Shown: positions 1-64,000 of the stretch, in pieces | How the letters are laid out: each line of letters opens with the position of its first letter | Position numbering within the stretch: position 1 is the stretch's first letter | Origin: an uncultured delta proteobacterium | Lineage (GTDB): Bacteria > Myxococcota_A > UBA9160 > JAFDET01 | Direction of reading: 5' to 3' | Assembly (NCBI GenBank): GCA_947259215.1 | Contig: CAMYLJ010000004.1 | Location: forward strand, 124,001-188,000 | DNA: 64,000 nucleotides | Translations under genes and position numbers: made by a program | The notes under the pieces: model-generated | The model's input: the letters and a program-made list of their open reading frames with translations, nothing else | Told to the model about the DNA's origin: nothing | Databases searched by the model: none

Positions 1-630
1 TCGGCGTCCTTCGGCGGGCCCGAAGGCATGGTGATCCTGGACCTGATGCACCGGATCCGCCCCGACGCGCGGGTCTTCGTGCTGGACACCGGCCGGCTGC
101 CCCAGGCGACCTACGACCTGATCGACCGGGTGCGCGACCGCTACGGCAAGGCGGTGGAGGTGGTGTTCCCGGAGCCCGCCGCCGTGCAGGAGATGGTGCG
201 CAGGGACGGCATGAACCTCTTCTACGAGTCCGTGGCCAAGCGCCAGCTGTGCTGCCGGCTTCGCAAGGTCGAGCCCATGAACCGCGCGTTGGCGGAGCTC
301 GACGCCTGGGTGTCCGGCCTGCGCCGCGAGCAGGGCGTGACCCGCGCGGGGACGCCGAAGGTGGAGGTCGACCGCGCCCACGGCGGGATCGTGAAGGTGA
401 ACCCCCTGGCCGACTGGGACACCGATGAGGTGTGGCAGTACGTGCGCGACCACGACGTGCCGACGAACCGGCTGCACCGGGTGGGCTACCCGTCGGTGGG
501 CTGCGACCCGTGCTCCCGCGCCGTGAAGGCGGGAGAGGACGAGCGCGCCGGTCGCTGGTGGTGGGAGCAGCCCGACACCCGGGAGTGCGGCATCCACGTG
601 GACGAAGAAGAGGACGGATCGGGGATCTGA
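1..630 (+). CDS. cysH: Phosphoadenylyl/adenylyl-sulfate reductase (partial, 5' end missing)
   Basis: This enzyme reduces APS or PAPS to sulfite in cytoplasmic assimilatory sulfate reduction, using thioredoxin. The frame is open from the first base, so the N-terminus lies outside the window. A CC pair (CCRLRKV) is followed by a CxxC (CDPCSRA) about 80 residues later; this four-Cys set binds a [4Fe-4S] cluster and marks the APS-type (bacterial assimilatory, plant-like) reductases. The C-terminal ECGIH carries the catalytic cysteine. The internal VNPLADWDTDEVWQYV stretch is also typical of the family. The stop codon overlaps the next gene's ATG (TGATG), so the two are probably translationally coupled. 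Family assignment is firm; APS versus PAPS preference is inferred from the Fe-S cysteines. Confidence 0.93.
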   Translation, partial: SASFGGPEGMVILDLMHRIRPDARVFVLDTGRLPQATYDLIDRVRDRYGKAVEVVFPEPAAVQEMVRRDGMNLFYESVAKRQLCCRLRKVEPMNRALAELDAWVSGLRREQGVTRAGTPKVEVDRAHGGIVKVNPLADWDTDEVWQYVRDHDVPTNRLHRVGYPSVGCDPCSRAVKAGEDERAGRWWWEQPDTRECGIHVDEEEDGSGI

Positions 631-1136
631 TGCTGGCACGACGCACGTTTCTGGCGGGAGCCGCTGGGCTCGCGCTGCTTCCCTGGCTGCCCGGACGGGC
701 GCGCGCGGCGCTGTCCGAGGACACCCGCAAGGCCCTCGCCTCGAGCGGCTTCGTCTACGTGTCGCCGCTCCGCTCCGACGGCAGCGAGAGCACCTGCCAC
801 GGCGAGGTCTGGTTCTCGTGGCAGGACGACAAGGTTTTGCTGATCACGGCGTCCGACCGCTGGAAGGCCCGCTCCATGGAGCGCGGTCTCGATCGCGCGC
901 GCATCTGGGTGGGTGACCACGGCCGCTGGAAGCGTGTGGGCCTGAAGAACGAGGATTTTCGCAAGGCGCCCTCCTTCGAGGCCCGCGCCGTCCGCATCCG
1001 GGACGAGGCGGTGCTGGATCGCATGCTGGCCGACTACGAGAAGAAGTACCCGAAGGAGATCGGGAGCTGGCGCGACAAGTTCCGCGCGGGATTCGCCTCG
1101 GGTGAGCGTGTCCTGATCGGCTACGAGCCCGTCTAG
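630..1136 (+). CDS. Tat-exported small protein, possible PNPOx-like split barrel
   Basis: This is a 168-residue protein whose N-terminus (LARRTFLAGAAG, then a hydrophobic run to ARA-AL) is a textbook twin-arginine signal, so a folded, perhaps cofactor-bearing domain is probably exported. The mature part begins with a stretch of the type YVSPLRSDGSES and continues with KVLLITASDRWKARSM, which resembles the flavin split-barrel (pyridoxamine-phosphate-oxidase-like) fold. That resemblance is by eye and no catalytic residue can be named. The ATG overlaps the cysH stop by one base. A role in sulfur metabolism is only suggested by this coupling. Confidence 0.72.
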   Translation: MLARRTFLAGAAGLALLPWLPGRARAALSEDTRKALASSGFVYVSPLRSDGSESTCHGEVWFSWQDDKVLLITASDRWKARSMERGLDRARIWVGDHGRWKRVGLKNEDFRKAPSFEARAVRIRDEAVLDRMLADYEKKYPKEIGSWRDKFRAGFASGERVLIGYEPV

Positions 1137-1138
1137 GA

Positions 1139-1331
1139 GCGCCGCCTACGCGCGCGCTCGCCTTCGTCCTCGCGCTCATCCTCCTGCTTCCCGTGGGCCT
1201 CGTCGCAGGCCTGCTGGCCTACGGGGTGGGTCGCCAACTACACGAGCCCCCTGGACGGCCCGGACTGGCCCTGGATCGGCGGCCAGCTCGTTGGAACCGT
1301 GATCTACGGGGTCGAGCTCGAGCTCAGGTGA
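1139..1331 (+). pseudogene. Small membrane protein ORF broken by a frameshift
   Basis: One frame encodes a clean transmembrane helix (LAFVLALILLLPVGLVAG, from about 1160). Just after the GGGGTGGG tract near 1222-1230 the protein-like signal moves to the next frame, giving WVANYTSPLDGPDWPWIGG and ending at TGA 1329-1331. Deleting one G joins the two into a roughly 60-residue single-pass protein. No ATG, GTG or TTG with a ribosome-binding site is obvious at the front. It could be a decayed gene, an assembly error, or chance. The 3' end overlaps the convergent isochorismatase-family gene. I do not recognise the family. Confidence 0.4.
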
Positions 1332-1884
1332 CGAGCTTGTGGATCGCCTTGAACTCCGGATGGCGGGCGTCGCGCAGCCACTCGAACAGGACGGACTCGC
1401 TCGAGGCCGGCACCGCGCCGGAGCCGACGAGCTTGCTCCAACCGGCTGCGTCCTCCAGCGGGAAGCGCGCGCCGATGGCGTCGCGCACGGCGTGCACCGC
1501 GAACCCCTCCGCCAGCAGGCCGTGGATCGTCTGGCCTACGCAGACGTGGGTCTCGATCCCCGCCACCACCACGTGCGTACGTCCCAGGGAGCCCAGGTGA
1601 TCCAGCAGGCCTTCGGCGCCCAGGGCCGAGAACGACGTCTTCTCGAAGCGCGCGGCTGCCGCTGGGATGCGGCAGGCGACTTCCTCGCGGGTGGCGCCGA
1701 GGCCCTTCGGGTACTGCTCGCTGACCAGCACCGGCACGCCCAGGATGCCGGCCGCCTCGAGCAGCCGACCGGTCGCCTGGACCAGGCGCTCCTCCCCGTG
1801 CAGCTTGCCCCGGTAGCCCTCCTGCACGTCGATCACCAGCAGCGCCGACCGCTCCAGGTCCAGGCTGCGCGCGTGCGCGCTCAT
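1324..1884 (-). CDS. Isochorismatase-family cysteine hydrolase
   Basis: This is a 186-residue protein of the isochorismatase/nicotinamidase fold. ALLVIDVQEGYRG near residue 17 carries the catalytic Asp of the N-terminal DxQ motif. VVVAGIETHVCVGQT contains the cis-peptide and nucleophile Cys (E-T-H-V-C), as in the YcaC-like subgroup that often contains single-domain hydrolases of unknown substrate. The length matches the family. Its ATG overlaps the stop of the upstream FAH-family gene by four bases (ATGA), so the two form an operon, perhaps degrading an amide or aromatic-derived compound. The exact substrate cannot be read from sequence. Confidence 0.85.
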   Translation of the reverse strand: MSAHARSLDLERSALLVIDVQEGYRGKLHGEERLVQATGRLLEAAGILGVPVLVSEQYPKGLGATREEVACRIPAAAARFEKTSFSALGAEGLLDHLGSLGRTHVVVAGIETHVCVGQTIHGLLAEGFAVHAVRDAIGARFPLEDAAGWSKLVGSGAVPASSESVLFEWLRDARHPEFKAIHKLVT

Positions 1885-2969
1885 GCGTCTCGCCTCCCGG
1901 CCCGCGGCCCCACCACCGGGTTGCGCAGGCATCCGATCCGGTCGATCTCCACCTCGATCACGTCGCCGTCCCGCAGGTAGCGCGGCGGGTCCTTGGCCGC
2001 GCCCACGCCCGCGGGCGTTCCGGTCAGCACCACATCGCCGGGCTCCAGGGTCATCAAGCGCGAGGCGAAAGCCAGGATCTCGGCCACGCCGAAGAGCATC
2101 TCCTTGGTGCGCGCGCCCTGCACCACCTCGCCGCAGAGGCGGGTGCGGAGCTCCAGGTCCTGGGGGTCGGAGACGCCGTCCGCGGTGAGGAGCAGTGGGC
2201 CGAGCGGGCAGAAGGTGTCGCAGGACTTTCCCAGGAAGTGCTGTCCGCGCGCGTGCTGGAAGTCCCGGGCGGTGACGTCGTTGGCGACGGTGTAGCCCGC
2301 CACGCAAGCCAGGGCGTCGGCCTCGCTGGCCTCTCGCAGGGGACGCCCGATCACCACGGCGAGCTCGCCTTCGTAATCCACCTGTTCGCTCGCAGCGGGG
2401 AGCACGACGTCTTCGCCCGGCCCGATGACCGACGACGACGCCTTCACGAAGAGCACGGGCTCGACGGGCCGCTCGCGCGCGCCGCGCTCGGCCGCGTGCT
2501 CGGCGTAGTTGCGCGCCACGGCGAGCAGCTTGCCCGGCCGCGGCACCGGTGCGCACAGGCGCACGCGGCGGCGCTCCTCCAGGATGCCGGCGCGCTCCAG
2601 GTCCGGGGCGTCGTAGCGCGAGAGCGAGTCGAGCACGAAGGCCAGCGCCTCCTCCGCCGGACCGCGGCCGCGGGCGAAGCCGCGCAGGAAGGCCAGCGGG
2701 TCGGCGGGCACCAGCGAGTCCGCCTCGGCCTCCGGCGCCCCCACGTCCTCCAGCGCCAGCATGGCGGCCAGGGCGCGGTTCAGATCCACCACGTCGCCCG
2801 CGCGGGGGCCCTCGCGCACCAGGGCGCCCAGGCGCTTCGCGCCGGGCCGGCCGACCTCGGCGGCGTCGAAGGCGCCCGGCTGGTCGCCGCTCCGCTCCAG
2901 GTGGTCGCCGGTCCCGGGTAGGGGCGGCCTCGGGCGGCGTTCGAAGCAGACGAGGTGGAGGGCGGTCAC
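1881..2969 (-). CDS. Fumarylacetoacetate hydrolase (FAH) family protein
   Basis: This is a 362-residue member of the FAH superfamily, metal-dependent C-C hydrolases, decarboxylases and isomerases acting on 2-oxo or acylpyruvate compounds. Diagnostic stretches include KLLAVARNYAEHAAE, DYEGELAVVIGRP (metal-ligand acidic residues), YTVANDVTARDFQ, and the C-terminal GDVVLTGTPAGVG. The GTG start at 2969 was chosen because GGGAG lies seven bases upstream and the protein begins at a sensible fold boundary; upstream in-frame sequence is Pro/Arg-rich and not protein-like. It is translationally coupled to the isochorismatase-family gene. The start of the secreted-protein gene at 3152 lies on the other strand, so the 180-bp gap must hold divergent promoters. 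Confidence 0.86.
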   Translation of the reverse strand: MTALHLVCFERRPRPPLPGTGDHLERSGDQPGAFDAAEVGRPGAKRLGALVREGPRAGDVVDLNRALAAMLALEDVGAPEAEADSLVPADPLAFLRGFARGRGPAEEALAFVLDSLSRYDAPDLERAGILEERRRVRLCAPVPRPGKLLAVARNYAEHAAERGARERPVEPVLFVKASSSVIGPGEDVVLPAASEQVDYEGELAVVIGRPLREASEADALACVAGYTVANDVTARDFQHARGQHFLGKSCDTFCPLGPLLLTADGVSDPQDLELRTRLCGEVVQGARTKEMLFGVAEILAFASRLMTLEPGDVVLTGTPAGVGAAKDPPRYLRDGDVIEVEIDRIGCLRNPVVGPRAGRRDA

Positions 2970-3151
2970 GGCGTGGCTCCCGGCGCCCAAGAATACCCGC
3001 GTCGGCGGGCGGGTGGCAGCCCGGCCTCGCGAGCCGGCAGGCGAGGCGCAGCCGGGCGGCAGAAGGCCCTGCGCGGGCTGGTTTCCGGCATCAAGTGGCC
3101 GCGGCGCCCGGCCGATGAGTCCGTGGGGTGGCTGAGCGCACGGAGGCACCC

Positions 3152-3511
3152 ATGGCACGATCCCTCACCGGCATCAGCGGCACCCTCATCTTCGCTGCGG
3201 CACTCGTCCTGTCGCTCCCCGGCGTGCGGGCGGTGCGCGCGGACACTGCGGGATCCGAGAGCGGGGCTTTGGTGCAGGGGCCCATGTGCAGCGCCGATCA
3301 GCAGCGCCAGGGGTCGATCACGGGAGTCGCCTTCGAAGAGCTGGCCGCCCGCCTGCGCGCCCACGCCGAGGCCAAGGCCAAGGACGGGAAGGTCCAGGTC
3401 CAGAACCTGAACACCCAGGGCTACAACTACCGCAACTCCGATGTGCGCGACGTCGACCCGACGCGCGTCGCGCGCGAGTACCAGCTCCAACGCGAGCACG
3501 GCGCCCGCTGA
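3152..3511 (+). CDS. Secreted hypothetical protein, 119 aa
   Basis: The ATG is preceded by CGGAGG at a good distance. The first 34 residues form a signal peptide (hydrophobic TLIFAAALVLSLPGV, cleavage near VRA-DTA). The mature part is short and polar, with one Cys (GPMCSADQ), an alanine/lysine-rich helix (RLRAHAEAKAKDG) and an Asn/Tyr-rich tail. I do not recognise the family. It sits alone, 80 bp before the sensor kinase gene on the same strand. A functional link to the kinase is possible but only positional. Confidence 0.7.
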   Translation: MARSLTGISGTLIFAAALVLSLPGVRAVRADTAGSESGALVQGPMCSADQQRQGSITGVAFEELAARLRAHAEAKAKDGKVQVQNLNTQGYNYRNSDVRDVDPTRVAREYQLQREHGAR

Positions 3512-3558
3512 CCTCCGACCCGCGCGCCACCCCCAACTCCTGAACTTCGGCGGCCTGC

Positions 3559-3582
3559 TATATTCCCCGCGGGTGCGGGGAG
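3559..3582 (+). promoter_or_regulatory. -10-like box and hairpin covering the kinase ribosome-binding site
   Basis: TATATT at 3559-3564 is a good -10 candidate. It is followed immediately by a perfect six-base-pair hairpin, CCCCGC (3565-3570), GGGT loop, GCGGGG (3575-3580). The 3' arm contains most of the GGGGAG Shine-Dalgarno (3577-3582) used by the TTG start at 3592. If transcription starts near 3571 the full hairpin would not form; if it starts upstream the site would be masked. No clear -35 is seen. Confidence 0.35.
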
Positions 3583-3591
3583 TATCTGCAC

Positions 3592-6132
3592 TTGAACCCC
3601 GAAGCGACACAGCGCATGCGGAACGCGACGGCCGCGCTCGCCGTGGCCTGGGCCGTGCTCGCCCTGGTGCTGTCGCTGGCGGCCAAGCTCGAGATCGGGC
3701 GCAGTCCGGTTCCGCCGCTCTCGCCCCTCGGCATGGGCGGGGGGTTCTGGCTGGTCGAGTGGGCGTCGCCCGAGGCGCGCGCGGCGGGAGTGCAATCGGG
3801 CGATCGCATCGTCGCCATGGACGGCGAGCCCATCGACGCCTACCTGCGACAGCGTCTCCAGAAGCTGGAGTCGGGGGTCCCGAACCACTACGTCCTGGAG
3901 AAGCCCGACGGCCGCCGCATCGATGCGAGCCTGGTGCCCCAGCCTGCCGGAAGCCGCCGGCCCTGGGTGGCGCTCGCCATCGGCGTGGGGATGCCGATCG
4001 TCGGCCTGATGTACCTCGGAATCGGGCTCTGCGTCTGGCTCTTGCGGCCACAGCAGGCGGCCTCCTGGGCCTTCCTGCTCTTCTGCTCGACCATGTCCGC
4101 CGCGCTCTTCGGAAGCGGCTGGACGCTCGGACCGGTCTACGACTACCAGTGGATCAACCTGCCGCTGATCGGGGCGGCCACGTTCCACCTCTTCACCACC
4201 TACCCGCTGGAGCCCGACTGGGTGGTGCGCCGGCCGGGGCTGCGGGTCGGGCTCTACCCGCTGGCGCTGGTGCTCGGCCTGCTGGCCTTCGCCGAGGGCG
4301 TGACGCCGATTCCGCCCGGGGGCTGGCCCCAGGCCGCCTTCGCGTTCCCGGTGGTGACCGGCTTGTTCTGCCTGGGCATGCTGGCCTTCGAGCGGCGCCG
4401 CGCCGCGGACAGCGACCTGACGGATCGCGCCGACGTGATGTTCCTGGGCGCGCTGGTGAGCTTCCTGCCCATCCTGCTGATCGCCTCGATGCACTTCTTC
4501 TTCCAGACCACGGCCCCCTGGTTCCTGGCCTTCCTGTGGTTCTTCGTGTTTCCGATCGCGGTGGGCTACGGGATCGTGCGCAAGCGGCTCTTCGACATCC
4601 GCAGCGCCGCGCGCTCGTCCGCCGCCTACACCTTCGCCACCCTGGCCATCACCGGGCTCTTCGCCTTCCTGATCGTGTCGGCGGACGCGGCCTTCGCGCG
4701 GGTCAACGTGAACGCGCGCTCGCCGTGGTTCTCGGTGATCTTCCTGTTCTTCGCGATCCTGGCCTTCAACCCCCTGCGCGACCGGCTCCAGGCCTTCGTG
4801 GACGGCTGGTTCGACCGCGATCGCCGCTCCTACCGGCGGGCGGTGCGGGAGATCTCCGAGGCCATGGTGTCGATGCTCTCCATCAAGGAGATCGTGGACC
4901 GCATCCTGATCGCCGCCACCGACACCATGGGGCTCGAGCGCGCCCTGGTGGCGATCGTGGACGACGAGGGCCGCGCGCTGCGGGCGGCGGCGTCGCGGGG
5001 AGACTGGGACGAGGATGCGCTCGGGCGACCGCTGGCGACCGACCACCCGGCGGCCAAGCAGCTCTGGATGCGCCGCCAGATCCTCCAGCGCAGCTCTTTC
5101 GACGACGAGCCCGACCCCGAGGTGCGGGAGGCCTGCCGCGACGTCTTCGACACCCTGGAGGTGGAGCTGCTGGTGCCGATCCTCTTCGGCGTGGACCTGC
5201 TGGGCGTGATCGCGGTGGGGCGCAAGTTCTCCGGCGATCGCCTCGATCCGCGCGACCGCAGCCTGCTGCGCACCCTGGCCAACCAGAGCGCCATCGCGAT
5301 CGAGAACGCCAAGGCCTACGACGAGATCGCGCAGCTCAACGAGACCCTGGAGGCGCGGGTGGACGAGCGCACCCGGGAGCTGCGCGACACCCAGCAGCAG
5401 CTGATGCAGGCCGAGAAGCTGAAGTCGTTGGGCCAGCTCGTGGCGGGCGTGGCGCACGAGCTGAACAACCCGATCGGCTTCGTGCACGCGAACATCCAGC
5501 TGATCGAGGAGTCGGTCGCCAAGATCCTGGCGCCCGGCGCCACGCCCGAGGACGTGGCGCGCGCCCGGGGCGCCCTGGCCAAGCTGATCGCGCGCAGCAA
5601 GGAGGGCACGGAGCGGGTGAAGCAGATCGTGCAGGACCTGCGCACCTTCTCGCGCATGGACCAGGCCGACCTCCAGGATGTGGACCTGCACGAGGAGCTC
5701 GACCGCACGATTGCCCTGATGGAGCCGCGCTGCAAGGACTGCATCGCGATCGAGCGCGACTACGGGGCGTTGCCGCGGGTGCGTTGCTTCCCGGGCCAGC
5801 TGAACCAGGTCTTCATGAACCTGCTGATCAACGCCTGCGACTCCATCGACGGACGAGGGTCGATCCGGGTCACCACGCGTCCGATCGCGGGCGGCGTGCG
5901 CCTCGAGTTCTCGGACAGCGGCTGCGGGATTCCGCTGGAGGTCCAGCACCGGATCTTCGACCCGTTCTTCACCACCAAGCCGGTGGGCAAGGGCACCGGA
6001 CTCGGCCTCTCGCTCTCCCACGGCATCGTCGAGCGCCACGCCGGATCGATGACGGTGGCGTCGCAGGTGGGGCAGGGAACCACCTTCACGATCGAGCTGC
6101 CCCTGGATCCGACCCTGCCCGAGAGCGACTGA
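3592..6132 (+). CDS. Membrane sensor histidine kinase with PDZ-like and GAF domains
   Basis: This is an 846-residue sensor kinase. After a first membrane helix (about 14-32) comes a PDZ-like stretch (about 48-110: [19 protein letters not shown]), then a block of several membrane helices (about 120-400). A GAF-like domain follows (about 425-585), ending in [19 protein letters not shown], then a coiled linker. The HisKA motif [17 protein letters not shown] has its phospho-His near 621. The ATPase has N box [15 protein letters not shown]1 DSGCGIP and G2 [13 protein letters not shown]. No receiver domain or adjacent response regulator is present, so its partner is elsewhere. The TTG at 3592 is chosen for its GGGGAG at nine bases; ATG 3616 is an alternative. 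The signal sensed is unknown. Confidence 0.92.
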
Positions 6133-6223
6133 CGGCCGTCGCGCCCCCGCTTCTCGACGGCACGCGGGGTTCCGCGTACCCTTCCCGCGCCGTCCCTGCG
6201 AATCTGGAGCGAAAGGAGCCCCC

Positions 6224-7273
6224 ATGTCCGACCTGCGCCTCGGCTTCACCGTCGGTTACTCCGGCGCGAAGGTCACCCTGCCCCTGGAGCTGATCCAGGA
6301 GGCCGAGCGCCTCGGTTTCGACTCGGTCTGGACCGCCGAGGCCTACGGCTCCGACGCCGCCACGCCCCTGGCCTACATCGCCGCGCTGACCGAGCGCATC
6401 CGGCTCGGCACCGCGATCTTCCAGATGCCGGCCCGCACGCCCGCGATGACCGCCATGACGGCCATGACCTTGGACTCGCTCTCGGGCGGCCGCTTCATCC
6501 TGGGCCTCGGACCGTCGGGTCCCCAGGTGGTCGAGGGCTGGCACGGCGTGCCCTACGGACGCCCCCTGACCCGCACGCGCGAATACATCCGGATCGTGCG
6601 CCAGATCCTGGCGCGCGAGGCGCCCCTGGAGCACGAGGGCTTCCACTACCAGATCCCCTACCGCGGCGAAGGCGCCACGGGTCTGGGCAAGCCGTTGAAG
6701 AGCATCGTGCACGGGCGTCCGGACATGAAGATCTACACGGCGGCGATCAGCCCCAAGGGGCTCGAGTGCGCCGGCGAGGTGGCCGACGGCGTCTTCCCGG
6801 TCTGGATGAGCCCGGAGCGCTTCGACCTCTTCGAGCCCGCCCTGCGCGCCGGGTTCACGAAGGCCGGCGGCGGCAAGAGCCTGGAGTCCTTCGACGTTGC
6901 GCCCATGGTGTCGGTCTTCGTCGGCGACGACCTCGACCGCTGCCGCATGCCGGTCAAGGGGATGCTGGCGCTCTACATTGGTGGCATGGGGGCCCGCGGC
7001 AAGAACTTCTACCACGATTACGCCACGCGCCTCGGCTACGAGGAGGCGGCGCGCACGATCCAGGACCTCTACCTGGACGGCAAGAAGGCCGAGGCCATGG
7101 CGGCGGTGCCCGACGAGCTGGTGGACGAGATCGCGCTGCTCGGACCGCCCGACCGCATCCGTGACCGCGTACAGGTCTGGAAGGATGCGGCCACCAAGGG
7201 CCAGGTGGGATCGCTGTTGCTCGGCGCCGGTCAGCCGGAGGCACTCCGGCTCATGGCCGAGCTCGTCCTCTAG
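6224..7273 (+). CDS. LLM-class flavin/F420-dependent oxidoreductase
   Basis: This is a 349-residue luciferase-like monooxygenase family protein of the subgroup that uses F420 or FMN, similar to methylene-tetrahydromethanopterin reductase. The N-terminus ([34 protein letters not shown]) and [20 protein letters not shown] are family hallmarks. [23 protein letters not shown] is the typical central loop, and [10 protein letters not shown] is found near the C-terminus. The start is preceded by AAAGGAG. It is followed three bases later by bioA, so both may be on one transcript, but a biotin role is not implied. The substrate is unknown; such enzymes are abundant in actinobacteria and F420-using uncultured lineages. 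Confidence 0.9.
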
Positions 7274-7276
7274 CCC

Positions 7277-8590
7277 ATGGCGGTGGACCGCGGTCGCATC
7301 GTCGCCCTCGACAAGCAGAGGGTCTGGCATCCCTACACCGCCATGGACCAGTACCGGTCCAAGGTGGACCCGCTGGTGATCGTGGAGGCCCGCGGCTCGA
7401 CCCTGGTGGACGCGGACGGGCGCGAGTACCTGGACGCCAACGCCTCCTGGTGGACCTCGACCCTGGGCCACAACCACCCCCGGCTGGTGGGCGCCCTGCG
7501 CGAGCAGTCCGAGGCCCTGTGTCACACCGCCCTGGCGGGGATCGCGCATCCGAAGGCCGCAGAGCTGGCGGAGGCGCTGTGCGGCGTGGCGCCGGCTGGC
7601 CTCGAGCACGTCTTCTTCAGCGACAACGGCTCCACCGCGGTCGAGGTGGGGATGAAGCTGGCGCTCCAGTACTGGGCACAGAACGGCCGCCCCGAGCGCA
7701 CCCGCTTCGCCGCCCTGGAGGGCGCCTTCCACGGAGAGACACTCGGGGTGACGGCCCTGGGTGGAGTCGAGGTGTTTCGCGCGCCCTTCGCGTCGGTGCT
7801 GCTCGACTGCGCCCGGGTGGCTTCGCCGGGGGACCCGTCGCTGTCGCTCGAGCGGGCCGTCGCCGAGCTGGAGCAGGCGTTGCGTGAAGGCGCCGACACC
7901 CTCGCGGCCGTGGTGCTGGAGCCCATGGTTCAGGGTGCCGCCGGCATGCGCACCTACGACGCCGCCTACCTGCGCCGCGCGCGCGAGCTGTGTGACGAGC
8001 ACGACGTCTTCCTGATCTGCGACGAGGTCTTCGCCGGCTACGGGCGCAGCGGGCGCATGTGGGCGAGCGAGCACGCCGGAATTGCGCCGGACGTGCTGTG
8101 CACCGCCAAGGGCTTCTCCGGCGGAATGCTGCCCATGGCCGCGACCGTGACCACGCCGCGGATCTTCGACGGATTCCTCGGCGGCGCGGATCGCGCCTTC
8201 TACTACGGGCACACCTTCTGCGGCAATCCCCTGGGCGCCGCCGTCGCTCTCGAAGTGCTGCGGGTCTTCGAGGAGGAGGACGTGCTCCAGCGCGTCCAAC
8301 CGAAGGCCCAACGCATCGCCGCCGCCTTCGCCTCGCTGGCGGAGCTGCCGCAGGTGGAGCGCAGCCGCTCCCTCGGCATGGTTGGTGCGCTCGACCTGGC
8401 GGGGGATGCGGGATACCTGGCGGATGCGGGCTGGCGCGTGTACGAGGACGCCCGCCGGCGCGGGGCCTACCTGCGTCCGCTCGGGAACGTGGTGTACGTG
8501 ACCCCGGCCCTCACCATCCCCGACGCCGACCTGGACCGCCTGCTGGCCATCGTCGGCGAGAGCGTGGCGTCCCTCGGGCCCGCTCGGTGA
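7277..8590 (+). CDS. bioA: Adenosylmethionine--8-amino-7-oxononanoate aminotransferase
   Basis: This enzyme converts KAPA to DAPA with S-adenosylmethionine as amino donor in biotin synthesis (cytosolic, PLP-dependent). At 437 residues it has normal BioA length. The N-terminal KQRVWHPYTAM and DANASWWTSTLGHNHP are BioA-specific. HVFFSDNGSTAVEVGMK, the LICDEVFAGYGRSG loop and the TAKGFSGGMLPMAAT segment, whose Lys near 278 should form the Schiff base, confirm a class III aminotransferase. No other bio genes are in the window. The GTG of the next gene overlaps its stop. Confidence 0.93.
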   Translation: MAVDRGRIVALDKQRVWHPYTAMDQYRSKVDPLVIVEARGSTLVDADGREYLDANASWWTSTLGHNHPRLVGALREQSEALCHTALAGIAHPKAAELAEALCGVAPAGLEHVFFSDNGSTAVEVGMKLALQYWAQNGRPERTRFAALEGAFHGETLGVTALGGVEVFRAPFASVLLDCARVASPGDPSLSLERAVAELEQALREGADTLAAVVLEPMVQGAAGMRTYDAAYLRRARELCDEHDVFLICDEVFAGYGRSGRMWASEHAGIAPDVLCTAKGFSGGMLPMAATVTTPRIFDGFLGGADRAFYYGHTFCGNPLGAAVALEVLRVFEEEDVLQRVQPKAQRIAAAFASLAELPQVERSRSLGMVGALDLAGDAGYLADAGWRVYEDARRRGAYLRPLGNVVYVTPALTIPDADLDRLLAIVGESVASLGPAR

Positions 8591-9570
8591 GGCTCGCCGC
8601 GCTGCTGGTGGCGGCGCTGGCGCTGGTGGCCGCTCCGGCGGTCGCCGACGACGTCGCCGAGGAGGTCGCCGAGGAGGCGGCGGAGAGTGGCGACGAGGGA
8701 GGCGGTCCCAACGGCTTCTCCCTGGCTGCTGCCACGGTCCCCGCGGACAAGATCCTGGAAGGCGGTCCCGCGCGCGACACCATCGAGAGCGTGGACGCGC
8801 CGCGCTTCGTGCCGGCAGCCGAAGCCTCCTGGGTGGGTCCGCAGAATCCGGTAGTGGGGCTCGTCGTGGGCGACGAGGCGCGCGCCTACCCGGTGCACCT
8901 GCTCGAGTTCCACCAGGTGGTGAACGATCGCGTGGGGGACGTCCCCGTCGTCGTCACCTACGACCCGCTGACGGGCACGCCGCTCGCGTACCGGCGCAAG
9001 CTCGGTACGCACACCCTGAGCTTCGGCGTCTCGGGCCTGATCTACAACTGCAACTTCCTGCTCTACGACCGGGAGACCGAGAGCCTGTGGTCCCAGATGC
9101 GCGGCGATGCGATCTCGGGCAAACACGCGGGCACCCGGCTCGAGCGCATCCGGGTGCGGCAGGAGACCTTCGCGCGCTGGCTGAAGCGGCATCCGGGGAC
9201 GCGCGTGCTCGAGCGGCCGGACCCGCGCAAGATCGACTACCGCTACAGCCCCTACACGGCCTACTGGGTGCAGGACGAGATCCCGTTTCCCGTCGAGGCA
9301 CGGGACAAGCGCTTCCACACCAAGGAGCTGGTGCTCGGGGTACAGCTGGGAGCGGCGCAGCGCGCCTATGTGGGATCCCTCGTCACGCGTGCCGGAGGCA
9401 CGCTGGAAGATCGCTTCCAGGGGAAGCCGATCCGGCTCCGCTACACGTCCGAGACCGGCACCTTCGAGTACGACGTGCCCGACGACGTCGAGGTGACCGA
9501 GGGCTTCTGGTTCGCCTGGAAGGCGTTCCATCCGGACACCGAGATCTGGCGTGGGAAGGCGCAGCCCTAG
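8587..9570 (+). CDS. DUF3179 domain-containing exported protein
   Basis: The GTG start at 8587 overlaps the bioA stop (GTGA). A signal peptide (LAALLVAALALVAAPAVA) and an acidic linker precede the DUF3179 domain, about 260 residues. Recognisable motifs are VGLVVGDEARAYPVHLLEFHQVVND, VVVTYDPLTGTPLAYRR and FGVSGLIYNCNFLLYDRETESLWSQ. The function of DUF3179 is unknown; the domain holds a conserved Cys within YNCN. The protein should sit in the periplasm or outside the cell. Its position after bioA is probably incidental. Confidence 0.88.
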   Translation: MRLAALLVAALALVAAPAVADDVAEEVAEEAAESGDEGGGPNGFSLAAATVPADKILEGGPARDTIESVDAPRFVPAAEASWVGPQNPVVGLVVGDEARAYPVHLLEFHQVVNDRVGDVPVVVTYDPLTGTPLAYRRKLGTHTLSFGVSGLIYNCNFLLYDRETESLWSQMRGDAISGKHAGTRLERIRVRQETFARWLKRHPGTRVLERPDPRKIDYRYSPYTAYWVQDEIPFPVEARDKRFHTKELVLGVQLGAAQRAYVGSLVTRAGGTLEDRFQGKPIRLRYTSETGTFEYDVPDDVEVTEGFWFAWKAFHPDTEIWRGKAQP

Positions 9571-9578
9571 GTGGGGGC

Positions 9579-10274
9579 GTGGGCGCGCTTCCGGAGCGGA
9601 TCTTCCACATCGCAACGGCGTCGGCCTGGCAGGCGGCCGCTGACGCCTACCGCGGCGACAGCCTGGCGAGCGAGGGCTTCATCCACTGCTCGTTCGCCGA
9701 TCAGGTGCTGCGGGTGGCCGATGCGCGCTTCGCGGGTCGCTCGGACCTGTTGCTGCTCGCCATCGATCCGGAGCGCGTTGCCGCGGAGATCCGCTGCGAG
9801 AACCTGGAGGGGGGCGACGAGCCCTTCCCGCACGTCTACGGCCCGCTGGAGCGCGGCGCGGTGACCGACGTCGAGCCGCTGTTCTGCGACGACTCCGGGG
9901 CCTTCGTCGCGCCTGCCTGCCTCGTGCGCGCGCGGGGCGACGCGAGCCGGGCGCTGGCGGCGCAGCCCGCGGACGGGTTCTTCCAGCGTCTGAACCGGAG
10001 CCTCGGACCCGTGGTCGGGGGCCTCGTGCTCGACATGGTGGACCTGGCGACCTTCGGTCCCGTGGGTCTCTACGGCGGCTTCCTGCTCGGAGGTGCCGTG
10101 GGCTGGTGGCTGGCGACGCTCTACGGCTTTCGCGGCGCCGGGCGCGGGTTCATCAGCGGGCTGGCCGCGCTCTACGCCGGGTTCCCCGGCACCGCGTTCG
10201 TGCCGCTCGCCACCATCGTGGGCGGCCTCCTGCGTCTGCGAGACTTCCGCTCCCCTCCGGGCGAGGGGCGCTGA
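9579..10274 (+). CDS. DUF952 domain fused to a C-terminal membrane domain
   Basis: Residues about 5-108 are a DUF952 domain: RIFHIATASAWQAA, DSLASEGFIHCSF, and FPHVYGPLERGAV are family signatures. DUF952 proteins are usually about 110 residues and stand alone. Here an extra segment of about 95 residues follows, with at least two hydrophobic helices (GPVGLYGGFLLGGAVGWWLA and ISGLAALYAGFPGTAFVPLA). The GTG at 9579 was taken because it directly precedes the domain; there is no strong ribosome-binding site. It follows the DUF3179 gene by eight bases. The function is unknown, and the fusion suggests that the enzyme-like head works at the inner membrane. Confidence 0.78.
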   Translation: MGALPERIFHIATASAWQAAADAYRGDSLASEGFIHCSFADQVLRVADARFAGRSDLLLLAIDPERVAAEIRCENLEGGDEPFPHVYGPLERGAVTDVEPLFCDDSGAFVAPACLVRARGDASRALAAQPADGFFQRLNRSLGPVVGGLVLDMVDLATFGPVGLYGGFLLGGAVGWWLATLYGFRGAGRGFISGLAALYAGFPGTAFVPLATIVGGLLRLRDFRSPPGEGR

Positions 10275-10275
10275 G

Positions 10276-10572
10276 CTACTCCTGCTTCTCCCGCTGGTGG
10301 GCGGCCAGCTCGAGGACCACGAGCGAGGCCCGCAGGTCGCCGCCGCGCGCCCGTTCCTCCACCTTCGCGTAGATCTCGCGCACGAGGTCGTCGCTCACCT
10401 CCGGGGTCGCGGGATGCTCCGCTAGCGACTCGGCCAGCTGGTCCGCGACCTCGTCCAGCATGAACCGGTTTCCGCCGTTGCCGATACCGACCACCTCGCC
10501 GCCGCACCCGACTCCGGTCCCCGCGGAACCCAGCAGTGCGGCCAGTGCCGCGGCGACCCCGCTTCGATGCAT
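10276..10572 (-). CDS. Small putative lipoprotein
   Basis: This is a 98-residue protein. AAGGAG is located nine bases before the ATG, a strong start. The N-terminus is a short hydrophobic signal ending in GTGVGC, a possible lipobox with the lipidated Cys near 23. The mature part is mostly helical and charged (DEVADQLAESLAEHP, DLVREIYAKVEERAR, LELAAHQREKQE). I do not recognise the family. Its stop lies one base from the end of the convergent DUF952 gene. Confidence 0.62.
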   Translation of the reverse strand: MHRSGVAAALAALLGSAGTGVGCGGEVVGIGNGGNRFMLDEVADQLAESLAEHPATPEVSDDLVREIYAKVEERARGGDLRASLVVLELAAHQREKQE

Positions 10573-10699
10573 CACGACTCTCCTTCCGGGCGCGGCAGCA
10601 GCATGGCCTCGCCGCCACGCGCGCGTCAATGCAGCGGGATTCCTGCACAGGCGACGTGGTAGCGTGCTCGGCGTGTCGGATTCCCGCGGCCGGCTCGCT

Positions 10700-11680
10700 T
10701 CACGGCAGCAGCTCCGCGGCGGACAGGCGTTCGGGCCCCTCGCCGCAGGCGGCTGCCGCACGCAGGGCCTCCAGGACACGCGCGTTCACCGGAGCAGGGA
10801 TCGCGTGGCGTTCCGCGGCCGCCAGGATCCGCCGGTGGTAGCGGTCCGCTTCCAGCCGGCGGCCGCTCGCGAGCGACTGCCAGACCTGGTTGTAGACCGG
10901 GAGACGCCGGGCGGACCGGCCCGCCGCCAGTGAGCCGCGCTGCCAGGCGATCTCCGCCGCGAGCCCGCGATCGCGGCCGTCGCACGAGCGCGCGACGACG
11001 CCCTCGGCTGCCAGCACGTCCCGCGCCTCCTCGAGCAGCCGGGCCTTGGTCTCGACGAAGGCGAAGCTCTCGTGCTCGTCGCGCCGCACCAGGGCGTTCA
11101 CGCTGCTGGTCAGGTTCACGCACAGCTTGAGCCACTTGTCCTCCACGATCCGCGCCGAGACGCCCACGTCGTAGCCTGCCGCGCGCAGCAGGTCCGCCAG
11201 CTCCCCCACGGCGGGGTCGTCCCCCTCGGGCCAGCGCCCCAGGGCCAGGCGGCCGGCGCCGAGGGCCGTCACGGCCGCTAGATCGGTGCGGGTGCAGGTC
11301 TGCCGGTAGGCGACGCCCAGCACCCGCTGGAAGCGACGGACCAGCACCTCCTCGTTGTCCACGTCGTTCTGGACGCTGGCGACCGTCGCTTCGGGCGCGG
11401 CGCGCGCCAGCTCCTCGGCCACCGCCTCGGTCTCCGTGGAGCGAACGCACAGCAGTACGACGTCGCGGCCGATGCCGGCCGCCGCGATGCCCGGCGCCGT
11501 CTCCACCCGAGCCGCGAAGCGGGCGTCCTGCGCCGGGTCCCAGACCTGCACCCCTTCGCGCTCGATGGCGTCCGCCACCTCGGCGCGCCGGACCACGAGC
11601 CGCACCGGAGCGCCCGAGCGCGCCAGCCGCGCCGCCAGCGAGAGCCCGACGGCGCCAGCGCCGACGACGTGCAGGGTCAC
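10700..11680 (-). CDS. 2-dehydropantoate 2-reductase family (ApbA/PanE-like) protein
   Basis: This is a 326-residue NADPH-dependent reductase of the ketopantoate reductase family. The N-terminal Rossmann motif HVVGAGAVGLSLAARLARSG and VVLLCVRSTETEAVAEEL are seen, followed by EDKWLKLCVNLTSSVNAL, where the Lys-x(4)-Asn pattern corresponds to the catalytic Lys and substrate-binding Asn of PanE. The C-terminal ASGRRLEADRYHRRILAAAERHAIPAP matches the family's EvD-Y...G motif region loosely. The GTG at 11680 gives the natural N-terminus. Whether it is the true pantoate-pathway enzyme or a paralogue cannot be decided, since no panB or panC is nearby. Confidence 0.85.
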   Translation of the reverse strand: MTLHVVGAGAVGLSLAARLARSGAPVRLVVRRAEVADAIEREGVQVWDPAQDARFAARVETAPGIAAAGIGRDVVLLCVRSTETEAVAEELARAAPEATVASVQNDVDNEEVLVRRFQRVLGVAYRQTCTRTDLAAVTALGAGRLALGRWPEGDDPAVGELADLLRAAGYDVGVSARIVEDKWLKLCVNLTSSVNALVRRDEHESFAFVETKARLLEEARDVLAAEGVVARSCDGRDRGLAAEIAWQRGSLAAGRSARRLPVYNQVWQSLASGRRLEADRYHRRILAAAERHAIPAPVNARVLEALRAAAACGEGPERLSAAELLP

Positions 11681-11776
11681 CGCCAGGCACCGGGAGCGGG
11701 GGTGCTCACGCTCGCCCAGGTGAGGGCCGGGAGCCGCAGTTGCATCGGTCGCGGAGGGTACCGCACCGTCTCCCCC

Positions 11777-13054
11777 GTGAAGGCCGAGATCCTCATCGTC
11801 GGGGGTGGCATCGTCGGGACGAGCCTGGCCTGGGCCCTTGCGCGCCGCGGGGTCGCCGGCGTGCACGTGGTCGATCTCGACCTGGCGGGCATCTACGCCT
11901 CGTCGGAGCTCAACGCGGGCGGCGCCCGAGCGACGTGGTGGCAGCCGGTGAACGTCGAGGCCTGCCGGCTGACCCTCGCCTTCTTCCAGGAGCACGCCGA
12001 GCGCTTCGCCTTCCAGCCGCGCGGCTACCTGTGGCTCTACGACGACCGCTCGCTCTTCGCGACCGCCCTCGAGAAGCGCGCGCTCCAGAACGCCGCCGGT
12101 CTCGGGGTGGAGGTCCTCGAGGTGGAGGAGGTGGCCCGACGCTTTCCGCTCCTGGACCGCAACCTGGACGAGCTGGTGGGCGCCACCTTCTCACCGCGCG
12201 ACGGACTCGTGAACCCCAACTCGGTGCGCGCCTGGTACCGCGTCGAGGCCGAGCGCCTGGGAGTGCGCTTCTGGAACCGGCACTACGTGAACGGCGTGCG
12301 GACGGAGCGCGTGGCCGGCGCCGCCGGTGTGGTGCGGCGGGTGGCGGAGGTCGACGTGCTGGAGGTGCAGCGCGGAGATCCGACCGACGAAGACGGTCGC
12401 GTGCGCCAGATCCTGACCACCCATCACGTGCCCGCCCTCCTGCGCATCTCCGAGCAGCGGATTCGCTGCGACACCCTCGTCAACTGCCTGGGCGCCTGGT
12501 CCCCGGTCTTCTCCGCCAAGATCGGCGTGCACGACGTCACGGAGCCGGTGCGCCGCCAGATCAGCCTGGTCGACGTCCACGCCGAAGACCGGGCGCCCGG
12601 GGTCGCGTTCGACGGGCTGGGAATGATCGTGGACGCGAGCGGCCTCTACTTCCATCCGGAGGGCGCCCACGTGCTGGCGGGCTACTCGACGCCCGGCGAG
12701 CCGCCCGGCTTCGACTTCGGCTACGACGGCCGCGACTTCTTCGAGGCCGAGATCTGGCCCCGGCTCGCCCACCGCGCCAGCAGCTTCGAGCGCTGCGGTC
12801 ACGTGCGTGGCTGGGCCGGCCTCTACGCGGTGACGCCGGACTGCAGCGGCATCGCTGGCCAGGTCGGGGGATTCTCCAACCTGTACGAGGCCCACTCCTT
12901 CACCGGGCGCGGCGTGATGCAGTCCTGGGCCGTCGGCGAGAGCATGGCCTCGTTGCTGACGACCGGGGCGTGGGCCGAGGTGGACCTCTCGCCGCTCACA
13001 CGGGACCGCTTCGGCGATCCCGCGCGCTGGGTCCGCGAGGACCTGCACATCTAG
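11777..13054 (+). CDS. FAD-dependent oxidoreductase (DAO/FOXRED1-like)
   Basis: This is a 425-residue member of the D-amino-acid/sarcosine oxidase superfamily. The dinucleotide-binding motif EILIVGGGIVGTSLAWALARRG sits at the N-terminus. Later come LNAGGARATWWQPVNVEACRL, the second FAD contact TLVNCLGAWSP, and a C-terminal GWAGLYAVTPDCSGIAG and NLYEAHSFTGRGVM similar to FOXRED1-type proteins. Substrate is unknown; a secondary amine or 2-hydroxy acid is likely. GTG 11777 was chosen as the start closest to the fold; no good ribosome-binding site is visible. It is divergent from the ketopantoate-reductase-like gene and shares its stop (CTAG) with the convergent SRPBCC gene. Confidence 0.85.
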   Translation: MKAEILIVGGGIVGTSLAWALARRGVAGVHVVDLDLAGIYASSELNAGGARATWWQPVNVEACRLTLAFFQEHAERFAFQPRGYLWLYDDRSLFATALEKRALQNAAGLGVEVLEVEEVARRFPLLDRNLDELVGATFSPRDGLVNPNSVRAWYRVEAERLGVRFWNRHYVNGVRTERVAGAAGVVRRVAEVDVLEVQRGDPTDEDGRVRQILTTHHVPALLRISEQRIRCDTLVNCLGAWSPVFSAKIGVHDVTEPVRRQISLVDVHAEDRAPGVAFDGLGMIVDASGLYFHPEGAHVLAGYSTPGEPPGFDFGYDGRDFFEAEIWPRLAHRASSFERCGHVRGWAGLYAVTPDCSGIAGQVGGFSNLYEAHSFTGRGVMQSWAVGESMASLLTTGAWAEVDLSPLTRDRFGDPARWVREDLHI

Positions 13055-13524
13055 GCCGGTGGGGGCGGCGCCGCGTCTTCCTCGCACCAGGAACGCAGCG
13101 AGCGCAGCGTCTCGTCGACCATCTCCTGCGCCAGCTCGCGCACGCCGAAGCGGTCGAGGGTGCTCCCGAGCATGGGGATCGCGTTCGGCGCCACCAGCTT
13201 GAGCGAGACCCGGGTGGTCTCCGGATGCTCGGCGTCGCTCGTGACAGCGAAGGTCTGGTCGAAGCGGACCAGGGAGAAGCGCAGCTCCGAGCGGATGCGC
13301 TCCGCCGGGTCCACCTCGAGCGGCTTCTCCAGCAGCGGCATCGTCACACCGTGGAGCCGCGCCCGCCAGCGCGCCGTCTGGCCGGGCTTCGGGTAGTCCG
13401 CGGGCACCGAGAGCGCTGCGACCCGACCGGGATTCCAGGCGACCATCTCGTCCGGTCGGACCAGGGCCCGCCACACGCGCTGGCGGTCCGCTCCGATCCC
13501 GACCGACATGGTCACGGTGATCAC
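13051..13524 (-). CDS. SRPBCC-family protein (polyketide cyclase/lipid-binding fold)
   Basis: This is a 157-residue helix-grip protein. It opens with ITVTMSVGIGADRQRVWRAL, the usual first strand and helix of SRPBCC domains, followed by DEMVAWNPGRVAAL and PKPGQTARWRARLHGV. The GTG at 13524 is preferred over ATG 13509 because relatives begin with the ITV strand. Proteins like this bind small hydrophobic ligands or act as cyclases; none can be named here. It lies 13 bases downstream of the amidase stop, so it is probably co-transcribed with it. Confidence 0.75.
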   Translation of the reverse strand: MITVTMSVGIGADRQRVWRALVRPDEMVAWNPGRVAALSVPADYPKPGQTARWRARLHGVTMPLLEKPLEVDPAERIRSELRFSLVRFDQTFAVTSDAEHPETTRVSLKLVAPNAIPMLGSTLDRFGVRELAQEMVDETLRSLRSWCEEDAAPPPPA

Positions 13525-13537
13525 CCCGTCGGCACCC

Positions 13538-14941
13538 CTAGCATTCCGGCCACTCCTGCCAGGGCCGTGCCTGCTCGAAGGCCCAGGCGGCCTGGAGCAC
13601 GCGGTCGTCGCGATGCCGCGGCGCCACGATCTGGAGACCCACGGGCAGGCCCGCGCGGGAAAAGCCCGCGCGCACCGTCCCGGCCGGATGCCACGACAGG
13701 TTGAAGGGGATGGTGAAGGCGCCGACACCCGCGTCCGGCAGCTTGCGGCCGTCGATCTCCGCGGGGAAGGGTCCCTTCGCCGGCGGCGGATCGAAGGGCA
13801 GGGTCGGAGTCAGCAGCAGGTCGAAGCGCTCGAAGATCTCCGCGCACCAGCGGTTCAGTTCTTCGCGCCGCCGCTGTGCGACGGCCCAGCGCTCGGGAGT
13901 CATGCGCCAACCCTGCTTCACCCCCCAGATGAAGGTGCGCCCGAAGTCGCCCTCGCGTTCCGGAAGATACTCCGCGAGCATCCCCGCCGCCTCGAAGGAA
14001 TTCACCAGGCCCCAGTCTCGGCCGAGGACCGGCGGTCCGCCCTTCACGATCTCCACCTCGTGACCCAGGCTCTCGAACACACCGACCGCGTCTCCCACCA
14101 CGTCGGCCACGTCCGACTGCACCGGCGTGTAGTCCAGGTCAGGGGAAAACCCGATTCGCAGGCTTGCGGGGCAATCGCGCAGGATCTCGCGATAGCAGAC
14201 GCCGGGCGCCGGCAGGGAATTGGGATCGAGCGGGTGCGGTCCGGCCACCAGGTCGAGGTGCAGCGCGGCGTCCTCCACCGTGCGCGTCAACGGCCCGTGC
14301 ACCGCGGTGTCGATGGTGGCCCAGCGGACGTCGGGTCCGTGCGGAATCCGCCCCCAACTTCCCTTGAGGCCGAAGCAACCCGTCATGGCGGCGGGCAGGC
14401 GAACCGAGCCGCCGCCGTCGCTGGCGGTGCCGAGCGTGATCACGCCGCCCGCGATGGCGGCGGAGGTGCCGCCGCTCGATCCGCCCGGCGAGCGCTCCAG
14501 GTCCCACGGGTTGCGCGTCGCCCCGAAGAGCAGGTTCTTGGTGATCGCGGTGTAGCCGAACTCCGGCGCGTTGGTCTTGCCGACCACGATGGCGCCGGCG
14601 GCGCGCAAGCGCTCCACCTGGATCGAGTCGCGCTCGGCCAGGTTGTCGCGAAAGGGGACCGAGCCCTTGGACGTCACCAGGCCGGCGGCGTCCTCCAGAT
14701 CCTTCACGCCCAGGGGCACGCCCTCCAGCGGGCGCGCCTCGCCGCGGCGGATGCGCTCCTCCGCCTGGCGGGCGTCGGCCAGCACCGCGTCGGATTCGCG
14801 CATGGCGGTGAAGGCGTTCAGGCTGGGCTGGGTGGCCTCGATGCGCGCGAGGGTGGCCTGCATCAGCTCGACGGGGGACAGCTCACCCGCGGAGAGCAGG
14901 CGGACGATCTCGGTGAGAGGGCGGCGCAGCAGGTCGGTCAC
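13538..14941 (-). CDS. Amidase (amidase signature family)
   Basis: This 467-residue enzyme hydrolyses amides with a Ser-cisSer-Lys triad. Lys80 (VPLGVKDLEDAAG), the cis-Ser around 155 (RSPGGSSGGTSAA) and the nucleophile Ser179 (TASDGGGSVRLPA) are all present, and the 24-residue spacing between the two serines is standard. The GTG start at 14941 follows GGAGGG at seven bases. It could be a broad amidase or a GatA paralogue; no gatB or gatC is adjacent, so a GatA role is unlikely. SRPBCC lies just downstream. Confidence 0.91.
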   Translation of the reverse strand: MTDLLRRPLTEIVRLLSAGELSPVELMQATLARIEATQPSLNAFTAMRESDAVLADARQAEERIRRGEARPLEGVPLGVKDLEDAAGLVTSKGSVPFRDNLAERDSIQVERLRAAGAIVVGKTNAPEFGYTAITKNLLFGATRNPWDLERSPGGSSGGTSAAIAGGVITLGTASDGGGSVRLPAAMTGCFGLKGSWGRIPHGPDVRWATIDTAVHGPLTRTVEDAALHLDLVAGPHPLDPNSLPAPGVCYREILRDCPASLRIGFSPDLDYTPVQSDVADVVGDAVGVFESLGHEVEIVKGGPPVLGRDWGLVNSFEAAGMLAEYLPEREGDFGRTFIWGVKQGWRMTPERWAVAQRRREELNRWCAEIFERFDLLLTPTLPFDPPPAKGPFPAEIDGRKLPDAGVGAFTIPFNLSWHPAGTVRAGFSRAGLPVGLQIVAPRHRDDRVLQAAWAFEQARPWQEWPEC

Positions 14942-14990
14942 GGGGGACCCTCCGAGCGGTTCAATGCCCAGTCTACCCGAAGCCACTTGT

Positions 14991-15253
14991 CGTGACTTCG
15001 CTCGCTTTCGGCGCGCTGCGCGCCCGGCGACTGGGGCCGGGACATGCGCGTACCCCGGGGCGCCGGGCTTGCAGGGCGTCAGGCTTCGTCGGCCCAGCGG
15101 GACGCGGAGGCGCTGGAGCCGCCGACACCACGGAGCCTCCGCGCCTTGCACGCCCCAGAGCCAGCGGCCCCGCAAGCCCGGCGCCCCGGAGCCCGAGTAT
15201 GCCTCCGACCGGGTCGCCGGGCGCGCAGCGCGCCGAAAGCGAGTGGAGTCACG
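14991..15253. repeat. Long imperfect palindromic intergenic element
   Basis: The outer arms 14991-15031 and 15213-15253 are inverted copies matching at 39 of 41 positions. Inner arms 15055-15072 and 15172-15189 are a perfect 18-base inverted repeat, and an eight-base pair (CGCGGAGG/CCTCCGCG) lies further in. The whole could form a long cruciform or RNA hairpin. No transposase is present. It fills most of the 328-bp gap between the amidase start and the alpha/beta hydrolase end. Its right half resembles the sequence at 45696-45783, including a shared 25-base identical core. Confidence 0.8.
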
Positions 15254-15269
15254 AACCGTGCAACCCGAG

Positions 15270-16082
15270 TCAAGGCAACTGCTGAAGAAAGGCCCGCAGC
15301 GCTTCGATCACCGCGTCCGGCTTCTCCACGTGCAGGTGGTGCCCGGCCCCTGCCAGCTCCTCCAGGCGGGCGCCCGGAACCTCGTCGAGGAACGCCCGGG
15401 CGGCCTCCGCCGGCAGGAACGGGCTCTCGCTGCCGCGCACCAGCAGGGTCGGACAGCTCACCTGCGCCAGCGGCGGGAGCGTGCGGTAGGGCAGGCCGAA
15501 CCAGCGAGGGTCGAACTTGAAGCCCCAACGACCGTCCGGCTCGCGGCGCACGGACTGCTCGGCGATGGCGAGGCGCAGCGACTCGGCCACCTGGGCGCTC
15601 CCGGGCAGAAAGCGGAATCGCGCCAGCGCGGCGTCGCGATCGGGGTAGCTGAAGCGCATCGTCAGTGCCCGCCGCGCGGCGCGGTGTGTGCCCCTCACGC
15701 TTCCCCATGCCAGATCCAGGAGCACCAGGGCCCGGGCGCCGGGGATGCGCGCCGCCCGATCCAGCGCGATGTGCGCGCCCATGGAGTGACCGACCAGCAC
15801 CGCGTCCGGCGCCTCCATGTGGTCGAGCAGGGCGTCCAGGTCGTCCGAGAAGGCGCCGACGTAGACGTCCTCGGGGTAGTCGGAGTCGCCGTGTCCGCGG
15901 AAGTCCAGCGCCACCACGTGGAACGCGCCCGCGAGGGCGGGCGCCACGTGGTCCCACCAGTGGGCGTTGGCTCCGCCCCCGTGGAGCAGGACGAGCGTCG
16001 GCCGGCCCGGCTCGCCCCAGTGCAGGGCGCGGAGCGAAACCTCTCCCCCCGGCACGCGAATCCGCTCGCAGCGTCCGGACAT
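15270..16082 (-). CDS. Alpha/beta hydrolase
   Basis: This is a 270-residue alpha/beta hydrolase. The oxyanion motif LVLLHGGGANAHWWDHV is followed by HVVALDFRGHGDSDYP, the nucleophile elbow AVLVGHSMGAHIAL (catalytic Ser), CPTLLVRGSESPFLP before the acid, and AGAGHHLHVEKPD with the catalytic His. The fold and triad are clear; the substrate is not. The ATG at 16082 lacks a strong Shine-Dalgarno. It is transcribed divergently from the histone-fold gene across a 198-bp gap. Confidence 0.88.
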   Translation of the reverse strand: MSGRCERIRVPGGEVSLRALHWGEPGRPTLVLLHGGGANAHWWDHVAPALAGAFHVVALDFRGHGDSDYPEDVYVGAFSDDLDALLDHMEAPDAVLVGHSMGAHIALDRAARIPGARALVLLDLAWGSVRGTHRAARRALTMRFSYPDRDAALARFRFLPGSAQVAESLRLAIAEQSVRREPDGRWGFKFDPRWFGLPYRTLPPLAQVSCPTLLVRGSESPFLPAEAARAFLDEVPGARLEELAGAGHHLHVEKPDAVIEALRAFLQQLP

Positions 16083-16138
16083 GGGGGCGGAACGTAGATA
16101 GCGGCACGGCGGGCGACAAGCGCCAAGCGGGGAAAGGC

Positions 16139-16169
16139 CCGGAATCGGCCTCCGGAACCCCGATTCCGG
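16139..16169. repeat. Inverted repeat upstream of the histone-fold gene
   Basis: CCGGAATCGG at 16139-16148 and CCGATTCCGG at 16160-16169 are perfect ten-base inverted copies separated by eleven bases, followed by CCCTTTTCGG. It sits twelve bases upstream of the -35 box of the promoter at 16181. It could be an operator or a terminator of a short plus-strand transcript; no plus-strand gene ends here, so an operator is more likely. Confidence 0.5.
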
Positions 16170-16180
16170 CCCTTTTCGGT

Positions 16181-16209
16181 TTGACTCCGACGGAGAAATG
16201 CCCAATGAT
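16181..16209 (+). promoter_or_regulatory. Sigma70-type promoter of the histone-fold gene
   Basis: TTGACT (16181-16186), a 17-base spacer and AATGAT (16204-16209) give a near-consensus -35 and an acceptable -10. Transcription would begin around 16216, leaving a leader of about 65 bases with AGGAGG before the ATG at 16281. Confidence 0.55.
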
Positions 16210-16280
16210 TCGCCCTCGCCGGACGGTCACGGCCGTTTCGCTGGGCTGCGATGAACGCGGCCAGGAGGGAATCAGCAGAC

Positions 16281-16481
16281 ATGGCAGCACGCAAGGCCCG
16301 CCGGGGCGCTCCCAAGGAGCTCATCATCTCGAAGGCCCGCACCAAGAACGCCGTCAAGAAGTGCAACGTCGGGGGCGAGTTCTACGAAGCCCTGGACGCG
16401 CACGTGCGCGACGTCATCGTCTCCGCGGAGAAGCGGGCGCTCGGCAACAAGCGCAAGACCCTGAAGGCGGTCGACCTCTAG
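16281..16481 (+). CDS. Small histone-fold-like DNA-binding protein
   Basis: This is a 66-residue, very basic protein. After a Lys/Arg-rich N-terminus it reads KELIISKARTKNAVKKCN, then EFYEALDAHVRDVIVSAEKRA, then NKRKTLKAVDL. The pattern (short first helix, long amphipathic middle helix, then RKT and a final D-L) matches the single-fold bacterial histones such as Bdellovibrio Bd0055, where RKTV precedes the last helix. The ATG at 16281 is chosen because AGGAGG lies 12 bases upstream; an in-frame ATG at 16251 lacks a site. It has its own promoter and a strong terminator, so it is monocistronic. The assignment rests on pattern similarity, not a search. Confidence 0.75.
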   Translation: MAARKARRGAPKELIISKARTKNAVKKCNVGGEFYEALDAHVRDVIVSAEKRALGNKRKTLKAVDL

Positions 16482-16505
16482 GACGGTCTTCCAGACGACT
16501 CACGA

Positions 16506-16540
16506 GCCCGCCGGCCTCGCGCCGGCGGGCTTCGTCGTTC
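16506..16540 (+). terminator. Rho-independent terminator of the histone-fold gene
   Basis: GCCCGCCGGC (16506-16515) and GCCGGCGGGC (16521-16530) form a perfect ten-base-pair stem with a five-base CTCGC loop, followed by TTCGTCGTTCT. It lies 24 bases after the stop and reaches the stop of the convergent CocE-type gene, so it may serve both directions. Confidence 0.8.
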
Positions 16541-18213
16541 TAGGGCCCGGCGTCGTCTTCGAGGAGAGAGAGGGTCAGGCAGGAGGGGTGCTGCGCGTCG
16601 TGGAGGACGGTCTGCTGGGCCGTGACGCCGCCCTGCGCCCGAGCCGGGTCCTCGCGCGTGTTCGGGTTGCGGTCGAAGCGCGGGAAGTTCGACGAGGACA
16701 CCTCGAGGCGCAGGCGGTCGCCGCGGCGGAGCCGGACACAGGTCGCCCACAGGTCCACCTCCAGCGCGAGCGGGGTGTCGGGCTCGAGCCAGAGCGGCTC
16801 GAGCCCGCCGCCCCGCCAGCGGCAGCGCGCGATGCCCTCGCACAGGTTGCTGGGCTCGCCCCGTGCGGGGATGCGCACGAGCCGCGCCGTGAAGTCCGTG
16901 TCGGGTGCGCTGGAAGCCACGTACAGCCGCGCGCGAACCGGGCCGGCCAGCAGGGCGCCGGCCTCCAGGGGCTCGCCCGTATAGCAGAGCACGTCGTCCC
17001 GGGCCTCCACGCTACGCGGGTCGACGGCGCCGCCGGGGCCGAGCAGCGGGCCGCCCCGGGTGGGAACCGGATCGTCCGGGTCGTAGCTGAAGCGGTCCGG
17101 CGGCTCGTCGCCCGGGGACTGCGGGGAGAGACGCCCGTCGCCCGAGAGCGTGTTGGCGCGGCCGCCGCTGCGCAGGTGCAGCCGCTGCTCCGCCCCCGCA
17201 GTCGGCCAGGCCGGAAGCGCGCGCCACGCGTCGCCCGCCAGCGGATGCACGCGCACCGGGGAGTCGGGCTCGCTGCCGCCCTCGCCCAGCTGGCGATCGA
17301 GGAAGGACAGGATCTCGCGGACCACCACGTGACCGAACCAACGCCGGCGCGGGCTCGCCTCGCGGCGCAGGTAGCGGCCGTGCGTCCACGGGCCCACCAC
17401 GAGGCGCGCGTCGGCGCCGCCCGCCACCAGCGCGGCGTGATCCTCCAGCTGCGGCCCGAGAAACAGGTCGTACCAGCCGGCCAGCAGCAAGCTCGCGGGC
17501 GCCCCGGCCAGCGAGGGTCGGAACGACGACCAGTAGTCGTCCAGGCGCGGGTGATCGAGCCACTCGCGGTACCACGGCCGCTCGCGCACGGCCACGCGGT
17601 CGGCCTCGCGCACGGGGCGGAAGGGAAAGGCCCGCGTGAGGTCGACCTGGCGTTCCGTCAGCCCTTCGCGTTCGCCGACGACGGCGCTCCAGCGGAGCGC
17701 GGTCTCCAGCGAGAAGGCGCCGCCGGGAAAGAAGACGGGGTGCAGGTTCGACGCGCCGAGTCCCGAGATGACCGCCCGCACCGGCTCCGGGGCCGCCGCG
17801 CGCGCCGCCCAGGCGCTGAAGGCGACGTAGGAGAAGCCGGCCAGCGCCACGCGGCCGTCGCACCAGGGCTGCTCCGCCAGCCAGTGGACCGCGCGCTCTC
17901 CGTCCGCGGCCTCGTGCACGAAGGGATGGAAGCGCCCCTCCGACGCGAAGCGGCCGCGCACGTCCTGCACCACCGAGGCGTAGCCGGCCTCGGCACAGAG
18001 CTTGGCCAGCAGGAAGAGGGGCGTGCGCCAGTGGCGTGTGCCGTATGGGGTGCGCAGCAGCAGGGCCGGGCCGCGCTCGCGGCTGCGCGGCCGGAAGACG
18101 CGCGTCGCCAGCCGCGTGCCGTCGGGCATCTCCACCCAGAGCGTCTCGTCGCTGGTGGTGGTGCGGCGCGGGGGCAGGTCGAGCAGCGGCCGGACGAGCG
18201 AGAGCAGGTTCAA
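16540..18213 (-). CDS. CocE/NonD-family hydrolase (X-Pro dipeptidyl-peptidase-like)
   Basis: This is a 557-residue hydrolase. The N-terminal part is an alpha/beta hydrolase: MPDGTRLATRVFRP, LLLRTPYGT, VVQDVRGRFASEG, and nucleophile elbow LAGFSYVAFSAW in place of the usual GGSYGG. The C-terminal beta jelly roll carries PDTDFTARLVRI and GDRLRLEVSSSNFPRFDRN, as in cocaine esterase and X-Pro dipeptidases. The TTG at 18213 overlaps the stop of the upstream gene (CTTGA), so the genes are coupled; a slightly later start is possible. Substrate is unknown. It ends a minus-strand operon with Ino1 and the CDP-alcohol transferase. Confidence 0.87.
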   Translation of the reverse strand: MNLLSLVRPLLDLPPRRTTTSDETLWVEMPDGTRLATRVFRPRSRERGPALLLRTPYGTRHWRTPLFLLAKLCAEAGYASVVQDVRGRFASEGRFHPFVHEAADGERAVHWLAEQPWCDGRVALAGFSYVAFSAWAARAAAPEPVRAVISGLGASNLHPVFFPGGAFSLETALRWSAVVGEREGLTERQVDLTRAFPFRPVREADRVAVRERPWYREWLDHPRLDDYWSSFRPSLAGAPASLLLAGWYDLFLGPQLEDHAALVAGGADARLVVGPWTHGRYLRREASPRRRWFGHVVVREILSFLDRQLGEGGSEPDSPVRVHPLAGDAWRALPAWPTAGAEQRLHLRSGGRANTLSGDGRLSPQSPGDEPPDRFSYDPDDPVPTRGGPLLGPGGAVDPRSVEARDDVLCYTGEPLEAGALLAGPVRARLYVASSAPDTDFTARLVRIPARGEPSNLCEGIARCRWRGGGLEPLWLEPDTPLALEVDLWATCVRLRRGDRLRLEVSSSNFPRFDRNPNTREDPARAQGGVTAQQTVLHDAQHPSCLTLSLLEDDAGP

Positions 18214-19511
18214 GCGGCGGCCACTTCGGAGCGGATGCGGTAGATCCTCACGCCGGCGAGCAGGTGGGTGCCCACGGCCAGGTAGGCCAGCACGATCTCG
18301 ACGTAGCCGGTCACGCCGGCGACGAGGGCCAGGAAGAGCCGCCCGTCGCGACCGAGCAGCAGCCAGCGCACCCGGCCTTCGCGCTCGTCGGCGTAGCGGT
18401 GACCGAACTGCGCCGCGTACTTCTCCTTCACCAGCATGGACAGGCTGCTGCCGGCGACGGCGCCGAAGCCCACCGCGATGGCCGACGCCCCGGCGCCCAT
18501 GAGCCAGGCGTAGAGGGTCATGCCGCCGAAGAGCACGGCGTCGCCCACGCGGTCGAGGAAGGCGTCGTACACCCCGCTGAAGGGCGAATCCTGGTAGCGG
18601 ATCCGGGCCAGCTCGCCGTCCACGCCGTCGAGCACCGAGGCAGTCTGGGCCAGCATGCCCCCGGTCACCGCGTGACCCATGGCGAAGGAGAGGCCTGCGG
18701 CCAGGGTGCCCAGGAACGACGCCACCGTCAGCTGCCACGGCTTCACGTTGCGCAAGAGCAGCCGCTCGGTGATGCGGCGGGAGATGGGACGGTTCACGTA
18801 GCGGGCCACCACGCCGTCGGAGACGCCGACGGCGCCCGCCAGCACCTTGCGCCGCGCCATCGCGGTGTCGGCTTCGGCGCGCAGCTGATGCCACAGCTCC
18901 GCCACGGGCCACGGCGCCACCGGCTCGCGTCCGGCCAGGGTCGAGAGCGCCCGCGGCAGGGCGCGGCCGTCCATCTTCTCCTCGTCGAAGATGCGTCCGA
19001 AGGCGGGGGTGACCAGGGCCAGCCCGGCCAGCACCGCGTCGGCGCCCACCAGGGCGTCGGCGCACATGCGCAGGGGCGCGTCGTCGCCGCCGCCCACCCA
19101 CAGCGCTACCCGCGGCGCGCCCTCGTGGGAGGCCAGCGCGTCCGGACGGAAGTCCACGGCGGCCCGGGCGCTGGCCGCGCCGCGGGTGTCCTCGACGAAG
19201 CGCACGATCAGGCGCCGGTCGTAGTGACAGTCGGCGCGCACCACGAAGAAGGCGTCGTCGTCCTTGATGGCCACGGCCAGGCTGTCGCTGGTGCGCACCT
19301 TGGCGCGCCGGCAGGGGCCGGACGCGAGCGCCTCGCGGATCTTCTGGGCTTCGTCGGGATCCCCCGCCACCACGAACTCGCGGACGCCGGCGCGCAGGAA
19401 CGCCAGGACCGTGCGCTCGTACGGGCGCAGGGTGAATATCGGGGTGTGCGGGACGGGAGTCCGACCCTCAGCGATCAGGACGCAGCGACGTCGGCTAGCG
19501 GGCTCCGCCAT
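18210..19511 (-). CDS. CDP-alcohol phosphatidyltransferase with degenerate nucleotidyltransferase domain
   Basis: This is a 433-residue two-domain protein shaped like the fused inositol-1-phosphate cytidylyltransferase/DIPP synthases. The C-terminal half (about 240-433) is a membrane CDP-alcohol transferase: DGVDGELAR is the first metal-binding motif, and SGVYDAFLD supplies the last two Asp, with Ser where the motif usually has Gly. The linker SRRITERLLL also matches those fusions. The N-terminal half has the fold's REFVVAGDPDEA and FFVVRADCHYD, but the nucleotide-binding GxGxR...KP signature is missing (it reads LIAEGRTPVPHTPIF). It therefore may not make CDP-inositol itself. It follows ino1 with a 17-base overlap. 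Confidence 0.82.
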   Translation of the reverse strand: MAEPASRRRCVLIAEGRTPVPHTPIFTLRPYERTVLAFLRAGVREFVVAGDPDEAQKIREALASGPCRRAKVRTSDSLAVAIKDDDAFFVVRADCHYDRRLIVRFVEDTRGAASARAAVDFRPDALASHEGAPRVALWVGGGDDAPLRMCADALVGADAVLAGLALVTPAFGRIFDEEKMDGRALPRALSTLAGREPVAPWPVAELWHQLRAEADTAMARRKVLAGAVGVSDGVVARYVNRPISRRITERLLLRNVKPWQLTVASFLGTLAAGLSFAMGHAVTGGMLAQTASVLDGVDGELARIRYQDSPFSGVYDAFLDRVGDAVLFGGMTLYAWLMGAGASAIAVGFGAVAGSSLSMLVKEKYAAQFGHRYADEREGRVRWLLLGRDGRLFLALVAGVTGYVEIVLAYLAVGTHLLAGVRIYRIRSEVAAA

Positions 19512-20628
19512 TGGCGAGGAACTCTTCGATCCTCCGCGCGGCCTCGACGTCGGGCATCTGCACGGGCGGGTGCTTCATCGTGTACGCGGAGATGGGGAGC
19601 ATGGGACCCGCCAGTCCTCGGTCGCGCGCGACCTGCACGTAGCGGATCACGTCGATCACGATCCCGGCTGAATTGGGTGAATCCTGGACGGACAGGCGCG
19701 CCTCCAGCTCGATCGGCGCGCCGCCGAAGCCCTTGCCCTCGATGCGGAGGAAGCAGAGCTTGTTGTCCTTCTGCCAGGGCACGTAGTCGCTGGGGCCGAT
19801 GTGGATGTTGTCGGCGCCGATGTCGTAGGGGATCTGCGACGTCACGGCCTCGGTCTTGCTGATCTTCTTGGACGCCAGCCGCTCGCGGGCCAGCATGTTC
19901 AGGAAGTCCGTGTTGCCGCCGGTGTTGAGCTGGTAGCTCCGGTCGAGCTTGACGCCGCGGTCCACGAAGAGCCGGGAGATGATCCGATGCAGGATCGTCG
20001 CGCCCACCTGGCTCTTGATGTCGTCGCCCGCGCACGGGATGCCCGCGGCGCGGAAGCGCTCGCCCCACTGGGGGTCGGACACGATGAAGACCGGTACGCA
20101 GTTGATGAAGGACACGCCGGTGGCGAGGCACGCCTCGGCGTACGCCTGCACGGCCTTCGAGGAGCCGACCGGCAGGTAGGAAACCAGCACGTCGGCCTGC
20201 GTCTCCTCGAGCACCCGGGCCACGTCCACCGGCTTGTCGTCGGCGACGCGGAACGACTTGTCGGCGGGGTAGTCGGCCATGTGCTCGGCCACACCGTCGT
20301 GCACCGGGCCCATCTGCACCACCACCTCGCTCTTGGAGATGGAGTCGGAGATGGCCTTGGTGCAGTTCGGCTCCGCGAAGGCGGCCTCGTGCAGCGGGTG
20401 CCCCACCTTGCGGCAGTCGATGTCGAAGGCGGCGACCACCTCGACGTCTGCCGGGCGGTAGCCGCCCATCTCCAGGTGCATCAGCCCCCACGCCTCCTGG
20501 GCCTCCGCCGGCACGTGCCGGTAGTGGTCGATCCCCTGGAGCAGGGAGCTCGCACAGTTGCCCAACCCGGCGATTGCCACGCGCACGCGGCGCTCACCCC
20601 CGGCCTGATCGGTGCTGTCACGGGTCAT
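19495..20628 (-). CDS. ino1: Inositol-3-phosphate synthase
   Basis: This 377-residue enzyme makes L-myo-inositol-1(3)-phosphate from glucose-6-phosphate with NAD. It shows the actinobacterial/archaeal type features: AIAGLGNCASSLLQGI, VEVVAAFDIDCRKVG, ADVLVSYLPVGSSKA, INCVPVFIVSDP, GDDIKSQVGATI, and the catalytic Lys region LNTGGNTDFLNM followed by SKKISKTEAV. Known relatives start inositol lipid, mycothiol or di-inositol-phosphate synthesis. The adjacent CDP-alcohol transferase suggests that the product here is incorporated into an inositol phospholipid or phosphodiester. The gene lies 34 bases after the DUF6178-type gene. Confidence 0.93.
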   Translation of the reverse strand: MTRDSTDQAGGERRVRVAIAGLGNCASSLLQGIDHYRHVPAEAQEAWGLMHLEMGGYRPADVEVVAAFDIDCRKVGHPLHEAAFAEPNCTKAISDSISKSEVVVQMGPVHDGVAEHMADYPADKSFRVADDKPVDVARVLEETQADVLVSYLPVGSSKAVQAYAEACLATGVSFINCVPVFIVSDPQWGERFRAAGIPCAGDDIKSQVGATILHRIISRLFVDRGVKLDRSYQLNTGGNTDFLNMLARERLASKKISKTEAVTSQIPYDIGADNIHIGPSDYVPWQKDNKLCFLRIEGKGFGGAPIELEARLSVQDSPNSAGIVIDVIRYVQVARDRGLAGPMLPISAYTMKHPPVQMPDVEAARRIEEFLANGGAR

Positions 20629-20662
20629 GGGTCGGGAAGCTAACGGTCGGGTGGCGATCCGG

Positions 20663-21811
20663 TCAAGCCAGCTCGGGAGGCTTCTCGCCGCGGAGATTCA
20701 CCCCCACTCGGAACAGGCGCGGAAGCGGCGTACGCCGCAGCACCGCCACCTCCGGCAGGCCGTGCTCGCGGGTCAGGAAGTCCAGGCCCGCGCTGGCGAT
20801 TTCCGCCGCGCGCTGGAGCGCGCCGGGAGTGGACGCCGCGTCTCCCAGGGGCATGCGGTCGGCCACCGCCACCGCGTTGGCCAGGCCCAGGAATCCGTAC
20901 AGGAAGGCCGCTCGCTCGTCCGCGCCGAGCTCGGCGGCGGCCCGGAAGACGCTCAGTCTCGCGTCCGGCGCGACCGGCAGCGAGGGCTGCCAGACGGGCA
21001 GCCGCCAGGCCTCGACGTCCAGCGCGCCGGCCTCCGCGGGCAACGCCGCCAGCCGTTCCGGCGCCTCCCAGGCGTAGATCGCGATCGCCTCCTGGCGCGG
21101 CGGAAAGCCCAGGTCCTGGAGCCGGCCGGTCCGCCAGCGCTCGGCCCAGACCGCGTTCTCCGCCTGCGACTCCCAGGTCACGGCCTGGAGCAGGCGGAAG
21201 TAGAGCCAGTAGTCGTCCCGGAAGAGGGCGTCCAGCAGCTGGGACACGTCGGCCAGGTCGTCGTCCTCGCGGTGGGCGCGGTAGTAGAACTGGCCCTCCA
21301 GGGTCTGGGCTCCGGACGGGGCGCTCCAGTCCTCGGCGTCGTCGCCCGCGGGCTTCAGCCACACCTCGATCCGCGCGCGCAGCTCGAGGGCCAGGAGCTC
21401 CGGGTCGAGGGCGCGGGCCGCCCGCAGGAGCGTCGGCTGCCCGGCCTCCGCCAGGGCGCCGAGCCACAGATCGAGCGCGTCCCGCGCCGGCTCGTCGCCG
21501 TGCCAGGCGTCGAGGTCGAAACAGGCGACCAGCTGGTCCGCGGTCGCGTGCTCGAGGATCCAGGCGGCGTCCTCCACGCCGAGCCCCGTGACGCTGAAGC
21601 AGAGCTCCGCCTCCGGCAGGCGCGGCACCAGCGCCTCGGGGGCGGGCGCCAGCCCGATCAGCTCGCCGCGCCGGCTCGCGGGCGAGGTGCACACGAGGGC
21701 GACCTGATCCTCCAGCGACAGCTCGGCCAGCGCGGCGCGCGCCGCCTTGCGATCGGCGCCGGCCAGGTCGAGGATGCGCCGGGCCTGGGGAGGGAGGCTG
21801 GGGACCGCCAT
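20663..21811 (-). CDS. DUF6178-type protein
   Basis: This is a 382-residue soluble protein without signal or membrane segments, rich in acidic residues and Trp/Tyr (RDDYWLYFRLLQAVTWESQ, LGFPPRQEAIAIYAWEAP). The pattern, including an early LSLEDQVALV and a late FLYGFLGLANAVAVADR, is what I associate with DUF6178, found mainly in Deltaproteobacteria-type genomes. Function is unknown. It heads the minus-strand group with ino1 and the transferase, so an accessory role in that pathway is conceivable but unproven. Confidence 0.68.
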   Translation of the reverse strand: MAVPSLPPQARRILDLAGADRKAARAALAELSLEDQVALVCTSPASRRGELIGLAPAPEALVPRLPEAELCFSVTGLGVEDAAWILEHATADQLVACFDLDAWHGDEPARDALDLWLGALAEAGQPTLLRAARALDPELLALELRARIEVWLKPAGDDAEDWSAPSGAQTLEGQFYYRAHREDDDLADVSQLLDALFRDDYWLYFRLLQAVTWESQAENAVWAERWRTGRLQDLGFPPRQEAIAIYAWEAPERLAALPAEAGALDVEAWRLPVWQPSLPVAPDARLSVFRAAAELGADERAAFLYGFLGLANAVAVADRMPLGDAASTPGALQRAAEIASAGLDFLTREHGLPEVAVLRRTPLPRLFRVGVNLRGEKPPELA

Positions 21812-21898
21812 CGGCGGGCGGAAGGTAGCCGATCGTCCGGCGGGTCCGGGCGCGGTGGTATCCTCGGCGCCCGCCTGCCTGCGTGACGGAGGATGGAC

Positions 21899-23359
21899 GT
21901 GCTGCCTCGCCTGTGGTGCTTCGCCGCCGGGCTGCCCCTCGGCGCTCTGCTCGCGCTTGCGGCGGGAGTCCCCAGCCCGGCGCACGCGGCGGCCGGGGCC
22001 GCCGCGGGGGGGCTGGCGCTGGCACTGGCCGGGGCGGTCGTCGCCGCGCGCGCCGGCGCGGATGCCGCCGCCGCGGCCGCGGGCCTCGGCTGGATGGCGG
22101 CGCCCGCCCTGGGCGCGGCGCTCCTCGGGCTGGCCCCGGGGCCGACGGGCCTGGCCGTCGCCTGCAGCGTCGTCAGCGCCGTGGCGCTTTTCTCCGCCCT
22201 GCGTCGGCCGCCGCCGTTGGGGGAGACGCCGCTCGCGGGCGCCGTGTTGGGGCTCGTGGCCGGAGCCGTGGGTCTGACGGCCGCGTCGGGAACCGTGGCG
22301 GCGATCGGGGCGACCCAGCCGGCGCTGGGCGAGGGCACCGCCGCGGCCATCTACGATCTCGACGCGCAGGTGAAGACGCGACCGCTCGCCCGCTGCGCCC
22401 CGGAGCCGGCCGGGATCGAGGTGCTTCTCGATCAAGGCGCCCACCCCGCCCTCTCGCCGGCGGACCCGCGCATCTGGTTCGACGCGGCCGACGAGAACGG
22501 CCGCCGCCAGATCCACAGCCTCGATCCCGAAACGGGGGAGGTCGTGTGCTGGACCTGCGGCGAGCCCGGCAACAACCGGCGGCCCTCGCCGGGCCATGGC
22601 GGCTACCGGCTCGTCTTCGACAGCGATCGCTTCGCGAGCTGGCGCGCGCCCGCGGAGACCGAGCTCTCGCTGCTCGCGATCACGCGCGGCCGGGTGCGGC
22701 GCCCGTCCCGGCGGCTGACCTTCGAGCCCGGCCCGGACGATCACGCGATCTTCGGGCCACGCGACGCGTCGCTGGTGTGGTCGCGGGGCCGCGGCGGCCG
22801 CTTCGATGTGGTCTCCGCCGGCTTTCGCAGCGGTCACGGCGCGCTGATGCTCGCCCGGCCGAGCGTGGTGGCGGCGGGCGGCGCCGCCTGGGTCGCGCCG
22901 CTCGGATGGTCGGCCGATGCCCGCGCCCTGGCGCTCGGGCGCGGCGGGCTGGAGGGCGCGACCCGAGGCGAGCTGCTGGACCCCGCCACCGGGCGTCTCA
23001 CCTCGCTGGCGGCCACCCGCGGCGTGGCGTTCTCGGCCGACGGGGGCCGCACCGCGGCGGTCGCGCCCGCCTCGGGCGCCGGCGTGCCGGGCTGGCTCGG
23101 CTTCGCGGCCGTGCCCCTGACGCGCGCGCTCGGTCTTGCGGGTCCGAGCGGCCGCGGCAGCGTCCTCGTGACGGGCGACACGGGCGCCGAGCTCGTCCCG
23201 GTGGTCCTTGGCGCCGCGGGGGACTGGGGTGCGCCCACGGGCGTGGCGCTCGCCCCCGACGGCGCAAGCGTCGTGATCGGCCAGCGGCGGCGGAGCGACG
23301 GACGCGTCGAGGAGCGGCTCGTTCGCGTGACCCTGGCCTGCGAGTTCGGGGTACGCTGA
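21899..23359 (+). CDS. Membrane protein with C-terminal TolB-like propeller segment
   Basis: The protein has about 486 residues. The first 150 are strongly hydrophobic with four or five Ala/Gly/Leu-rich helices. The rest is soluble and contains repeats of the kind PRIWFDAADENGRRQIHSLDPETG, YRLVFDSDRFASW and GVAFSADGGRTAAVAP, as in TolB/PD40 propellers. A CWTCGEPGNNRRPSPG motif could bind a metal or form a disulfide. GGAGG at 21888-21892 abuts ATG 21893 but is six bases from GTG 21899, so the GTG is the better start. Function is unknown; a surface or periplasmic sensing or binding role is guessed from the architecture. Confidence 0.7.
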   Translation: MLPRLWCFAAGLPLGALLALAAGVPSPAHAAAGAAAGGLALALAGAVVAARAGADAAAAAAGLGWMAAPALGAALLGLAPGPTGLAVACSVVSAVALFSALRRPPPLGETPLAGAVLGLVAGAVGLTAASGTVAAIGATQPALGEGTAAAIYDLDAQVKTRPLARCAPEPAGIEVLLDQGAHPALSPADPRIWFDAADENGRRQIHSLDPETGEVVCWTCGEPGNNRRPSPGHGGYRLVFDSDRFASWRAPAETELSLLAITRGRVRRPSRRLTFEPGPDDHAIFGPRDASLVWSRGRGGRFDVVSAGFRSGHGALMLARPSVVAAGGAAWVAPLGWSADARALALGRGGLEGATRGELLDPATGRLTSLAATRGVAFSADGGRTAAVAPASGAGVPGWLGFAAVPLTRALGLAGPSGRGSVLVTGDTGAELVPVVLGAAGDWGAPTGVALAPDGASVVIGQRRRSDGRVEERLVRVTLACEFGVR

Positions 23360-23373
23360 CCCGCGAGGTGCTC

Positions 23374-24528
23374 GTGCGATCGCGTTCCTGGATCCTGCTC
23401 CTGCTCGCCGGCGCCGTGCTCGCACCCGCCGCGCGGGCGGCCGACGGCCTGGTGGCCGAGCTGGCCTTTCTCGCGCCCGAGAGCACGGATGGGCTGAACC
23501 GGGTCTTCCTCGACCTGGCTCCGGAGGGCAATCGCCGCGCCTTCCGGGTGCTGCTCGATACCGGCGCGGGGGCGTCGGTCTTCTCGCCGCTGGCGGCCCG
23601 CGAGAACGGCGTGCGCGTGCGCCGCGTGAAGTCGACGCCCTACCGGCGCAAGACGATCCTGGGCCGAGATCTCCATTTCTGGGTCGACACGAGCTCGAGT
23701 GACAGTGGGACGCGCATGGGCTGGGCGTACGGACTTCTCGGCGGCAACATGCTCGAGGAGTTCGTGTTCGAGATCGACTTTCCCGGGCGGCGCGTCCGCT
23801 TCTTCGATCCCCGCACGGTCGAGGTACCCGAGGCGGCCAGCGCCGAAGACGAGGTGGTGCTGCCGTTGCGGGTGGACGGCAAGCGCCCGAGCACCGTCGT
23901 GCGGGTCAACGGCGTGGAGACGCCGGTCCTGCTGGACACCGGTGCGCCACACGGGATCATCCTGTCGGGCGAGACGGCCAAGCAGGCCGGCGTCGAGTCG
24001 AGGGATGTCGACTGGGCGGGAGGCTCGATGATCCTCGGGCCCGTGGACTTGCGCGGGGGCGAGGCCGACGTGGGATTCGGAGCCCTCGTGCTCGACGGCG
24101 CGCCCGCCTTCGTGGCGCCGAAGGGTCTCTACAACTGGGCGGGCTCGAGCAACTCGCTGGTCGGCTACGGCCTCATGTCCGAGTTCGTGGTGCGCTTCGA
24201 CTACCGGCGCGGGCGCATGTGGCTGAAGCGCGTGCCCGGCTCCCGGCGCACGCTCTACGGGGGCGACTGGGCGCTCTTCCAGCAGCACGGGGTGCTGCTG
24301 GCGCCGCGGCCCGGAGCGCCCGGCGAGTGGGTGGTGGTGCACGCGCGCGCGGACACCGTGGCGGCCCGGCGCGGCGCGGCGCGGGGGGACATCGTTCCGG
24401 GTGGGACGACGGCCGAGGCAGCGATCGAGGCGTTGAGCTCTGCGACGGAGTTGATCCTGCGCCGTCCGCGCGCGGATGGCTGGGAGGACGTGACCTTGCC
24501 GGCGCCCGAGCCCGGCAGCGAATCCTGA
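23374..24528 (+). CDS. Exported retropepsin-like aspartyl protease with two DTGA motifs
   Basis: This is a 384-residue protein with a signal peptide (SWILLLLAGAVLAPAARA). Two aspartyl protease motifs are visible: VLLDTGAGASVFSP near 60 and VLLDTGAPHGIILSG near 190, each followed by the flap/hydrophobic-Gly pattern (GLLGGNMLEEF; LVGYGLMSEFVVRFDY). The last 70 residues look like a degenerate PDZ domain (AARRGAARGDIVPGGTTAEAA). The GTG at 23374 has GAGG five bases upstream; GTG 23368 is possible. It follows the propeller protein by 14 bases, probably in one operon, and should act in the periplasm. Confidence 0.8.
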   Translation: MRSRSWILLLLAGAVLAPAARAADGLVAELAFLAPESTDGLNRVFLDLAPEGNRRAFRVLLDTGAGASVFSPLAARENGVRVRRVKSTPYRRKTILGRDLHFWVDTSSSDSGTRMGWAYGLLGGNMLEEFVFEIDFPGRRVRFFDPRTVEVPEAASAEDEVVLPLRVDGKRPSTVVRVNGVETPVLLDTGAPHGIILSGETAKQAGVESRDVDWAGGSMILGPVDLRGGEADVGFGALVLDGAPAFVAPKGLYNWAGSSNSLVGYGLMSEFVVRFDYRRGRMWLKRVPGSRRTLYGGDWALFQQHGVLLAPRPGAPGEWVVVHARADTVAARRGAARGDIVPGGTTAEAAIEALSSATELILRRPRADGWEDVTLPAPEPGSES

Positions 24529-24541
24529 GCGACCCGCCCGC

Positions 24542-24547
24542 TATCTT
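24542..24547 (+). promoter_or_regulatory. -10-like box six bases before the NUDIX start
   Basis: TATCTT ends six bases before GTG 24554 and there is no Shine-Dalgarno between, so transcription should start at or next to the start codon (leaderless). Confidence 0.45.
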
Positions 24548-24553
24548 CGGGGC

Positions 24554-25177
24554 GTGCCGGATCTCGACCGCATCCGCCGCGCCTTGGACGAGCACGATCC
24601 CGAGCTGAAGCATGCGCCTCGCCGGGCCGGCGTGGCCGTGGTGCTGCGGCCCACGGACGCGGGTCCCGACGTGCTGTTGATCGAGCGGGCAGAGCACCCG
24701 CAGGATCCCTGGTCGGGTCACATGGCCTTCCCGGGCGGCCGCGTCGACCCCGGCGATCCCGGGCCGCGCGCGGCGGCCGAGCGCGAGACCTCGGAGGAGG
24801 TGGGCGTGGACCTCGCGCCTGCGGAGCTCCTGGGCCAGCTCGACGACCTGGAAGGGCGCCACGCCGGGCGACCGGCCGGGCTCGTGATCTCGGCGTTCGT
24901 CTACCGCCTGGACGAGCCGCCGCCGCTCACGCCCAACCACGAGGTGCGCGAGGCCCTGTGGGTACCGCTGCGCGATCTCCGCGATCCCGAGCGCCAGATC
25001 GACTACCGCTCGCCCCGCTACGGCGAGGGCATGCCGGCGTTTCCCGGCATCGTGGTGGGGCACCCGGAGCGCCACGTGGTCTGGGGCCTCACCTACCGTT
25101 TCCTGGAGGGGCTGCTCGAGCTGGTGGGTGCGCCCCTGCCGGACCGCTGGGGACGGCTGCGCGAGCTGCGCGAGTAG
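24554..25177 (+). CDS. NUDIX hydrolase, CoA-diphosphatase type
   Basis: This is a 207-residue NUDIX enzyme. The Nudix box is present as GGRVDPGDPGPRAAAERETSEEVG, written here as its core RETSEEVG preceded by the invariant Gly. The leading motif RAEHPQDPWSGHMAFPGG matches the CoA-pyrophosphatase (NudL/YeaB) subgroup, where a longer form of this stretch is the UPF0035 signature. Those enzymes cleave CoA and acyl-CoA to phosphopantetheine and 3',5'-ADP. The GTG start lacks a ribosome-binding site, but TATCTT stands six bases upstream. Confidence is high for family and moderate for substrate. Confidence 0.88.
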   Translation: MPDLDRIRRALDEHDPELKHAPRRAGVAVVLRPTDAGPDVLLIERAEHPQDPWSGHMAFPGGRVDPGDPGPRAAAERETSEEVGVDLAPAELLGQLDDLEGRHAGRPAGLVISAFVYRLDEPPPLTPNHEVREALWVPLRDLRDPERQIDYRSPRYGEGMPAFPGIVVGHPERHVVWGLTYRFLEGLLELVGAPLPDRWGRLRELRE

Positions 25178-25186
25178 GGCGCGCGC

Positions 25187-25723
25187 TCAGGCGGACGTGA
25201 AGGCCACGTCGATCACGAGGCGGTCCGCCTCCGCCTCGAGGGCGGCCTGCAGGTCGGCCACGTTGCAGCGCGCCGGCACCTCGACGGTGATGTCCATCTC
25301 GTAGTGCGGCGAGCCGCCCGGTCCCGGCCGGCTGCGCGTGGTGAGCTCCACGATATTGACGCCGCGCTCCGCCAGCACCCGGCACACACCGGCCACGATG
25401 CCCGCCTTGTCCTCGCCCGCCGCCGTGACGCGGCAGAGGGCGGCGTCGCCGGACGGGGTGGCGCTGCGCGGGCCGGCTTCGAGGCTCCGGATCACGATGG
25501 TGAGCCCGTGCTCGCGCTCCAGGCGCTTGGCGCCGACTGCCACCCGGTCGGCCACGTCGGAGTTCTGCGAGGAGCCGAGCAGGATCACGGCGAAGTCGGT
25601 CCCGAGGATCGTCATGCGCGAGTCCTCGAGATTGGCGTCGCAGTCGAAGATCAGCTGGGAGAGCTCGGCCACCAGCCCCGGGCGGTCCCGGCCGATGGCC
25701 GAAAGCACGAACCAGCGCTTCAT
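25187..25723 (-). CDS. Tandem ACT-domain protein (GcvR-like)
   Basis: This is a 178-residue protein made of two ACT domains: WFVLSAIGRDRPGLVAELSQLI (residues about 4-80) and CRVTAAGEDKAGIVAGVCRVLAERGVN (about 97-175). The layout equals the glycine cleavage system regulator GcvR, which binds small ligands and partner proteins rather than DNA. GGAGGA seven bases upstream supports the ATG. No gcv genes are nearby, so regulation of glycine cleavage is not supported by context; it may sense another amino acid. Confidence 0.85.
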   Translation of the reverse strand: MKRWFVLSAIGRDRPGLVAELSQLIFDCDANLEDSRMTILGTDFAVILLGSSQNSDVADRVAVGAKRLEREHGLTIVIRSLEAGPRSATPSGDAALCRVTAAGEDKAGIVAGVCRVLAERGVNIVELTTRSRPGPGGSPHYEMDITVEVPARCNVADLQAALEAEADRLVIDVAFTSA

Positions 25724-25752
25724 GGCGTCTCCTCCGGCGCCAGCCTAGCAGC

Positions 25753-25956
25753 TCAGTGCCCGTCCTCCGATCGGACGGGGGCGCCCTTCTGGTACCCCGG
25801 GCAGGTCTCCACCGGTAGCGGCGGGTAGCGGCGGTAGGTCTCCTCCCGCTGGGCCCGGGTGCAGCGCCAGAAGCGCTGGCCCTTGGCGGTGCTCTGGGAG
25901 AGCGCGTGCCGGCAGGCCGAGCACAGGCCCACCCGCGGATCGGGGACCGTCGTCAC
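25753..25956 (-). CDS. Small zinc-ribbon-like protein
   Basis: This is a 67-residue protein with two Cys pairs: GLCSACRHAL near the N-terminus and later RFWRCT and ETCPGYQ, four cysteines in all. The RRYPPLPVETCPGY ending recurs in short uncharacterised proteins of high-GC bacteria. The spacing suits one zinc site. The GTG at 25956 begins immediately ahead of the motif. It is divergent from the DUF815 ATPase gene with only 25 bases between the starts, so their promoters must overlap. Function is unknown. Confidence 0.7.
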   Translation of the reverse strand: MTTVPDPRVGLCSACRHALSQSTAKGQRFWRCTRAQREETYRRYPPLPVETCPGYQKGAPVRSEDGH

Positions 25957-25967
25957 GGCGGGCAGTC

Positions 25968-25973
25968 TACAAT
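25968..25973 (+). promoter_or_regulatory. -10-like box eight bases before the DUF815 start
   Basis: TACAAT (five of six to consensus) ends eight bases before GTG 25982; no Shine-Dalgarno lies between, which fits a leaderless transcript. Confidence 0.5.
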
Positions 25974-25981
25974 CGGATGCC

Positions 25982-26869
25982 GTGGGACGCTGGACCGATC
26001 TCGTGGCGCGGCTCGACCGCGTGCTGGCCCTGGCGGAGCGGGTGCTCGCCCGCTCGGCCGGGGGGCCCGCCGACCCGGAGCTCTTCGCCCGCCACCAGGC
26101 CTTCCGCTGGGAGAGCGTCCCGGGCGGCGGGCGGCTGGTCCCGATCCGCGAGCCCGCCAGCTTCGACCTCGCCGACCTGGTGGGGGTGGAGCGCGGCGTG
26201 GAGCGCCTGCTGCGCAACACGGAGCAGTTCGTGCGGGGCTTCCCGTCGAACCACGTGCTGCTCTTCGGCGAGCGGGGGACCGGGAAGTCCTCGGCGGTGC
26301 GGGGGCTGCTGCCGCGCTTCGCGGGCGACGGGCTGCGGGTGGTGGAGGTGCACAAGGGCGACCTGCTGCACCTGCCGCGGGTGCTCGAGGCGCTGGGCGA
26401 CGCGCCCTACCGCTTCCTGCTCTTCAGCGACGACCTCTCCTTCGACGCCGGCGAGCCGGGGCACCGGGAGCTCAAGGCCGCGCTCGAGGGAAGCTTCGAA
26501 GCGCCGAGCGCCAACGTGCGCATCGTCGCCACCAGCAACCGCCGGCACCTGCTGCCCGAGACCCTGGGCGACGCCGCCGGCGCGCACCTGGACGACGCCG
26601 GTGACCTCCACATGGGAGAGGTGGTGGAGGAGAAGCTGGCCCTGTCCGAGCGCTTCGGCCTGGTGATCGGCTTCTACGGCTTCGACCAGGCCACCTACCT
26701 GCGCATCGTGGACCGCTGGGCCGACAAGGCCGGTCTCGACCTGCCGCGCGAGGAGCTGCACGCCCGCGCGCTCACCTGGGCCACCCGCCGCGCGAGCCGC
26801 ACCGGTCGCACGGCGCGGCAGTTCGTGGACGACCTGGCGGGCCGCCGGGCCCTCGCTGGAACCCGCTGA
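25982..26869 (+). CDS. DUF815-family AAA+ ATPase
   Basis: This is a 295-residue ATPase. The Walker A motif LLFGERGTGKSSAVRGLL is near residue 90, the Walker B-like FLLFSDDLSFD near 145, and sensor-1 RIVATSNRRHLLP near 180, followed by ERFGLVIGFYGFDQATYL. This order and LVGVERGVERLLRNTEQF ahead of it identify the DUF815 family. The cellular role is unknown. The protein is short with no extra domains. GTG 25982 is the first start after the divergent zinc-ribbon gene and lacks a Shine-Dalgarno. Confidence 0.88.
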   Translation: MGRWTDLVARLDRVLALAERVLARSAGGPADPELFARHQAFRWESVPGGGRLVPIREPASFDLADLVGVERGVERLLRNTEQFVRGFPSNHVLLFGERGTGKSSAVRGLLPRFAGDGLRVVEVHKGDLLHLPRVLEALGDAPYRFLLFSDDLSFDAGEPGHRELKAALEGSFEAPSANVRIVATSNRRHLLPETLGDAAGAHLDDAGDLHMGEVVEEKLALSERFGLVIGFYGFDQATYLRIVDRWADKAGLDLPREELHARALTWATRRASRTGRTARQFVDDLAGRRALAGTR

Positions 26870-26877
26870 CTGGCGCC

Positions 26878-27285
26878 CTAGCGGGGGCGATGCACCAGCA
26901 GCAGCGCGGCGCCCGCGACGCTGAATGGAGCCCAGGTGCTCGCCCCGAAGCCGAGGAAGCCCAGCACCACGGCGTAGACGGCGATGCTCTCGTCGAGCAC
27001 CCAGGCCACGATCCGGTGCTGGAAGGCGGCAGCCGGCTCGGGCGGCGGAAGGTGGACCGCTCTCCCGGCCCCCGTGGCGCGACGCCAGAAGACGTGGGCA
27101 ATCACGCCGGTCCCGACAGCCACCACGCCGAGCGCCATCGGAAGCCGCGAGCTCTCGGGCGGCGCGCCTCGGACCTGAGCGGCCAGGAACAGGATGATCG
27201 CGACGTAGATCCCCTGCGACAGGAGCAGGGCGATCCAGACGACGCGGCTGGTCAGCTTGGCCTGGTCCGGATCGACCTCGAACAT
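26878..27285 (-). CDS. Four-helix integral membrane protein, hypothetical
   Basis: This is a 135-residue protein with four predicted membrane helices: VVWIALLLSQGIYVAIILF, MALGVVAVGTGVIAHVFW, SIAVYAVVLGFLGFGAS, and PFSVAGAALLLVH. The loops are short; the N-terminal DPDQAKLTSR is cytoplasmic by the positive-inside rule. No family is recognised. Its ATG is three bases downstream of the dipeptidase stop, so the two are co-transcribed. Confidence 0.72.
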   Translation of the reverse strand: MFEVDPDQAKLTSRVVWIALLLSQGIYVAIILFLAAQVRGAPPESSRLPMALGVVAVGTGVIAHVFWRRATGAGRAVHLPPPEPAAAFQHRIVAWVLDESIAVYAVVLGFLGFGASTWAPFSVAGAALLLVHRPR

Positions 27286-27288
27286 GCG

Positions 27289-28419
27289 CTAGCCGCAGAC
27301 GTCCGTCAGGACGCGCAGGGCGTTCTCGCCCAGCACCTTGCGCACCACGGCCTCGGAGTGGCCGCGCTCGAGCAGGGCGGCGGTCAGGGACGGCAGCATG
27401 CGCACGTCCTCGAGCCCGCTGACCGGGACGATGGCCCCGTCCCAGTCGCTCCCGATCGCCACGGCGTCGCTGCCGCCCACGTTCAGCGCGTGCTCCACGT
27501 GGGCCACGAAGTCCGCCAGGTCGCTGCCGGCGAAGTTCCGGCCGAGGCACATGCCGATCACGCCGCCGGCGTCGGCGATGCGTCCGATCAGGGGGTCGGG
27601 CAGGTTCCGCGGGCTGTCGGTCAGCGCGCGGCAGGCGCTGTGGCTCACCACGAAGGGCTGGCTCAGGCGGCCGATGGCCTCGTCCACGCCCGCGTAGGTG
27701 ACGTGGGCCAGGTCGACCACCATTCCCAGGAGCTGCATCTCGTCCACCAGGTCTCGGCCGAAGTCGGTGAGCCCCATCCCGTCGAAGGCCGCCACCGTCA
27801 TGGGGTAGGCGGCGGAGCTGGCCTGGAAGTGGGTGAGGCCGATCATGCGCAGGCCGCGGTCGTAGGCGGCCTGCACGTTGGCCATGTCGCTCTCGATCCC
27901 GTGGGAGCCCTCGAGCCCGGCGAGGCCGGCGAAGCGCCCCGTCGCGATGGCCGCGCTCATCTCGCTCCCCGTGCGGCAGAAGGCCAGGCGCGTCGGGTGC
28001 GCGTCCGCCGCCTCCGCGAAGAGGTCCAGGGTGGCGAGGGTCTGCTCGATGCCTGCGCCGTCCTCCACCCAGGCCAGGAGCTTCAGGGGCAGGATCAGCT
28101 CGTCGCGCACCTCGCGCGGGTTGATCACGAGACCCATCACGCCGCCGTCGAGACCGCCCTCGGCCGCGCGGGGCAGGTCCATGTGCCAGGCGAAGGGTGC
28201 GCCCGGCAGCCGGTTCACGTGGCGGCGCGCCACGTCGTAGCCTAGGGAGCGCATCCACAGCAGGGTGTCCACGTGCAGGTCGAGCACGACGGCGTCGCGG
28301 TGGAGGGCGAGGACGTCGTCGGGCACGGGAGCCGGGCTCGGGCCGCAGCCCGGCAGGCCGAGCGTCACGGCGGCGCCGAGACCCTGCTTGAGGAAGGCCC
28401 GGCGGGTCAGCGCGCTCAT
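27289..28419 (-). CDS. Membrane dipeptidase (peptidase M19 family), Tat-lipoprotein
   Basis: This 376-residue protein begins with a twin-arginine signal (LTRRAFLKQGLG) that ends in LPGC, a lipobox, so it is probably exported folded and lipid-anchored. The renal-dipeptidase fold is clear: VVLDLHVDTLLWM (first HxD zinc ligands), AGLEGSHGIESD, MIGLTHFQASS, VVDLAHVTYAG, FVVSHSACRAL and AIGSDWDGAIVP. These enzymes cleave dipeptides, including L-D forms. The neighbouring divergent gamma-glutamyltransferase suggests a shared role in scavenging glutathione or cell-wall peptides, as Cys-Gly dipeptidases do. Confidence 0.9.
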   Translation of the reverse strand: MSALTRRAFLKQGLGAAVTLGLPGCGPSPAPVPDDVLALHRDAVVLDLHVDTLLWMRSLGYDVARRHVNRLPGAPFAWHMDLPRAAEGGLDGGVMGLVINPREVRDELILPLKLLAWVEDGAGIEQTLATLDLFAEAADAHPTRLAFCRTGSEMSAAIATGRFAGLAGLEGSHGIESDMANVQAAYDRGLRMIGLTHFQASSAAYPMTVAAFDGMGLTDFGRDLVDEMQLLGMVVDLAHVTYAGVDEAIGRLSQPFVVSHSACRALTDSPRNLPDPLIGRIADAGGVIGMCLGRNFAGSDLADFVAHVEHALNVGGSDAVAIGSDWDGAIVPVSGLEDVRMLPSLTAALLERGHSEAVVRKVLGENALRVLTDVCG

Positions 28420-28455
28420 GGCCGGGGATTCTACACCCGGCCCGCGCGCGACTGG

Positions 28456-28461
28456 TATCTT
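28456..28461 (+). promoter_or_regulatory. -10-like box nine bases before the GGT start
   Basis: TATCTT ends nine bases before GTG 28471, within the 51-base gap shared with the divergent dipeptidase gene; no Shine-Dalgarno lies between. Confidence 0.4.
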
Positions 28462-28470
28462 CCCGGCCCC

Positions 28471-29940
28471 GTGACCGGCGCCGTGGCCGCAGGACATCCC
28501 CAGACCGTCGAGGCCGCGGCCCACGCGCTGCGCGAGGGCGGCAACGCCTTCGATGCCATCGTGGCGGCGGGCTTCGCCGCCAGCCTGGCGGAGCCGGGCT
28601 TCACGAGCCTGGGCGGCGGCGGCTTCCTGCTGGCGCACCCGGTCGACGACGCGCCGCTGCTGCTCGACTTCTTCGTCGACACCCCCGGCCTCGGAGCCCC
28701 CGGCAGCGACCTCGAGCCCCACTTCTTTCCGGTGACGGTGCGCTTCCCCGCCTCGGAGCAGGTCTTCAACGCCGGCCTCGGCTCGGTGGCGGTGCCCGGG
28801 GTGCTGGCCGGCTTGCTGCACGCCCACGAGCGGCTGGGCCGGCTGCCGCTCGCCGAGGTGGTGGCGCCTGCGGTCGCGCTGGCCCGCAAGGGCGTCGTGG
28901 TGAGCGAGCTCCAGAGCTACGTGCTGGGGCTGCTGTTCCCGATCCTCTCGCTCAGCGACGACGGGCGTCGGCTCTACGCGCCCGGAGGGCGGGCCCCGGC
29001 AGCCGGGGATCGCCTGCACAACCCGGAGCTCGCCGACCTGCTCGAGCGCCTGCCCGACGATCGGGGTCGCGGCTTCTACGAGGGCGCCGTCGCGGCGCGC
29101 GTGGAGGCAGACATGACCGCCGGCCGCGGCCTGCTCACCGCCGAGGATCTCGCCGGCTACCGCGTGCTGGAGCGCGAGCCCCTGGCCTTCGACTACCGCG
29201 GGCATCGGCTGCTGACGAATCCCGCGCCCTCCCTGGGTGGCTCCCTGGTGGCGTTCGGCCTGGGGATGCTGGCGGACGCCGAGCTACCCCGCCTGGATCG
29301 CGACGGGCCGGAGCACCGGGTGGCGCTGGCGGAGGTGCTCGTGGCCATGGAGGCGCGCAAGCTCGCCGGCGGGCCGTCCTTCGCGCGCGGCACCACCCAC
29401 GCCAGCGTCGCCGACGCCGAGGGCAACGTGGCCAGCATGACCACCTCCAATGGCGAGGGCTCGGGCTACGTCGCCCCCGGCACCGGGATCATGCTGAACA
29501 ACATGCTGGGCGAGGACGACCTGCATCCCGACGGCTTCCACGCGACCCCGCCCGGCGAGCGCGTGGCCTCGATGATGTCGCCTTGCGTCGTGCGCGGCGA
29601 GCGGGGCGCGCGGCTCGTCCTCGGCAGCGGAGGCAGCAAGCGCATCCGCACCGCCGTGCTCCAGGTGGCGAGCGACGTGGTGGACTTCGACACCGGGGTC
29701 GCCGAGGCGGTGGCGGCGCCGCGCATGCACTTCGACGGGGAGCTGCTCCAGCTGGAGCCGGGTCTCGACGAGGCCGCGATCGCGGCGCTCGCGCAGCGCT
29801 GGCCGCTCAACCGCTGGCCCGAACGAAATCTCTACTTCGGCGGGGTGCACGCCGTCGCGCCCGGGACCGAGGCCGCGGCCGCGGGCGACCCGAGACGGGG
29901 GGGCGCCGCCGCGAGCGGGGCATCGACGCGAGCCCGGTGA
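28471..29940 (+). CDS. Gamma-glutamyltransferase family protein
   Basis: This is a 489-residue Ntn-hydrolase. The N-terminal GHPQTVEAAAHALREGGNAFDA and EPGFTSLGGGGFLL, the autoprocessing site GTTHASVADAEGNVASMT (nucleophile Thr near 309) and the SMMSPCVV and GSGGSKRIRTAVLQV loops are typical. The C-terminal YFGGVHAV...GDPRRGGAA ending is also the normal family end. It acts on glutathione or other gamma-glutamyl compounds. No signal peptide is evident with the GTG start, unlike classic periplasmic GGT. The last 134 bases overlap the convergent metalloprotease gene. Confidence 0.89.
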   Translation: MTGAVAAGHPQTVEAAAHALREGGNAFDAIVAAGFAASLAEPGFTSLGGGGFLLAHPVDDAPLLLDFFVDTPGLGAPGSDLEPHFFPVTVRFPASEQVFNAGLGSVAVPGVLAGLLHAHERLGRLPLAEVVAPAVALARKGVVVSELQSYVLGLLFPILSLSDDGRRLYAPGGRAPAAGDRLHNPELADLLERLPDDRGRGFYEGAVAARVEADMTAGRGLLTAEDLAGYRVLEREPLAFDYRGHRLLTNPAPSLGGSLVAFGLGMLADAELPRLDRDGPEHRVALAEVLVAMEARKLAGGPSFARGTTHASVADAEGNVASMTTSNGEGSGYVAPGTGIMLNNMLGEDDLHPDGFHATPPGERVASMMSPCVVRGERGARLVLGSGGSKRIRTAVLQVASDVVDFDTGVAEAVAAPRMHFDGELLQLEPGLDEAAIAALAQRWPLNRWPERNLYFGGVHAVAPGTEAAAAGDPRRGGAAASGASTRAR

Positions 29941-30838
29941 GGAGCATCAGCGCGGCCGCCACCAGCAGCCCGCGCTCCGGCTCCGGGAGCATGACCACCT
30001 GCCAGCCGATGTCCGTCAGTCCGGCGTAGTCCAGATCCGTCAGGTACTTCCGCATGCCGCCCGAGATGGAGGGGTCCATGGCCGCCTCCTGGGGCGAGCC
30101 CAGGTAGCTGCTGAGGGTGCCCTCGGCCCAGTGTCCGGGGTCGGGGTCCGCCTCGAGGGGAACCGCACCGCCCCACTCGAGCACCGAGGCCGATCCCGTG
30201 AACTCGGCCGGATCCGGTCCGAAGTCGATCAGGTTGTCGAACGAGTCGGCCGTGCCGAAGCCGAAGACGTGGGCCAGCTCGTGGATCGCCACGGACAGGA
30301 AGTCCACCTGGGCCAAGCTCGGGCCGCCGGCGATGTCGAAGTTCCAGCTTGCGCCGGTGTCGAAGGCGACCGACCCGCCCCACATCCCGAAGTCGGTCCG
30401 CGACGCGGGCGGAGTGCCGAAGGCGAACTCGCCCCGGCTCTGGATGGCCGTGGCGAAGGGCAGGGTCGCCGAGGAGAAGCTGAAGCCGCCCGGGCCGCCG
30501 ATTCCGAGCGTGCTGCCCGGGATGCTGCGGCTGCCGGCGAAGATGTAGACCTCGTCCTGGAGCACGCCGAGGTCCACGACCGACGCCGCGGACCCGGTCC
30601 CCGGGTTCGTGAAGGAGGCGGTCCAGCTGTTGCCGCCCCCGGGCGTGATCGCGTCGAGGTCGTCGAGGAAGGCCTCGAAGTAGGCGGCGGCCTGGTCGAG
30701 CGCCGCCACCGCCTGGGGGTTCGAGAAGAGCCCGCCCGCATCGAGGCTGTAGTCGAAGGTGATGTCGATCGCGGCCGCGGGCCGCACCGGGGCCAGCGCC
30801 AGCACGACCGCGACGGCCACCCTGCCTGCTCCCCGCAT
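29807..30838 (-). CDS. PEP-CTERM-sorted zinc metalloprotease-like protein
   Basis: This is a 343-residue secreted protein. GGAGG six bases before the ATG and a signal peptide (VAVAVVLALAPVRPAAA) fix the start. SVAIHELAHVFGFGTADSF has the HExxHxxG zinc site of metzincin-like peptidases, but the position of the usual third His/Asp ligand reads Thr. Near the C-terminus MLPEPERGLLVAAALMLLTGLASMPRSRRR is a PEP-CTERM tripartite signal (PEP, helix, basic run), known to direct exosortase-dependent sorting. A further 30 Arg/Pro-rich residues follow, in the part that overlaps the gamma-glutamyltransferase gene; the original stop may have been lost. No exosortase is in the window. Confidence 0.82.
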   Translation of the reverse strand: MRGAGRVAVAVVLALAPVRPAAAIDITFDYSLDAGGLFSNPQAVAALDQAAAYFEAFLDDLDAITPGGGNSWTASFTNPGTGSAASVVDLGVLQDEVYIFAGSRSIPGSTLGIGGPGGFSFSSATLPFATAIQSRGEFAFGTPPASRTDFGMWGGSVAFDTGASWNFDIAGGPSLAQVDFLSVAIHELAHVFGFGTADSFDNLIDFGPDPAEFTGSASVLEWGGAVPLEADPDPGHWAEGTLSSYLGSPQEAAMDPSISGGMRKYLTDLDYAGLTDIGWQVVMLPEPERGLLVAAALMLLTGLASMPRSRRRPPVSGRPRPRPRSRARRRAPRRSRDFVRASG

Positions 30839-30959
30839 CCGCCGCCTCCCCGGGATCCAGAAACGCGTCCCGGTCGAGCCACTTATCGGGCTCCAGCGCG
30901 GGATCCTGAGGCGGCAGGCGGCCGGCAGCAGGCGCGCAGGCCGCACGTAGTGTCGGAAA

Positions 30960-30977
30960 TGGGTCTAAAAAGACCCA
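30960..30977. promoter_or_regulatory. AT-rich hairpin/operator-like palindrome in a divergent gap
   Basis: TGGGTCT (30960-30966), AAAA, AGACCCA (30971-30977) is a perfect seven-base inverted repeat followed by ATTTTAG. It stands out in a GC-rich, 221-bp divergent region between the PEP-CTERM gene and mlaA. It could be a regulator site for either gene or a terminator. The rest of this gap shows only a TACACT -10 candidate at 31009-31014 without a -35. Confidence 0.4.
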
Positions 30978-31059
30978 ATTTTAGGGTGGGCTGGGGTCTG
31001 GGGAAGGCTACACTCTGGCGTCCAACACCCGACAAGGGTGCAGGGGGAAGGGGTCCACT

Positions 31060-31938
31060 GTGCGGGTGTTGCTTCAGGTCCGCGACGTGCGCGCGGCTGC
31101 GCTGGCGAGCGCGCTGCTGGCTGCGATCCTGCTGGCCGCTCCGGCCTGGGGCCTCTCAGCGCGCGACCTGCGGGAGATCCCGGCCCTCGCGGCGCTGGAA
31201 GATCCCGCTGCCGATCCCTACGCGGAGCACGCCGACCTCTACGCCGACGAGGACTTCGGACTCTTCGACGAGGCGCTGCTGCTCCCCGAGCCGGATCCGC
31301 TCGAGGGTGTGAACCGGGCGGTCTTCGGCTTCAACGAGACCGTGGACCGCTTCGTGATGGAGCCGGTCGCCAAGGCCTACGGCTGGGTGGTCCCGGACCC
31401 CGCGAAGAACGCCGTGCACCGGCTCTTCGCCAACCTGAACTCACCGTCGATCTTCGTGAACGACGTGCTGCAGCTCGAGCCGATTCGGGCGGGAACCACC
31501 CTGACCCGGTTCGTGCTGAACTCCACCGTCGGCGTCGCCGGGCTGTTCGACGTGGCGGGGACGATCGGGCTCGACGGTCACCACACGGACTTCGGCCAGA
31601 CCCTGGCGCGCGTCGGCCTCGGCAGCGGGCCCTACGTGGTGATGCCGGTCCTCGGGCCCAGCACGGCCCGCGACGCCGTGGGCGGCGTGGTCGACATGTT
31701 CCTGCGCCCGCAGACCTATCTGCTGGGAACCGGCCCCCTGATGCTCCTGGGTGGCTCCCACGGGATCGTGACCCGCGAGTCCTACCTGGACGAGCTGGCC
31801 GAGCTGCGCGCCTCCTCGGTGGACTACTACGCCACCGTGCGCAACGTCTACTTCCAGCGTCGCGCGGAGCAGCTGCGGGAGATCGGGGTCGAGGTCGTAC
31901 CGCAGCGCGACGAGGTCGCGGCGGCGGGCGAGCTCTAG
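31060..31938 (+). CDS. mlaA: MlaA/VacJ-family lipid transport protein
   Basis: This is a 292-residue MlaA-family protein, known to remove phospholipids from the outer leaflet of the outer membrane. DPLEGVNRAVFGFNETVDRFVMEPVAKAYG, split here as its two halves DPLEGVNRAVFGFNE and DRFVMEPVAKAYG, is the family signature, with NLNSPSIFVNDVLQ and GVGLGSGPYVVMPVLGPS-like sequence (VGLGSGPYVVMPVLGPS) following. A signal peptide is present but no lipobox Cys follows it, unlike E. coli MlaA. AAGGGG six bases upstream supports GTG 31060. It is convergent with the MlaC/HpnM gene and next to an HpnN-like RND protein, giving a lipid-traffic cluster. Confidence 0.9.
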   Translation: MRVLLQVRDVRAAALASALLAAILLAAPAWGLSARDLREIPALAALEDPAADPYAEHADLYADEDFGLFDEALLLPEPDPLEGVNRAVFGFNETVDRFVMEPVAKAYGWVVPDPAKNAVHRLFANLNSPSIFVNDVLQLEPIRAGTTLTRFVLNSTVGVAGLFDVAGTIGLDGHHTDFGQTLARVGLGSGPYVVMPVLGPSTARDAVGGVVDMFLRPQTYLLGTGPLMLLGGSHGIVTRESYLDELAELRASSVDYYATVRNVYFQRRAEQLREIGVEVVPQRDEVAAAGEL

Positions 31939-31950
31939 CGGGTCGAGCCA

Positions 31951-32010
31951 AGACGAAGTCTTGAGTCGGCTTGCGCCGCAAACGGAGCCCCTCGGGCTCC
32001 GTCAGCTAGC
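31951..32010. repeat. Double-hairpin intergenic repeat, copy 1
   Basis: This 60-base stretch matches 40571-40630 at 57 positions. It contains CAAGAC-GAA-GTCTTG and a perfect nine-base-pair hairpin ACGGAGCCC/GGGCTCCGT with a CTC loop. It lies between the convergent mlaA and mlaC/hpnM ends and provides the last bases of the latter gene, including its stop. No U-tract follows, so it is not a classical intrinsic terminator. Confidence 0.8.
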
Positions 32011-32626
32011 TCTCGCCCCGCTCCAGCCGCTTGATCTTCGCGTCGATCGCGCGCATCAGGGCCTCGAAGCCCTCGCGCTCCAAGAGGGCCGAGTACTCGG
32101 ACCGGCGCAGCGCCAGCTCGCTGATGGTCCCGTTCACATAGACGTCGATGATGCGCCAGCCCGCGTCCGTCCGGTGGAGCCGGTAGTCGAGCTGGACGTC
32201 CTCGTCCTCGGGCTGGAGCAGCCGCGTCTTCACGAGCCGCGTGTCCCGCACGCCGGGCTCTGCGCCCAGCATCTCGAAGACCTCGCCGGACCAGCCGTCG
32301 AACCGCCCCGCGTAGTTGGCGACCGTGACCTTCCCGAAGGCCGCCAGGAACTGCTCCTGCTGTGCCTCCTCCAGGGACTTCCAGTGGCGACCCAGTGACT
32401 TGCGCGCCATGAAGGCCACGTCGTAGCAGTTCCCGACGACCGGCGTGATGCGCGCCTCGCGACCGGCGTAGCCGAGGGCCTCCGCCTCCTTCATCAGGCC
32501 GAGCAGCGCCGCGTGCAGGTCTTCGACCACGCGCGCCGCGTCCCGGTCCTGGCTCCAGGCGGCGCGCGGCACGGCCAGGACCGCGACCGCGGCGAGCACG
32601 ATCAGCCCCCCTCGCAGGCAACCCAT
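32006..32626 (-). CDS. hpnM: MlaC/Ttg2D-family periplasmic lipid carrier (HpnM-like)
   Basis: This is a 206-residue exported protein (signal LIVLAAVAVLAVPRAAWS). The body follows the MlaC/Ttg2D pattern: ITPVVGNCYDVAFMARKSLGRHWKSL, seen as its parts PVVGNCYDVAFMARKSLG and HWKSLEEAQQEQFLAAF, then FDGWSGEVFEM, and DAGWRIIDVYVNGTISELALRRSEYS. MlaC shuttles phospholipids through the periplasm; the HpnM variant accompanies hopanoid genes. The divergent neighbour resembles HpnN, so the HpnM reading is favoured, although no squalene-hopene cyclase is in view. The ATG (32626-32624) interlocks with a plus-strand ATG in CATG. Confidence 0.82.
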   Translation of the reverse strand: MGCLRGGLIVLAAVAVLAVPRAAWSQDRDAARVVEDLHAALLGLMKEAEALGYAGREARITPVVGNCYDVAFMARKSLGRHWKSLEEAQQEQFLAAFGKVTVANYAGRFDGWSGEVFEMLGAEPGVRDTRLVKTRLLQPEDEDVQLDYRLHRTDAGWRIIDVYVNGTISELALRRSEYSALLEREGFEALMRAIDAKIKRLERGES

Positions 32627-32690
32627 GTCAGCAAAGGTAGCGAAGCAGATGGGTTCGGTGACATCATCTGCGGGCCTCGGCGGGGTGGAC

Positions 32691-35249
32691 GTGTCCGATT
32701 CATTCAGTGAGGGCGGGGTCGGCGGGCGCATCGCGCGGCTCCTGGCAGACTGCATGGCCGGCGCCGACCGGGCGCCGGGCGTGATTGCGGCCGTGTGTCT
32801 CGGGCTGGCCGCCGCGGGCTTCGTGCTGGCGGCGCTCCGGCTGAGTGTGGACTCGGACATCCACGGGGTGGTGTCCGAGGACGTGCCCTTCATGCAGCTG
32901 CGCAAGCAGTTCGAGCGCTCGTTCCCGCACGTGGACGACATCCAGCTGCTGGTGGTGGACGCCGACTCGCCCCGCCGCGCCAGCGACGTGGCCGACGCGT
33001 TGGCGCTGCACCTCGCGGCGCAGCCCGACGCCTTCCGCTCGGCCTTCGTTCCGGACGGGGGGGAGTTCTTCGCGCGCAACGGCCTGCTCTACCTCGAGCT
33101 GGACGACCTCGAGTCCCTGGCGGACGACCTGGCCGAGGCGCAGCCCTTCCTGGCCGAGGTCGGGAAGGACCCGACCCTGCGCGGCCTGACGGGCCTGGTG
33201 TCGCGAGCCGTGGAGGCGGCTCGCGAGGGACATACGGGCCGCCTCGACGCAGACCAGCTGTTCGACCGCGTCGCCGTGGGCCTGGCGGCGGTGCGGGCGG
33301 GGAGGCCGGAACGCGAGGCATGGCCGGAGCTGGTGGCCGATCCGTGGGAGGGGCAGTCGTCGGCGCGGCGCGTCGTGCTGCTCAGCCCGGTGCTGGACTT
33401 CGAGCGCGCCTTCCCCGCCGAGCTGGCCATCGAGCGGGTGCAGGCCGCGGTGGCCGAGCTGGCGTCCGGCCCCGACGTGCGGGCCCGCCTGACCGGAGAC
33501 TTCGTGCTGTCGTACGAGGACCAGCAGGCCCTGGTGTGGCAGGTGGGCGTGGCCGGCAGCGCCTCCTTCCTGCTGGTGACGCTGCTGCTGATGCTGGGCC
33601 TGCGCTCCAAGTGGCTGCTCGGGGTCACCGTGGTGACCCTGGTCGCCGGTCTCGGCATCTCGCTCGGGTTCGCGACGCTGGCGATCGGGACGCTGAACAC
33701 CGTGTCGGTGGCCTTCCCGGTGCTCTTCATCGGGCTGTCGGTGGACTTCTCCATCCACCTCTGCCTGCGCTACCGCGAGCTGCGCGCCGAGGGGCAGGGG
33801 CATCGCCAGGCCCTCGGCGGCACCGGGGGCAGCGTCGGCAGCTCCGTGGCGCTGTGCACCCTCACCACGGCCACGGGATTCTTCGCCTTCGCGCCCACCG
33901 AGGTGGACGCCGTGGCCGAGCTCGGGGTGATCGCCGGCACGTCCATGTTCGTGGCCTTCTTCCTGAGCATCACGTTGCTGCCGGCGCTGCTGAGCCTGGC
34001 GCCGGAATACGTGCAGGCGCGCTGGGCGGCACCCCTCGGATCGGTGACCCGAGACGAGCCCGCCTTCGCGCATCCGGCCTGGATCCGGTTGCTGGCGATC
34101 GTGGTGGGTCTCGGCGCCCTCGCCCTCGTGCCGCGTGCGCGCTTCGACCCCAACCACTTCAACGTGCGCGATCCGAACAGCGTCGGCGTGCAGGCCGCCC
34201 AGGACCTGTTGGCGGACCCCGACCGCTCGCCGTGGACGTTGAGCACGCTCGCGCCGGACTACGACGCGGCGGGCGCCATCGCCGCGCGGATCGAGGCCTT
34301 GGACGTGGTGCACCGCGCCGTGACTCCGCTCGACCTGGTCCCCCCGGACCAGGAGGAGAAGCTCGAGGTGGTGGATGACATCGCGAGCTTCCTCGGGCCC
34401 CCGCCGAACCCGGCGGTCCCCCGGCCGTCGGATCCCGCGGCGCTGGTGGCGGCGCTGCGCGCCCTCGAGGCGGAGCTCGACGCGTTCGGCAGCGAGGGCG
34501 CCGCCCGTCTGCGCAGGGAGCTGGCCGCGCTGCGGGAGCAGATCGAGTCCGACGAGGCGCCGCAGGAGCTGCTGGTGGCACTGGAGCGCGCGCTCCTCGA
34601 CCCGATCCACTGGCGCCTGGAGCGGCTGCACGGCGCCCTGGAAGCGGAGCCCATCACGCTGGACGACTTCCCCGCCGCCTGGCTCGAGTACCTGATCGGC
34701 GTGGACGGCAAGCTCCGGATCGAGATCCTGCCGAACGAGGACCTCGGCGAGCCCGAAGCGCTGGCCCGCTTCGTGGACAGCGTGCGCACCGTCACGCCGG
34801 ACGTGGCCGGCCACGCGATCAACGTGCTCGAGGTCGGCCGCTCGATCGTGCGCGCGTTCGAGCAGGCGCTGGTGATCGCGTCGCTGGCGATCGGTCTGCT
34901 GTTGCTCGTGCTGTGGCGCCGGGTCGGGGACACCCTCCTCGTGCTCGGGATCCTGGCCCTGGCCCTGGTGCTCACCGCCGCGGTCGCGGTCCTGATCGGG
35001 CTGCCCTTCAACCACGCCGACGTGATCGCCCTGCCGCTCCTGCTGGGCATGGGCGTGGACTCGAGCATCCACCTGGTGCGGCGCCACCGCGCGGAGGCCG
35101 ACCCCCAGGGCGGCAGCCTGAGCCTGACGCCGCACCTGGGCATCGCCACCCTGGGTCGCATGCTCAGCCTGGGCGTGCTGCTGATGCTGCTCTGCACCCT
35201 GGTGGTGCTGCCCGCGTTCCTCAGTCCTCCCCCAGCACGAAGCGACTGA
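32691..35249 (+). CDS. hpnN: RND/MMPL-family lipid exporter (HpnN-like)
   Basis: The protein has about 852 residues with the RND architecture. One N-terminal helix is followed by a large periplasmic loop, a block of six helices (about 285-430), a second loop (about 470-660) and a final block of helices ending near the C-terminus. FPVLFIGLSVDFSIHLCLRYREL and LPLLLGMGVDSSIHLVRRHR are the paired conserved GxxxDfxIH motifs of MMPL/SSD proteins. HpnN exports hopanoids to the outer membrane, and the adjacent MlaC-like and MlaA genes support lipid transport. GTG 32691 (GGGG five bases upstream) fits the family N-terminus best; ATG 32625 would overlap the divergent start codon. Confidence 0.85.
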   Translation: MSDSFSEGGVGGRIARLLADCMAGADRAPGVIAAVCLGLAAAGFVLAALRLSVDSDIHGVVSEDVPFMQLRKQFERSFPHVDDIQLLVVDADSPRRASDVADALALHLAAQPDAFRSAFVPDGGEFFARNGLLYLELDDLESLADDLAEAQPFLAEVGKDPTLRGLTGLVSRAVEAAREGHTGRLDADQLFDRVAVGLAAVRAGRPEREAWPELVADPWEGQSSARRVVLLSPVLDFERAFPAELAIERVQAAVAELASGPDVRARLTGDFVLSYEDQQALVWQVGVAGSASFLLVTLLLMLGLRSKWLLGVTVVTLVAGLGISLGFATLAIGTLNTVSVAFPVLFIGLSVDFSIHLCLRYRELRAEGQGHRQALGGTGGSVGSSVALCTLTTATGFFAFAPTEVDAVAELGVIAGTSMFVAFFLSITLLPALLSLAPEYVQARWAAPLGSVTRDEPAFAHPAWIRLLAIVVGLGALALVPRARFDPNHFNVRDPNSVGVQAAQDLLADPDRSPWTLSTLAPDYDAAGAIAARIEALDVVHRAVTPLDLVPPDQEEKLEVVDDIASFLGPPPNPAVPRPSDPAALVAALRALEAELDAFGSEGAARLRRELAALREQIESDEAPQELLVALERALLDPIHWRLERLHGALEAEPITLDDFPAAWLEYLIGVDGKLRIEILPNEDLGEPEALARFVDSVRTVTPDVAGHAINVLEVGRSIVRAFEQALVIASLAIGLLLLVLWRRVGDTLLVLGILALALVLTAAVAVLIGLPFNHADVIALPLLLGMGVDSSIHLVRRHRAEADPQGGSLSLTPHLGIATLGRMLSLGVLLMLLCTLVVLPAFLSPPPARSD

Positions 35250-36087
35250 CCGCGTCCCGGAAGCCCTCCGGGTTCTCCAGCATCACCGCGTGGGCCGACT
35301 GGGGCACCACCTCCAGGCTGCCGTCGGCCAGGACCTCGTCCACCATGCGGTCGGCCGTCTCGGGCGCGAGCACGTCCGAGGCGGCGCCGCGCACGAGCAG
35401 CGTCGGGCAGGGAATCTTCGCCAGCGCTTCCCAGAGCACTTCGGACTCGTCCCGGCTCTCCTCCAGCATCCGCTCCGGCGTGGCCTCCTCGCGCATCCCG
35501 CGCCGGAAGAGCGGGTCGAGCTTGTGCTCGAAGCGCCCGTCTTCGCGCCGGCGCAGCGAGTGCCTCGCCATGCGCGCGATCACCTCGGCGCGGGCCATGG
35601 GAAGCGCCGAGGCCACCAGGCTCTCGTACTCGCGAGGCGAGGCGAAGGAGTCCGGCTGGCGGACGGCGTCGTCGCGGATCTTGAGCACGCCGCGCCAGTC
35701 GAGGTCCGGGCCGGCGTCCACGACGACGAGCCCGGCCATGCGCTCCGGGTGGGCGGCGGCGAAGCGGATGGCCGTGCGGCCGCCCATGGAGTGGCCCACC
35801 AGCACCAGGCGCTCGATCCCGAGCGCGGCCGTCACCGCCTCCAGGTCGCGCACCAGGGCGTCGTAGCCGTAGCGGCCCTCCGGGTCGCGGTCCGAATCGC
35901 CGTGGCCTCGGTGGTCGAGGGCCAGCACCCGGTAGTGGGGGGCGACGGCGGGCGCGAAGCCATCCCAGACGTGGGCGTCGTTGCCGAAGCCGTGGAGCAG
36001 GACCAGCGGCACGCCCTCACGGCTCCACTCCAGCAGGTGCAGGCTGAGGCCGTCCGTGGCCGGGATGCGTCGGGACGTGGGCTCCAT
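35221..36087 (-). CDS. Alpha/beta hydrolase
   Basis: This 288-residue protein has the full hydrolase signature: VPLVLLHGFGNDAHVWDGF (oxyanion hole), RVLALDHRGHGDSDR, the nucleophile elbow LVLVGHSMGGRTAIRFA, CPTLLVRGAASDVLAP near the acid, and VVPQSAHAVMLENPEGF with the His. Substrate is unknown; the DHRGHGDS and GHSMGG motifs are common to haloalkane dehalogenase- and lipase-like members. Its 3' end overlaps the convergent hpnN end by 29 bases. Confidence 0.88.
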   Translation of the reverse strand: MEPTSRRIPATDGLSLHLLEWSREGVPLVLLHGFGNDAHVWDGFAPAVAPHYRVLALDHRGHGDSDRDPEGRYGYDALVRDLEAVTAALGIERLVLVGHSMGGRTAIRFAAAHPERMAGLVVVDAGPDLDWRGVLKIRDDAVRQPDSFASPREYESLVASALPMARAEVIARMARHSLRRREDGRFEHKLDPLFRRGMREEATPERMLEESRDESEVLWEALAKIPCPTLLVRGAASDVLAPETADRMVDEVLADGSLEVVPQSAHAVMLENPEGFRDAVSRFVLGED

Positions 36088-36099
36088 GGGCAGCCATTG

Positions 36100-36105
36100 T
36101 ATCCT
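36100..36105 (+). promoter_or_regulatory. -10-like box eight bases before the M20 peptidase start
   Basis: TATCCT ends eight bases before ATG 36114 in a 26-base divergent gap; no Shine-Dalgarno is present, so the mRNA is probably leaderless. Confidence 0.45.
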
Positions 36106-36113
36106 GCGAGGCC

Positions 36114-37514
36114 ATGGAGGGTCGGACGCGCGCCCTGGCGGCGCTGGAGCGGGACTTCGGGCGGGCCGTGGAGGAGCTGGTCGCGCTGGCGCGGATTCCC
36201 GGTGTGTCGGCGCCGGGGTTCGATCCCGGCGAGGTCGCCCGCTCGGCCGAGGCCGTCGCCGAGCTGTGCCGGGAGTCCGGGCTGCAGCAGGTGGAGGTGG
36301 TGCGGATCGGCGACGCCCATCCCTACGTCCTGGCCGAATGGCTGGGGGCCGGTCCGGACGCGCCCACGGCCCTGGTCTACGCGCACCACGACGTGCAGCC
36401 GCCGGGCCGGCCGGGCCGCTGGCAGACGCCCGCCTTCGAGCCGAGCGTGCGGTCCGACGGCCGTCTCTACGGCCGCGGCGTCGTCGACGACAAGGCGGGT
36501 CTGTTGCTCCACCTGGCCGCGCTGCGCGCCTGGCTCGACACCACCGGCTCGTTGCCCCTGAACGTGAAGCTGCTGGTGGAGGGCGAGGAGGAGATCGGCT
36601 CGGGACACCTGGCCGACTTCCTGCGCGCCTGTCGTGCGCGGCTCGACGCCGACGTGCTGGTGCTCTCGGACACCGCCAACCTGGAGACCGGCCTGCCCTC
36701 GTTGACCCGCAGCCTGCGCGGCATGGTGGCCGTGGACGTCGGCGTGCGCGCCCTCGACCACCCGATCCACAGCGGCATGTGGGGCGGTCCGGTGCCCGAC
36801 GCCGCCACCGCGCTGGGCGTGATCCTGGGACGCCTCGTCGACGAGCGCGGTGCCATCGCGGTGCCGGGGGTCTACGACGACGTGCCGGAGCTGTCGCGCG
36901 ACGAGCGCGCGGCGCTGGAGAAGCTGCCCTTCGACGAGGCCGCGTTCCAACGCGACGCGGGCATGACGCCGGGCTCCAGCTTCGCGGGCGAGCCCGGGCG
37001 GGGCGTCTACGAGCGCCTCTGGCACCGCCCGTCGCTGGCGGTGACCGCGCTCGAGGCGATGCCGCTGGCGGGCGCCGCCAACCAGCTGATCGCCGAGGCG
37101 CGCGCGCGCGTGGGCGTGCGGCTGGCGCCGGGCCAGGACGCCGAGCGGGTGCGCGACGCGCTGGTGGCCTTCCTGGAGAAGGATCCGCCCTGGGGAGTGC
37201 AGGTGGAGACGGAGTGCGGCTGTGCCGTTCCGGGCTGGCGCAGCGAGACCGTCGGCCCCGCCTTCGACGCGGCGCGCCGCGCCCTGGCGGCGGGCTTCGG
37301 ACGCGACGCCGTCGAGATCGGCTGCGGCGGCTCGATCCCCTTCGTCGGTCCGTTCGTGGAGGTGCTCTCCGGCGCCCCCGCCCTGCTGCTGGGCCTCGAA
37401 GACCCGCCCTGCAACGCCCACGGCGAGAACGAAAGCCTCGACCTCGACGACTTCCGCAAGGCCGCCCGCGCCTCCGTCCACCTCTGGGCCGAGCTCGCCG
37501 AGGCGCTGCGGTGA
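36114..37514 (+). CDS. M20-family metallopeptidase (dipeptidase)
   Basis: This 466-residue cytosolic peptidase needs two metal ions. Their ligands are visible in order: LVYAHHDVQPPG (His), LYGRGVVDDKAG (bridging Asp), VEGEEEIGSGHL (catalytic Glu and ligand Glu), LVLSDTAN (Asp) and the late PPCNAHGENES (His). The PSLTRSLRGMV and DHPIHSGMWGGPVPDA segment is the dimerisation-domain motif of the carnosinase/dipeptidase branch (M20A-like). It probably hydrolyses dipeptides. It begins without a ribosome-binding site but with TATCCT eight bases upstream. Confidence 0.91.
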   Translation: MEGRTRALAALERDFGRAVEELVALARIPGVSAPGFDPGEVARSAEAVAELCRESGLQQVEVVRIGDAHPYVLAEWLGAGPDAPTALVYAHHDVQPPGRPGRWQTPAFEPSVRSDGRLYGRGVVDDKAGLLLHLAALRAWLDTTGSLPLNVKLLVEGEEEIGSGHLADFLRACRARLDADVLVLSDTANLETGLPSLTRSLRGMVAVDVGVRALDHPIHSGMWGGPVPDAATALGVILGRLVDERGAIAVPGVYDDVPELSRDERAALEKLPFDEAAFQRDAGMTPGSSFAGEPGRGVYERLWHRPSLAVTALEAMPLAGAANQLIAEARARVGVRLAPGQDAERVRDALVAFLEKDPPWGVQVETECGCAVPGWRSETVGPAFDAARRALAAGFGRDAVEIGCGGSIPFVGPFVEVLSGAPALLLGLEDPPCNAHGENESLDLDDFRKAARASVHLWAELAEALR

Positions 37515-37537
37515 GCGGCGCGGGACTCCGGGGCGGG

Positions 37538-37656
37538 GGCGGAGCGGGGGCTCGCTGCGCTCCTCCGGGGTTCCGCGCGCAGCGGGGCCACGAGCCGAGC
37601 GCGGAGTCCGTCAGCGCGCTCCACTCAGTCGTCGCTCCGCGAGCCCCCGCTCCGCC
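37538..37656. repeat. GC-rich inverted repeat between genes
   Basis: A 17-base arm at 37538-37554 (GGCGGAGCGGGGGCTCG) is repeated in perfect inverse at 37640-37656. Smaller inverted segments (GGACTCCG/CGGAGTCC) lie between and outside. It fills most of the gap after the M20 peptidase gene and could act as a hairpin terminator or be a small palindromic repeat. I see no gene in it. Confidence 0.65.
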
Positions 37657-37701
37657 CTCGCGACGCGGCATCACACCGCACGGCGAGGATGCAACAACAC
37701 A

Positions 37702-38220
37702 ATGACGCTTCAGGACCTCGGAAGTATTGGGGAGTTCGTCGGCGCCGTCGCGGTCGTCGTGTCGCTGATCTATCTCGCCGTCCAGATCCGCCAGAACACG
37801 CACCAGCTCGAGCACAACGCCGAGGTGCTGCGGGCCAACGCGGAGCTCGACAGCGCGCGGCTCTCCACGGACTGGAACGCTCAGCTGGCTGGCGATGCGG
37901 AGCTGACGCGCATCTGGGGGGTCGGACTGAACGATCCGAGCAGGCTGGACGCGATGACGGGCGCTCGCATGGGCATGATGCTGGGGAGCCTCTTCTACCG
38001 ACTCGAAGGTCTCTATCGGCTGCACCGGCGCGGCTTCCTGCCAGAGGAGTCGTGGCTGCCCTGGGAGCAGCTCATGCGCAACGTGCTGTCGACGCCCTTC
38101 GCGCGCGCCTGGTGGGAATCGGGAGGACATCCCTTCTCCCAGTCGTTCCACCAGCGCGTGGACGAGCTGGTGGCGATGGGAGCGGACCCGAGCTCGCGCG
38201 CCGGCGGCGTGGAACGTTGA
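37702..38220 (+). CDS. Hypothetical single-pass membrane protein
   Basis: This is a 172-residue protein. The N-terminal SIGEFVGAVAVVVSLIYLAVQIRQNTHQ is one membrane helix followed by a polar, helical segment; this opening (helix then QIRQNT) recurs in uncharacterised proteins of marine and soil proteobacteria. The remainder is soluble with several Trp and Arg (ELTRIWGVGLNDPSR, SLFYRLEGLYRLHRRGF, FARAWWESGG). No enzymatic motif is visible. It stands between an inverted repeat and aconitase. Confidence 0.72.
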   Translation: MTLQDLGSIGEFVGAVAVVVSLIYLAVQIRQNTHQLEHNAEVLRANAELDSARLSTDWNAQLAGDAELTRIWGVGLNDPSRLDAMTGARMGMMLGSLFYRLEGLYRLHRRGFLPEESWLPWEQLMRNVLSTPFARAWWESGGHPFSQSFHQRVDELVAMGADPSSRAGGVER

Positions 38221-38290
38221 CTGCAATCAACCCTGCGCCACCGCTCCGGTGCACTGCGCTACCCTCGCGCCACCGCCAAGGAGATCCCGA

Positions 38291-40558
38291 ATGCCTCCCA
38301 TCGAGACCACGCCCGAGCTGGTCCGCGCCACCTACGCGCGCACGGCGCGCAACCTGGAGGTCGTGCGCGGCCGCCTGAAGCGCCCGCTCTCCTACGCTGA
38401 GAAGGTGCTCTTCGGGCACCTGGCGGATCCCGCGAACCAGGAGCTGGAGCCGGGCGCCGCCTACCTGGAGCTGCGTCCCGACCGCGTGGCGATGCAGGAC
38501 GCCACCGCCCAGATGGCGCTGCTCCAGTTCATCTCCTCCGGCAAGCTGGAGACCGCCGTGCCCACCACGGTGCACTGCGATCACCTGATCCAGGCCTACC
38601 GCGGCGCCTCGCAGGACATGGACGAGGCCCGCATCGGCAACCGCGAGGTGTACGACTTCCTGCGCAGCGCCTCAGCGCGCTATGGGATCGGCTTCTGGGG
38701 GCCCGGCGCGGGGATCATCCACCAGGTGGTGCTGGAGAAGTACGCCTTCCCCGGCGGCATGATGATCGGCACCGACTCCCACACGCCCAACGCCGGCGGT
38801 CTCGGGATGTTCGCGTGCGGCGTCGGCGGCGCCGACGCGGTGGACGTGATGGCGGGCTTCCCCTGGGAGGTGCTGCACCCGAACCGGGTGGGCGTGCGCC
38901 TGGTCGGCTCGCTCTCGGGCTGGGCCTCGCCGAAGGACGTGATCCTGTGGGTCTGCTCCGAGCTCACGGTGAAGGGCGGGACCAACCGCGTGGTCGAGTA
39001 CTTCGGCCCGGGCGCGGCCTCCATCAGCGCCACGGGCAAGGGCACCATCACCAACATGGGTGCGGAGCTCGGCGCCACCACCTCGATCTTCCCCTACGAC
39101 GAGCGCATGGCCACCTACCTGAAGGCCACCGGCCGCGAGGCGTTGGCGGACCTGGCCGGGGAGCACGCCGACCTGCTGCGCGCCGACCCCGAGGTGGAGC
39201 GCGACCCCGAGGCGCACTTCGACGTGGTGCTGGAGCTCGACCTCTCGCAGCTCGAGCCCCACATCGTGGGGCCGCACACGCCCGACCTGGCCCGCCCGGC
39301 GTCCCGGATGGCGGCGGACGTGGCCAGCCAGGGCTATCCGGAGGCGCTCTCCTCGGCGCTGATCGGAAGCTGCACCAACTCGTCCTACGAGGACCTCTCG
39401 CGGGCGGCGGACGTGGCGCGCCAGGCCGCGCGCCACGGCGCCCGCTCCAAGGTGACGCTCTGGTGCACGCCGGGCTCGGAACAGATCCACAAGACGATCC
39501 AGCGCGACGGGCAGCTGGCGGACCTGGAGGCGATCGGCGCCGTGGTGCTGGCCAACGCCTGCGGGCCGTGCATCGGCCAGTGGAAGCGCGACGACGTGCA
39601 GAGCGGCGAGCCCAACGCCATCATCAACTCCTTCAACCGCAACTTCCCGCGCCGCAACGACGGCAACCCGGCGACCCTGTCCTTCATCGGAAGCCCCGAG
39701 ATCGTGGTGGCCTATGCGCTGGCCGGCCGTCTGGCCTTCGACCCGGCGACGGGCGAGATCGAAGGGGAGAACGGCCGCTTCCGGCTCGAGCCGCCGGCGC
39801 CGGCTCCGGAGATTCCCGACGCGGGCTTCGTCTTCAGCGACGAGGGCTACGTGCCGCCGCCGGCCGAGCGCGGCGGCGTGAGCTTGGAGGTGGCGCCCGA
39901 CAGCGAGCGGCTCGAGCTGCTGGAGCCCTTCGCGGCCTGGGGAGATGTCGGGGCGCTCGAGGACCTGCTGCTGCTCTTCAAGGCCAAGGGGAAGTGCACG
40001 ACGGATCACATCTCCCCGGCCGGCCCCTGGCTCCGCTACCGCGGCCACCTGGACCGGATCAGCGACAACCTGCTGGTCGGCGGGGTCAACGCCTTCAGCG
40101 GCAAGACCGGCGAGACCCTCGACCTGCTCTCCGGCGAGCGCGGGCCGGTGGCCCAGGTGGCGCGCCACTACAAGGCCGAGGGCAGGCCCTGGGTGATCGT
40201 GGGGGACGAGAACTACGGCGAGGGCTCGAGCCGCGAGCACGCCGCGATGTCGCCGCGCTTTCTCGGCGCGGGGGCGGTGATCGTGCGGAGCTTCGCCCGG
40301 ATCCACGAGACCAACCTGAAGAAGCAGGGCGTGCTGCCCCTGGTCTTCGAGGACCCGTCGCTCTACGAGAAGGTCCGCGAAACGGATCGGGTCTCGATCC
40401 TGGGCCTCGACGGCCTGGCCCCGGACGAGCCCCTCGAGGTGGTCTTCCACCACGACGACGGCAGCCAGGATCGCGGCCGAGCGAGGCACAGCCTGAACGA
40501 GGACCAGATCGCCTGGTTCCGGGCCGGGTCGGCGCTCAACGTCCTGCGCGCGGGCTAG
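38291..40558 (+). CDS. acn: Aconitate hydratase (mitochondrial-type)
   Basis: This 755-residue enzyme isomerises citrate to isocitrate in the TCA cycle. The three [4Fe-4S] cysteines are seen in IGSCTNSSYED (Cys361) and NACGPCIGQW (Cys424, Cys427). Substrate-binding stretches include TVHCDHLIQA, GTDSHTPNAGGLG, FNRNFPRRNDG and the C-terminal GDENYGEGSSREHAA. The length and the N-terminal LSYAEKVLFGHL place it with eukaryotic mitochondrial aconitase rather than AcnA or AcnB. AAGGAG ten bases upstream supports the ATG. It is followed by the second copy of a double-hairpin repeat. Confidence 0.95.
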   Translation: MPPIETTPELVRATYARTARNLEVVRGRLKRPLSYAEKVLFGHLADPANQELEPGAAYLELRPDRVAMQDATAQMALLQFISSGKLETAVPTTVHCDHLIQAYRGASQDMDEARIGNREVYDFLRSASARYGIGFWGPGAGIIHQVVLEKYAFPGGMMIGTDSHTPNAGGLGMFACGVGGADAVDVMAGFPWEVLHPNRVGVRLVGSLSGWASPKDVILWVCSELTVKGGTNRVVEYFGPGAASISATGKGTITNMGAELGATTSIFPYDERMATYLKATGREALADLAGEHADLLRADPEVERDPEAHFDVVLELDLSQLEPHIVGPHTPDLARPASRMAADVASQGYPEALSSALIGSCTNSSYEDLSRAADVARQAARHGARSKVTLWCTPGSEQIHKTIQRDGQLADLEAIGAVVLANACGPCIGQWKRDDVQSGEPNAIINSFNRNFPRRNDGNPATLSFIGSPEIVVAYALAGRLAFDPATGEIEGENGRFRLEPPAPAPEIPDAGFVFSDEGYVPPPAERGGVSLEVAPDSERLELLEPFAAWGDVGALEDLLLLFKAKGKCTTDHISPAGPWLRYRGHLDRISDNLLVGGVNAFSGKTGETLDLLSGERGPVAQVARHYKAEGRPWVIVGDENYGEGSSREHAAMSPRFLGAGAVIVRSFARIHETNLKKQGVLPLVFEDPSLYEKVRETDRVSILGLDGLAPDEPLEVVFHHDDGSQDRGRARHSLNEDQIAWFRAGSALNVLRAG

Positions 40559-40570
40559 CAAGCCGACCCA

Positions 40571-40630
40571 AGACGAAGTCTCGGGTCGGCTTGCGCCGCA
40601 AACGGAGCCCTTCGGGCTCCGTCAGCTAGC
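40571..40630. repeat. Double-hairpin intergenic repeat, copy 2
   Basis: This is nearly identical to 31951-32010. Here the first hairpin is stronger: with the flanking bases, AGCCGACCC (40561-40569) pairs with GGGTCGGCT (40583-40591) around an AAGAC-GAA-GTCT core. The second is ACGGAGCCC (40602-40610), TTC, GGGCTCCGT (40614-40622). It begins two bases after the aconitase stop. It may end that transcript or stabilise its 3' end. Confidence 0.8.
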
Positions 40631-40745
40631 CCGGTCCCTCCCGCCCATCCCTACCTGATGACGGGTGATTTCGGCCCCATACAAACGGGTTCCCCGGGGG
40701 TCGAAGGGGTGCTTTTCGGCCCACACCGTCCCGCTTTCGTGTGCT

Positions 40746-40758
40746 AAGGTCGGACCTT
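40746..40758. promoter_or_regulatory. Palindromic operator, FadR/GntR type
   Basis: AAGGTC-G-GACCTT is a perfect 6-1-6 palindrome 25 bases before the FadR-like start. Its core GGTCxGACC is the centre of known FadR-family operators, so autoregulation is likely. An overlapping looser repeat (GGTCGGA...TCCGACC, 40748-40770) extends toward the gene. Confidence 0.6.
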
Positions 40759-40783
40759 GAACCTCCGACCAGGGAGAATCGTG

Positions 40784-41548
40784 ATGGCTGTGGCGCTGGA
40801 GCCGCTTTCCACCACCCGCGTCGCCGACGAGGTGTTCGAGCGCCTGCGCTCGCGGATCCTGTCCGGTGCCCATCACCCCGGCGAGAAGCTCCCCACGGAG
40901 CGCGACCTGGCCGAGGCCCTGGGTGTGAACCGCGCCTCGGTGCGGGAGGCCCTGAAGCGCCTGGAGTTCCTGGAGCTGGTGGAGGTGGTCCACGGCCAGG
41001 GGACCTTCGTGCGCGAGCTCGGCGCCTCCTCGGCCCTCCAGCTGGTGGAGGCCCTGCTGCGCGATCGCCACACCATTACGGCGGACCTGATGGCCCAGCT
41101 GCTCGAGTTCCGGCGCCGGGTGACCCTGGACGTGGTGGAGCTCGCCGCCCGCAACGGCACGGCGGAGCACGTGGAGCGCGCCCGCGAGCTGATCGAGCGC
41201 GAGGCCCAGCAGGGCACGGACCCGCAGAGCGCTCTCGAGCTGGACATCCAGATGAACGCGCTCCTCGGCGAGGCCAGCGGCAACCTGCTCTACCAGTTCG
41301 TCACCAACCTCTTCACCAAGCTGGTGCGCCGGCTGGGCCCGCTCTACTACAACCGCGAGCGCGACCACCGGCGATCCCTCGAGACCCACCGCCAGCTGCT
41401 CGCCGCCATCGAGCAGCGGGATCCCGCTCAGGCGCGGCGGATCATCGAAGTGATGCTGTCCTACAGCGAGTCCAAGATCCTGAGCGAGATCCGACGCCTC
41501 GAGGCCGAGGGCGCGATCGGCCCGGGCGCCGAGGGGGAAGCGCCGTGA
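40784..41548 (+). CDS. FadR/GntR-family transcriptional regulator
   Basis: This is a 254-residue regulator. The N-terminal winged helix reads RVADEVFERLRSRILSGAHHPGEKLPTERDLAEALGVNRASVREALKRLE across residues about 12-60, with LGVNRASVREALKRL as the recognition helix and HGQGTFV as the wing. The C-terminal all-helical FCD domain carries the metal/ligand pattern LEFRRRVTLDVVELAA, LDIQMNALLGEASGN and LETHRQLLAAIEQRDP. AGGGAG seven bases before ATG 40784 sets the start. A GGTCGGACC operator lies upstream and glpD overlaps its stop, so it probably controls itself and glycerol-3-phosphate oxidation in response to a fatty-acid or carboxylate ligand. Confidence 0.9.
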   Translation: MAVALEPLSTTRVADEVFERLRSRILSGAHHPGEKLPTERDLAEALGVNRASVREALKRLEFLELVEVVHGQGTFVRELGASSALQLVEALLRDRHTITADLMAQLLEFRRRVTLDVVELAARNGTAEHVERARELIEREAQQGTDPQSALELDIQMNALLGEASGNLLYQFVTNLFTKLVRRLGPLYYNRERDHRRSLETHRQLLAAIEQRDPAQARRIIEVMLSYSESKILSEIRRLEAEGAIGPGAEGEAP

Positions 41549-43218
41549 GCAGCCCCTGGTCCCTCGCCAATCGGGGTGACGCCCTGCGCCGCGCCGCGCG
41601 CGAGGGGGTCGACCTGCTGGTGGTGGGCGGAGGTATCACGGGTGCGGGCGTGCTGCGGGACGCTGCGTCGCGCGGGCTGCGCGCGCTGCTGGTGGAGCGC
41701 AGCGACTTTGCGGCGGGCACCTCGAGCCGCTCGTCGAAGCTCGTGCACGGCGGCCTGCGCTACCTGGCCCACGGTCAGCTGGGCGTCGTGCGCCAGTCCT
41801 GCCGCGAGCGCGACCTCCTGATGCGCCGGAACCCGCACCTGGTGCGGCCGGTTCCGTTCCTCTTTCCCGCCTACCGCGAGAGCAAGGTGCCCCTCTGGCA
41901 GGTGCGCGCCGCGCTCTGGGCCTACTCCGCGCTGGACGGCTTCCAGCGCAGCGCGCGCTTCCGCATGGTGGGCGCCGACGACGTGGCGGCCTACTGCCCC
42001 GACCTGCGCCGGCACGACCTGCAGGGCGCGGGGCTCTACTGGGACGCCCAGGTGGACGACGCGCGGCTCGTGCTCGAGACCTTGAAGAGCGCCCGGGGCT
42101 TCGGCGCCGAAGCCGTCAACCACGCGGAGGCGGTCGGCTTCGCGCGCGGCCCCGACGGCAGGATCGCCGCCGCCGAGGTGCGCGATCAACTCGGGGGAGG
42201 TGTGCACCGCGTTCCCGCCCTGGCCGTGGTGAACGCGGCGGGACCCGCCGTGGAGCGGGTGCGCGGGTTGGACCGGCCGGTGGCGCGACCCAGCTTGCGC
42301 CCGGCCAAGGGCGTCCATCTCGTGATCCCGCGGGAGCGCGTGCCGGCCAGCGGCGCCGTCACCTTCGAGGCGGCCGACGGGCGCCACCTCTTCCTGCTGC
42401 CGTGGGACGACGTCGCCCTGCTCGGCACCACCGACGCCTTTAGCGACGAGCTGGACGAGCCCGTGGCCACCATCGAAGAGGTGCACTACGTGCTCGAGGC
42501 GGCCAACCGCGCCTTCCCGCGGGCCGCCCTCACCACCAACGACCTGCGCAGCGTGTTCGCCGGCGTGCGCCCGCTGGCCGCCGAGCCGGACGCAGAGCGC
42601 CCGCCGAGTTCGGTCTCGCGGGAGCACCGCATCTGGGAGGACGCCTCGGGGCTGGTCTCCGCGGCCGGAGGCAAGCTCACCACCTACCGGGCCACGGGTG
42701 AGCAGGTCGTGGATCGCGCGCTGGCACAGCTCCCGTCCGCGCGCCGCCGGGCCGCGGGGCGCAGTCGCACCGCCGAGCATCCGCTGCGCGTGGACGACTT
42801 CGACCGCGCCGAGCTGGAATCGCGGCTGGGGTCGCGCTTCGGGGTCGCTCCCGAGCGGGCGGAATACCTGGTGCGTACCTGGGGCGCCGACGCCGAGACC
42901 CTGCTGGCCGAGGCGCCGCCCGCCCTGCGGCGCCCCATCGGGCGCTCGCGCTTCACCTTCGCCGAGATCCCCTGGTCGCTGCGCACCGAGCTGGCGGCCG
43001 ACCTGTGCGACCTGCTCGAGCGGCGCCTGCGGCTCGCCATCTTCTCGGTGGGACAGGGGATCGGCGAGCTCGACGAGATCGCTGCCGTGGCGGGCGAAGC
43101 CGCCGGCTGGGACGCCGAGCGCCGGCGCGCCGAGGCGGCCCGCTACCTGGCGGGCGTGCAGCGCCGCTACCAGATCCGGGTGCCCGGCCGCCGCGAGCGC
43201 ACCACCGCCGCCGCCTGA
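41545..43218 (+). CDS. glpD: FAD-dependent glycerol-3-phosphate dehydrogenase
   Basis: This 557-residue membrane-associated flavoprotein oxidises glycerol-3-phosphate to DHAP and passes electrons to quinone. DLLVVGGGITGAGVLRDAASRG is the FAD site, and LVERSDFAAGTSSRSSKLVHGGLRYL is the GlpD signature (given here as its parts SDFAAGTSSRSSKLVHGG and LRYLAHGQ). The substrate domain has LLPWDDVALLGTTDAF, and the C-terminal domain begins near SAAGGKLTTYRATGEQVVD. The GTG overlaps the regulator's stop (GTGA) with GAGGGGGAAG upstream, so the pair is a single operon. Confidence 0.94.
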   Translation: MSSPWSLANRGDALRRAAREGVDLLVVGGGITGAGVLRDAASRGLRALLVERSDFAAGTSSRSSKLVHGGLRYLAHGQLGVVRQSCRERDLLMRRNPHLVRPVPFLFPAYRESKVPLWQVRAALWAYSALDGFQRSARFRMVGADDVAAYCPDLRRHDLQGAGLYWDAQVDDARLVLETLKSARGFGAEAVNHAEAVGFARGPDGRIAAAEVRDQLGGGVHRVPALAVVNAAGPAVERVRGLDRPVARPSLRPAKGVHLVIPRERVPASGAVTFEAADGRHLFLLPWDDVALLGTTDAFSDELDEPVATIEEVHYVLEAANRAFPRAALTTNDLRSVFAGVRPLAAEPDAERPPSSVSREHRIWEDASGLVSAAGGKLTTYRATGEQVVDRALAQLPSARRRAAGRSRTAEHPLRVDDFDRAELESRLGSRFGVAPERAEYLVRTWGADAETLLAEAPPALRRPIGRSRFTFAEIPWSLRTELAADLCDLLERRLRLAIFSVGQGIGELDEIAAVAGEAAGWDAERRRAEAARYLAGVQRRYQIRVPGRRERTTAAA

Positions 43219-43238
43219 CCCGCGCTCCCGCCCTGCAG

Positions 43239-43244
43239 TACCCT
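43239..43244 (+). promoter_or_regulatory. -10-like box six bases before the lipid kinase start
   Basis: TACCCT ends six bases before GTG 43251, between glpD and the kinase; no Shine-Dalgarno is present. Confidence 0.35.
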
Positions 43245-43250
43245 GCCGGC

Positions 43251-44179
<929 letters not shown>

Positions 44180-44180
<1 letters not shown>

Positions 44181-45136
44181 TGGGCGCCTGCGAGGACGTG
44201 CGCCGCGCCTGTGCCGAGGTGGCGGCGGGCGCGAGCCACGTGGGGATCGACGCCGACGCGCTGGCCGACCTGGCGCGCAGCTTGACCGATTCGCCGCCCG
44301 TTCCCGCGGTCCTCGACCCCGCCCACCACTACCTCGGGGATCCCGCCGAGACGCTGGCGTTCGTGCTGACCCTGGACAGCGTGAACTTCGGCTCGGGCTG
44401 GTTCCCGGAGCTCCGCAAGCGGCCGGGCCTCTCCGGCTACTTCACCGTCGCCACCTCGCTGCGCGAGCGCTTCGAGGCCCGCGGGCCCTGGAGTGCGGAG
44501 GAGCTGGTGGGCCTGGACGCGAAGACCTGCGCCGACGTCTTCTGCCAGGCGGGCGTCGCCGGCGTGGCCGAGCTGATGGAGCTCTTCGCCCGGGCGTTGT
44601 GCGAGCTCGGCGGCTTCCTGCGCGACGGCTACGGCGGCCGCTTCGAGGGACCGCTGGAGGAAGCCGGGGGCTCGGCCGAGGCGCTGGTCGGAGTGCTGGC
44701 GCGCATGCCCTTCTTTCGCGACGTGGCGAGCTGGCGCGGACGGCCGGTGCCTCTCTACAAGCGAGCCCAGCTCGCGGCGGCGGACCTGGCCCTGGCGCTC
44801 GACGGCCGGGGTCTCGGCGCCTTCCGCGACCTCGATCGGCTCACGCTCTTCGCCGACAACCTGGTGCCCCACGTGCTGCGCTGCGCTGGCGTGCTCGTGT
44901 ACCGTCGCGAGCTGGCGGCGCGCATCGACGCCGAGCTGCCGCTGGCGGCGGCCAGCGAGGAGGAGGTGGAGATCCGGGCGGTGGCGGTGCACGCGGTGGA
45001 GCTCCTGTCCGCGGAGACGAAGCGTGCCGGTCACGCCATGACGCCGCGCGAGCTCGACTACGCGCTCTGGAACCGCGGGCAGCGGCCGGAGATCAAGGCG
45101 CGCCCGCGACACCGCGCGCGGTCGGTCTTCTATTGA
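44180..45136 (+). CDS. qng1: Queuosine 5'-phosphate N-glycosidase/hydrolase family (Qng1, DUF2419)
   Basis: This is a 318-residue protein of the queuosine salvage family, first described in eukaryotes and also found in some bacteria. Signature stretches are FVLTLDSVNFGSGWFPELRKRPGLSGYFTVA, given here as TLDSVNFGSGWFPELRKR and GLSGYFTVATSL, then LFADNLVPHVLRCAGVL and EIRAVAVHAVELLS. The late DYALWNRGQ matches the C-terminal DYxLWxxGQ motif. It releases queuine from queuosine-5'-phosphate for tRNA modification. The ATG overlaps the lipid kinase stop by one base. No other queuosine gene is in the window, consistent with a salvage role. Confidence 0.87.
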
Positions 45137-45165
45137 CGGCGCCCACGGGAAGGAGGCGGAGTCCG

Positions 45166-45660
45166 TTGAACGGGTCGCTCGTGACGATGCTCGTGGTGGT
45201 GATCGCCCTGGCCGCAGTCGCCTACGCGCGCGGCGGCGAGGACCTGGTGCGCGCCGGCGTCGGTCGCGGCGCCGGTCTGCTGCTCGAGTTCGCCCTGCTG
45301 CTGGTCGTGTCGTTCGTCGCGGCCGGACTCGCTACGGTGCTGGTACCCCAGGCCTGGATCGAGAGCGCTCTCGGCAGCGAGTCGGGAGTGCGGGGGATCC
45401 TGCTGGGGGCGGGCGTCGGCGTCGTGACGCCGGCGGGCCCCTTCGTCGCCATGCCCATCGCCGCCGCCATGCTGAAGAGCGGCGCGGCGGTGGCCCCGGT
45501 GGTGGCCTTCTTGACCGCCTGGTCGCTGCTCGCCGTTCACCGCCTGATCGCTTGGGAAATCCCGATCGTCGGCCTCGGCGTCGCGCTCCTCCGCTACTCG
45601 ATCTGCCTGGTCGTGCCCGTGCTCGTGGGCCTCGTGGCCCGCGCGCTCGTCGATCGTTGA
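45166..45660 (+). CDS. Permease, UPF0718-like/ArsP-type
   Basis: This is a 164-residue integral membrane protein with about five helices (LVTMLVVVIALAAVAYA, GLLLEFALLLVVSFVAAGLATVLV, a GVGVVTPAGPFVAMPIAAAML segment, VVAFLTAWSLLAVHRLI and SICLVVPVLVGLVARAL). The VTPAGPFVAMPIAA-type motif resembles the permease-family repeats of UPF0718. It is half the length of classic two-repeat members, so it may work as a dimer. AGGAGG at 45151-45156 lies nine bases before TTG 45166, which decides the start. Substrate is unknown. Confidence 0.75.
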   Translation: MNGSLVTMLVVVIALAAVAYARGGEDLVRAGVGRGAGLLLEFALLLVVSFVAAGLATVLVPQAWIESALGSESGVRGILLGAGVGVVTPAGPFVAMPIAAAMLKSGAAVAPVVAFLTAWSLLAVHRLIAWEIPIVGLGVALLRYSICLVVPVLVGLVARALVDR

Positions 45661-45695
45661 CAGAGCCTCCGGAGCAGCGCCCACCTCCCGACGCC

Positions 45696-45783
45696 GCGGC
45701 CCCGCAAGCCCGGCGCCCCGCACCCCGTGCTTGCCACGAACCCTCATCGCCGGGCGCGCAGCGAGCCGAAGGGCGAGCGGAGT
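45696..45783. repeat. Half copy of the palindromic intergenic element
   Basis: The first 25 bases (45696-45720) are identical to 15164-15188 inside the long palindrome, and CGCCGGGCGCGCAGCG with the following GCCGAA and GAGCGGAGT match its outer right arm. It lies between two convergent genes. Only one arm is present here. Confidence 0.7.
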
Positions 45784-45786
45784 TCA

Positions 45787-47051
45787 TCAGGACGAACACG
45801 AGCCTCCTCCGACTCCGACCGCGGCGTCTGCCAACGCCCGCAGCTCCTCGGCACCCAGGTCCACGGACCGGATTGCCTCTGCGGCGAGCCGACGCACGTC
45901 GTCACATTCGAGCGCAACGGGCAGCACCATCAGGAGCCGCGCCGCGCGCTCGCCGATGCGCAGGAGCGCCGGACGCAGCTCGTCCTCCAGGTCGGGAGGG
46001 GCCGCCTCGCCGGCGGGCTCCGACGCCAGCGTCCGGCGCTGCACGGCCTTGGCGGCCTCGATCTGGGCGCGGAAGAAGGCGCGCAGGGCGGGCTCCGGGG
46101 GCACGGGCCGTCCGGCGGCGCGCGCCGCTTCGCGAGTGGCCGATACGCCCGCAGCGATCACGACTTCTTCCCGTGCGGGCGCCTCCACCGCCAGCCCGCG
46201 CGCGCGCTTGGCTTCGGCCACGGCAGGCATGAGTGCCAGGCGCTCGTCCAGCGCCGCGAGCAGGGCCGACAGCGGCGTCGCGCTCGGCGGCGCATCGGCC
46301 AGGCGCGGGAAGCGCGCGCGCCACGCGGCGAGCCGACCGTCGGCTTCTCGCGCCAGCAGCCACGCATCGAGATCCGCTGCCAGCGCCGGACGGTCGCTGC
46401 GCACCAGGTAGGCCTTGCGGTCGCGCGTGAAGGGGCCGAGAACCCGCAGCGGCGGCGCGCCGCGCCGCCACCAGCCGGCCTCCAGCGTGTCGCTGATCGC
46501 CGCGTCCGCCTCGCCCCCGAGCAGGGCGTCTCGCACCGCCAGGTTGGGTGTCAGGGCGCGGAGGCGCGCGTGGGGGAAGCGCGCGCGCGCCACCCGCTCG
46601 AGATGTCCGCCCCGGTTCACCGCCACCCGGACGCCCGGCGCGTCCAGGTCCGCCGGTTCGTCGAACGCGGACTCGGCGGGGACGAGGGCCACGGCGCCGC
46701 TCTCCGCCACGGGCAGCGTGAACCGGCCTGCCAGCGAGCGCTCCGGCCGCACCGTAACTCCGCTCATGGCCAGGTCGAAGCGGCCCGCGACGAGGTCGGC
46801 CACGAGCTCCGGCCAGCGGAAGGGGACGAGCTCCAGGGCGAGCCCGCGGTCGGCCGCGTAGGCCCGGGCCACCAGGACGTCGAAGCCGCCGCCGGGCAGG
46901 GAGGGCTGACTGAATGGCGCGTAATCGCCGCTCGTCCCAACCCGTAGCGACTCGGCTCCGGCGGCCGCTGCCAGGAGTCCCAGGACCAGCAGGACGGCCA
47001 GGTCGAATCCCCGGGGGGTCCGTGAGATTTGACCGAACCGCCCGATTTCAT
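45787..47051 (-). CDS. Periplasmic cyclohexadienyl dehydratase-chorismate mutase fusion (PheC-AroQ gamma); frameshifted near the 5' end
   Basis: Residues of the first domain follow the PheC/solute-binding pattern: LRVGTSGDYAPFS, WPELVADLVAGRFDLAMSGVT, VRVAVNRGGHLERV and ADAAISDTLEAGW. The last 140 residues are AroQ-gamma-like: ERLALMPAVAEAKRARG, then FFRAQIEAAKAVQRRTL. Together these would turn chorismate to prephenate and on to phenylpyruvate, or arogenate to Phe, outside the cytoplasm. From ATG 47051 the frame reads MKSGGSVKSHGPP; adding one base in the C/G run 47009-47018 joins it to RGFDLAVLLVLGLLAAAAGA, a perfect signal peptide. So the 5' end is broken as assembled. Family calls are by motif; the arrangement is uncommon. 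Confidence 0.8.
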
Positions 47052-47057
47052 TAGTAT
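47029..47057 (+). promoter_or_regulatory. Sigma70-type promoter of the cold-shock-domain gene
   Basis: TTGACC (47029-47034), 17 bases, TAGTAT (47052-47057) form one of the best promoters in the window. Transcription should begin near 47064. It overlaps the start codon of the divergent PheC-AroQ gene (47049-47051). Confidence 0.7.
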
Positions 47058-47067
47058 CTTTCGCTCT

Positions 47068-47096
47068 CCGGCCCCCCTGCGGGGCCGGTTTTCTTT
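47068..47096 (+). terminator. Intrinsic terminator inside the cold-shock gene's 5' leader (attenuator)
   Basis: CCGGCCCC (47068-47075), a CCTGC loop and GGGGCCGG (47081-47088) make a perfect eight-base-pair stem followed by TTTTCTTT. It lies only a few bases after the predicted transcription start and 22 bases before the ATG at 47118. No plus-strand gene ends here, so it can only act on the leader of the cold-shock gene. Confidence 0.7.
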
Positions 47097-47117
47097 CCCG
47101 CAGCGAGGTGCCGCGCC

Positions 47118-47585
47118 ATGCTCTCACTCGACGAGCTCGAAAACGGTCTGGCCGTCACCCACAAGAACACGGGGCTCCGCTACACGGTCGGCGACGTGGC
47201 GGAGGGCGAGGTGCTCCTCACCCCGGACGACAGCGCGCTCCAGGACCTGCTGGTCCCGATCGACCTGTTCCGGGCCGAGTTCGTCTCCAGCGACCGCTAC
47301 AGCGCCCGGCGGGGGGGGCGGGGGGGGCGACGCCGCAGCCCCCAGGCCACCCCGACCGGTCCCAAGGTGCGCGGACGCATCAAGAAGATGGTGCGCGACC
47401 GGGGCTTCGGCTTCATCCGGGGCGACGACGGCAAGGAGGTCTTCTTCCACCGTTCGGGCCTCGGCGCCGCCGACTACGACAACCTCTCCGAGGGCGACGT
47501 GGTCGAGTACCACGTGTCCGAGAGCCCCCGCGGCCCGCGCGCCGAGAACGTGCGCCAGGCGGCCGCCGAAGGCGCCGCAGGCTAG
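47118..47585 (+). CDS. Cold-shock-domain RNA-binding protein with N-terminal extension
   Basis: This is a 155-residue protein. Residues about 90-150 are a cold-shock domain: RGRIKKMVRDRGFGFIRGDDGKEVFFHRSGL contains RNP1-like (RGFGFIRGD) and RNP2-like (VFFHRS) motifs, followed by LSEGDVVEYHVSESPRG. The first 60 residues (LDELENGLAVTHKNTGLRYTVGD) form a separate small domain I do not recognise. An Arg/Gly linker (RRGGRGGRRR), encoded by two G8 tracts, joins them. Its leader contains a promoter and an intrinsic terminator; CspA-type proteins are known antiterminators, so it may regulate itself. The ribosome-binding site is weak (GAGGT 12 bases upstream). Confidence 0.85.
   Translation: MLSLDELENGLAVTHKNTGLRYTVGDVAEGEVLLTPDDSALQDLLVPIDLFRAEFVSSDRYSARRGGRGGRRRSPQATPTGPKVRGRIKKMVRDRGFGFIRGDDGKEVFFHRSGLGAADYDNLSEGDVVEYHVSESPRGPRAENVRQAAAEGAAG
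47311..47327 (+). repeat. Two adjacent G8 tracts in the cold-shock gene linker
   Basis: GGGGGGGG at 47311-47318 and again at 47320-47327 are separated by one C. They encode the Arg-Gly-Gly linker upstream of the cold-shock domain. A one-base slip in either would remove the domain from frame. Confidence 0.75.
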
Positions 47586-47604
47586 CAGCCGCAGCGGTTC
47601 GTCC

Positions 47605-49260
47605 TCACCCCGGTCCGCCGCGGTAGCGGTGCACGATCGGCAGCCGGCGGCCGCTGCCGAAGGCCTTCGTCGACATGCGCAGCACGAGCGGGGCCTGACG
47701 CCGCTTGTACTCGTTGCGGTCGAGCCGCGTCACGACCTCGCGCACCTGCTCGGGGCTCGAGCCCGGCGGGGGCTCGATGTGGGCGGCGTCGCGCTGGCCC
47801 TCGATGGCCTGCTCCAGGATCGCGTCGAGGATCTCGTAGGGCGGCAGGTCGTCGGTGTCGAGCTGGTCCGGGGCGAGCTCCGCCGACGGCGGCTTGTCGA
47901 TCACGCCCCGCGGGATGCGCTCGCCGGCCCGGTTGGCGTGGTGCGCCAGGGCGTAGACCTCGCGCTTGTAGACGTCGCCGAGGACCGCGACGCCGCCGAC
48001 CGTGTCGCCGTAGAGCGTGCAGTAGCCCAGCGAGAGCTCGCTCTTGTTGCCCGTGGCCAGCACCAGCCGCCCCTCGGCGTTGGAGACCGCCATCAGCACC
48101 GCACCGCGGATGCGCGACTGGATGTTCTGCTGGGCGATGCCGTAGTCGTCCCGCTCGCCGAAGAGCCCGGCGAAGGCGTCCAGGTAGCGCTCGTAGATGG
48201 GTCGGATGTCCACCGTGCGCGCCTCGATCCCCAGGTTGCGCGCCAGCGCCTCGGCGTCCCGCACGCTGTGGCCCGACGAGAACGGGCCCGGCATCAGCAC
48301 GCCGAGCACGCGGTCCGGGCCCAGGGCCTCCGCGGCCAGGTGCGCGGTCACGGCCGAGTCGATTCCCCCGGAGAGTCCGATGACGGCGCCCGGCGGCAGG
48401 CCCTGCTTGCGGAAGTAGTCGCGGATGCCGACCACCAGGCCGCTCTCGAGCTGCGACACGAGATCCGGGTCGGTCACCTCGGCCGGAGCCCGGCCCGGCC
48501 CCGGTGCGGCCAGGTCCACCACCTCGAGGGCGGGCTCGAAGAGCGGCAGCGCCGCCTGCACCCGCCCGCGCGCGTCCACCACGAACGAGCCGCCGTCGAA
48601 GACCAGCTCGTCGTTGCCGCCCACCTGGTTGGCGAACACGATCGACACGCCGTGGCGCCGCGCGAGCTCCGCCATCATCCCGCGGCGTTCCTCGGCCTTG
48701 CCCACGTGGAAAGGCGACGCCGAGAGGTTCAGGATCGTGCGCGCCCCCGCCGCAGCCAGCTCTCCGACCGGGTCGATGCCGTAGGGGATCTCGTCGCACC
48801 AGGTGTCCTCGCACACGGTCAGACCGAGAGGCGGCTCGCCGGACCCGCCCGGCACGGGCTCCCGCCGCGCGGCGGTGGCGAAGTAGCGGTTCTCATCGAA
48901 GACGTCGTAGGTGGGGAGGAGCGACTTCGCGCGCGCGGCCGCCCGTTCGCCGTCCCGCAGCAGGACGGCCGCGTTGATCCAGCGCTGGGGCCCGGGCTCC
49001 GGGCTCGGCAGCACCGCCCCCAGCGCGATGGCGATGCGGTGCGAGGCGCCCTCCAGCGCCCCCAGCTCCCGCAGCTGGTCGCGCACGAAGCCTTCCCGCT
49101 CGAGCAGGTCCATGGGCGGGTAGCCGGTCAGCACCAGCTCGGGCAGCACCACCAGCTCGGCGCCGGCAGCGGCGGCCTTGCTGGCGGACTCCTCCACCAG
49201 CTGCCGGTTGCCGGCCAGGTCGCCGACCGTGGGATTCACCTGGGCGATGGCGACTCGCAC
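47605..49260 (-). CDS. nadE: Glutamine-dependent NAD+ synthetase
   Basis: This 551-residue enzyme makes the last step of NAD synthesis, amidating NaAD. The N-terminal nitrilase-type glutaminase has its triad Glu41 (VLPELVLTGYP), Lys112 (RAKSLLPTYDVFDE) and Cys150 (GLTVCEDTWCDE). The C-terminal synthetase has the PP-loop GLSGGIDSAVTAHLAAEALG and later LATGNKSELSLGYCTLYGD. The GTG start is immediate after the MaoC gene stop (three-base gap). Gene order MaoC-NadE suggests co-transcription on the minus strand. Confidence 0.95.
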   Translation of the reverse strand: MRVAIAQVNPTVGDLAGNRQLVEESASKAAAAGAELVVLPELVLTGYPPMDLLEREGFVRDQLRELGALEGASHRIAIALGAVLPSPEPGPQRWINAAVLLRDGERAAARAKSLLPTYDVFDENRYFATAARREPVPGGSGEPPLGLTVCEDTWCDEIPYGIDPVGELAAAGARTILNLSASPFHVGKAEERRGMMAELARRHGVSIVFANQVGGNDELVFDGGSFVVDARGRVQAALPLFEPALEVVDLAAPGPGRAPAEVTDPDLVSQLESGLVVGIRDYFRKQGLPPGAVIGLSGGIDSAVTAHLAAEALGPDRVLGVLMPGPFSSGHSVRDAEALARNLGIEARTVDIRPIYERYLDAFAGLFGERDDYGIAQQNIQSRIRGAVLMAVSNAEGRLVLATGNKSELSLGYCTLYGDTVGGVAVLGDVYKREVYALAHHANRAGERIPRGVIDKPPSAELAPDQLDTDDLPPYEILDAILEQAIEGQRDAAHIEPPPGSSPEQVREVVTRLDRNEYKRRQAPLVLRMSTKAFGSGRRLPIVHRYRGGPG

Positions 49261-49263
49261 CGG

Positions 49264-49737
49264 CTAGCGCTCCAGGTAGATGAGGATGCAGTCGCCGGTC
49301 AGGGCGGGCCGCCTCGAGCCCTCGATCTCGATCACGATGCCGATCGTCACGCGCACGCCCGCGCCTCCCGGCATGTCGCGCACCTTCTTGATCTCGGCCC
49401 GCAGCCGCACCTGGGAGCCGGCGGGCACCGGGGCCGAGAGCTTCATCCGCTCGATCCCCGCGTTCACCACCGTGGGCTCGCCGTCGACGCGCATCACCTG
49501 GTCCAGCAGCACGGGCGCCAGGGAGAGGGTCAGGTAGCCGTGGGCGATGGTGGTGCCGAAGGGCGACTCGCGCCGGGCGCGCTCGGGGTCGACGTGGATC
49601 CACTGGTGGTCGCCGGTCGCCTCGGCGAAGCGATCGATCCGCTCCTGTGTCACCTCGACCCAGTCGGACAGGCCGAGGGGCTTGCCGAGAAAGTCCCGGA
49701 TGGCGCCGACGCCGGGGATGACCGTGGGGGTGAGCAT
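49264..49737 (-). CDS. MaoC-like (R)-enoyl-CoA hydratase
   Basis: This is a 157-residue single hot-dog dehydratase. RFAEATGDHQWIHVDPERA carries the catalytic Asp and His of (R)-specific hydratases, followed by FGTTIAHGYLTLSLAPVLL. GAGVRVTIGIVIEIEG closes the fold. It may hydrate enoyl-CoA in fatty-acid turnover. It is sandwiched between a hypothetical gene and nadE with short gaps. Confidence 0.9.
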   Translation of the reverse strand: MLTPTVIPGVGAIRDFLGKPLGLSDWVEVTQERIDRFAEATGDHQWIHVDPERARRESPFGTTIAHGYLTLSLAPVLLDQVMRVDGEPTVVNAGIERMKLSAPVPAGSQVRLRAEIKKVRDMPGGAGVRVTIGIVIEIEGSRRPALTGDCILIYLER

Positions 49738-49760
49738 TCGCTGGGAAGGGTATCTCGGCG

Positions 49761-50279
49761 CTAGGCGCGTTCCACCCCGAGGATCTCGTACCAGCGCTCC
49801 ACGTCCGTGCGCCTGCGCACGACGTGCTTGCGCGCCACCCGCACCGGGAAGCGGCCGTCCCGGCGCATCACCACGAAGTGGTCGTCGCTCTCGAGGACGT
49901 CCGCCACGTGGTCCACGGTCTCGACGCCGTCCTCGGTCCAGGCGCTGAAGCGCAGCTGGCTGCGCGGGCGCACCTCGAGCGCCAGCCGGACGCCGAGGGC
50001 GCGCTCGAGCAGGGCGCGGGCGGGCTCCGCGTCGCCCAGCAGGTCGAACGGGTCGCCCGGCACCGCGATCCGCGCTGCGCGCAGGATGCGCAGCACCTTT
50101 CCGAGGCCGGCGACGGCGGAGATCGTCCGCTCCGGCCCGAGATCGGCGAAGTCCTCCAGGCTCCCGTCGAAGCGGGAGCTCGTGGGTCGGAATCCGAGCT
50201 CGAGCCCGACGGACCCGGTCTCGCGCTGGGGCACCACCCGATCGAACGTGGCCGTGACGCGGCGCAGGGCCGGGGGCAT
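49761..50279 (-). CDS. Hypothetical protein, 172 aa
   Basis: This soluble, Arg-rich protein has no signal or membrane helix. Visible features are VGLELGFRPTSSRFDGSLEDFADLGPERT, mentioned by its centre FRPTSSRFDGSLEDF, and a C-terminal DHFVVMRRDGRFPVRVARKHVVRRR. No domain is recognised. It begins the minus-strand group hypothetical-MaoC-NadE. The gap of 71 bases to the divergent aldo/keto reductase holds both promoters. Confidence 0.6.
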   Translation of the reverse strand: MPPALRRVTATFDRVVPQRETGSVGLELGFRPTSSRFDGSLEDFADLGPERTISAVAGLGKVLRILRAARIAVPGDPFDLLGDAEPARALLERALGVRLALEVRPRSQLRFSAWTEDGVETVDHVADVLESDDHFVVMRRDGRFPVRVARKHVVRRRTDVERWYEILGVERA

Positions 50280-50350
50280 CGCGGCAGTATAACCCCGCGG
50301 GCCGGCGGCAGACCCGCGGTGTATCGTCGGAGGCCGACAAGGAGGTCTGC

Positions 50351-51907
50351 ATGCGGACCCGGAACCTCGTTCTCGTCTGCCTCGTGCTGGCGTTCGCCCT
50401 GGGAATCGCATGGAGCGGCCCCATGCTCTACCGGAGCATCGTGGGGATCGACGCCAGCGGCTACCCGCTCGGCACCTCGATCCAGGCCGCGGCCGACGCC
50501 GTGGCGGGCCCCTTCTCGGTGAGCGTGGCCGGAATCGTGCTGTCGATCGGCGCGCTCGTGCTCTTCGCCCTCACGACCTTCTTTCTGACCCGCTCGGCCG
50601 CGCGGGGGGGGTCCGTGCGGCCGGGCCGTCGGGGATTCCTGGCGGGCGCCGGCGCTGGTCTCGGCGCCCTCGTGGTGGGCGGGGCAGCGACGGTGGCGCG
50701 GATGGGCTTCGGCCTCGGTGCCGGAGGCCGCGGCTGGGCCAACGTGACGGGACCGGCCATCGGCGTCGACACCGCCGACGTCTGGACCCACCCGGAGTGG
50801 CGCGACGCCTGGAAGGGCGCGCGGATCACCCGCTACCGCCCGCTCGGAGACACCGGCGCCGAGGTGTCCGACATCTCCCTCGGCTCCTCGGGACTGCCGC
50901 GGGACCCCTCACAGGCGGAGGCCATCGTGCGCGGCGCCGTCGAGCGCGGCGTCAGCTACCTGGACACGGCGCCGGACTACGCGGAGTTCGGCAGCGAGGA
51001 GGCCATCGGGCGTGCGACTGCGGGCGTGGCGCGGGACCGGCTCTTCCTGGCCACGAAGTTCTGCACGAGGATCGGGCACCTTCCGGTGGGAACCCCGGTC
51101 GCGCGGTACAAGGAGGTGGTCGAGGGAAGCCTGCAGCGCCTCCGCAGCGACTACGTCGACCTGGTGCACATCCACAGCTGCGATAGCGTCGAGCGCCTGC
51201 TCGACCCGGGCGCGCACGAGGCCTTCGACCGGCTGCGGCAGGAGGGAAAGGTCCGCTTCCTCGGCTTCTCGAGCCACACGCCCAACCTGGAAACGGTCGC
51301 CGAGGCCGCCATCGAGTCGGGCCGGTTCCAGGTGATGATGCCCGCCTACCACTTCGGCGCCTGGCGGGATCTGGGGCCGATCATGCGCCGCGCGCGCGAG
51401 TCCGGAATGGGCGTCGTGGCCATGAAGACCTTGAAGGGCGCCAAGCACCACGGCCTGTCGGGGTTCCGCGAGCAGGCCGACGCCTTCAGCCAGGCCGCCT
51501 TCAGCTGGGTGCTCTCGAACGACGACGTGTCGTGCCTGGTCGTCTCCTTCCGCACCCTCCAGCACGTGGACGAGTACGTCTACGCCTCCGGCCGGCCGCT
51601 CGCGTCGGACGACCTGGCCCTGCTCGAGGAGTACGATCGCCAGATCGCGGGCACCCATTGCGCGCCCCACTGCGGCGAGTGCCTCGACTCCTGCCCCGAG
51701 CGGCTGCCGATCGCTGACGTCCTCCGCTACCGCATGTACGCCGAGGACTACGGACAGGAGCGGGAGGGCATGCGCCTGTACGGCAGGCTGGAGCGAAGCG
51801 CCTCGCTGTGCGCCACCTGCAGCGCTCCCTGCCTCGGCTCGTGTCCGCTCGGGATTCCGATCCAGGGGCGCATGAGCGAGGCCCACGAGCTGCTCAGCCT
51901 TTCCTAG
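50351..51907 (+). CDS. Membrane-anchored aldo/keto reductase with C-terminal Fe-S clusters
   Basis: AAGGAGG seven bases upstream fixes the ATG. The protein has 518 residues. Two membrane helices (about 5-25, 55-80) precede RRGFLAGAGAGLGAL, a Tat-like third segment, so the catalytic part is probably outside the membrane. The aldo/keto reductase domain (about 150-430) has YLDTAPDYAEFGSEE (catalytic Asp and Tyr), LATKFCTR, DYVDLVHIHSCDS and FLGFSSHTP. The tail carries two four-cysteine motifs (HCAPHCGECLDSCP; CATCSAPCLGSCP), suited to two [4Fe-4S] clusters. The electron partner and substrate are unknown. Confidence 0.88.
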   Translation: MRTRNLVLVCLVLAFALGIAWSGPMLYRSIVGIDASGYPLGTSIQAAADAVAGPFSVSVAGIVLSIGALVLFALTTFFLTRSAARGGSVRPGRRGFLAGAGAGLGALVVGGAATVARMGFGLGAGGRGWANVTGPAIGVDTADVWTHPEWRDAWKGARITRYRPLGDTGAEVSDISLGSSGLPRDPSQAEAIVRGAVERGVSYLDTAPDYAEFGSEEAIGRATAGVARDRLFLATKFCTRIGHLPVGTPVARYKEVVEGSLQRLRSDYVDLVHIHSCDSVERLLDPGAHEAFDRLRQEGKVRFLGFSSHTPNLETVAEAAIESGRFQVMMPAYHFGAWRDLGPIMRRARESGMGVVAMKTLKGAKHHGLSGFREQADAFSQAAFSWVLSNDDVSCLVVSFRTLQHVDEYVYASGRPLASDDLALLEEYDRQIAGTHCAPHCGECLDSCPERLPIADVLRYRMYAEDYGQEREGMRLYGRLERSASLCATCSAPCLGSCPLGIPIQGRMSEAHELLSLS

Positions 51908-51942
51908 ACGGATCCGCGCTCGTCATCCGCCGGCGCTGAGGC

Positions 51943-53331
51943 TCAGGCGGTGGCGATGGCCTTCGCGAAGGCCTTCCGGAGCGCGGCGCCGATGGTCTTG
52001 CGGTCCGCGCGGCCGTAGGCCTGGCGGAAGGCCTTGAGGGGGATGATGCCCTTGGCCATGGAGCGGTGGCCGCCGCCCACGCCGAGGCCCTCGACCACGG
52101 CGCGGGTCACCTCGCCGGCGGCGCGCACGTAGCCCACGTTGCGCACGGAGAAGACCAGGTCCGAGTTCACGATCCCCGCCGCCACCGACCACTCGGCGCC
52201 TTCGGCCTGGAGCCCCAGGTCCGCCACCTGGGGGATCACGTCCTCGCGCACCCGCCCGAGCACCAGCAGATGGATTCCCTTGTGGACCTCGGTGGCCGCC
52301 AGCGCGCGCCCCATGGCCTGGAGCCCCGCCAGCGGCAGCGCCGGGCGCTCGATCCGGCGCAGGAGCGCGGGGCTGTGCCACTGGTGCAGGTAGGCGAAGG
52401 CGTTGATGTCGTGTCGGCTCGTCTCGCGTCCCAGCAGCTGGGTGTCGCTCTTGATGCCGTAGATCAAGGCGGTGGCGAGCTTGGGCCGCACCTCCATCCC
52501 GGCGGCGCGCACGTAGCCGGTCAGGATGGTCGCGGTGGCGCCGTAGGCCGGGCGGACGTCCCGGATCTCGGTGTCGTAACCGGGTCGCTCGGGATGGTGA
52601 TCGATCACCACGTCCACGGAGCGCACGCGCGCGGGCATGTCTTCGCCGAAGACCGACGGCTGCACGTCCAGCAGCGCGAGCCCGTCGAACTCGTCCAGGC
52701 CCGCGCTGTCGACGGTGCGGACTTCGAGGCCCAGGGCCTGGACCATGGCCAGGTTCTCCGGGCGCTTGACCTCGCCGAACGAGATCAGGGGGCAGGTCGA
52801 GCTCTTGCGGCCGAGGAGCGCGCGCAGCGCCATGCCCGAGGCGATTCCGTCGGGATCCGGATCGGGCTGGAGCAGGATCCCGAGCTTGCTGCGGGAGCTC
52901 ACGAGCTCCCGGATGTCCTCGACCATGCGCAGGTTCCAAAGCAGGTCGAACTCGGCGTCGACGTCGTCCCGGATCAGGGAGCGCAGGCCGGCCCGGCGCA
53001 GACAGGGATGGTCGGGCAGGGCCTCCGGCTCGAGGCGGTCCGAGAGCACCAGGATCGGGGAGCCCGGCGCCGCCTCGGAGACGGCCGCCACGGCCGCCCG
53101 CACGAAGGGGCCGTCCTCGCTCACCAGGGCGAAGCCGTCTCCTTCCTTCGGGTCGAGCTTGGCCACGGCCTCGGCCGCCAACCCGCCCTGGAGCGCCCGG
53201 AAGCCCGGCGGCCGCGCCCGGGACTCGTCCTCGCGCGGAATCCAGGTGAGCTCTTCGTCCTCGCCGGCGCCGATGCGGCTCCACAGGCGCGCGAGCTCGG
53301 CGCCGTCACAGAGGATGATTCGCCTGGCCAC
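51943..53331 (-). CDS. DHH-family phosphoesterase with N-terminal TrkA-like domain
   Basis: This is a 462-residue protein. The first 110 residues look like a worn Rossmann/TrkA-N domain (ALVSEDGPFVRAAVAAV). The DHH domain follows with LQPDPDPDGIASGMALR (motif I), ALLDVQPSV, VDVVIDHHPERPGYDT (motif III, DHH) and YGATATILTGY. GLGVGGGHRSMAKGII is the DHHA1 C-terminal motif. Relatives hydrolyse oligoribonucleotides, pAp or cyclic dinucleotide products. GTG 53331 has GGGGG four bases upstream. No cyclic-dinucleotide synthase is nearby. Confidence 0.88.
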   Translation of the reverse strand: MARRIILCDGAELARLWSRIGAGEDEELTWIPREDESRARPPGFRALQGGLAAEAVAKLDPKEGDGFALVSEDGPFVRAAVAAVSEAAPGSPILVLSDRLEPEALPDHPCLRRAGLRSLIRDDVDAEFDLLWNLRMVEDIRELVSSRSKLGILLQPDPDPDGIASGMALRALLGRKSSTCPLISFGEVKRPENLAMVQALGLEVRTVDSAGLDEFDGLALLDVQPSVFGEDMPARVRSVDVVIDHHPERPGYDTEIRDVRPAYGATATILTGYVRAAGMEVRPKLATALIYGIKSDTQLLGRETSRHDINAFAYLHQWHSPALLRRIERPALPLAGLQAMGRALAATEVHKGIHLLVLGRVREDVIPQVADLGLQAEGAEWSVAAGIVNSDLVFSVRNVGYVRAAGEVTRAVVEGLGVGGGHRSMAKGIIPLKAFRQAYGRADRKTIGAALRKAFAKAIATA

Positions 53332-53458
53332 CAGACCCCCGTAGAAGCCAAGACGCGGGCCCGAAGACCGCCCAGCGGGCGGGCCGGGACCCGCGAAGGC
53401 CGAAGTCTAGCGGATCGACCCTCCGTCGAGATCCCCTGGGGGAGTTCGCGAGCAGCGG

Positions 53459-53464
53459 TATCCT
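53459..53464 (+). promoter_or_regulatory. -10-like box nine bases before apaH
   Basis: TATCCT ends nine bases before ATG 53474, without a Shine-Dalgarno; the transcript is likely leaderless or nearly so. Confidence 0.4.
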
Positions 53465-53473
53465 GCGCCCGCG

Positions 53474-54355
53474 ATGCGCCAGCCCATCTTCATCGGGGAC
53501 GTCCAGGGCTGCGCGGACGAGCTGGAGGAGCTGGTCCGGCGCGCCCGAGCCGCCTACGGCCAGGATGGCTACGAGCTGTGGCTGGTGGGCGACCTGGTGA
53601 ACCGGGGGCCCGCCAGCCTGCGGGTGCTGCGGCGGGTCCGAAGCCAGGTGGAGGCAGGCCGTGCGCGGGTGGTGCTCGGCAATCACGAGCTGGGGCTGCT
53701 CCAGATGGCCCTGGGGCTCCGGGAGCCGTCCCGCCTGGACACCTCGGCCGGGATCCTGGGGCTTCCCGACGCCGCGGGCTGGATCGACTGGATCCGCCGG
53801 CTGCCCCTGGTCGCCACGGGGACCCTCGGCCGGCGCCCCTTCGCCATGGTGCACGCTGCCGTCCACCCCGACTGGGACCTGGACGAGCTGGTCGCTCGGG
53901 CGCGGGCCTGCGAGCGCCGGCTCGGCGGCTCCGACCTGGCGGAGACGCGGCGGCTGCTGGCGGCCCGCCGCAAGGCCGACCCCGACCGGGATGCGCTCGG
54001 CCTGCTCACGCAGTGCCGCGGGATCGACGGCCGGGGGCGCTGGAGCGCCGACGACCCGGCGCGGGCGAACGACTTCTGGCACCGGCGCTGGGCCGCGCGC
54101 GGTCACGACTACGCGCTGGTCTACGGCCACTGGGCGATGCAGGGTCTGCAGTGCACGAACGCGCTGCGCGGCCTCGATACAGGCTGCGTGCATCACGGAC
54201 GCGGCGGAGACGGCTTCCTGACGGCGTGGCTGCCCGACCTCGACGCTCGCGATCCTTTCGCGCTTCCCGAGTCGGGGAAGCTCTGGCAGGTGCGCGCGCG
54301 GCGCGCCTATTACCTCGAGCTGGAGGAATCGACGGGCGGCGTCGATTCCGCTTGA
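53474..54355 (+). CDS. apaH: Symmetrical bis(5'-nucleosyl)-tetraphosphatase
   Basis: This 293-residue calcineurin-like phosphatase splits Ap4A into two ADP and also decaps Np4-capped RNA in bacteria. The metal sites are FIGDVQGCADELEEL (GD near residues 8-9), LVGDLVNRGPASL and VVLGNHELGLLQM, then HAAVHPDWD. YGHWAMQGL and GLDTGCVHHGRG close the active site. The length is standard. The start follows TATCCT by nine bases with no Shine-Dalgarno. The stop overlaps the -35 of a promoter that reads into the 422-bp intergenic region. Confidence 0.93.
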   Translation: MRQPIFIGDVQGCADELEELVRRARAAYGQDGYELWLVGDLVNRGPASLRVLRRVRSQVEAGRARVVLGNHELGLLQMALGLREPSRLDTSAGILGLPDAAGWIDWIRRLPLVATGTLGRRPFAMVHAAVHPDWDLDELVARARACERRLGGSDLAETRRLLAARRKADPDRDALGLLTQCRGIDGRGRWSADDPARANDFWHRRWAARGHDYALVYGHWAMQGLQCTNALRGLDTGCVHHGRGGDGFLTAWLPDLDARDPFALPESGKLWQVRARRAYYLELEESTGGVDSA

Positions 54356-54379
54356 TTCGCCGGCCCGACCGTCTAGAGT
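54352..54379 (+). promoter_or_regulatory. Sigma70-type promoter reading into a gene-free region
   Basis: TTGATT (54352-54357), 16 bases, TAGAGT (54374-54379). Transcription would start near 54386, inside an intergenic region that holds no convincing ORF. Confidence 0.5.
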
Positions 54380-54385
54380 GGATTC

Positions 54386-54777
54386 GTATCCCAGAGTCCC
54401 GGCGCGAGGAGCCCGAGGTCTCGCTTCCGTCGGTGGCAAACAGGCGCCGGGGACAAGGGATGCAGCAACGTCGATGGGAGCGGGCGCAGGCCGCTCCGGA
54501 GGGGCCTCGATGACGGAGGCTCTGCACGGAGCGGAAGCTGGAGCGGGAAGCCTTCCTGGACCCGGGAGCTTCCTACCGGTCGCGAAGCAGCGGGAAGGGC
54601 ACTTCCCGGTGGCACTCGACGGGGGCTCAGAGCCTTCATCCTTTCCGGACCGTCGAGCAAAAGTCCCGGAGCTCTTCTCTCGTGGTGCGGCAACGCCGTG
54701 ACACTCCTTCGCGCGAAACGACGAGCGCCGTCGGAGGACCGGGAAGGCCCCGCCGCCTCGGCAACGCGAGCCGCCTC
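54386..54777 (+). other. Unexplained 0.4-kb intergenic region, possible noncoding RNA
   Basis: Between apaH and the convergent HEAT-like gene there is no protein-like frame on either strand; the open frames have compositions unlike the neighbours. Hairpins are visible: GGAGCGG/CCGCTCC around 54477-54498, and a perfect seven-base stem CGGGAAG/CTTCCCG with a GGCA loop around 54591-54608. A promoter lies at 54352-54379. It does not match tmRNA, RNase P or SRP RNA by eye. It may be an RNA gene, or just a degraded region. Confidence 0.35.
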
Positions 54778-55722
54778 TCAGCGCCGCTCGCGTCGCGCCG
54801 GCTTGGCGTGAGCGAGCGCTCCGGCGATCGCGCCGCGCACCTCGGGATCCGTCTCCTCGGCGGCGAGCTGCTCGAGCGCGGCCCGGACCTCGGGCTCCTC
54901 GGCCAGCCGCGTTGCCGTCGGTATCGACGCGATCCGGATCTCCCGGTTCGGGTGCCCGAGAGCGGTGGCCACGGCGGGGGCCGCGTCGGGATGGCGCGTC
55001 AAGACACCCGCGGCCAGCGCCACGCGCGCCACGTCCACGTCGAGGTCGGGACGCCCGGTGCTGGCGAGCAGCCGGGCGAGCGCCTCCGGCTCCGCCGCCG
55101 CGATCCCCGCCGAGGCCAGCTGCACCTCGCTCGGGAGCGTCGGGTCCAGGGCTGCATCCGCGCGTCGCAGGGGCTCCCCCGCGGGCATCTGCACGCGCCC
55201 GCCCTCGCGGTCTCCCAGGCCGCGGACCCCGAGGTCGCGCAGCCCGGCGTCGGGCCCGTCGATCCACGCCAGGTAGGTCTGGCCGAGGGCTTCGGGGTCG
55301 CCCTGGGCGCTGGCCAGGCGTGCCAGCGCGGTGCCCCAGGCGTCGAGGTCCGCCTGGTCGGGGAGCACCGTCACCTCGCGCGGCTCGTCGACGAACACGA
55401 AGGGCGAGCGCGCGCCGCCCAGCACGAGCAGCACCCGGGAGCCGGGGACCAGGTCCGGTGCCTGCGAGGGCGCGCGCTTGATCTCGAAGCGGCGGCCGGG
55501 GGAGCCGCGCCAGGCCTCGGCGCCGGCGATCGAGAAGCGTCCGGTGGCGACGCGCTCGACCGTGCCCAGGGCCAGTACGTCGGCCTCGGCGAGGCGCGCG
55601 TGAAGCGGGCGTGGGGGGCTGGGCAGCCCGTGCCCCCCCAGCTGGGCCTGTGCGGGAGCGCTGGCCAGGGCCCACATCCCCACCAGTGCGGTGCCGAAGC
55701 TGCGGACGTGCGAAGCCGTCAC
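54778..55722 (-). CDS. Exported protein with HEAT-like repeats
   Basis: This is a 314-residue protein. A signal peptide (TALVGMWALASAPAQA) precedes a beta-rich first half (LHARLAEADVLALGTVERV, SRVLLVLGGARSPFVFV). The second half (about 190-305) has helical HEAT-like repeats: AVATALGHPNREIRIASIPTATRL and LEQLAAEETDPEVRGAIAGALA. Such repeats usually bind partner proteins. The first half resembles segments found in predicted surface proteins but no family can be named. It is divergent from the M48 gene with a 21-base gap. Confidence 0.72.
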   Translation of the reverse strand: MTASHVRSFGTALVGMWALASAPAQAQLGGHGLPSPPRPLHARLAEADVLALGTVERVATGRFSIAGAEAWRGSPGRRFEIKRAPSQAPDLVPGSRVLLVLGGARSPFVFVDEPREVTVLPDQADLDAWGTALARLASAQGDPEALGQTYLAWIDGPDAGLRDLGVRGLGDREGGRVQMPAGEPLRRADAALDPTLPSEVQLASAGIAAAEPEALARLLASTGRPDLDVDVARVALAAGVLTRHPDAAPAVATALGHPNREIRIASIPTATRLAEEPEVRAALEQLAAEETDPEVRGAIAGALAHAKPARRERR

Positions 55723-55743
55723 GGTCGGCGATCATAACGCGCC

Positions 55744-57522
55744 GTGCCCACCCGAAGCGTCGTCGCCCCGATCGCCCTGCTGCTGCTGGCGCTGGCGTGC
55801 GCCCGGAACCCGGTGAGCGGACGGCCCCAGCTCGTCTTCACGGGCACGGCGAAGGAGGTGCAGATCGGCGCCGATGCCGCCCTGGAGGTGGAGCGCGAGC
55901 TCGGCCTGGTGGAGGACCTGGAGCTGGTGGCATACGTGGAGGCCGTCGGCGCGCGGCTGGCAGCGGTCTCGCCCCGGCAGGACCTGGAGTATCGCTTCCA
56001 GGTGGTGGACATGCCGCAGCCCAACGCCTTCGCCCTGCCCGGCGGCTTCATCTACGTCTCGCGGGGACTGCTGGCCCTGGCCGGATCCGAGGACGAGCTG
56101 GCCGGCGTGTTGGCCCACGAGGTGGTTCACGTGGCCGCCCGTCACTACGCGGAGGGGGAGACGCAGTCGCTCCCGATCGGCGTGCTGGCGGCCGCCGGCC
56201 AGATGGTGGGGAGTGTGCTCGGCGGCGGCCGCGTTGCGCGGGCGCTCGGCGCCTTGCCGGAGACCGCGGGCGCCCTGCTGCTGGCGGAGTACAGCCGTGG
56301 TCAGGAACGCGAGGCGGATCAGGTGGGACAGGAGCTGGCGGCCCTGGCGGGCTGGGACCCCGACGCCCTGGCCGACTTCTTCCAGCGGCTCGAGGGCTTC
56401 GAGGCCATGCAGGCGGAGGCGGGGGGCGCTGCCGCCCAGGGCCCGAGCTTCTTCGACTCGCACCCCACGACCGACGAGCGGATCCGCAAGCTGCGTCTGA
56501 ACGGGGCGGATCTCGAGCGGGGAGTCGAGCCGCCGCTCTCGCCGACGGTCGAGGACTTCCTGCGGCGCCTCGACGGCATGCGCGTGGGGCGGAACCCGGC
56601 GGAGGGCGTGTTCCAGGACGGGCTCTTCCTGCATCCGGACCTCGGCTTCGCGCTGCGCCTTCCCGCCGGCTGGGGGACCCGCAACACGCGCGACGCGGTG
56701 GCCGCGCTCTCGCCCGAGCACGATGCGCTCCTGATCCTGGCGCTCGAGGGTCGCGGCTCCGATCCCGAGGCGGCGTTGGTGGCGTTCGCGCGCCGGGCTG
56801 CCCTGACCCTGACCGACCTGGAGCACTTCGAGATCAACGGGCTCCCCGCCGTGCGCGGTCTGGCGGCGGTGGAGACCCGCGAGGCCACCCTGGTGGCCGA
56901 CTTCACCTTCATCGCGTACGACGGGATCGTCTTCCGCTTGACCGGCGCCGCGCCGGTGGCGAGCTACGACGGTCGCGCGCCCGAGATGCTGGAGGCGGTG
57001 GGGAGCTTCCGACCGCTGACCGACGAGGAGCGGGATCTGTTCGAGGTCCAGCTCCTGCGCCTCGAGCGCGCCGATCCGAGCGAGAGCCTGGAGGCGTTTG
57101 CCGAGCGCACCGGGAGCGCCTGGAGCGCCGAGCAGCTGGCGGTGATGAACGGCCTCGAGCCGGGCGCCCCACTCTCGGCGGGGCGGCTCCTCAAGCTGGG
57201 GCACTCCGAGCCGTACCAGCCCCCCGCCGCTCCTGAGCAGGCTCGCTACAATCGCTGCGTGCCGAAGGTTTCCGTTCACGCCGCGCTGCGCGGGCCGACC
57301 CGGGGCGAGGCGATGGTCGAGGTGGCGGGCGCCAGCGTCCTGGCCTGCCTCGACGCGGTGGACGCCGAGTTTCCCGGGTTCAAGGAGCAGGTGGTGGCCC
57401 CGGACGGCTCGGTCCACCGCTTCGTGAAGGTCTTCCTGAACGGGGATCCGGTCGACTCCCTGGACGCGCCCGTGGCCGGAGGCGACGAGGTCGAGGTGCT
57501 GGCAGCGGTGGGAGGCGGCTAG
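55744..57522 (+). CDS. M48-family metallopeptidase lipoprotein (frame continues into MoaD)
   Basis: The N-terminus ends in LLLALAC, a lipobox, so it should be lipid-anchored in the periplasm. The peptidase domain has LAGVLAHEVVHVAARH (HExxH) and SRGQEREADQVGQELAALAG (third zinc ligand), with the BepA/LoiP-like DSHPTTDERI. A beta-rich middle and a LysM-like tail ending at LLKLGHSEPY follow. The natural end is there, but as assembled the frame runs on through QPPAAPEQARYNRC into a MoaD domain. One extra C in the C6 run 57220-57225 would bring TGA 57234-57236 into frame. So the fusion is probably an artefact or a recent mutation. Confidence 0.85.
   Translation: MPTRSVVAPIALLLLALACARNPVSGRPQLVFTGTAKEVQIGADAALEVERELGLVEDLELVAYVEAVGARLAAVSPRQDLEYRFQVVDMPQPNAFALPGGFIYVSRGLLALAGSEDELAGVLAHEVVHVAARHYAEGETQSLPIGVLAAAGQMVGSVLGGGRVARALGALPETAGALLLAEYSRGQEREADQVGQELAALAGWDPDALADFFQRLEGFEAMQAEAGGAAAQGPSFFDSHPTTDERIRKLRLNGADLERGVEPPLSPTVEDFLRRLDGMRVGRNPAEGVFQDGLFLHPDLGFALRLPAGWGTRNTRDAVAALSPEHDALLILALEGRGSDPEAALVAFARRAALTLTDLEHFEINGLPAVRGLAAVETREATLVADFTFIAYDGIVFRLTGAAPVASYDGRAPEMLEAVGSFRPLTDEERDLFEVQLLRLERADPSESLEAFAERTGSAWSAEQLAVMNGLEPGAPLSAGRLLKLGHSEPYQPPAAPEQARYNRCVPKVSVHAALRGPTRGEAMVEVAGASVLACLDAVDAEFPGFKEQVVAPDGSVHRFVKVFLNGDPVDSLDAPVAGGDEVEVLAAVGGG
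57247..57252 (+). promoter_or_regulatory. -10-like box six bases before moaD
   Basis: TACAAT, five of six to consensus, ends six bases before GTG 57259, inside the end of the M48 frame. It resembles the box ahead of the DUF815 gene and would give a leaderless moaD transcript. Confidence 0.5.
57259..57522 (+). CDS. MoaD/ThiS-family sulfur carrier protein
   Basis: This is an 87-residue beta-grasp protein. KVSVHAALRGPTRGEAMVEV opens it, VLACLDAVDAEFPGF is the conserved helix, HRFVKVFLNGDPVDSL the central strands, and GGDEVEVLAAVGGG ends with the Gly-Gly that is adenylated and thiocarboxylated. It supplies sulfur for the pterin dithiolene in molybdenum or tungsten cofactor synthesis. The AOR and MoeA genes follow. 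It is in the same frame as M48 but has its own GTG and upstream TACAAT; I treat it as a separate gene. Confidence 0.82.
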   Translation: MPKVSVHAALRGPTRGEAMVEVAGASVLACLDAVDAEFPGFKEQVVAPDGSVHRFVKVFLNGDPVDSLDAPVAGGDEVEVLAAVGGG

Positions 57523-57595
57523 CCGCCTCCCCGACTCCGGCCGAAATCCGGACCCGGTCTGATATCCTACGCGGTCCTGCAAAAGGAGGTGCTGC

Positions 57596-59338
57596 ATGGC
57601 TGGCCCGAGCGGCGATCGTCTCATTCGCGTCGACATGACCCACCAGACTGCCACGGTCGAGGACTTCCCCGAGGACTGGAAGCTCCTGGGCGGACGCGCG
57701 CTCTCGGCCAGGATCCTCGTGAACGAGTGCGATCCCGCCTGCGATCCCCTGGGCCCGGACAACGTGCTCGTGATGGCGCCGGGCGTGCTGTCGGGAACCA
57801 TGGCGCCCACCTCCGGTCGCATCTCGATCGGCGGCAAGAGCCCGCTCACCGGCGGCATCAAGGAGGCCAACGCCGGCGGCAACCCGGGCCAGGACCTGAT
57901 GAAGCTCGGCTACCGCGCGCTGGTGGTGACCGGCCAGCCGTCGGATCCGGACGCGCGCTACGCCGTCGAGGTGACGAAGGACGGCGTCGCGGTCGTCCCC
58001 GCCGACGACTGCAAGGGCATGTGGAACTACGCGCTGATCGAGCATCTCGGCGGCAAGTACGCCGCCAGCGCTTCGTTCATCAGCATCGGCCCGGCGGGCG
58101 AGATGCGGCTGGCCGGCGCGTCGGTGGCCTGCACCGACGCCGACCAGGACCGGCGGCCCGCGCGTCACGCGGCCCGCGGCGGCCTCGGCGCCGTGATGGG
58201 CGCCAAGGGCCTGAAGTACGTGGCAGTGGATGCGGAGAAGCTTGCCGGGCGGCGTCCGGCCGACATGAAGTCCTTCTCCACGCTGTGCAAGGGCTACTCG
58301 AAGGACTTCCGCGACAGCCCGAAGGCCAAGGTGTTCGAGTTCGGCACCAGCTCGGTGGTGCCGGTCGCCAACATGCTCAACACCTTCCCGTACAAGAACC
58401 GGACCGAGGGCCAGTCGCCGGACGTCGAGACCCTCGACGGCAAGCGCATCGTCGAGAGCTTCGAGACACGGGGCGGAGGCATGCACAACTGCATGACTGG
58501 CTGCATCGTGCAGTGCTCCAACATCGTTCACGACAAGGACGGCAACTACAAGACCAGCGCGCTCGAGTTCGAGACGCTCACCCTGCTGGGCGCGAACTGC
58601 GCCATCGCCAGCTGGGAGGACGTGGCGGACCTCGATCGCCTCTGCGACGAGATCGGCGTCGACACCATCGAGACCGGCGCCGCCATCGCGGTCTACATGG
58701 ATTCCGGCGGCATGGAGTTCGGCGACGCCGAGGGTGCCAAGCGGATCCTGAAGGAGATCGCCGAGGGCACCGAGCTCGGCCTGGCCATCGGCAACGGCGC
58801 GCTCTCGATCGGGAAGAAGCAGAAGCACCACCGCATCCCGGTGGCCAAGGGTCAGGCGTTGCCGGCCTGGGACCCGCGTCCGCTCAAGGCCACGGGCGTC
58901 ACGTACTGCACGAGCCCCATGGGCGGGGATCACACCGCGGGCCTGATCGTGAACCCGGGCCTGCCGCCGGAGCAGTTCGCCCAGGCCTCGCAGGAGTCGC
59001 AGGTCATCAACGCCGCCTGCGACTCGTCGGGCTTCTGCCAGTTCCTCCAGCCGACCTTGCCGGAGATCGCCGAGTTCTACTCGGGGCTCTACGGGGAAGA
59101 GATCGGCAAGGAGCGGGTGGCGGACATCGGCTGGGAGTGCCTCCAGGACGAGTGGAAGTTCAACTCCGGGGCCGGCTTCACCGCGGCGGACGACGACCTG
59201 CCCGCGTGCATCCGCGAGGAGGGCGTGGGCCCCGGCGGCGCGCTCAAGTTCGACGTGGCGGCCGACGTGATCGCCCAGGCCAAGAACCAGCGCTTCGGCC
59301 CGAGCGACACCTTCTGGACCACCAAGGCCACCGGCTGA
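57596..59338 (+). CDS. Tungsten-containing aldehyde ferredoxin oxidoreductase family protein
   Basis: This 580-residue protein would oxidise aldehydes to acids, or reduce acids, with a tungsten bis-pterin and one [4Fe-4S] cluster. LIRVDMTHQTATVED and LLGGRALSARIL start the AOR N-domain, and MAPGVLSGTMAPTSGRISIGGKSPLT (cofactor loop; cited as APTSGRISIGGKSPLT) follows. The cluster Cys are at 299, 303 and 307 in NCMTGCIVQCSN, with CDSSGFC later. The first spacing is x3 rather than the usual x2. AAAGGAGG before the ATG is strong. MoaD, MoeA, MoeA-PBP and TupAB flank it, giving a self-contained tungsten unit. Confidence 0.9.
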   Translation: MAGPSGDRLIRVDMTHQTATVEDFPEDWKLLGGRALSARILVNECDPACDPLGPDNVLVMAPGVLSGTMAPTSGRISIGGKSPLTGGIKEANAGGNPGQDLMKLGYRALVVTGQPSDPDARYAVEVTKDGVAVVPADDCKGMWNYALIEHLGGKYAASASFISIGPAGEMRLAGASVACTDADQDRRPARHAARGGLGAVMGAKGLKYVAVDAEKLAGRRPADMKSFSTLCKGYSKDFRDSPKAKVFEFGTSSVVPVANMLNTFPYKNRTEGQSPDVETLDGKRIVESFETRGGGMHNCMTGCIVQCSNIVHDKDGNYKTSALEFETLTLLGANCAIASWEDVADLDRLCDEIGVDTIETGAAIAVYMDSGGMEFGDAEGAKRILKEIAEGTELGLAIGNGALSIGKKQKHHRIPVAKGQALPAWDPRPLKATGVTYCTSPMGGDHTAGLIVNPGLPPEQFAQASQESQVINAACDSSGFCQFLQPTLPEIAEFYSGLYGEEIGKERVADIGWECLQDEWKFNSGAGFTAADDDLPACIREEGVGPGGALKFDVAADVIAQAKNQRFGPSDTFWTTKATG

Positions 59339-59361
59339 CCAACGGGGACGCGAATGTCCCC

Positions 59362-60627
59362 ATGCGTGACATGCGCGACGTTCGGATGAAGGGGTTCGCC
59401 GGGCGGGCGGACGTCGAGGAGGTGGAGCGCTTCCTGGCGGAGCGGGTGAGCGCGCTTCCCGCCGAGGACGTGGCGCTCGACGCGTGTGCGGATCGCGTGC
59501 TCGCGGGCGACGTGCGGTCGGACGTGGACGTGCCTGCCTTCGCGCGCTCGGCCATGGACGGCTACGCCGTGCGGGGCGAGGACAGCTTCGGCGCGTCCGA
59601 GTACGCCCCGATCGAGCTCGAGCTGCTGGGCGAGTCGCTCCCCGGCCGGCGTTTCCCGGGTCGGATGGGCCGAGGCCAGGCCGTGCGGATCATGACCGGC
59701 GCCCCGCTGCCCGACGGTGCGGACGCGGTCGCGATGGCGGAGATCGCCGAGGAGCACGGCGACCGCGTGGCGCTGCGCGACGCCGTCGCGCCCCGCAAGA
59801 ACGTGGGCGCGATCGGAGAGGACATCGCGGCGGGCACCGTCGTGCTCCACGCCGGCCGGCGCCTGCGCCCCCAGGACGTGGGGCTGCTGGCCTCGATCGG
59901 CGTCGCGCCCGTGCGCTGCGTGCGCCAACCGCGGGTGCGGCTGGTCGTGACCGGCGACGAGCTGCTTCCGCCCGGCAGCCGGCCCGGGGGAGACCGCATC
60001 GTGGACAGCAACTCTCCCATGCTGCGCGCCCTGGTGGCGCGGGACGGAGGGGCCTGCCTGCCCCACGAGATCCTGCCGGACCGCGCCGAGCGTATCCGGG
60101 CCGAGCTCGCCCGCGACGACGCCGACGTGGTGCTGGTCTCCGGCGGCAGCTCGGTGGGGCAGGAGGATCACGCGCCGCGGCTCGTCGCCGAGCTCGGGAG
60201 CCTCGACTTCCACGGCGTGGCGATGCGTCCCTCCTCGCCCGCCGGCATCGGCCGCCTGGGAGCCGCGGAGTCCCCGCGCTGGGTGTTCCTGCTGCCGGGC
60301 AACCCCGTTTCGTGCCTGTGCGCCTACGACTTCTTCGCGGGCCCGACGATCCGCGCCCTGGGCGGGCGCGACCGCGGCTGGCCGCACCGGCGCGTGCGGC
60401 TGCCCCTGGCGCGCAAGATCAGCTCGCTGGTCGGGCGCGTCGACTACGTGCGGGTCGCGCTCGAGCGGGGTCGCGTGGTTCCCATCGCCACCTCGGGTGC
60501 GTCGATCCTGTCGTCCACCGTGCGGGCTGCCGGCTTCGTGGTGGTTCCGCGGGATCGCGAGGGCATGCCCGAGGGCGCCGACGTCGAGGTGCTGCTCTAC
60601 GACCCGGCCGCGGAGGTGGCGCCGTGA
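59362..60627 (+). CDS. moeA: Molybdopterin molybdenumtransferase MoeA
   Basis: This is a 421-residue MoeA-family protein, which inserts molybdate or tungstate into adenylated pterin. The family motifs are DVPAFARSAMDGYAVRGEDS, VRIMTGAPLPDGADAV, VGAIGEDIAAGTVVLHAG, VRLVVTGDELLPPG, VVLVSGGSSVGQEDHA (G-G-x-S-V-G) and LLPGNPVSCLCAYDFF. Three clustered ATGs (59362, 59371, 59386) leave the start uncertain. It lies 23 bases after the AOR stop and overlaps the next gene by four bases. Confidence 0.9.
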   Translation: MRDMRDVRMKGFAGRADVEEVERFLAERVSALPAEDVALDACADRVLAGDVRSDVDVPAFARSAMDGYAVRGEDSFGASEYAPIELELLGESLPGRRFPGRMGRGQAVRIMTGAPLPDGADAVAMAEIAEEHGDRVALRDAVAPRKNVGAIGEDIAAGTVVLHAGRRLRPQDVGLLASIGVAPVRCVRQPRVRLVVTGDELLPPGSRPGGDRIVDSNSPMLRALVARDGGACLPHEILPDRAERIRAELARDDADVVLVSGGSSVGQEDHAPRLVAELGSLDFHGVAMRPSSPAGIGRLGAAESPRWVFLLPGNPVSCLCAYDFFAGPTIRALGGRDRGWPHRRVRLPLARKISSLVGRVDYVRVALERGRVVPIATSGASILSSTVRAAGFVVVPRDREGMPEGADVEVLLYDPAAEVAP

Positions 60628-62525
60628 AGCAGCAGCAGTTCCTCGATGTGATCGACCGCGACGAGGCGGAGGCGCGCTGGCACACGGTGCTGGAGCTGGT
60701 CACGCTGCCCCCCGAGGTGGTGCACCTGGGCGAGTCCCTGGGGCGGATCCTGGCCGAGGACGTCCGGGCCGACGTCGACGTGCCGTCCTTCGACCGCTCC
60801 AACATGGACGGCTTCGCCGTGCAGGCGGCGGACACCTTCGGCGCCATGGAGGAGGCTCCGGTCCGCCTGCGACTGAACCGCGAGACCATCCCCACCGGCG
60901 TCGCGCCGCAGGAGGAGATCAAGCCCGGCACGGCGACGACGATCGCCACCGGCGGAATGCTGCCCCGTGGCGCCGACGCCGTGGTGCCCGTCGAGCACAC
61001 GGACGTGGAGGAGTTCGACGAACGCCTGGTGGTGCGGCGGGCCGTGGTGCCCGGCGCGGCTGTGTCCTTCGCGGGCACCGACATCGGCCGCGGCGAGACG
61101 GTGCTGTTCGCCGGAACGCGGCTCACCTCGCGGGAGACCGGGATGCTCGCGGCCGTGGGGCGCGAGCACGTGCGCGTGGTGCGCCGCCCGCGAGTGGCGG
61201 TGCTCTCCACCGGCGACGAGATCATCGAGCCCGGTGCGCCCATGCGGGCCGGCCTCGTCTTCGACAGCAACGCGCGCATCTTGTGCGACGCGGTGCGCGA
61301 GCTGGGCGGCGACCCCTGGTTCGCGGGCACCGTCCTCGACGACGTGACGGCGGTACGCTCCGGCCTGGAGCGCGGCCTGCGGGACGCGGACCTGGTGATC
61401 CTGTCCGGCGGGACCTCGAAGGGAGAGGGCGACCTGAACAGCCTCGTGGTGTCGGAGCTCGACCCGGGCATCGTGGTGCACGGCGTGGCGCTGAAGCCGG
61501 GCAAGCCCATCTGCCTGGCGGCCCACGCCGGGCGGCCGGTCGTGATCCTGCCCGGCTTTCCCACCTCGGCGGTCTTCACCTTCCACGAGTTCGTGGCGCC
61601 GGTGATCCGAAGGATGCTGGGGCTGCAGCCGGACCGGCGCGAGAGCGTGCCCGCGCGCCTGGCCGTGCAGGTGGCTTCCGAGCGCGGCCGCCTCGAGTAC
61701 CTGCTGGTGGGGCTCGTCGAGAGCCCGGACCTCGGGCTGGTCGCCTACCCCATGGGCAAGGGCAGTGGCAGCGTCACCGCCTTCAGCCGCGCCGACGGGT
61801 TCGTGCGCATCGGTCGCAACGTCGAGATCGTCGAGGCCCAGGCCGACGTCGACGTCACCCTGGTGGCACCCGAGCTCGAGCCCGCGGACCTGGTGGTGAT
61901 CGGGAGCCACTGCATCGGACTGGATGCGCTGGCCGGCGCGCTCCAGGCGGAGGGCTTTCGGGTCAAGATCCTCTCCGTGGGCAGCCAGGGCGGTGTCGCC
62001 GCCGCGCGCCGCGGCGAGTGCGACGTGGCGCCCATCCACCTGCTCGATCCCGAGACGCAGACCTACAACCAGCCCTTCCTCGGCGAGGGGCTGCGGCTGC
62101 TGCGTGGCTACACGCGCATGCAGGGCGTCGTGACCCGCGCGCGTGAGGCCCGCGACGTCTCCGAGCTGCTGGACGATCCCTCCCTGCGCATGGTGAACCG
62201 CAACCGCGGCGCGGGAACCCGCATCCTGATCGACGCACTGCTCGGCGAGCGCCGTCCGCCCGGGTACGCCTACGAGCCGCGCTCCCACCACGCGGTGGCG
62301 GCCGCCGTCGCCCAGGGGCGCGCCGACTGGGGGGTCACGATCGAGCCGGTCGCGCGCGAGGCGCGCCTGCACTTCCGCCCGTTGCGCGCCGAGCACTACG
62401 ACTTCGCGGTGCCCGAGTCGCGCTGGGAGCGGCCCGCGGTGCAGACGCTGCGGCGCCTGCTCGAGCCCGGCAGTCGGCTGCGCGCGCGGCTGGGGGAGCT
62501 GGGATTCGGAGAGGAAGACGCGTGA
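60624..62525 (+). CDS. MoeA fused to a C-terminal periplasmic-binding-protein-like domain (MoeA-PBP)
   Basis: This protein has 633 residues. The first 400 are a second MoeA: VPSFDRSNMDGFAVQAADTF, TIATGGMLPRGADAVVPVE, VAVLSTGDEIIEPG, LVILSGGTSKGEGDLN and ILPGFPTSAVFTFHEF. After a linker, residues about 425-625 form a PBP-like domain (DLVVIGSHCIGLDALAGALQ, ILSVGSQGGVAAARRGECD, APIHLLDPETQTYNQPFL, MVNRNRGAGTRILID, ADWGVTIEPVAREA). There is no signal peptide, so this domain is cytosolic and may bind an oxyanion or pterin intermediate to select W or Mo. GTG 60624 overlaps the moeA stop. Confidence 0.9.
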   Translation: MKQQQFLDVIDRDEAEARWHTVLELVTLPPEVVHLGESLGRILAEDVRADVDVPSFDRSNMDGFAVQAADTFGAMEEAPVRLRLNRETIPTGVAPQEEIKPGTATTIATGGMLPRGADAVVPVEHTDVEEFDERLVVRRAVVPGAAVSFAGTDIGRGETVLFAGTRLTSRETGMLAAVGREHVRVVRRPRVAVLSTGDEIIEPGAPMRAGLVFDSNARILCDAVRELGGDPWFAGTVLDDVTAVRSGLERGLRDADLVILSGGTSKGEGDLNSLVVSELDPGIVVHGVALKPGKPICLAAHAGRPVVILPGFPTSAVFTFHEFVAPVIRRMLGLQPDRRESVPARLAVQVASERGRLEYLLVGLVESPDLGLVAYPMGKGSGSVTAFSRADGFVRIGRNVEIVEAQADVDVTLVAPELEPADLVVIGSHCIGLDALAGALQAEGFRVKILSVGSQGGVAAARRGECDVAPIHLLDPETQTYNQPFLGEGLRLLRGYTRMQGVVTRAREARDVSELLDDPSLRMVNRNRGAGTRILIDALLGERRPPGYAYEPRSHHAVAAAVAQGRADWGVTIEPVAREARLHFRPLRAEHYDFAVPESRWERPAVQTLRRLLEPGSRLRARLGELGFGEEDA

Positions 62526-63361
62526 GGGACGCCACCCGCGTCGCCGTCCTGGCGCTCCTGGTGGCGGGCTGCGGAGCGGGCGAGGAGCCGGCCGCCGCCG
62601 CGATCGACGTGGCGACCACGACGAGCACGCGGGACTCGGGCCTCTTCGACGAGCTCCTCCCGGCCTTCCGCGGGGCGACCGGCATCGAGGTCCGTCTGGT
62701 CGTCGTGGGAAGCGGCGCTGCGCTCCGCATGGGCGCCGACGGTGACGTGGACGTGCTGGTGACCCATGCGCCCGAGGGCGAGCTCGAGCTGGTGCGCGCC
62801 GGCAAGCTCGTCGACCGGCGCCCCTTCATGGAGAACCACTTCGTGCTGGTGGGGCCGGGAGACGATCCCGCCGGAATCCGGGACCTGCCCGCCAGCGCGG
62901 CCTTCGCCCGCCTGGCCGAGCGCAACGTTCACTACGCGAGCCGCGCCGACGACTCCGGGACCCATCGGCGCGAGCAGGCGCTCCTGCGCGAGGTCGGCCT
63001 CGACCCCGAGGCCGGCTGGCCCGCCGTGCTGCGCACGGGCGCGGGCATGGGCCAGACTCTGCAGGTGGCGGGCGAGCGGCGCGCCTACGCGTTGACGGAC
63101 ATCGGAACCTTCGAACGCTTCCGTACGCGCGTGGACCTGGAAGCGCTCTCGCCTCCCGACGCCTCGCTGCGCAACCTCTACTCGGTGCTGCGTCCGAACC
63201 CCGATCGCTACCCACCGGATCATCTCGACGTGGAAGGCGCGCTCGCCCTGGCCGACTTCCTGCTCTCGCCGGCCACCCAGGCGCGCATCGCCGCCTTCGG
63301 GAAGAATCCGTCGGGGCGCCCTCTCTTCGCGCCGCTGTTCGCGCCCGGCTCCGAGCCGTGA
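62522..63361 (+). CDS. tupA: Tungstate ABC transporter substrate-binding lipoprotein
   Basis: This is a 279-residue lipoprotein with lipobox LLVAGCG. The mature protein begins with IDVATTTSTRDSGLFDELLP; TTTSTRDSGL is the signature of TupA/WtpA-like tungstate binders. NVHYASRADDSGTHRREQAL and GMGQTLQVAGERRAYALTD are also TupA motifs. GTG 62522 overlaps the preceding stop. The gene context (AOR, MoeA) favours tungstate over molybdate. Confidence 0.92.
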   Translation: MRDATRVAVLALLVAGCGAGEEPAAAAIDVATTTSTRDSGLFDELLPAFRGATGIEVRLVVVGSGAALRMGADGDVDVLVTHAPEGELELVRAGKLVDRRPFMENHFVLVGPGDDPAGIRDLPASAAFARLAERNVHYASRADDSGTHRREQALLREVGLDPEAGWPAVLRTGAGMGQTLQVAGERRAYALTDIGTFERFRTRVDLEALSPPDASLRNLYSVLRPNPDRYPPDHLDVEGALALADFLLSPATQARIAAFGKNPSGRPLFAPLFAPGSEP

Positions 63362-64000
63362 GCCCGCTGGTCTGGGTGGGTGTGGCCGAGGTCGCGCTGC
63401 GCACGCTGGCGGTCTCGGCCAGCGCGCTCCTGCTGGCGCTGGCGCTCGGCCTGCCCCTCGGCTTCCTGCTCGGCCGCCATCGCTTCCCGGGGCGGGGGCT
63501 GCTCGCCGCCGTCGCCAACGCGGGCATGGGCTTGCCGCCGGTGGTCGTGGGACTGGTCGTGTACCTGGTCCTCCGGCGCGGCGGTCCCCTGGGCAGTCTC
63601 GAGCTCCTGCTCACGCCGCCGGGCATGGTGATCGCCCAGGTCCTGATCGCGCTTCCGCTGGTCGTGGGAATCACCCTGGCGGCGGTGGGGGCGCTGCCGC
63701 CGGATTGGCACCTCCAGGCTCGCGCCCTCGGGCTGCGCGGTCCGCGCGCGCTGTGGGTGCTGGCGCGGGAGATCCGGCTCGGACTGCTGGCGGCGGTGAT
63801 CGTGGCGCTGGGCGGCATCATCTCCGAGGTGGGCGCCGTGCAGATGGTGGGCGGCAACCTCGAGGGCCAGACTCGCATGCTCACCACCGGCATCCTCATG
63901 TACACGCAGATGGGTCGCTTCGAGGACGCGCTGGCGCTGGCGGCGGTCCTGATGGGAATGACCTTCGTGCTGGCCGGCACCCTGACGGCCATCCAGCAGG
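63358..64000 (+). CDS. tupB: Tungstate ABC transporter permease (partial, 3' end missing)
   Basis: The GTG overlaps the tupA stop (GTGA). At least five helices are encoded before the window ends (LRTLAVSASALLLALALGLPLG, LPPVVVGLVVYLVL, MVIAQVLIALPLVVGITLAAV). ALGLRGPRALWVLAREIRLGL is the EAA loop that docks to the ATPase, followed by IISEVGAVQMVGGN, typical of TupB. The ATPase gene tupC is presumably next, outside the window. Confidence 0.92.
   Translation, partial: MSPLVWVGVAEVALRTLAVSASALLLALALGLPLGFLLGRHRFPGRGLLAAVANAGMGLPPVVVGLVVYLVLRRGGPLGSLELLLTPPGMVIAQVLIALPLVVGITLAAVGALPPDWHLQARALGLRGPRALWVLAREIRLGLLAAVIVALGGIISEVGAVQMVGGNLEGQTRMLTTGILMYTQMGRFEDALALAAVLMGMTFVLAGTLTAIQQ

Follow-up and report, generated by a model that had tools for sequence, protein, structure and literature searches.

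The responses of Escherichia coli cspB and cspG (cold-shock gene) fusions to a rho mutation are those expected if transcription terminates in the 5′UTR or the ORF (PMC7815308). The cspB and cspG leaders resemble the one analyzed here in belonging to a cold-shock gene, the early transcription of which is reportedly limited by termination, but they are Rho-dependent, whereas the present leader carries a hairpin and U-tract of the intrinsic type, at which transcripts would end at about +30. The cold-shock protein gene cspA of E. coli also has a structured leader, and it regulates itself; its leader acts on translation via a thermosensor (PMC9947658), whereas the leader described here is ~54 nt long and has one hairpin. 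In the AlpA system of Pseudomonas aeruginosa a terminator beginning 26 bp from the start site was found to be functional (PMC7969949). AlpA promoters are similar to the present one in having an intrinsic terminator, here a putative one, near the start and between promoter and gene (from +26 for PA0807). They differ in that the antiterminator loads at the promoter there, while neither a factor nor a binding element of that sort is known for this locus.

CspA, CspC, CspE and CspD of E. coli are reported to relieve intrinsic termination (PMC9765468), whereas CspB and CspD of Bacillus subtilis favour termination at several sites (PMC8307031). In these systems, as suggested for this locus, cold-shock-domain (CSD) proteins alter read-through at intrinsic terminators, but the terminators are those of other genes and the effects have opposite signs; action of a CSD protein on its own leader was not seen in the available parts of these sources. 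A stable stem a few nucleotides from the 5′ end, as predicted here, is found in stabilising stem-loops of the ompA/papA type (PMC3997798), but the stem described here directly precedes UUUUC.

The CSD gene studied is located in a window of 64,000 nt (the whole stretch of DNA that was analyzed) of an uncultured member of the Myxococcota. Its leader element, a hairpin with a U-tract, belongs to a known general kind. The element is real, is conserved in close relatives and exceeds chance expectation. Judged from sequence, attenuation of transcription is tentatively regarded as its likeliest function in the family to which the window belongs.

The CSD gene, its protein and its neighbours

The gene encodes a protein of 155 amino acids in which Pfam places a CSD at residues 85–147 (E=5.8e-17). 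Membership of the classical CspA/CspE family was ruled out with the NCBIfam csp models, the best score being 55 bits for a cut-off of 120 and below every csp cut-off; it is a longer CSD protein and not CspA, CspC, CspD or CspE. The nucleic-acid-binding aromatic residues of the CSD are present, and the RNP1/RNP2-type residues F97, F99, F109, F110 and H111 do not vary among 50 orthologues. Some of these presumably match the melting residues of CspE. Nearly all genomes of the order were found to encode the protein, against 0 of the ~230 sampled elsewhere in the phylum (E≤1e-18).

The N-terminal ~62 residues (window positions 47118–47305) are well conserved, and structure prediction with good confidence gave a small barrel. 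Neither Pfam nor the PDB gave a convincing sequence match for this domain. Foldseek returned weak KOW/SH3-like matches, among which Spt5 and MutS2 (best E 0.037), and the whole chain weakly matched aIF5A (SH3-like plus OB). From these models it is possible that the N-terminal domain is SH3/KOW-like.

The upstream neighbour is a divergent gene on the minus strand (45787–47127) coding for an SBP_bac_3 domain joined to a type II chorismate mutase, and the downstream neighbour is a convergent NAD synthase gene. The gene order is the same in those related genomes that could be read. Since the upstream neighbour is divergent and synteny is kept in the relatives read, no plus-strand gene requires a terminator at 47068–47096, and a terminator of the upstream gene is ruled out. 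The divergent protein is perhaps an exported cyclohexadienyl dehydratase-chorismate mutase fusion. Its gene has no in-frame ATG, GTG or TTG close to the signal-peptide-like segment, and its closest in-frame start overlaps the start of the CSD gene.

Promoter, hairpin and U-tract of the leader

An earlier note on this DNA had described a CSD gene preceded by TTGACC-N17-TAGTAT, a perfect 8-bp hairpin and a U-tract ahead of the ATG, with no upstream plus-strand gene in need of a terminator. All of these features were found in place (Table 1). The pattern TTGAC-N16-18-TAnnnT occurs upstream of 60 of the 74 distinct orthologous regions, nearly always as TTGACC with a spacer of 17, and because of this conservation the promoter call is considered secure. 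The pattern was counted once in 4 kb against 0.0 in shuffles. In the sister genus the -35 element is weak.

Table 1 Features of the CSD gene and its leader (window positions)
Feature	Position	Strand	Remarks
-35 element TTGACC	47029–47034	+	sequence; pattern upstream of 60/74 orthologues
-10 element TAGTAT	47052–47057	+	17-nt spacer from -35; TATACT in sister genus
Predicted transcription start	47063–47065	+	predicted from -10 position (6–8 nt past hexamer)
Hairpin CCGGCCCC-CCTGC-GGGGCCGG	47068–47088	+	perfect 8 G-C pairs, about -17.7 kcal/mol; arms CCGGCCCC 47068–47075 and GGGGCCGG 47081–47088; loop CCTGC, 5 nt
U-tract TTTTCTTT	47089–47096	+	directly after stem; TTTTC invariant in family
Alternative stem CTGCGGG / CCCGCAG	47077–47083 / 47097–47103	+	mutually exclusive with terminator hairpin
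Shine-Dalgarno-like GAGG	47105–47108	+	ahead of ATG; GAGG(T) likewise in many orthologues
CSD gene	47118–47585	+	ORF encoding 155 aa; ATG at 47118
Protein domains	47118–47585	+	~62-aa N-terminal domain, Arg-Gly linker, C-terminal CSD (85–147)

The stem begins 10 nt after the -10 hexamer, and 21 nt separate the end of the U-tract from the ATG. With the predicted start, 3–5 nt would be left ahead of the stem, which would begin at about +4 to +6, and the U-tract would end at about +32 to +34. A G/C-rich hairpin with an immediate U-rich tract is the sequence signature of an intrinsic terminator, and its location between promoter and gene, behind no other gene, is that of an attenuator. On both strands of the 64-kb window no second hairpin with at least 8 G-C pairs directly precedes TTTT, and 60 dinucleotide shuffles of the window, which like all shuffles used here preserve dinucleotides but not genome context, yielded 0 hairpins with at least 8 G-C pairs plus TTTT. 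Rfam gave no match at E≤0.5 for this leader or for three other leaders.

Hairpin-plus-U sites are scarce in the genome itself. In the 382 kb surveyed (L130–L145 and the window) 17 were found, mostly weak and few of them near gene ends, ruling out a common terminator type of this genome. A strong hairpin-U combination between promoter and gene stands out because such sites are rare in these 382 kb; this scarcity is notable for the leader element but does not demonstrate its function.

The alternative stem of the window competes in the full-length leader (stem probability about 0.34 at equilibrium), can form only after read-through, and was not seen in the other three family genomes. Upstream of the U-tract, where just 3–5 nt are predicted to precede the stem, no antiterminator structure or factor site was found.

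Conservation in the family and across the order

The family was sampled with four genomes of two genera, and 57 other genomes of the order served for comparison. Each of the four family genomes has a single copy of CCGGCCCC-N3-9-GGGGCCGGTTTT, always just upstream of the CSD gene, and the distance from -10 to stem is 10 nt in all of them. A repeated element is ruled out by this single copy per genome. The two genera share every base of both arms (16 sites) and of TTTTC (5 sites); the loop, of 5 or 7 nt, is neither conserved nor U-rich, and the flanks differ too between the family genomes. The identity of these 21 sites points to selection, as fourfold-degenerate sites of the CSD gene show 49–61% identity between the two genera. 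Compensatory arm changes are absent in the family, so that the pairing itself is unproven by covariation. Terminator scores of the d'Aubenton-Carafa type were positive in all four genomes (53, 43, 33 and 33), and the U-tract of G002 and G003 is just UUUUCCGU. Recurrence of the hairpin in related genomes, on which the earlier note had made its reading depend, was thus observed within the family, where the element is conserved with the gene in 4/4 as expected of an attenuator. It did not extend further: the exact hairpin with TTTT was found in 0/57 other genomes of the order, where other promoter-proximal stems are enriched.

Across the order the first 40 nt of the leader (from 6 nt after the -10) were found to be more folded than shuffles, with a mean z of -0.83 over 40 genera (p=7e-5). 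This value is the mean of genus means, an averaging that lessens relatedness without removing it, and the order-wide leader statistics are contingent on the promoter rule applied. Values near zero (0.12, -0.05, -0.06 and -0.12) were obtained for the windows lying upstream and for those farther down the leader, the coding-region window gave -0.29, and the genome's 18 other TTGACM-N17-TAnnnT sites had a mean z near 0. The early structure is therefore considered a property of the CSD gene leader; a general trait of promoters with this pattern is unsupported by the 18 other sites, none of which has a hairpin plus U-tract. Strong early stems without U-tract were seen in the first 40 nt at three of these 18 sites (near position 1500 of the loci L148, L147 and L161), and the genes behind these resemble, by eye, rpsP, panB and the gene of a rhomboid-like protein.

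The T content following leader hairpins across the order was at background level (0.192 vs 0.186), indicating that the general feature outside the family is structure and not termination. Terminator-like leaders numbered 6 of 63, against 0.64 expected from shuffles, and four of these six are those of the family of the window; past the family a hairpin plus U-tract was found only in the single genomes G026 and G064. The U-tract is conserved only in the family, and a 5′-terminal stem is common across the order. Structure at the very 5′ end of the CSD mRNA is a separate, testable regularity of the order. In family f8 of the order, most leaders (L014, L017, L027, L029, L030, L031, L112 and L115) harbour a GTTTCTG-like motif ~13–14 nt past the -10, possibly a separate leader element.

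Proposed attenuation and competing readings

Computation shows that the element is present, unique, conserved and constant in spacing, that the promoter is deeply conserved and that throughout the order the first 40 nt carry excess structure. For the start site, termination of RNA polymerase at the element, the terminated fraction and any regulation, we infer the following. The CSD mRNA would start at about 47063–47065 with 3–5 free nt, a stable G/C hairpin and then UUUUCUUU. Hairpin and U-tract of the family would form a promoter-proximal intrinsic terminator of partial strength, and a fraction of the transcripts would stop at about 47092–47096, giving RNAs of ~30–34 nt. The remaining transcripts would pass into the CSD gene, keeping the hairpin as a structured 5′ end, and the element would trim the output of a strong housekeeping-type promoter. 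Partial termination would be the straightforward prediction, given the general response of polymerases to signals of this kind. The terminator scores of 33–53, the fixed placement throughout the family, the 21 invariant sites and the excess of terminator-like leaders over shuffles argue for attenuation, and by analogy with the +26 terminator of P. aeruginosa (PMC7969949) closeness to the start need not be prohibitive. Early termination on csp genes has a precedent in E. coli cspB and cspG, there by Rho (PMC7815308). Against attenuation are the constant distance from the start site, which a terminator does not need and which is expected of a 5′-end element, the short U-tract of G002 and G003, the order-wide start hairpins without T enrichment and, in the full-length leader of the window, the competing alternative stem, though the latter forms only after read-through. 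If the element terminates transcription, a CSD gene of uncultured Myxococcota would have an intrinsic attenuator lying unusually close to its promoter, and this would put to the test whether CSD proteins control terminators of their own, as has often been suggested from work in E. coli.

The main rival, which is possible though somewhat unlikely, is that the near-terminal stem blocks 5′-end-dependent decay of the RppH/RNase E type, like 5′ stem-loops of E. coli, with the U-run either fortuitous or offering a single-stranded site to the CSD protein or the ribosome. The few unpaired nucleotides predicted ahead of the stem and the 10-nt spacing from the -10 in 4/4 genomes are as expected for such protection, and a 5′ hairpin is known to hinder RppH and to stabilise mRNA (PMC3997798). 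Furthermore, the first 40 nt are structured order-wide while other windows are not, and a start-proximal hairpin recurring across the order without U-tract points to a more general 5′-end role. However, TTTTC is kept after the G/C stem in both genera, and the termination expected from it is a cost that a pure stabiliser avoids. A DNA-level operator, in which the inverted repeat at about +4 to +24 binds a dimeric repressor, would agree with a perfect repeat just past the start having invariant arms in two genera, but it is very improbable in view of an unconserved spacer of 5 or 7 nt, a one-sided U-tract and a repeat with TTTT occurring once per genome. Many stems form in GC-rich DNA, but that the hairpin is a functionless chance palindrome is hardly credible with 0 of such strength in 60 shuffles and identical spacing in four genomes.

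The candidate attenuator of the earlier note is retained in so far as the element is terminator-like, conserved in the family and apparently placed for early termination. Its autoregulatory part, relief of the attenuator by the encoded CSD protein, was not supported. That this protein melts the hairpin or otherwise antiterminates its own gene, possibly with cold, is a minority view that we consider unlikely. It draws on the lowering of intrinsic termination by CspA, CspC, CspE and CspD of E. coli (PMC9765468), on the invariant residues F97, F99, F109, F110 and H111, and weakly on the possibly KOW-like N-terminal domain. It is doubtful because a switch requires that a competing structure or a factor site be available ahead of hairpin formation, and the 3–5 nt predicted before the stem are too few for an alternative antiterminator helix and hardly enough for loading of a cold-shock protein. 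The loop is unconserved and U-poor, a stem of 8 G-C pairs is able to form on leaving the polymerase, and the orthologous protein is conserved order-wide whereas the U-tract is not. B. subtilis CspB and CspD are reported to promote termination (PMC8307031), whereas the E. coli proteins lower it, so that the sign of an effect cannot be presumed. The encoded protein may control read-through, but nothing in the sequence points to this. It may also be speculated, at a still lower probability, that RNA polymerase picks up the order-specific KOW-like/RG/CSD protein at the promoter of the protein's own gene and is thereby allowed past a terminator just ~30 nt from the start; the protein would then be an antiterminator that loads itself, in a lineage poor in intrinsic terminators.

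The sampled DNA of the uncultured Myxococcota carrying the putative attenuator has few such terminators. The small number of hairpin-plus-U sites near gene ends suggests reliance on other termination in this genome, and an ORF resembling Rho by eye was seen behind one of its consensus promoters (L154).
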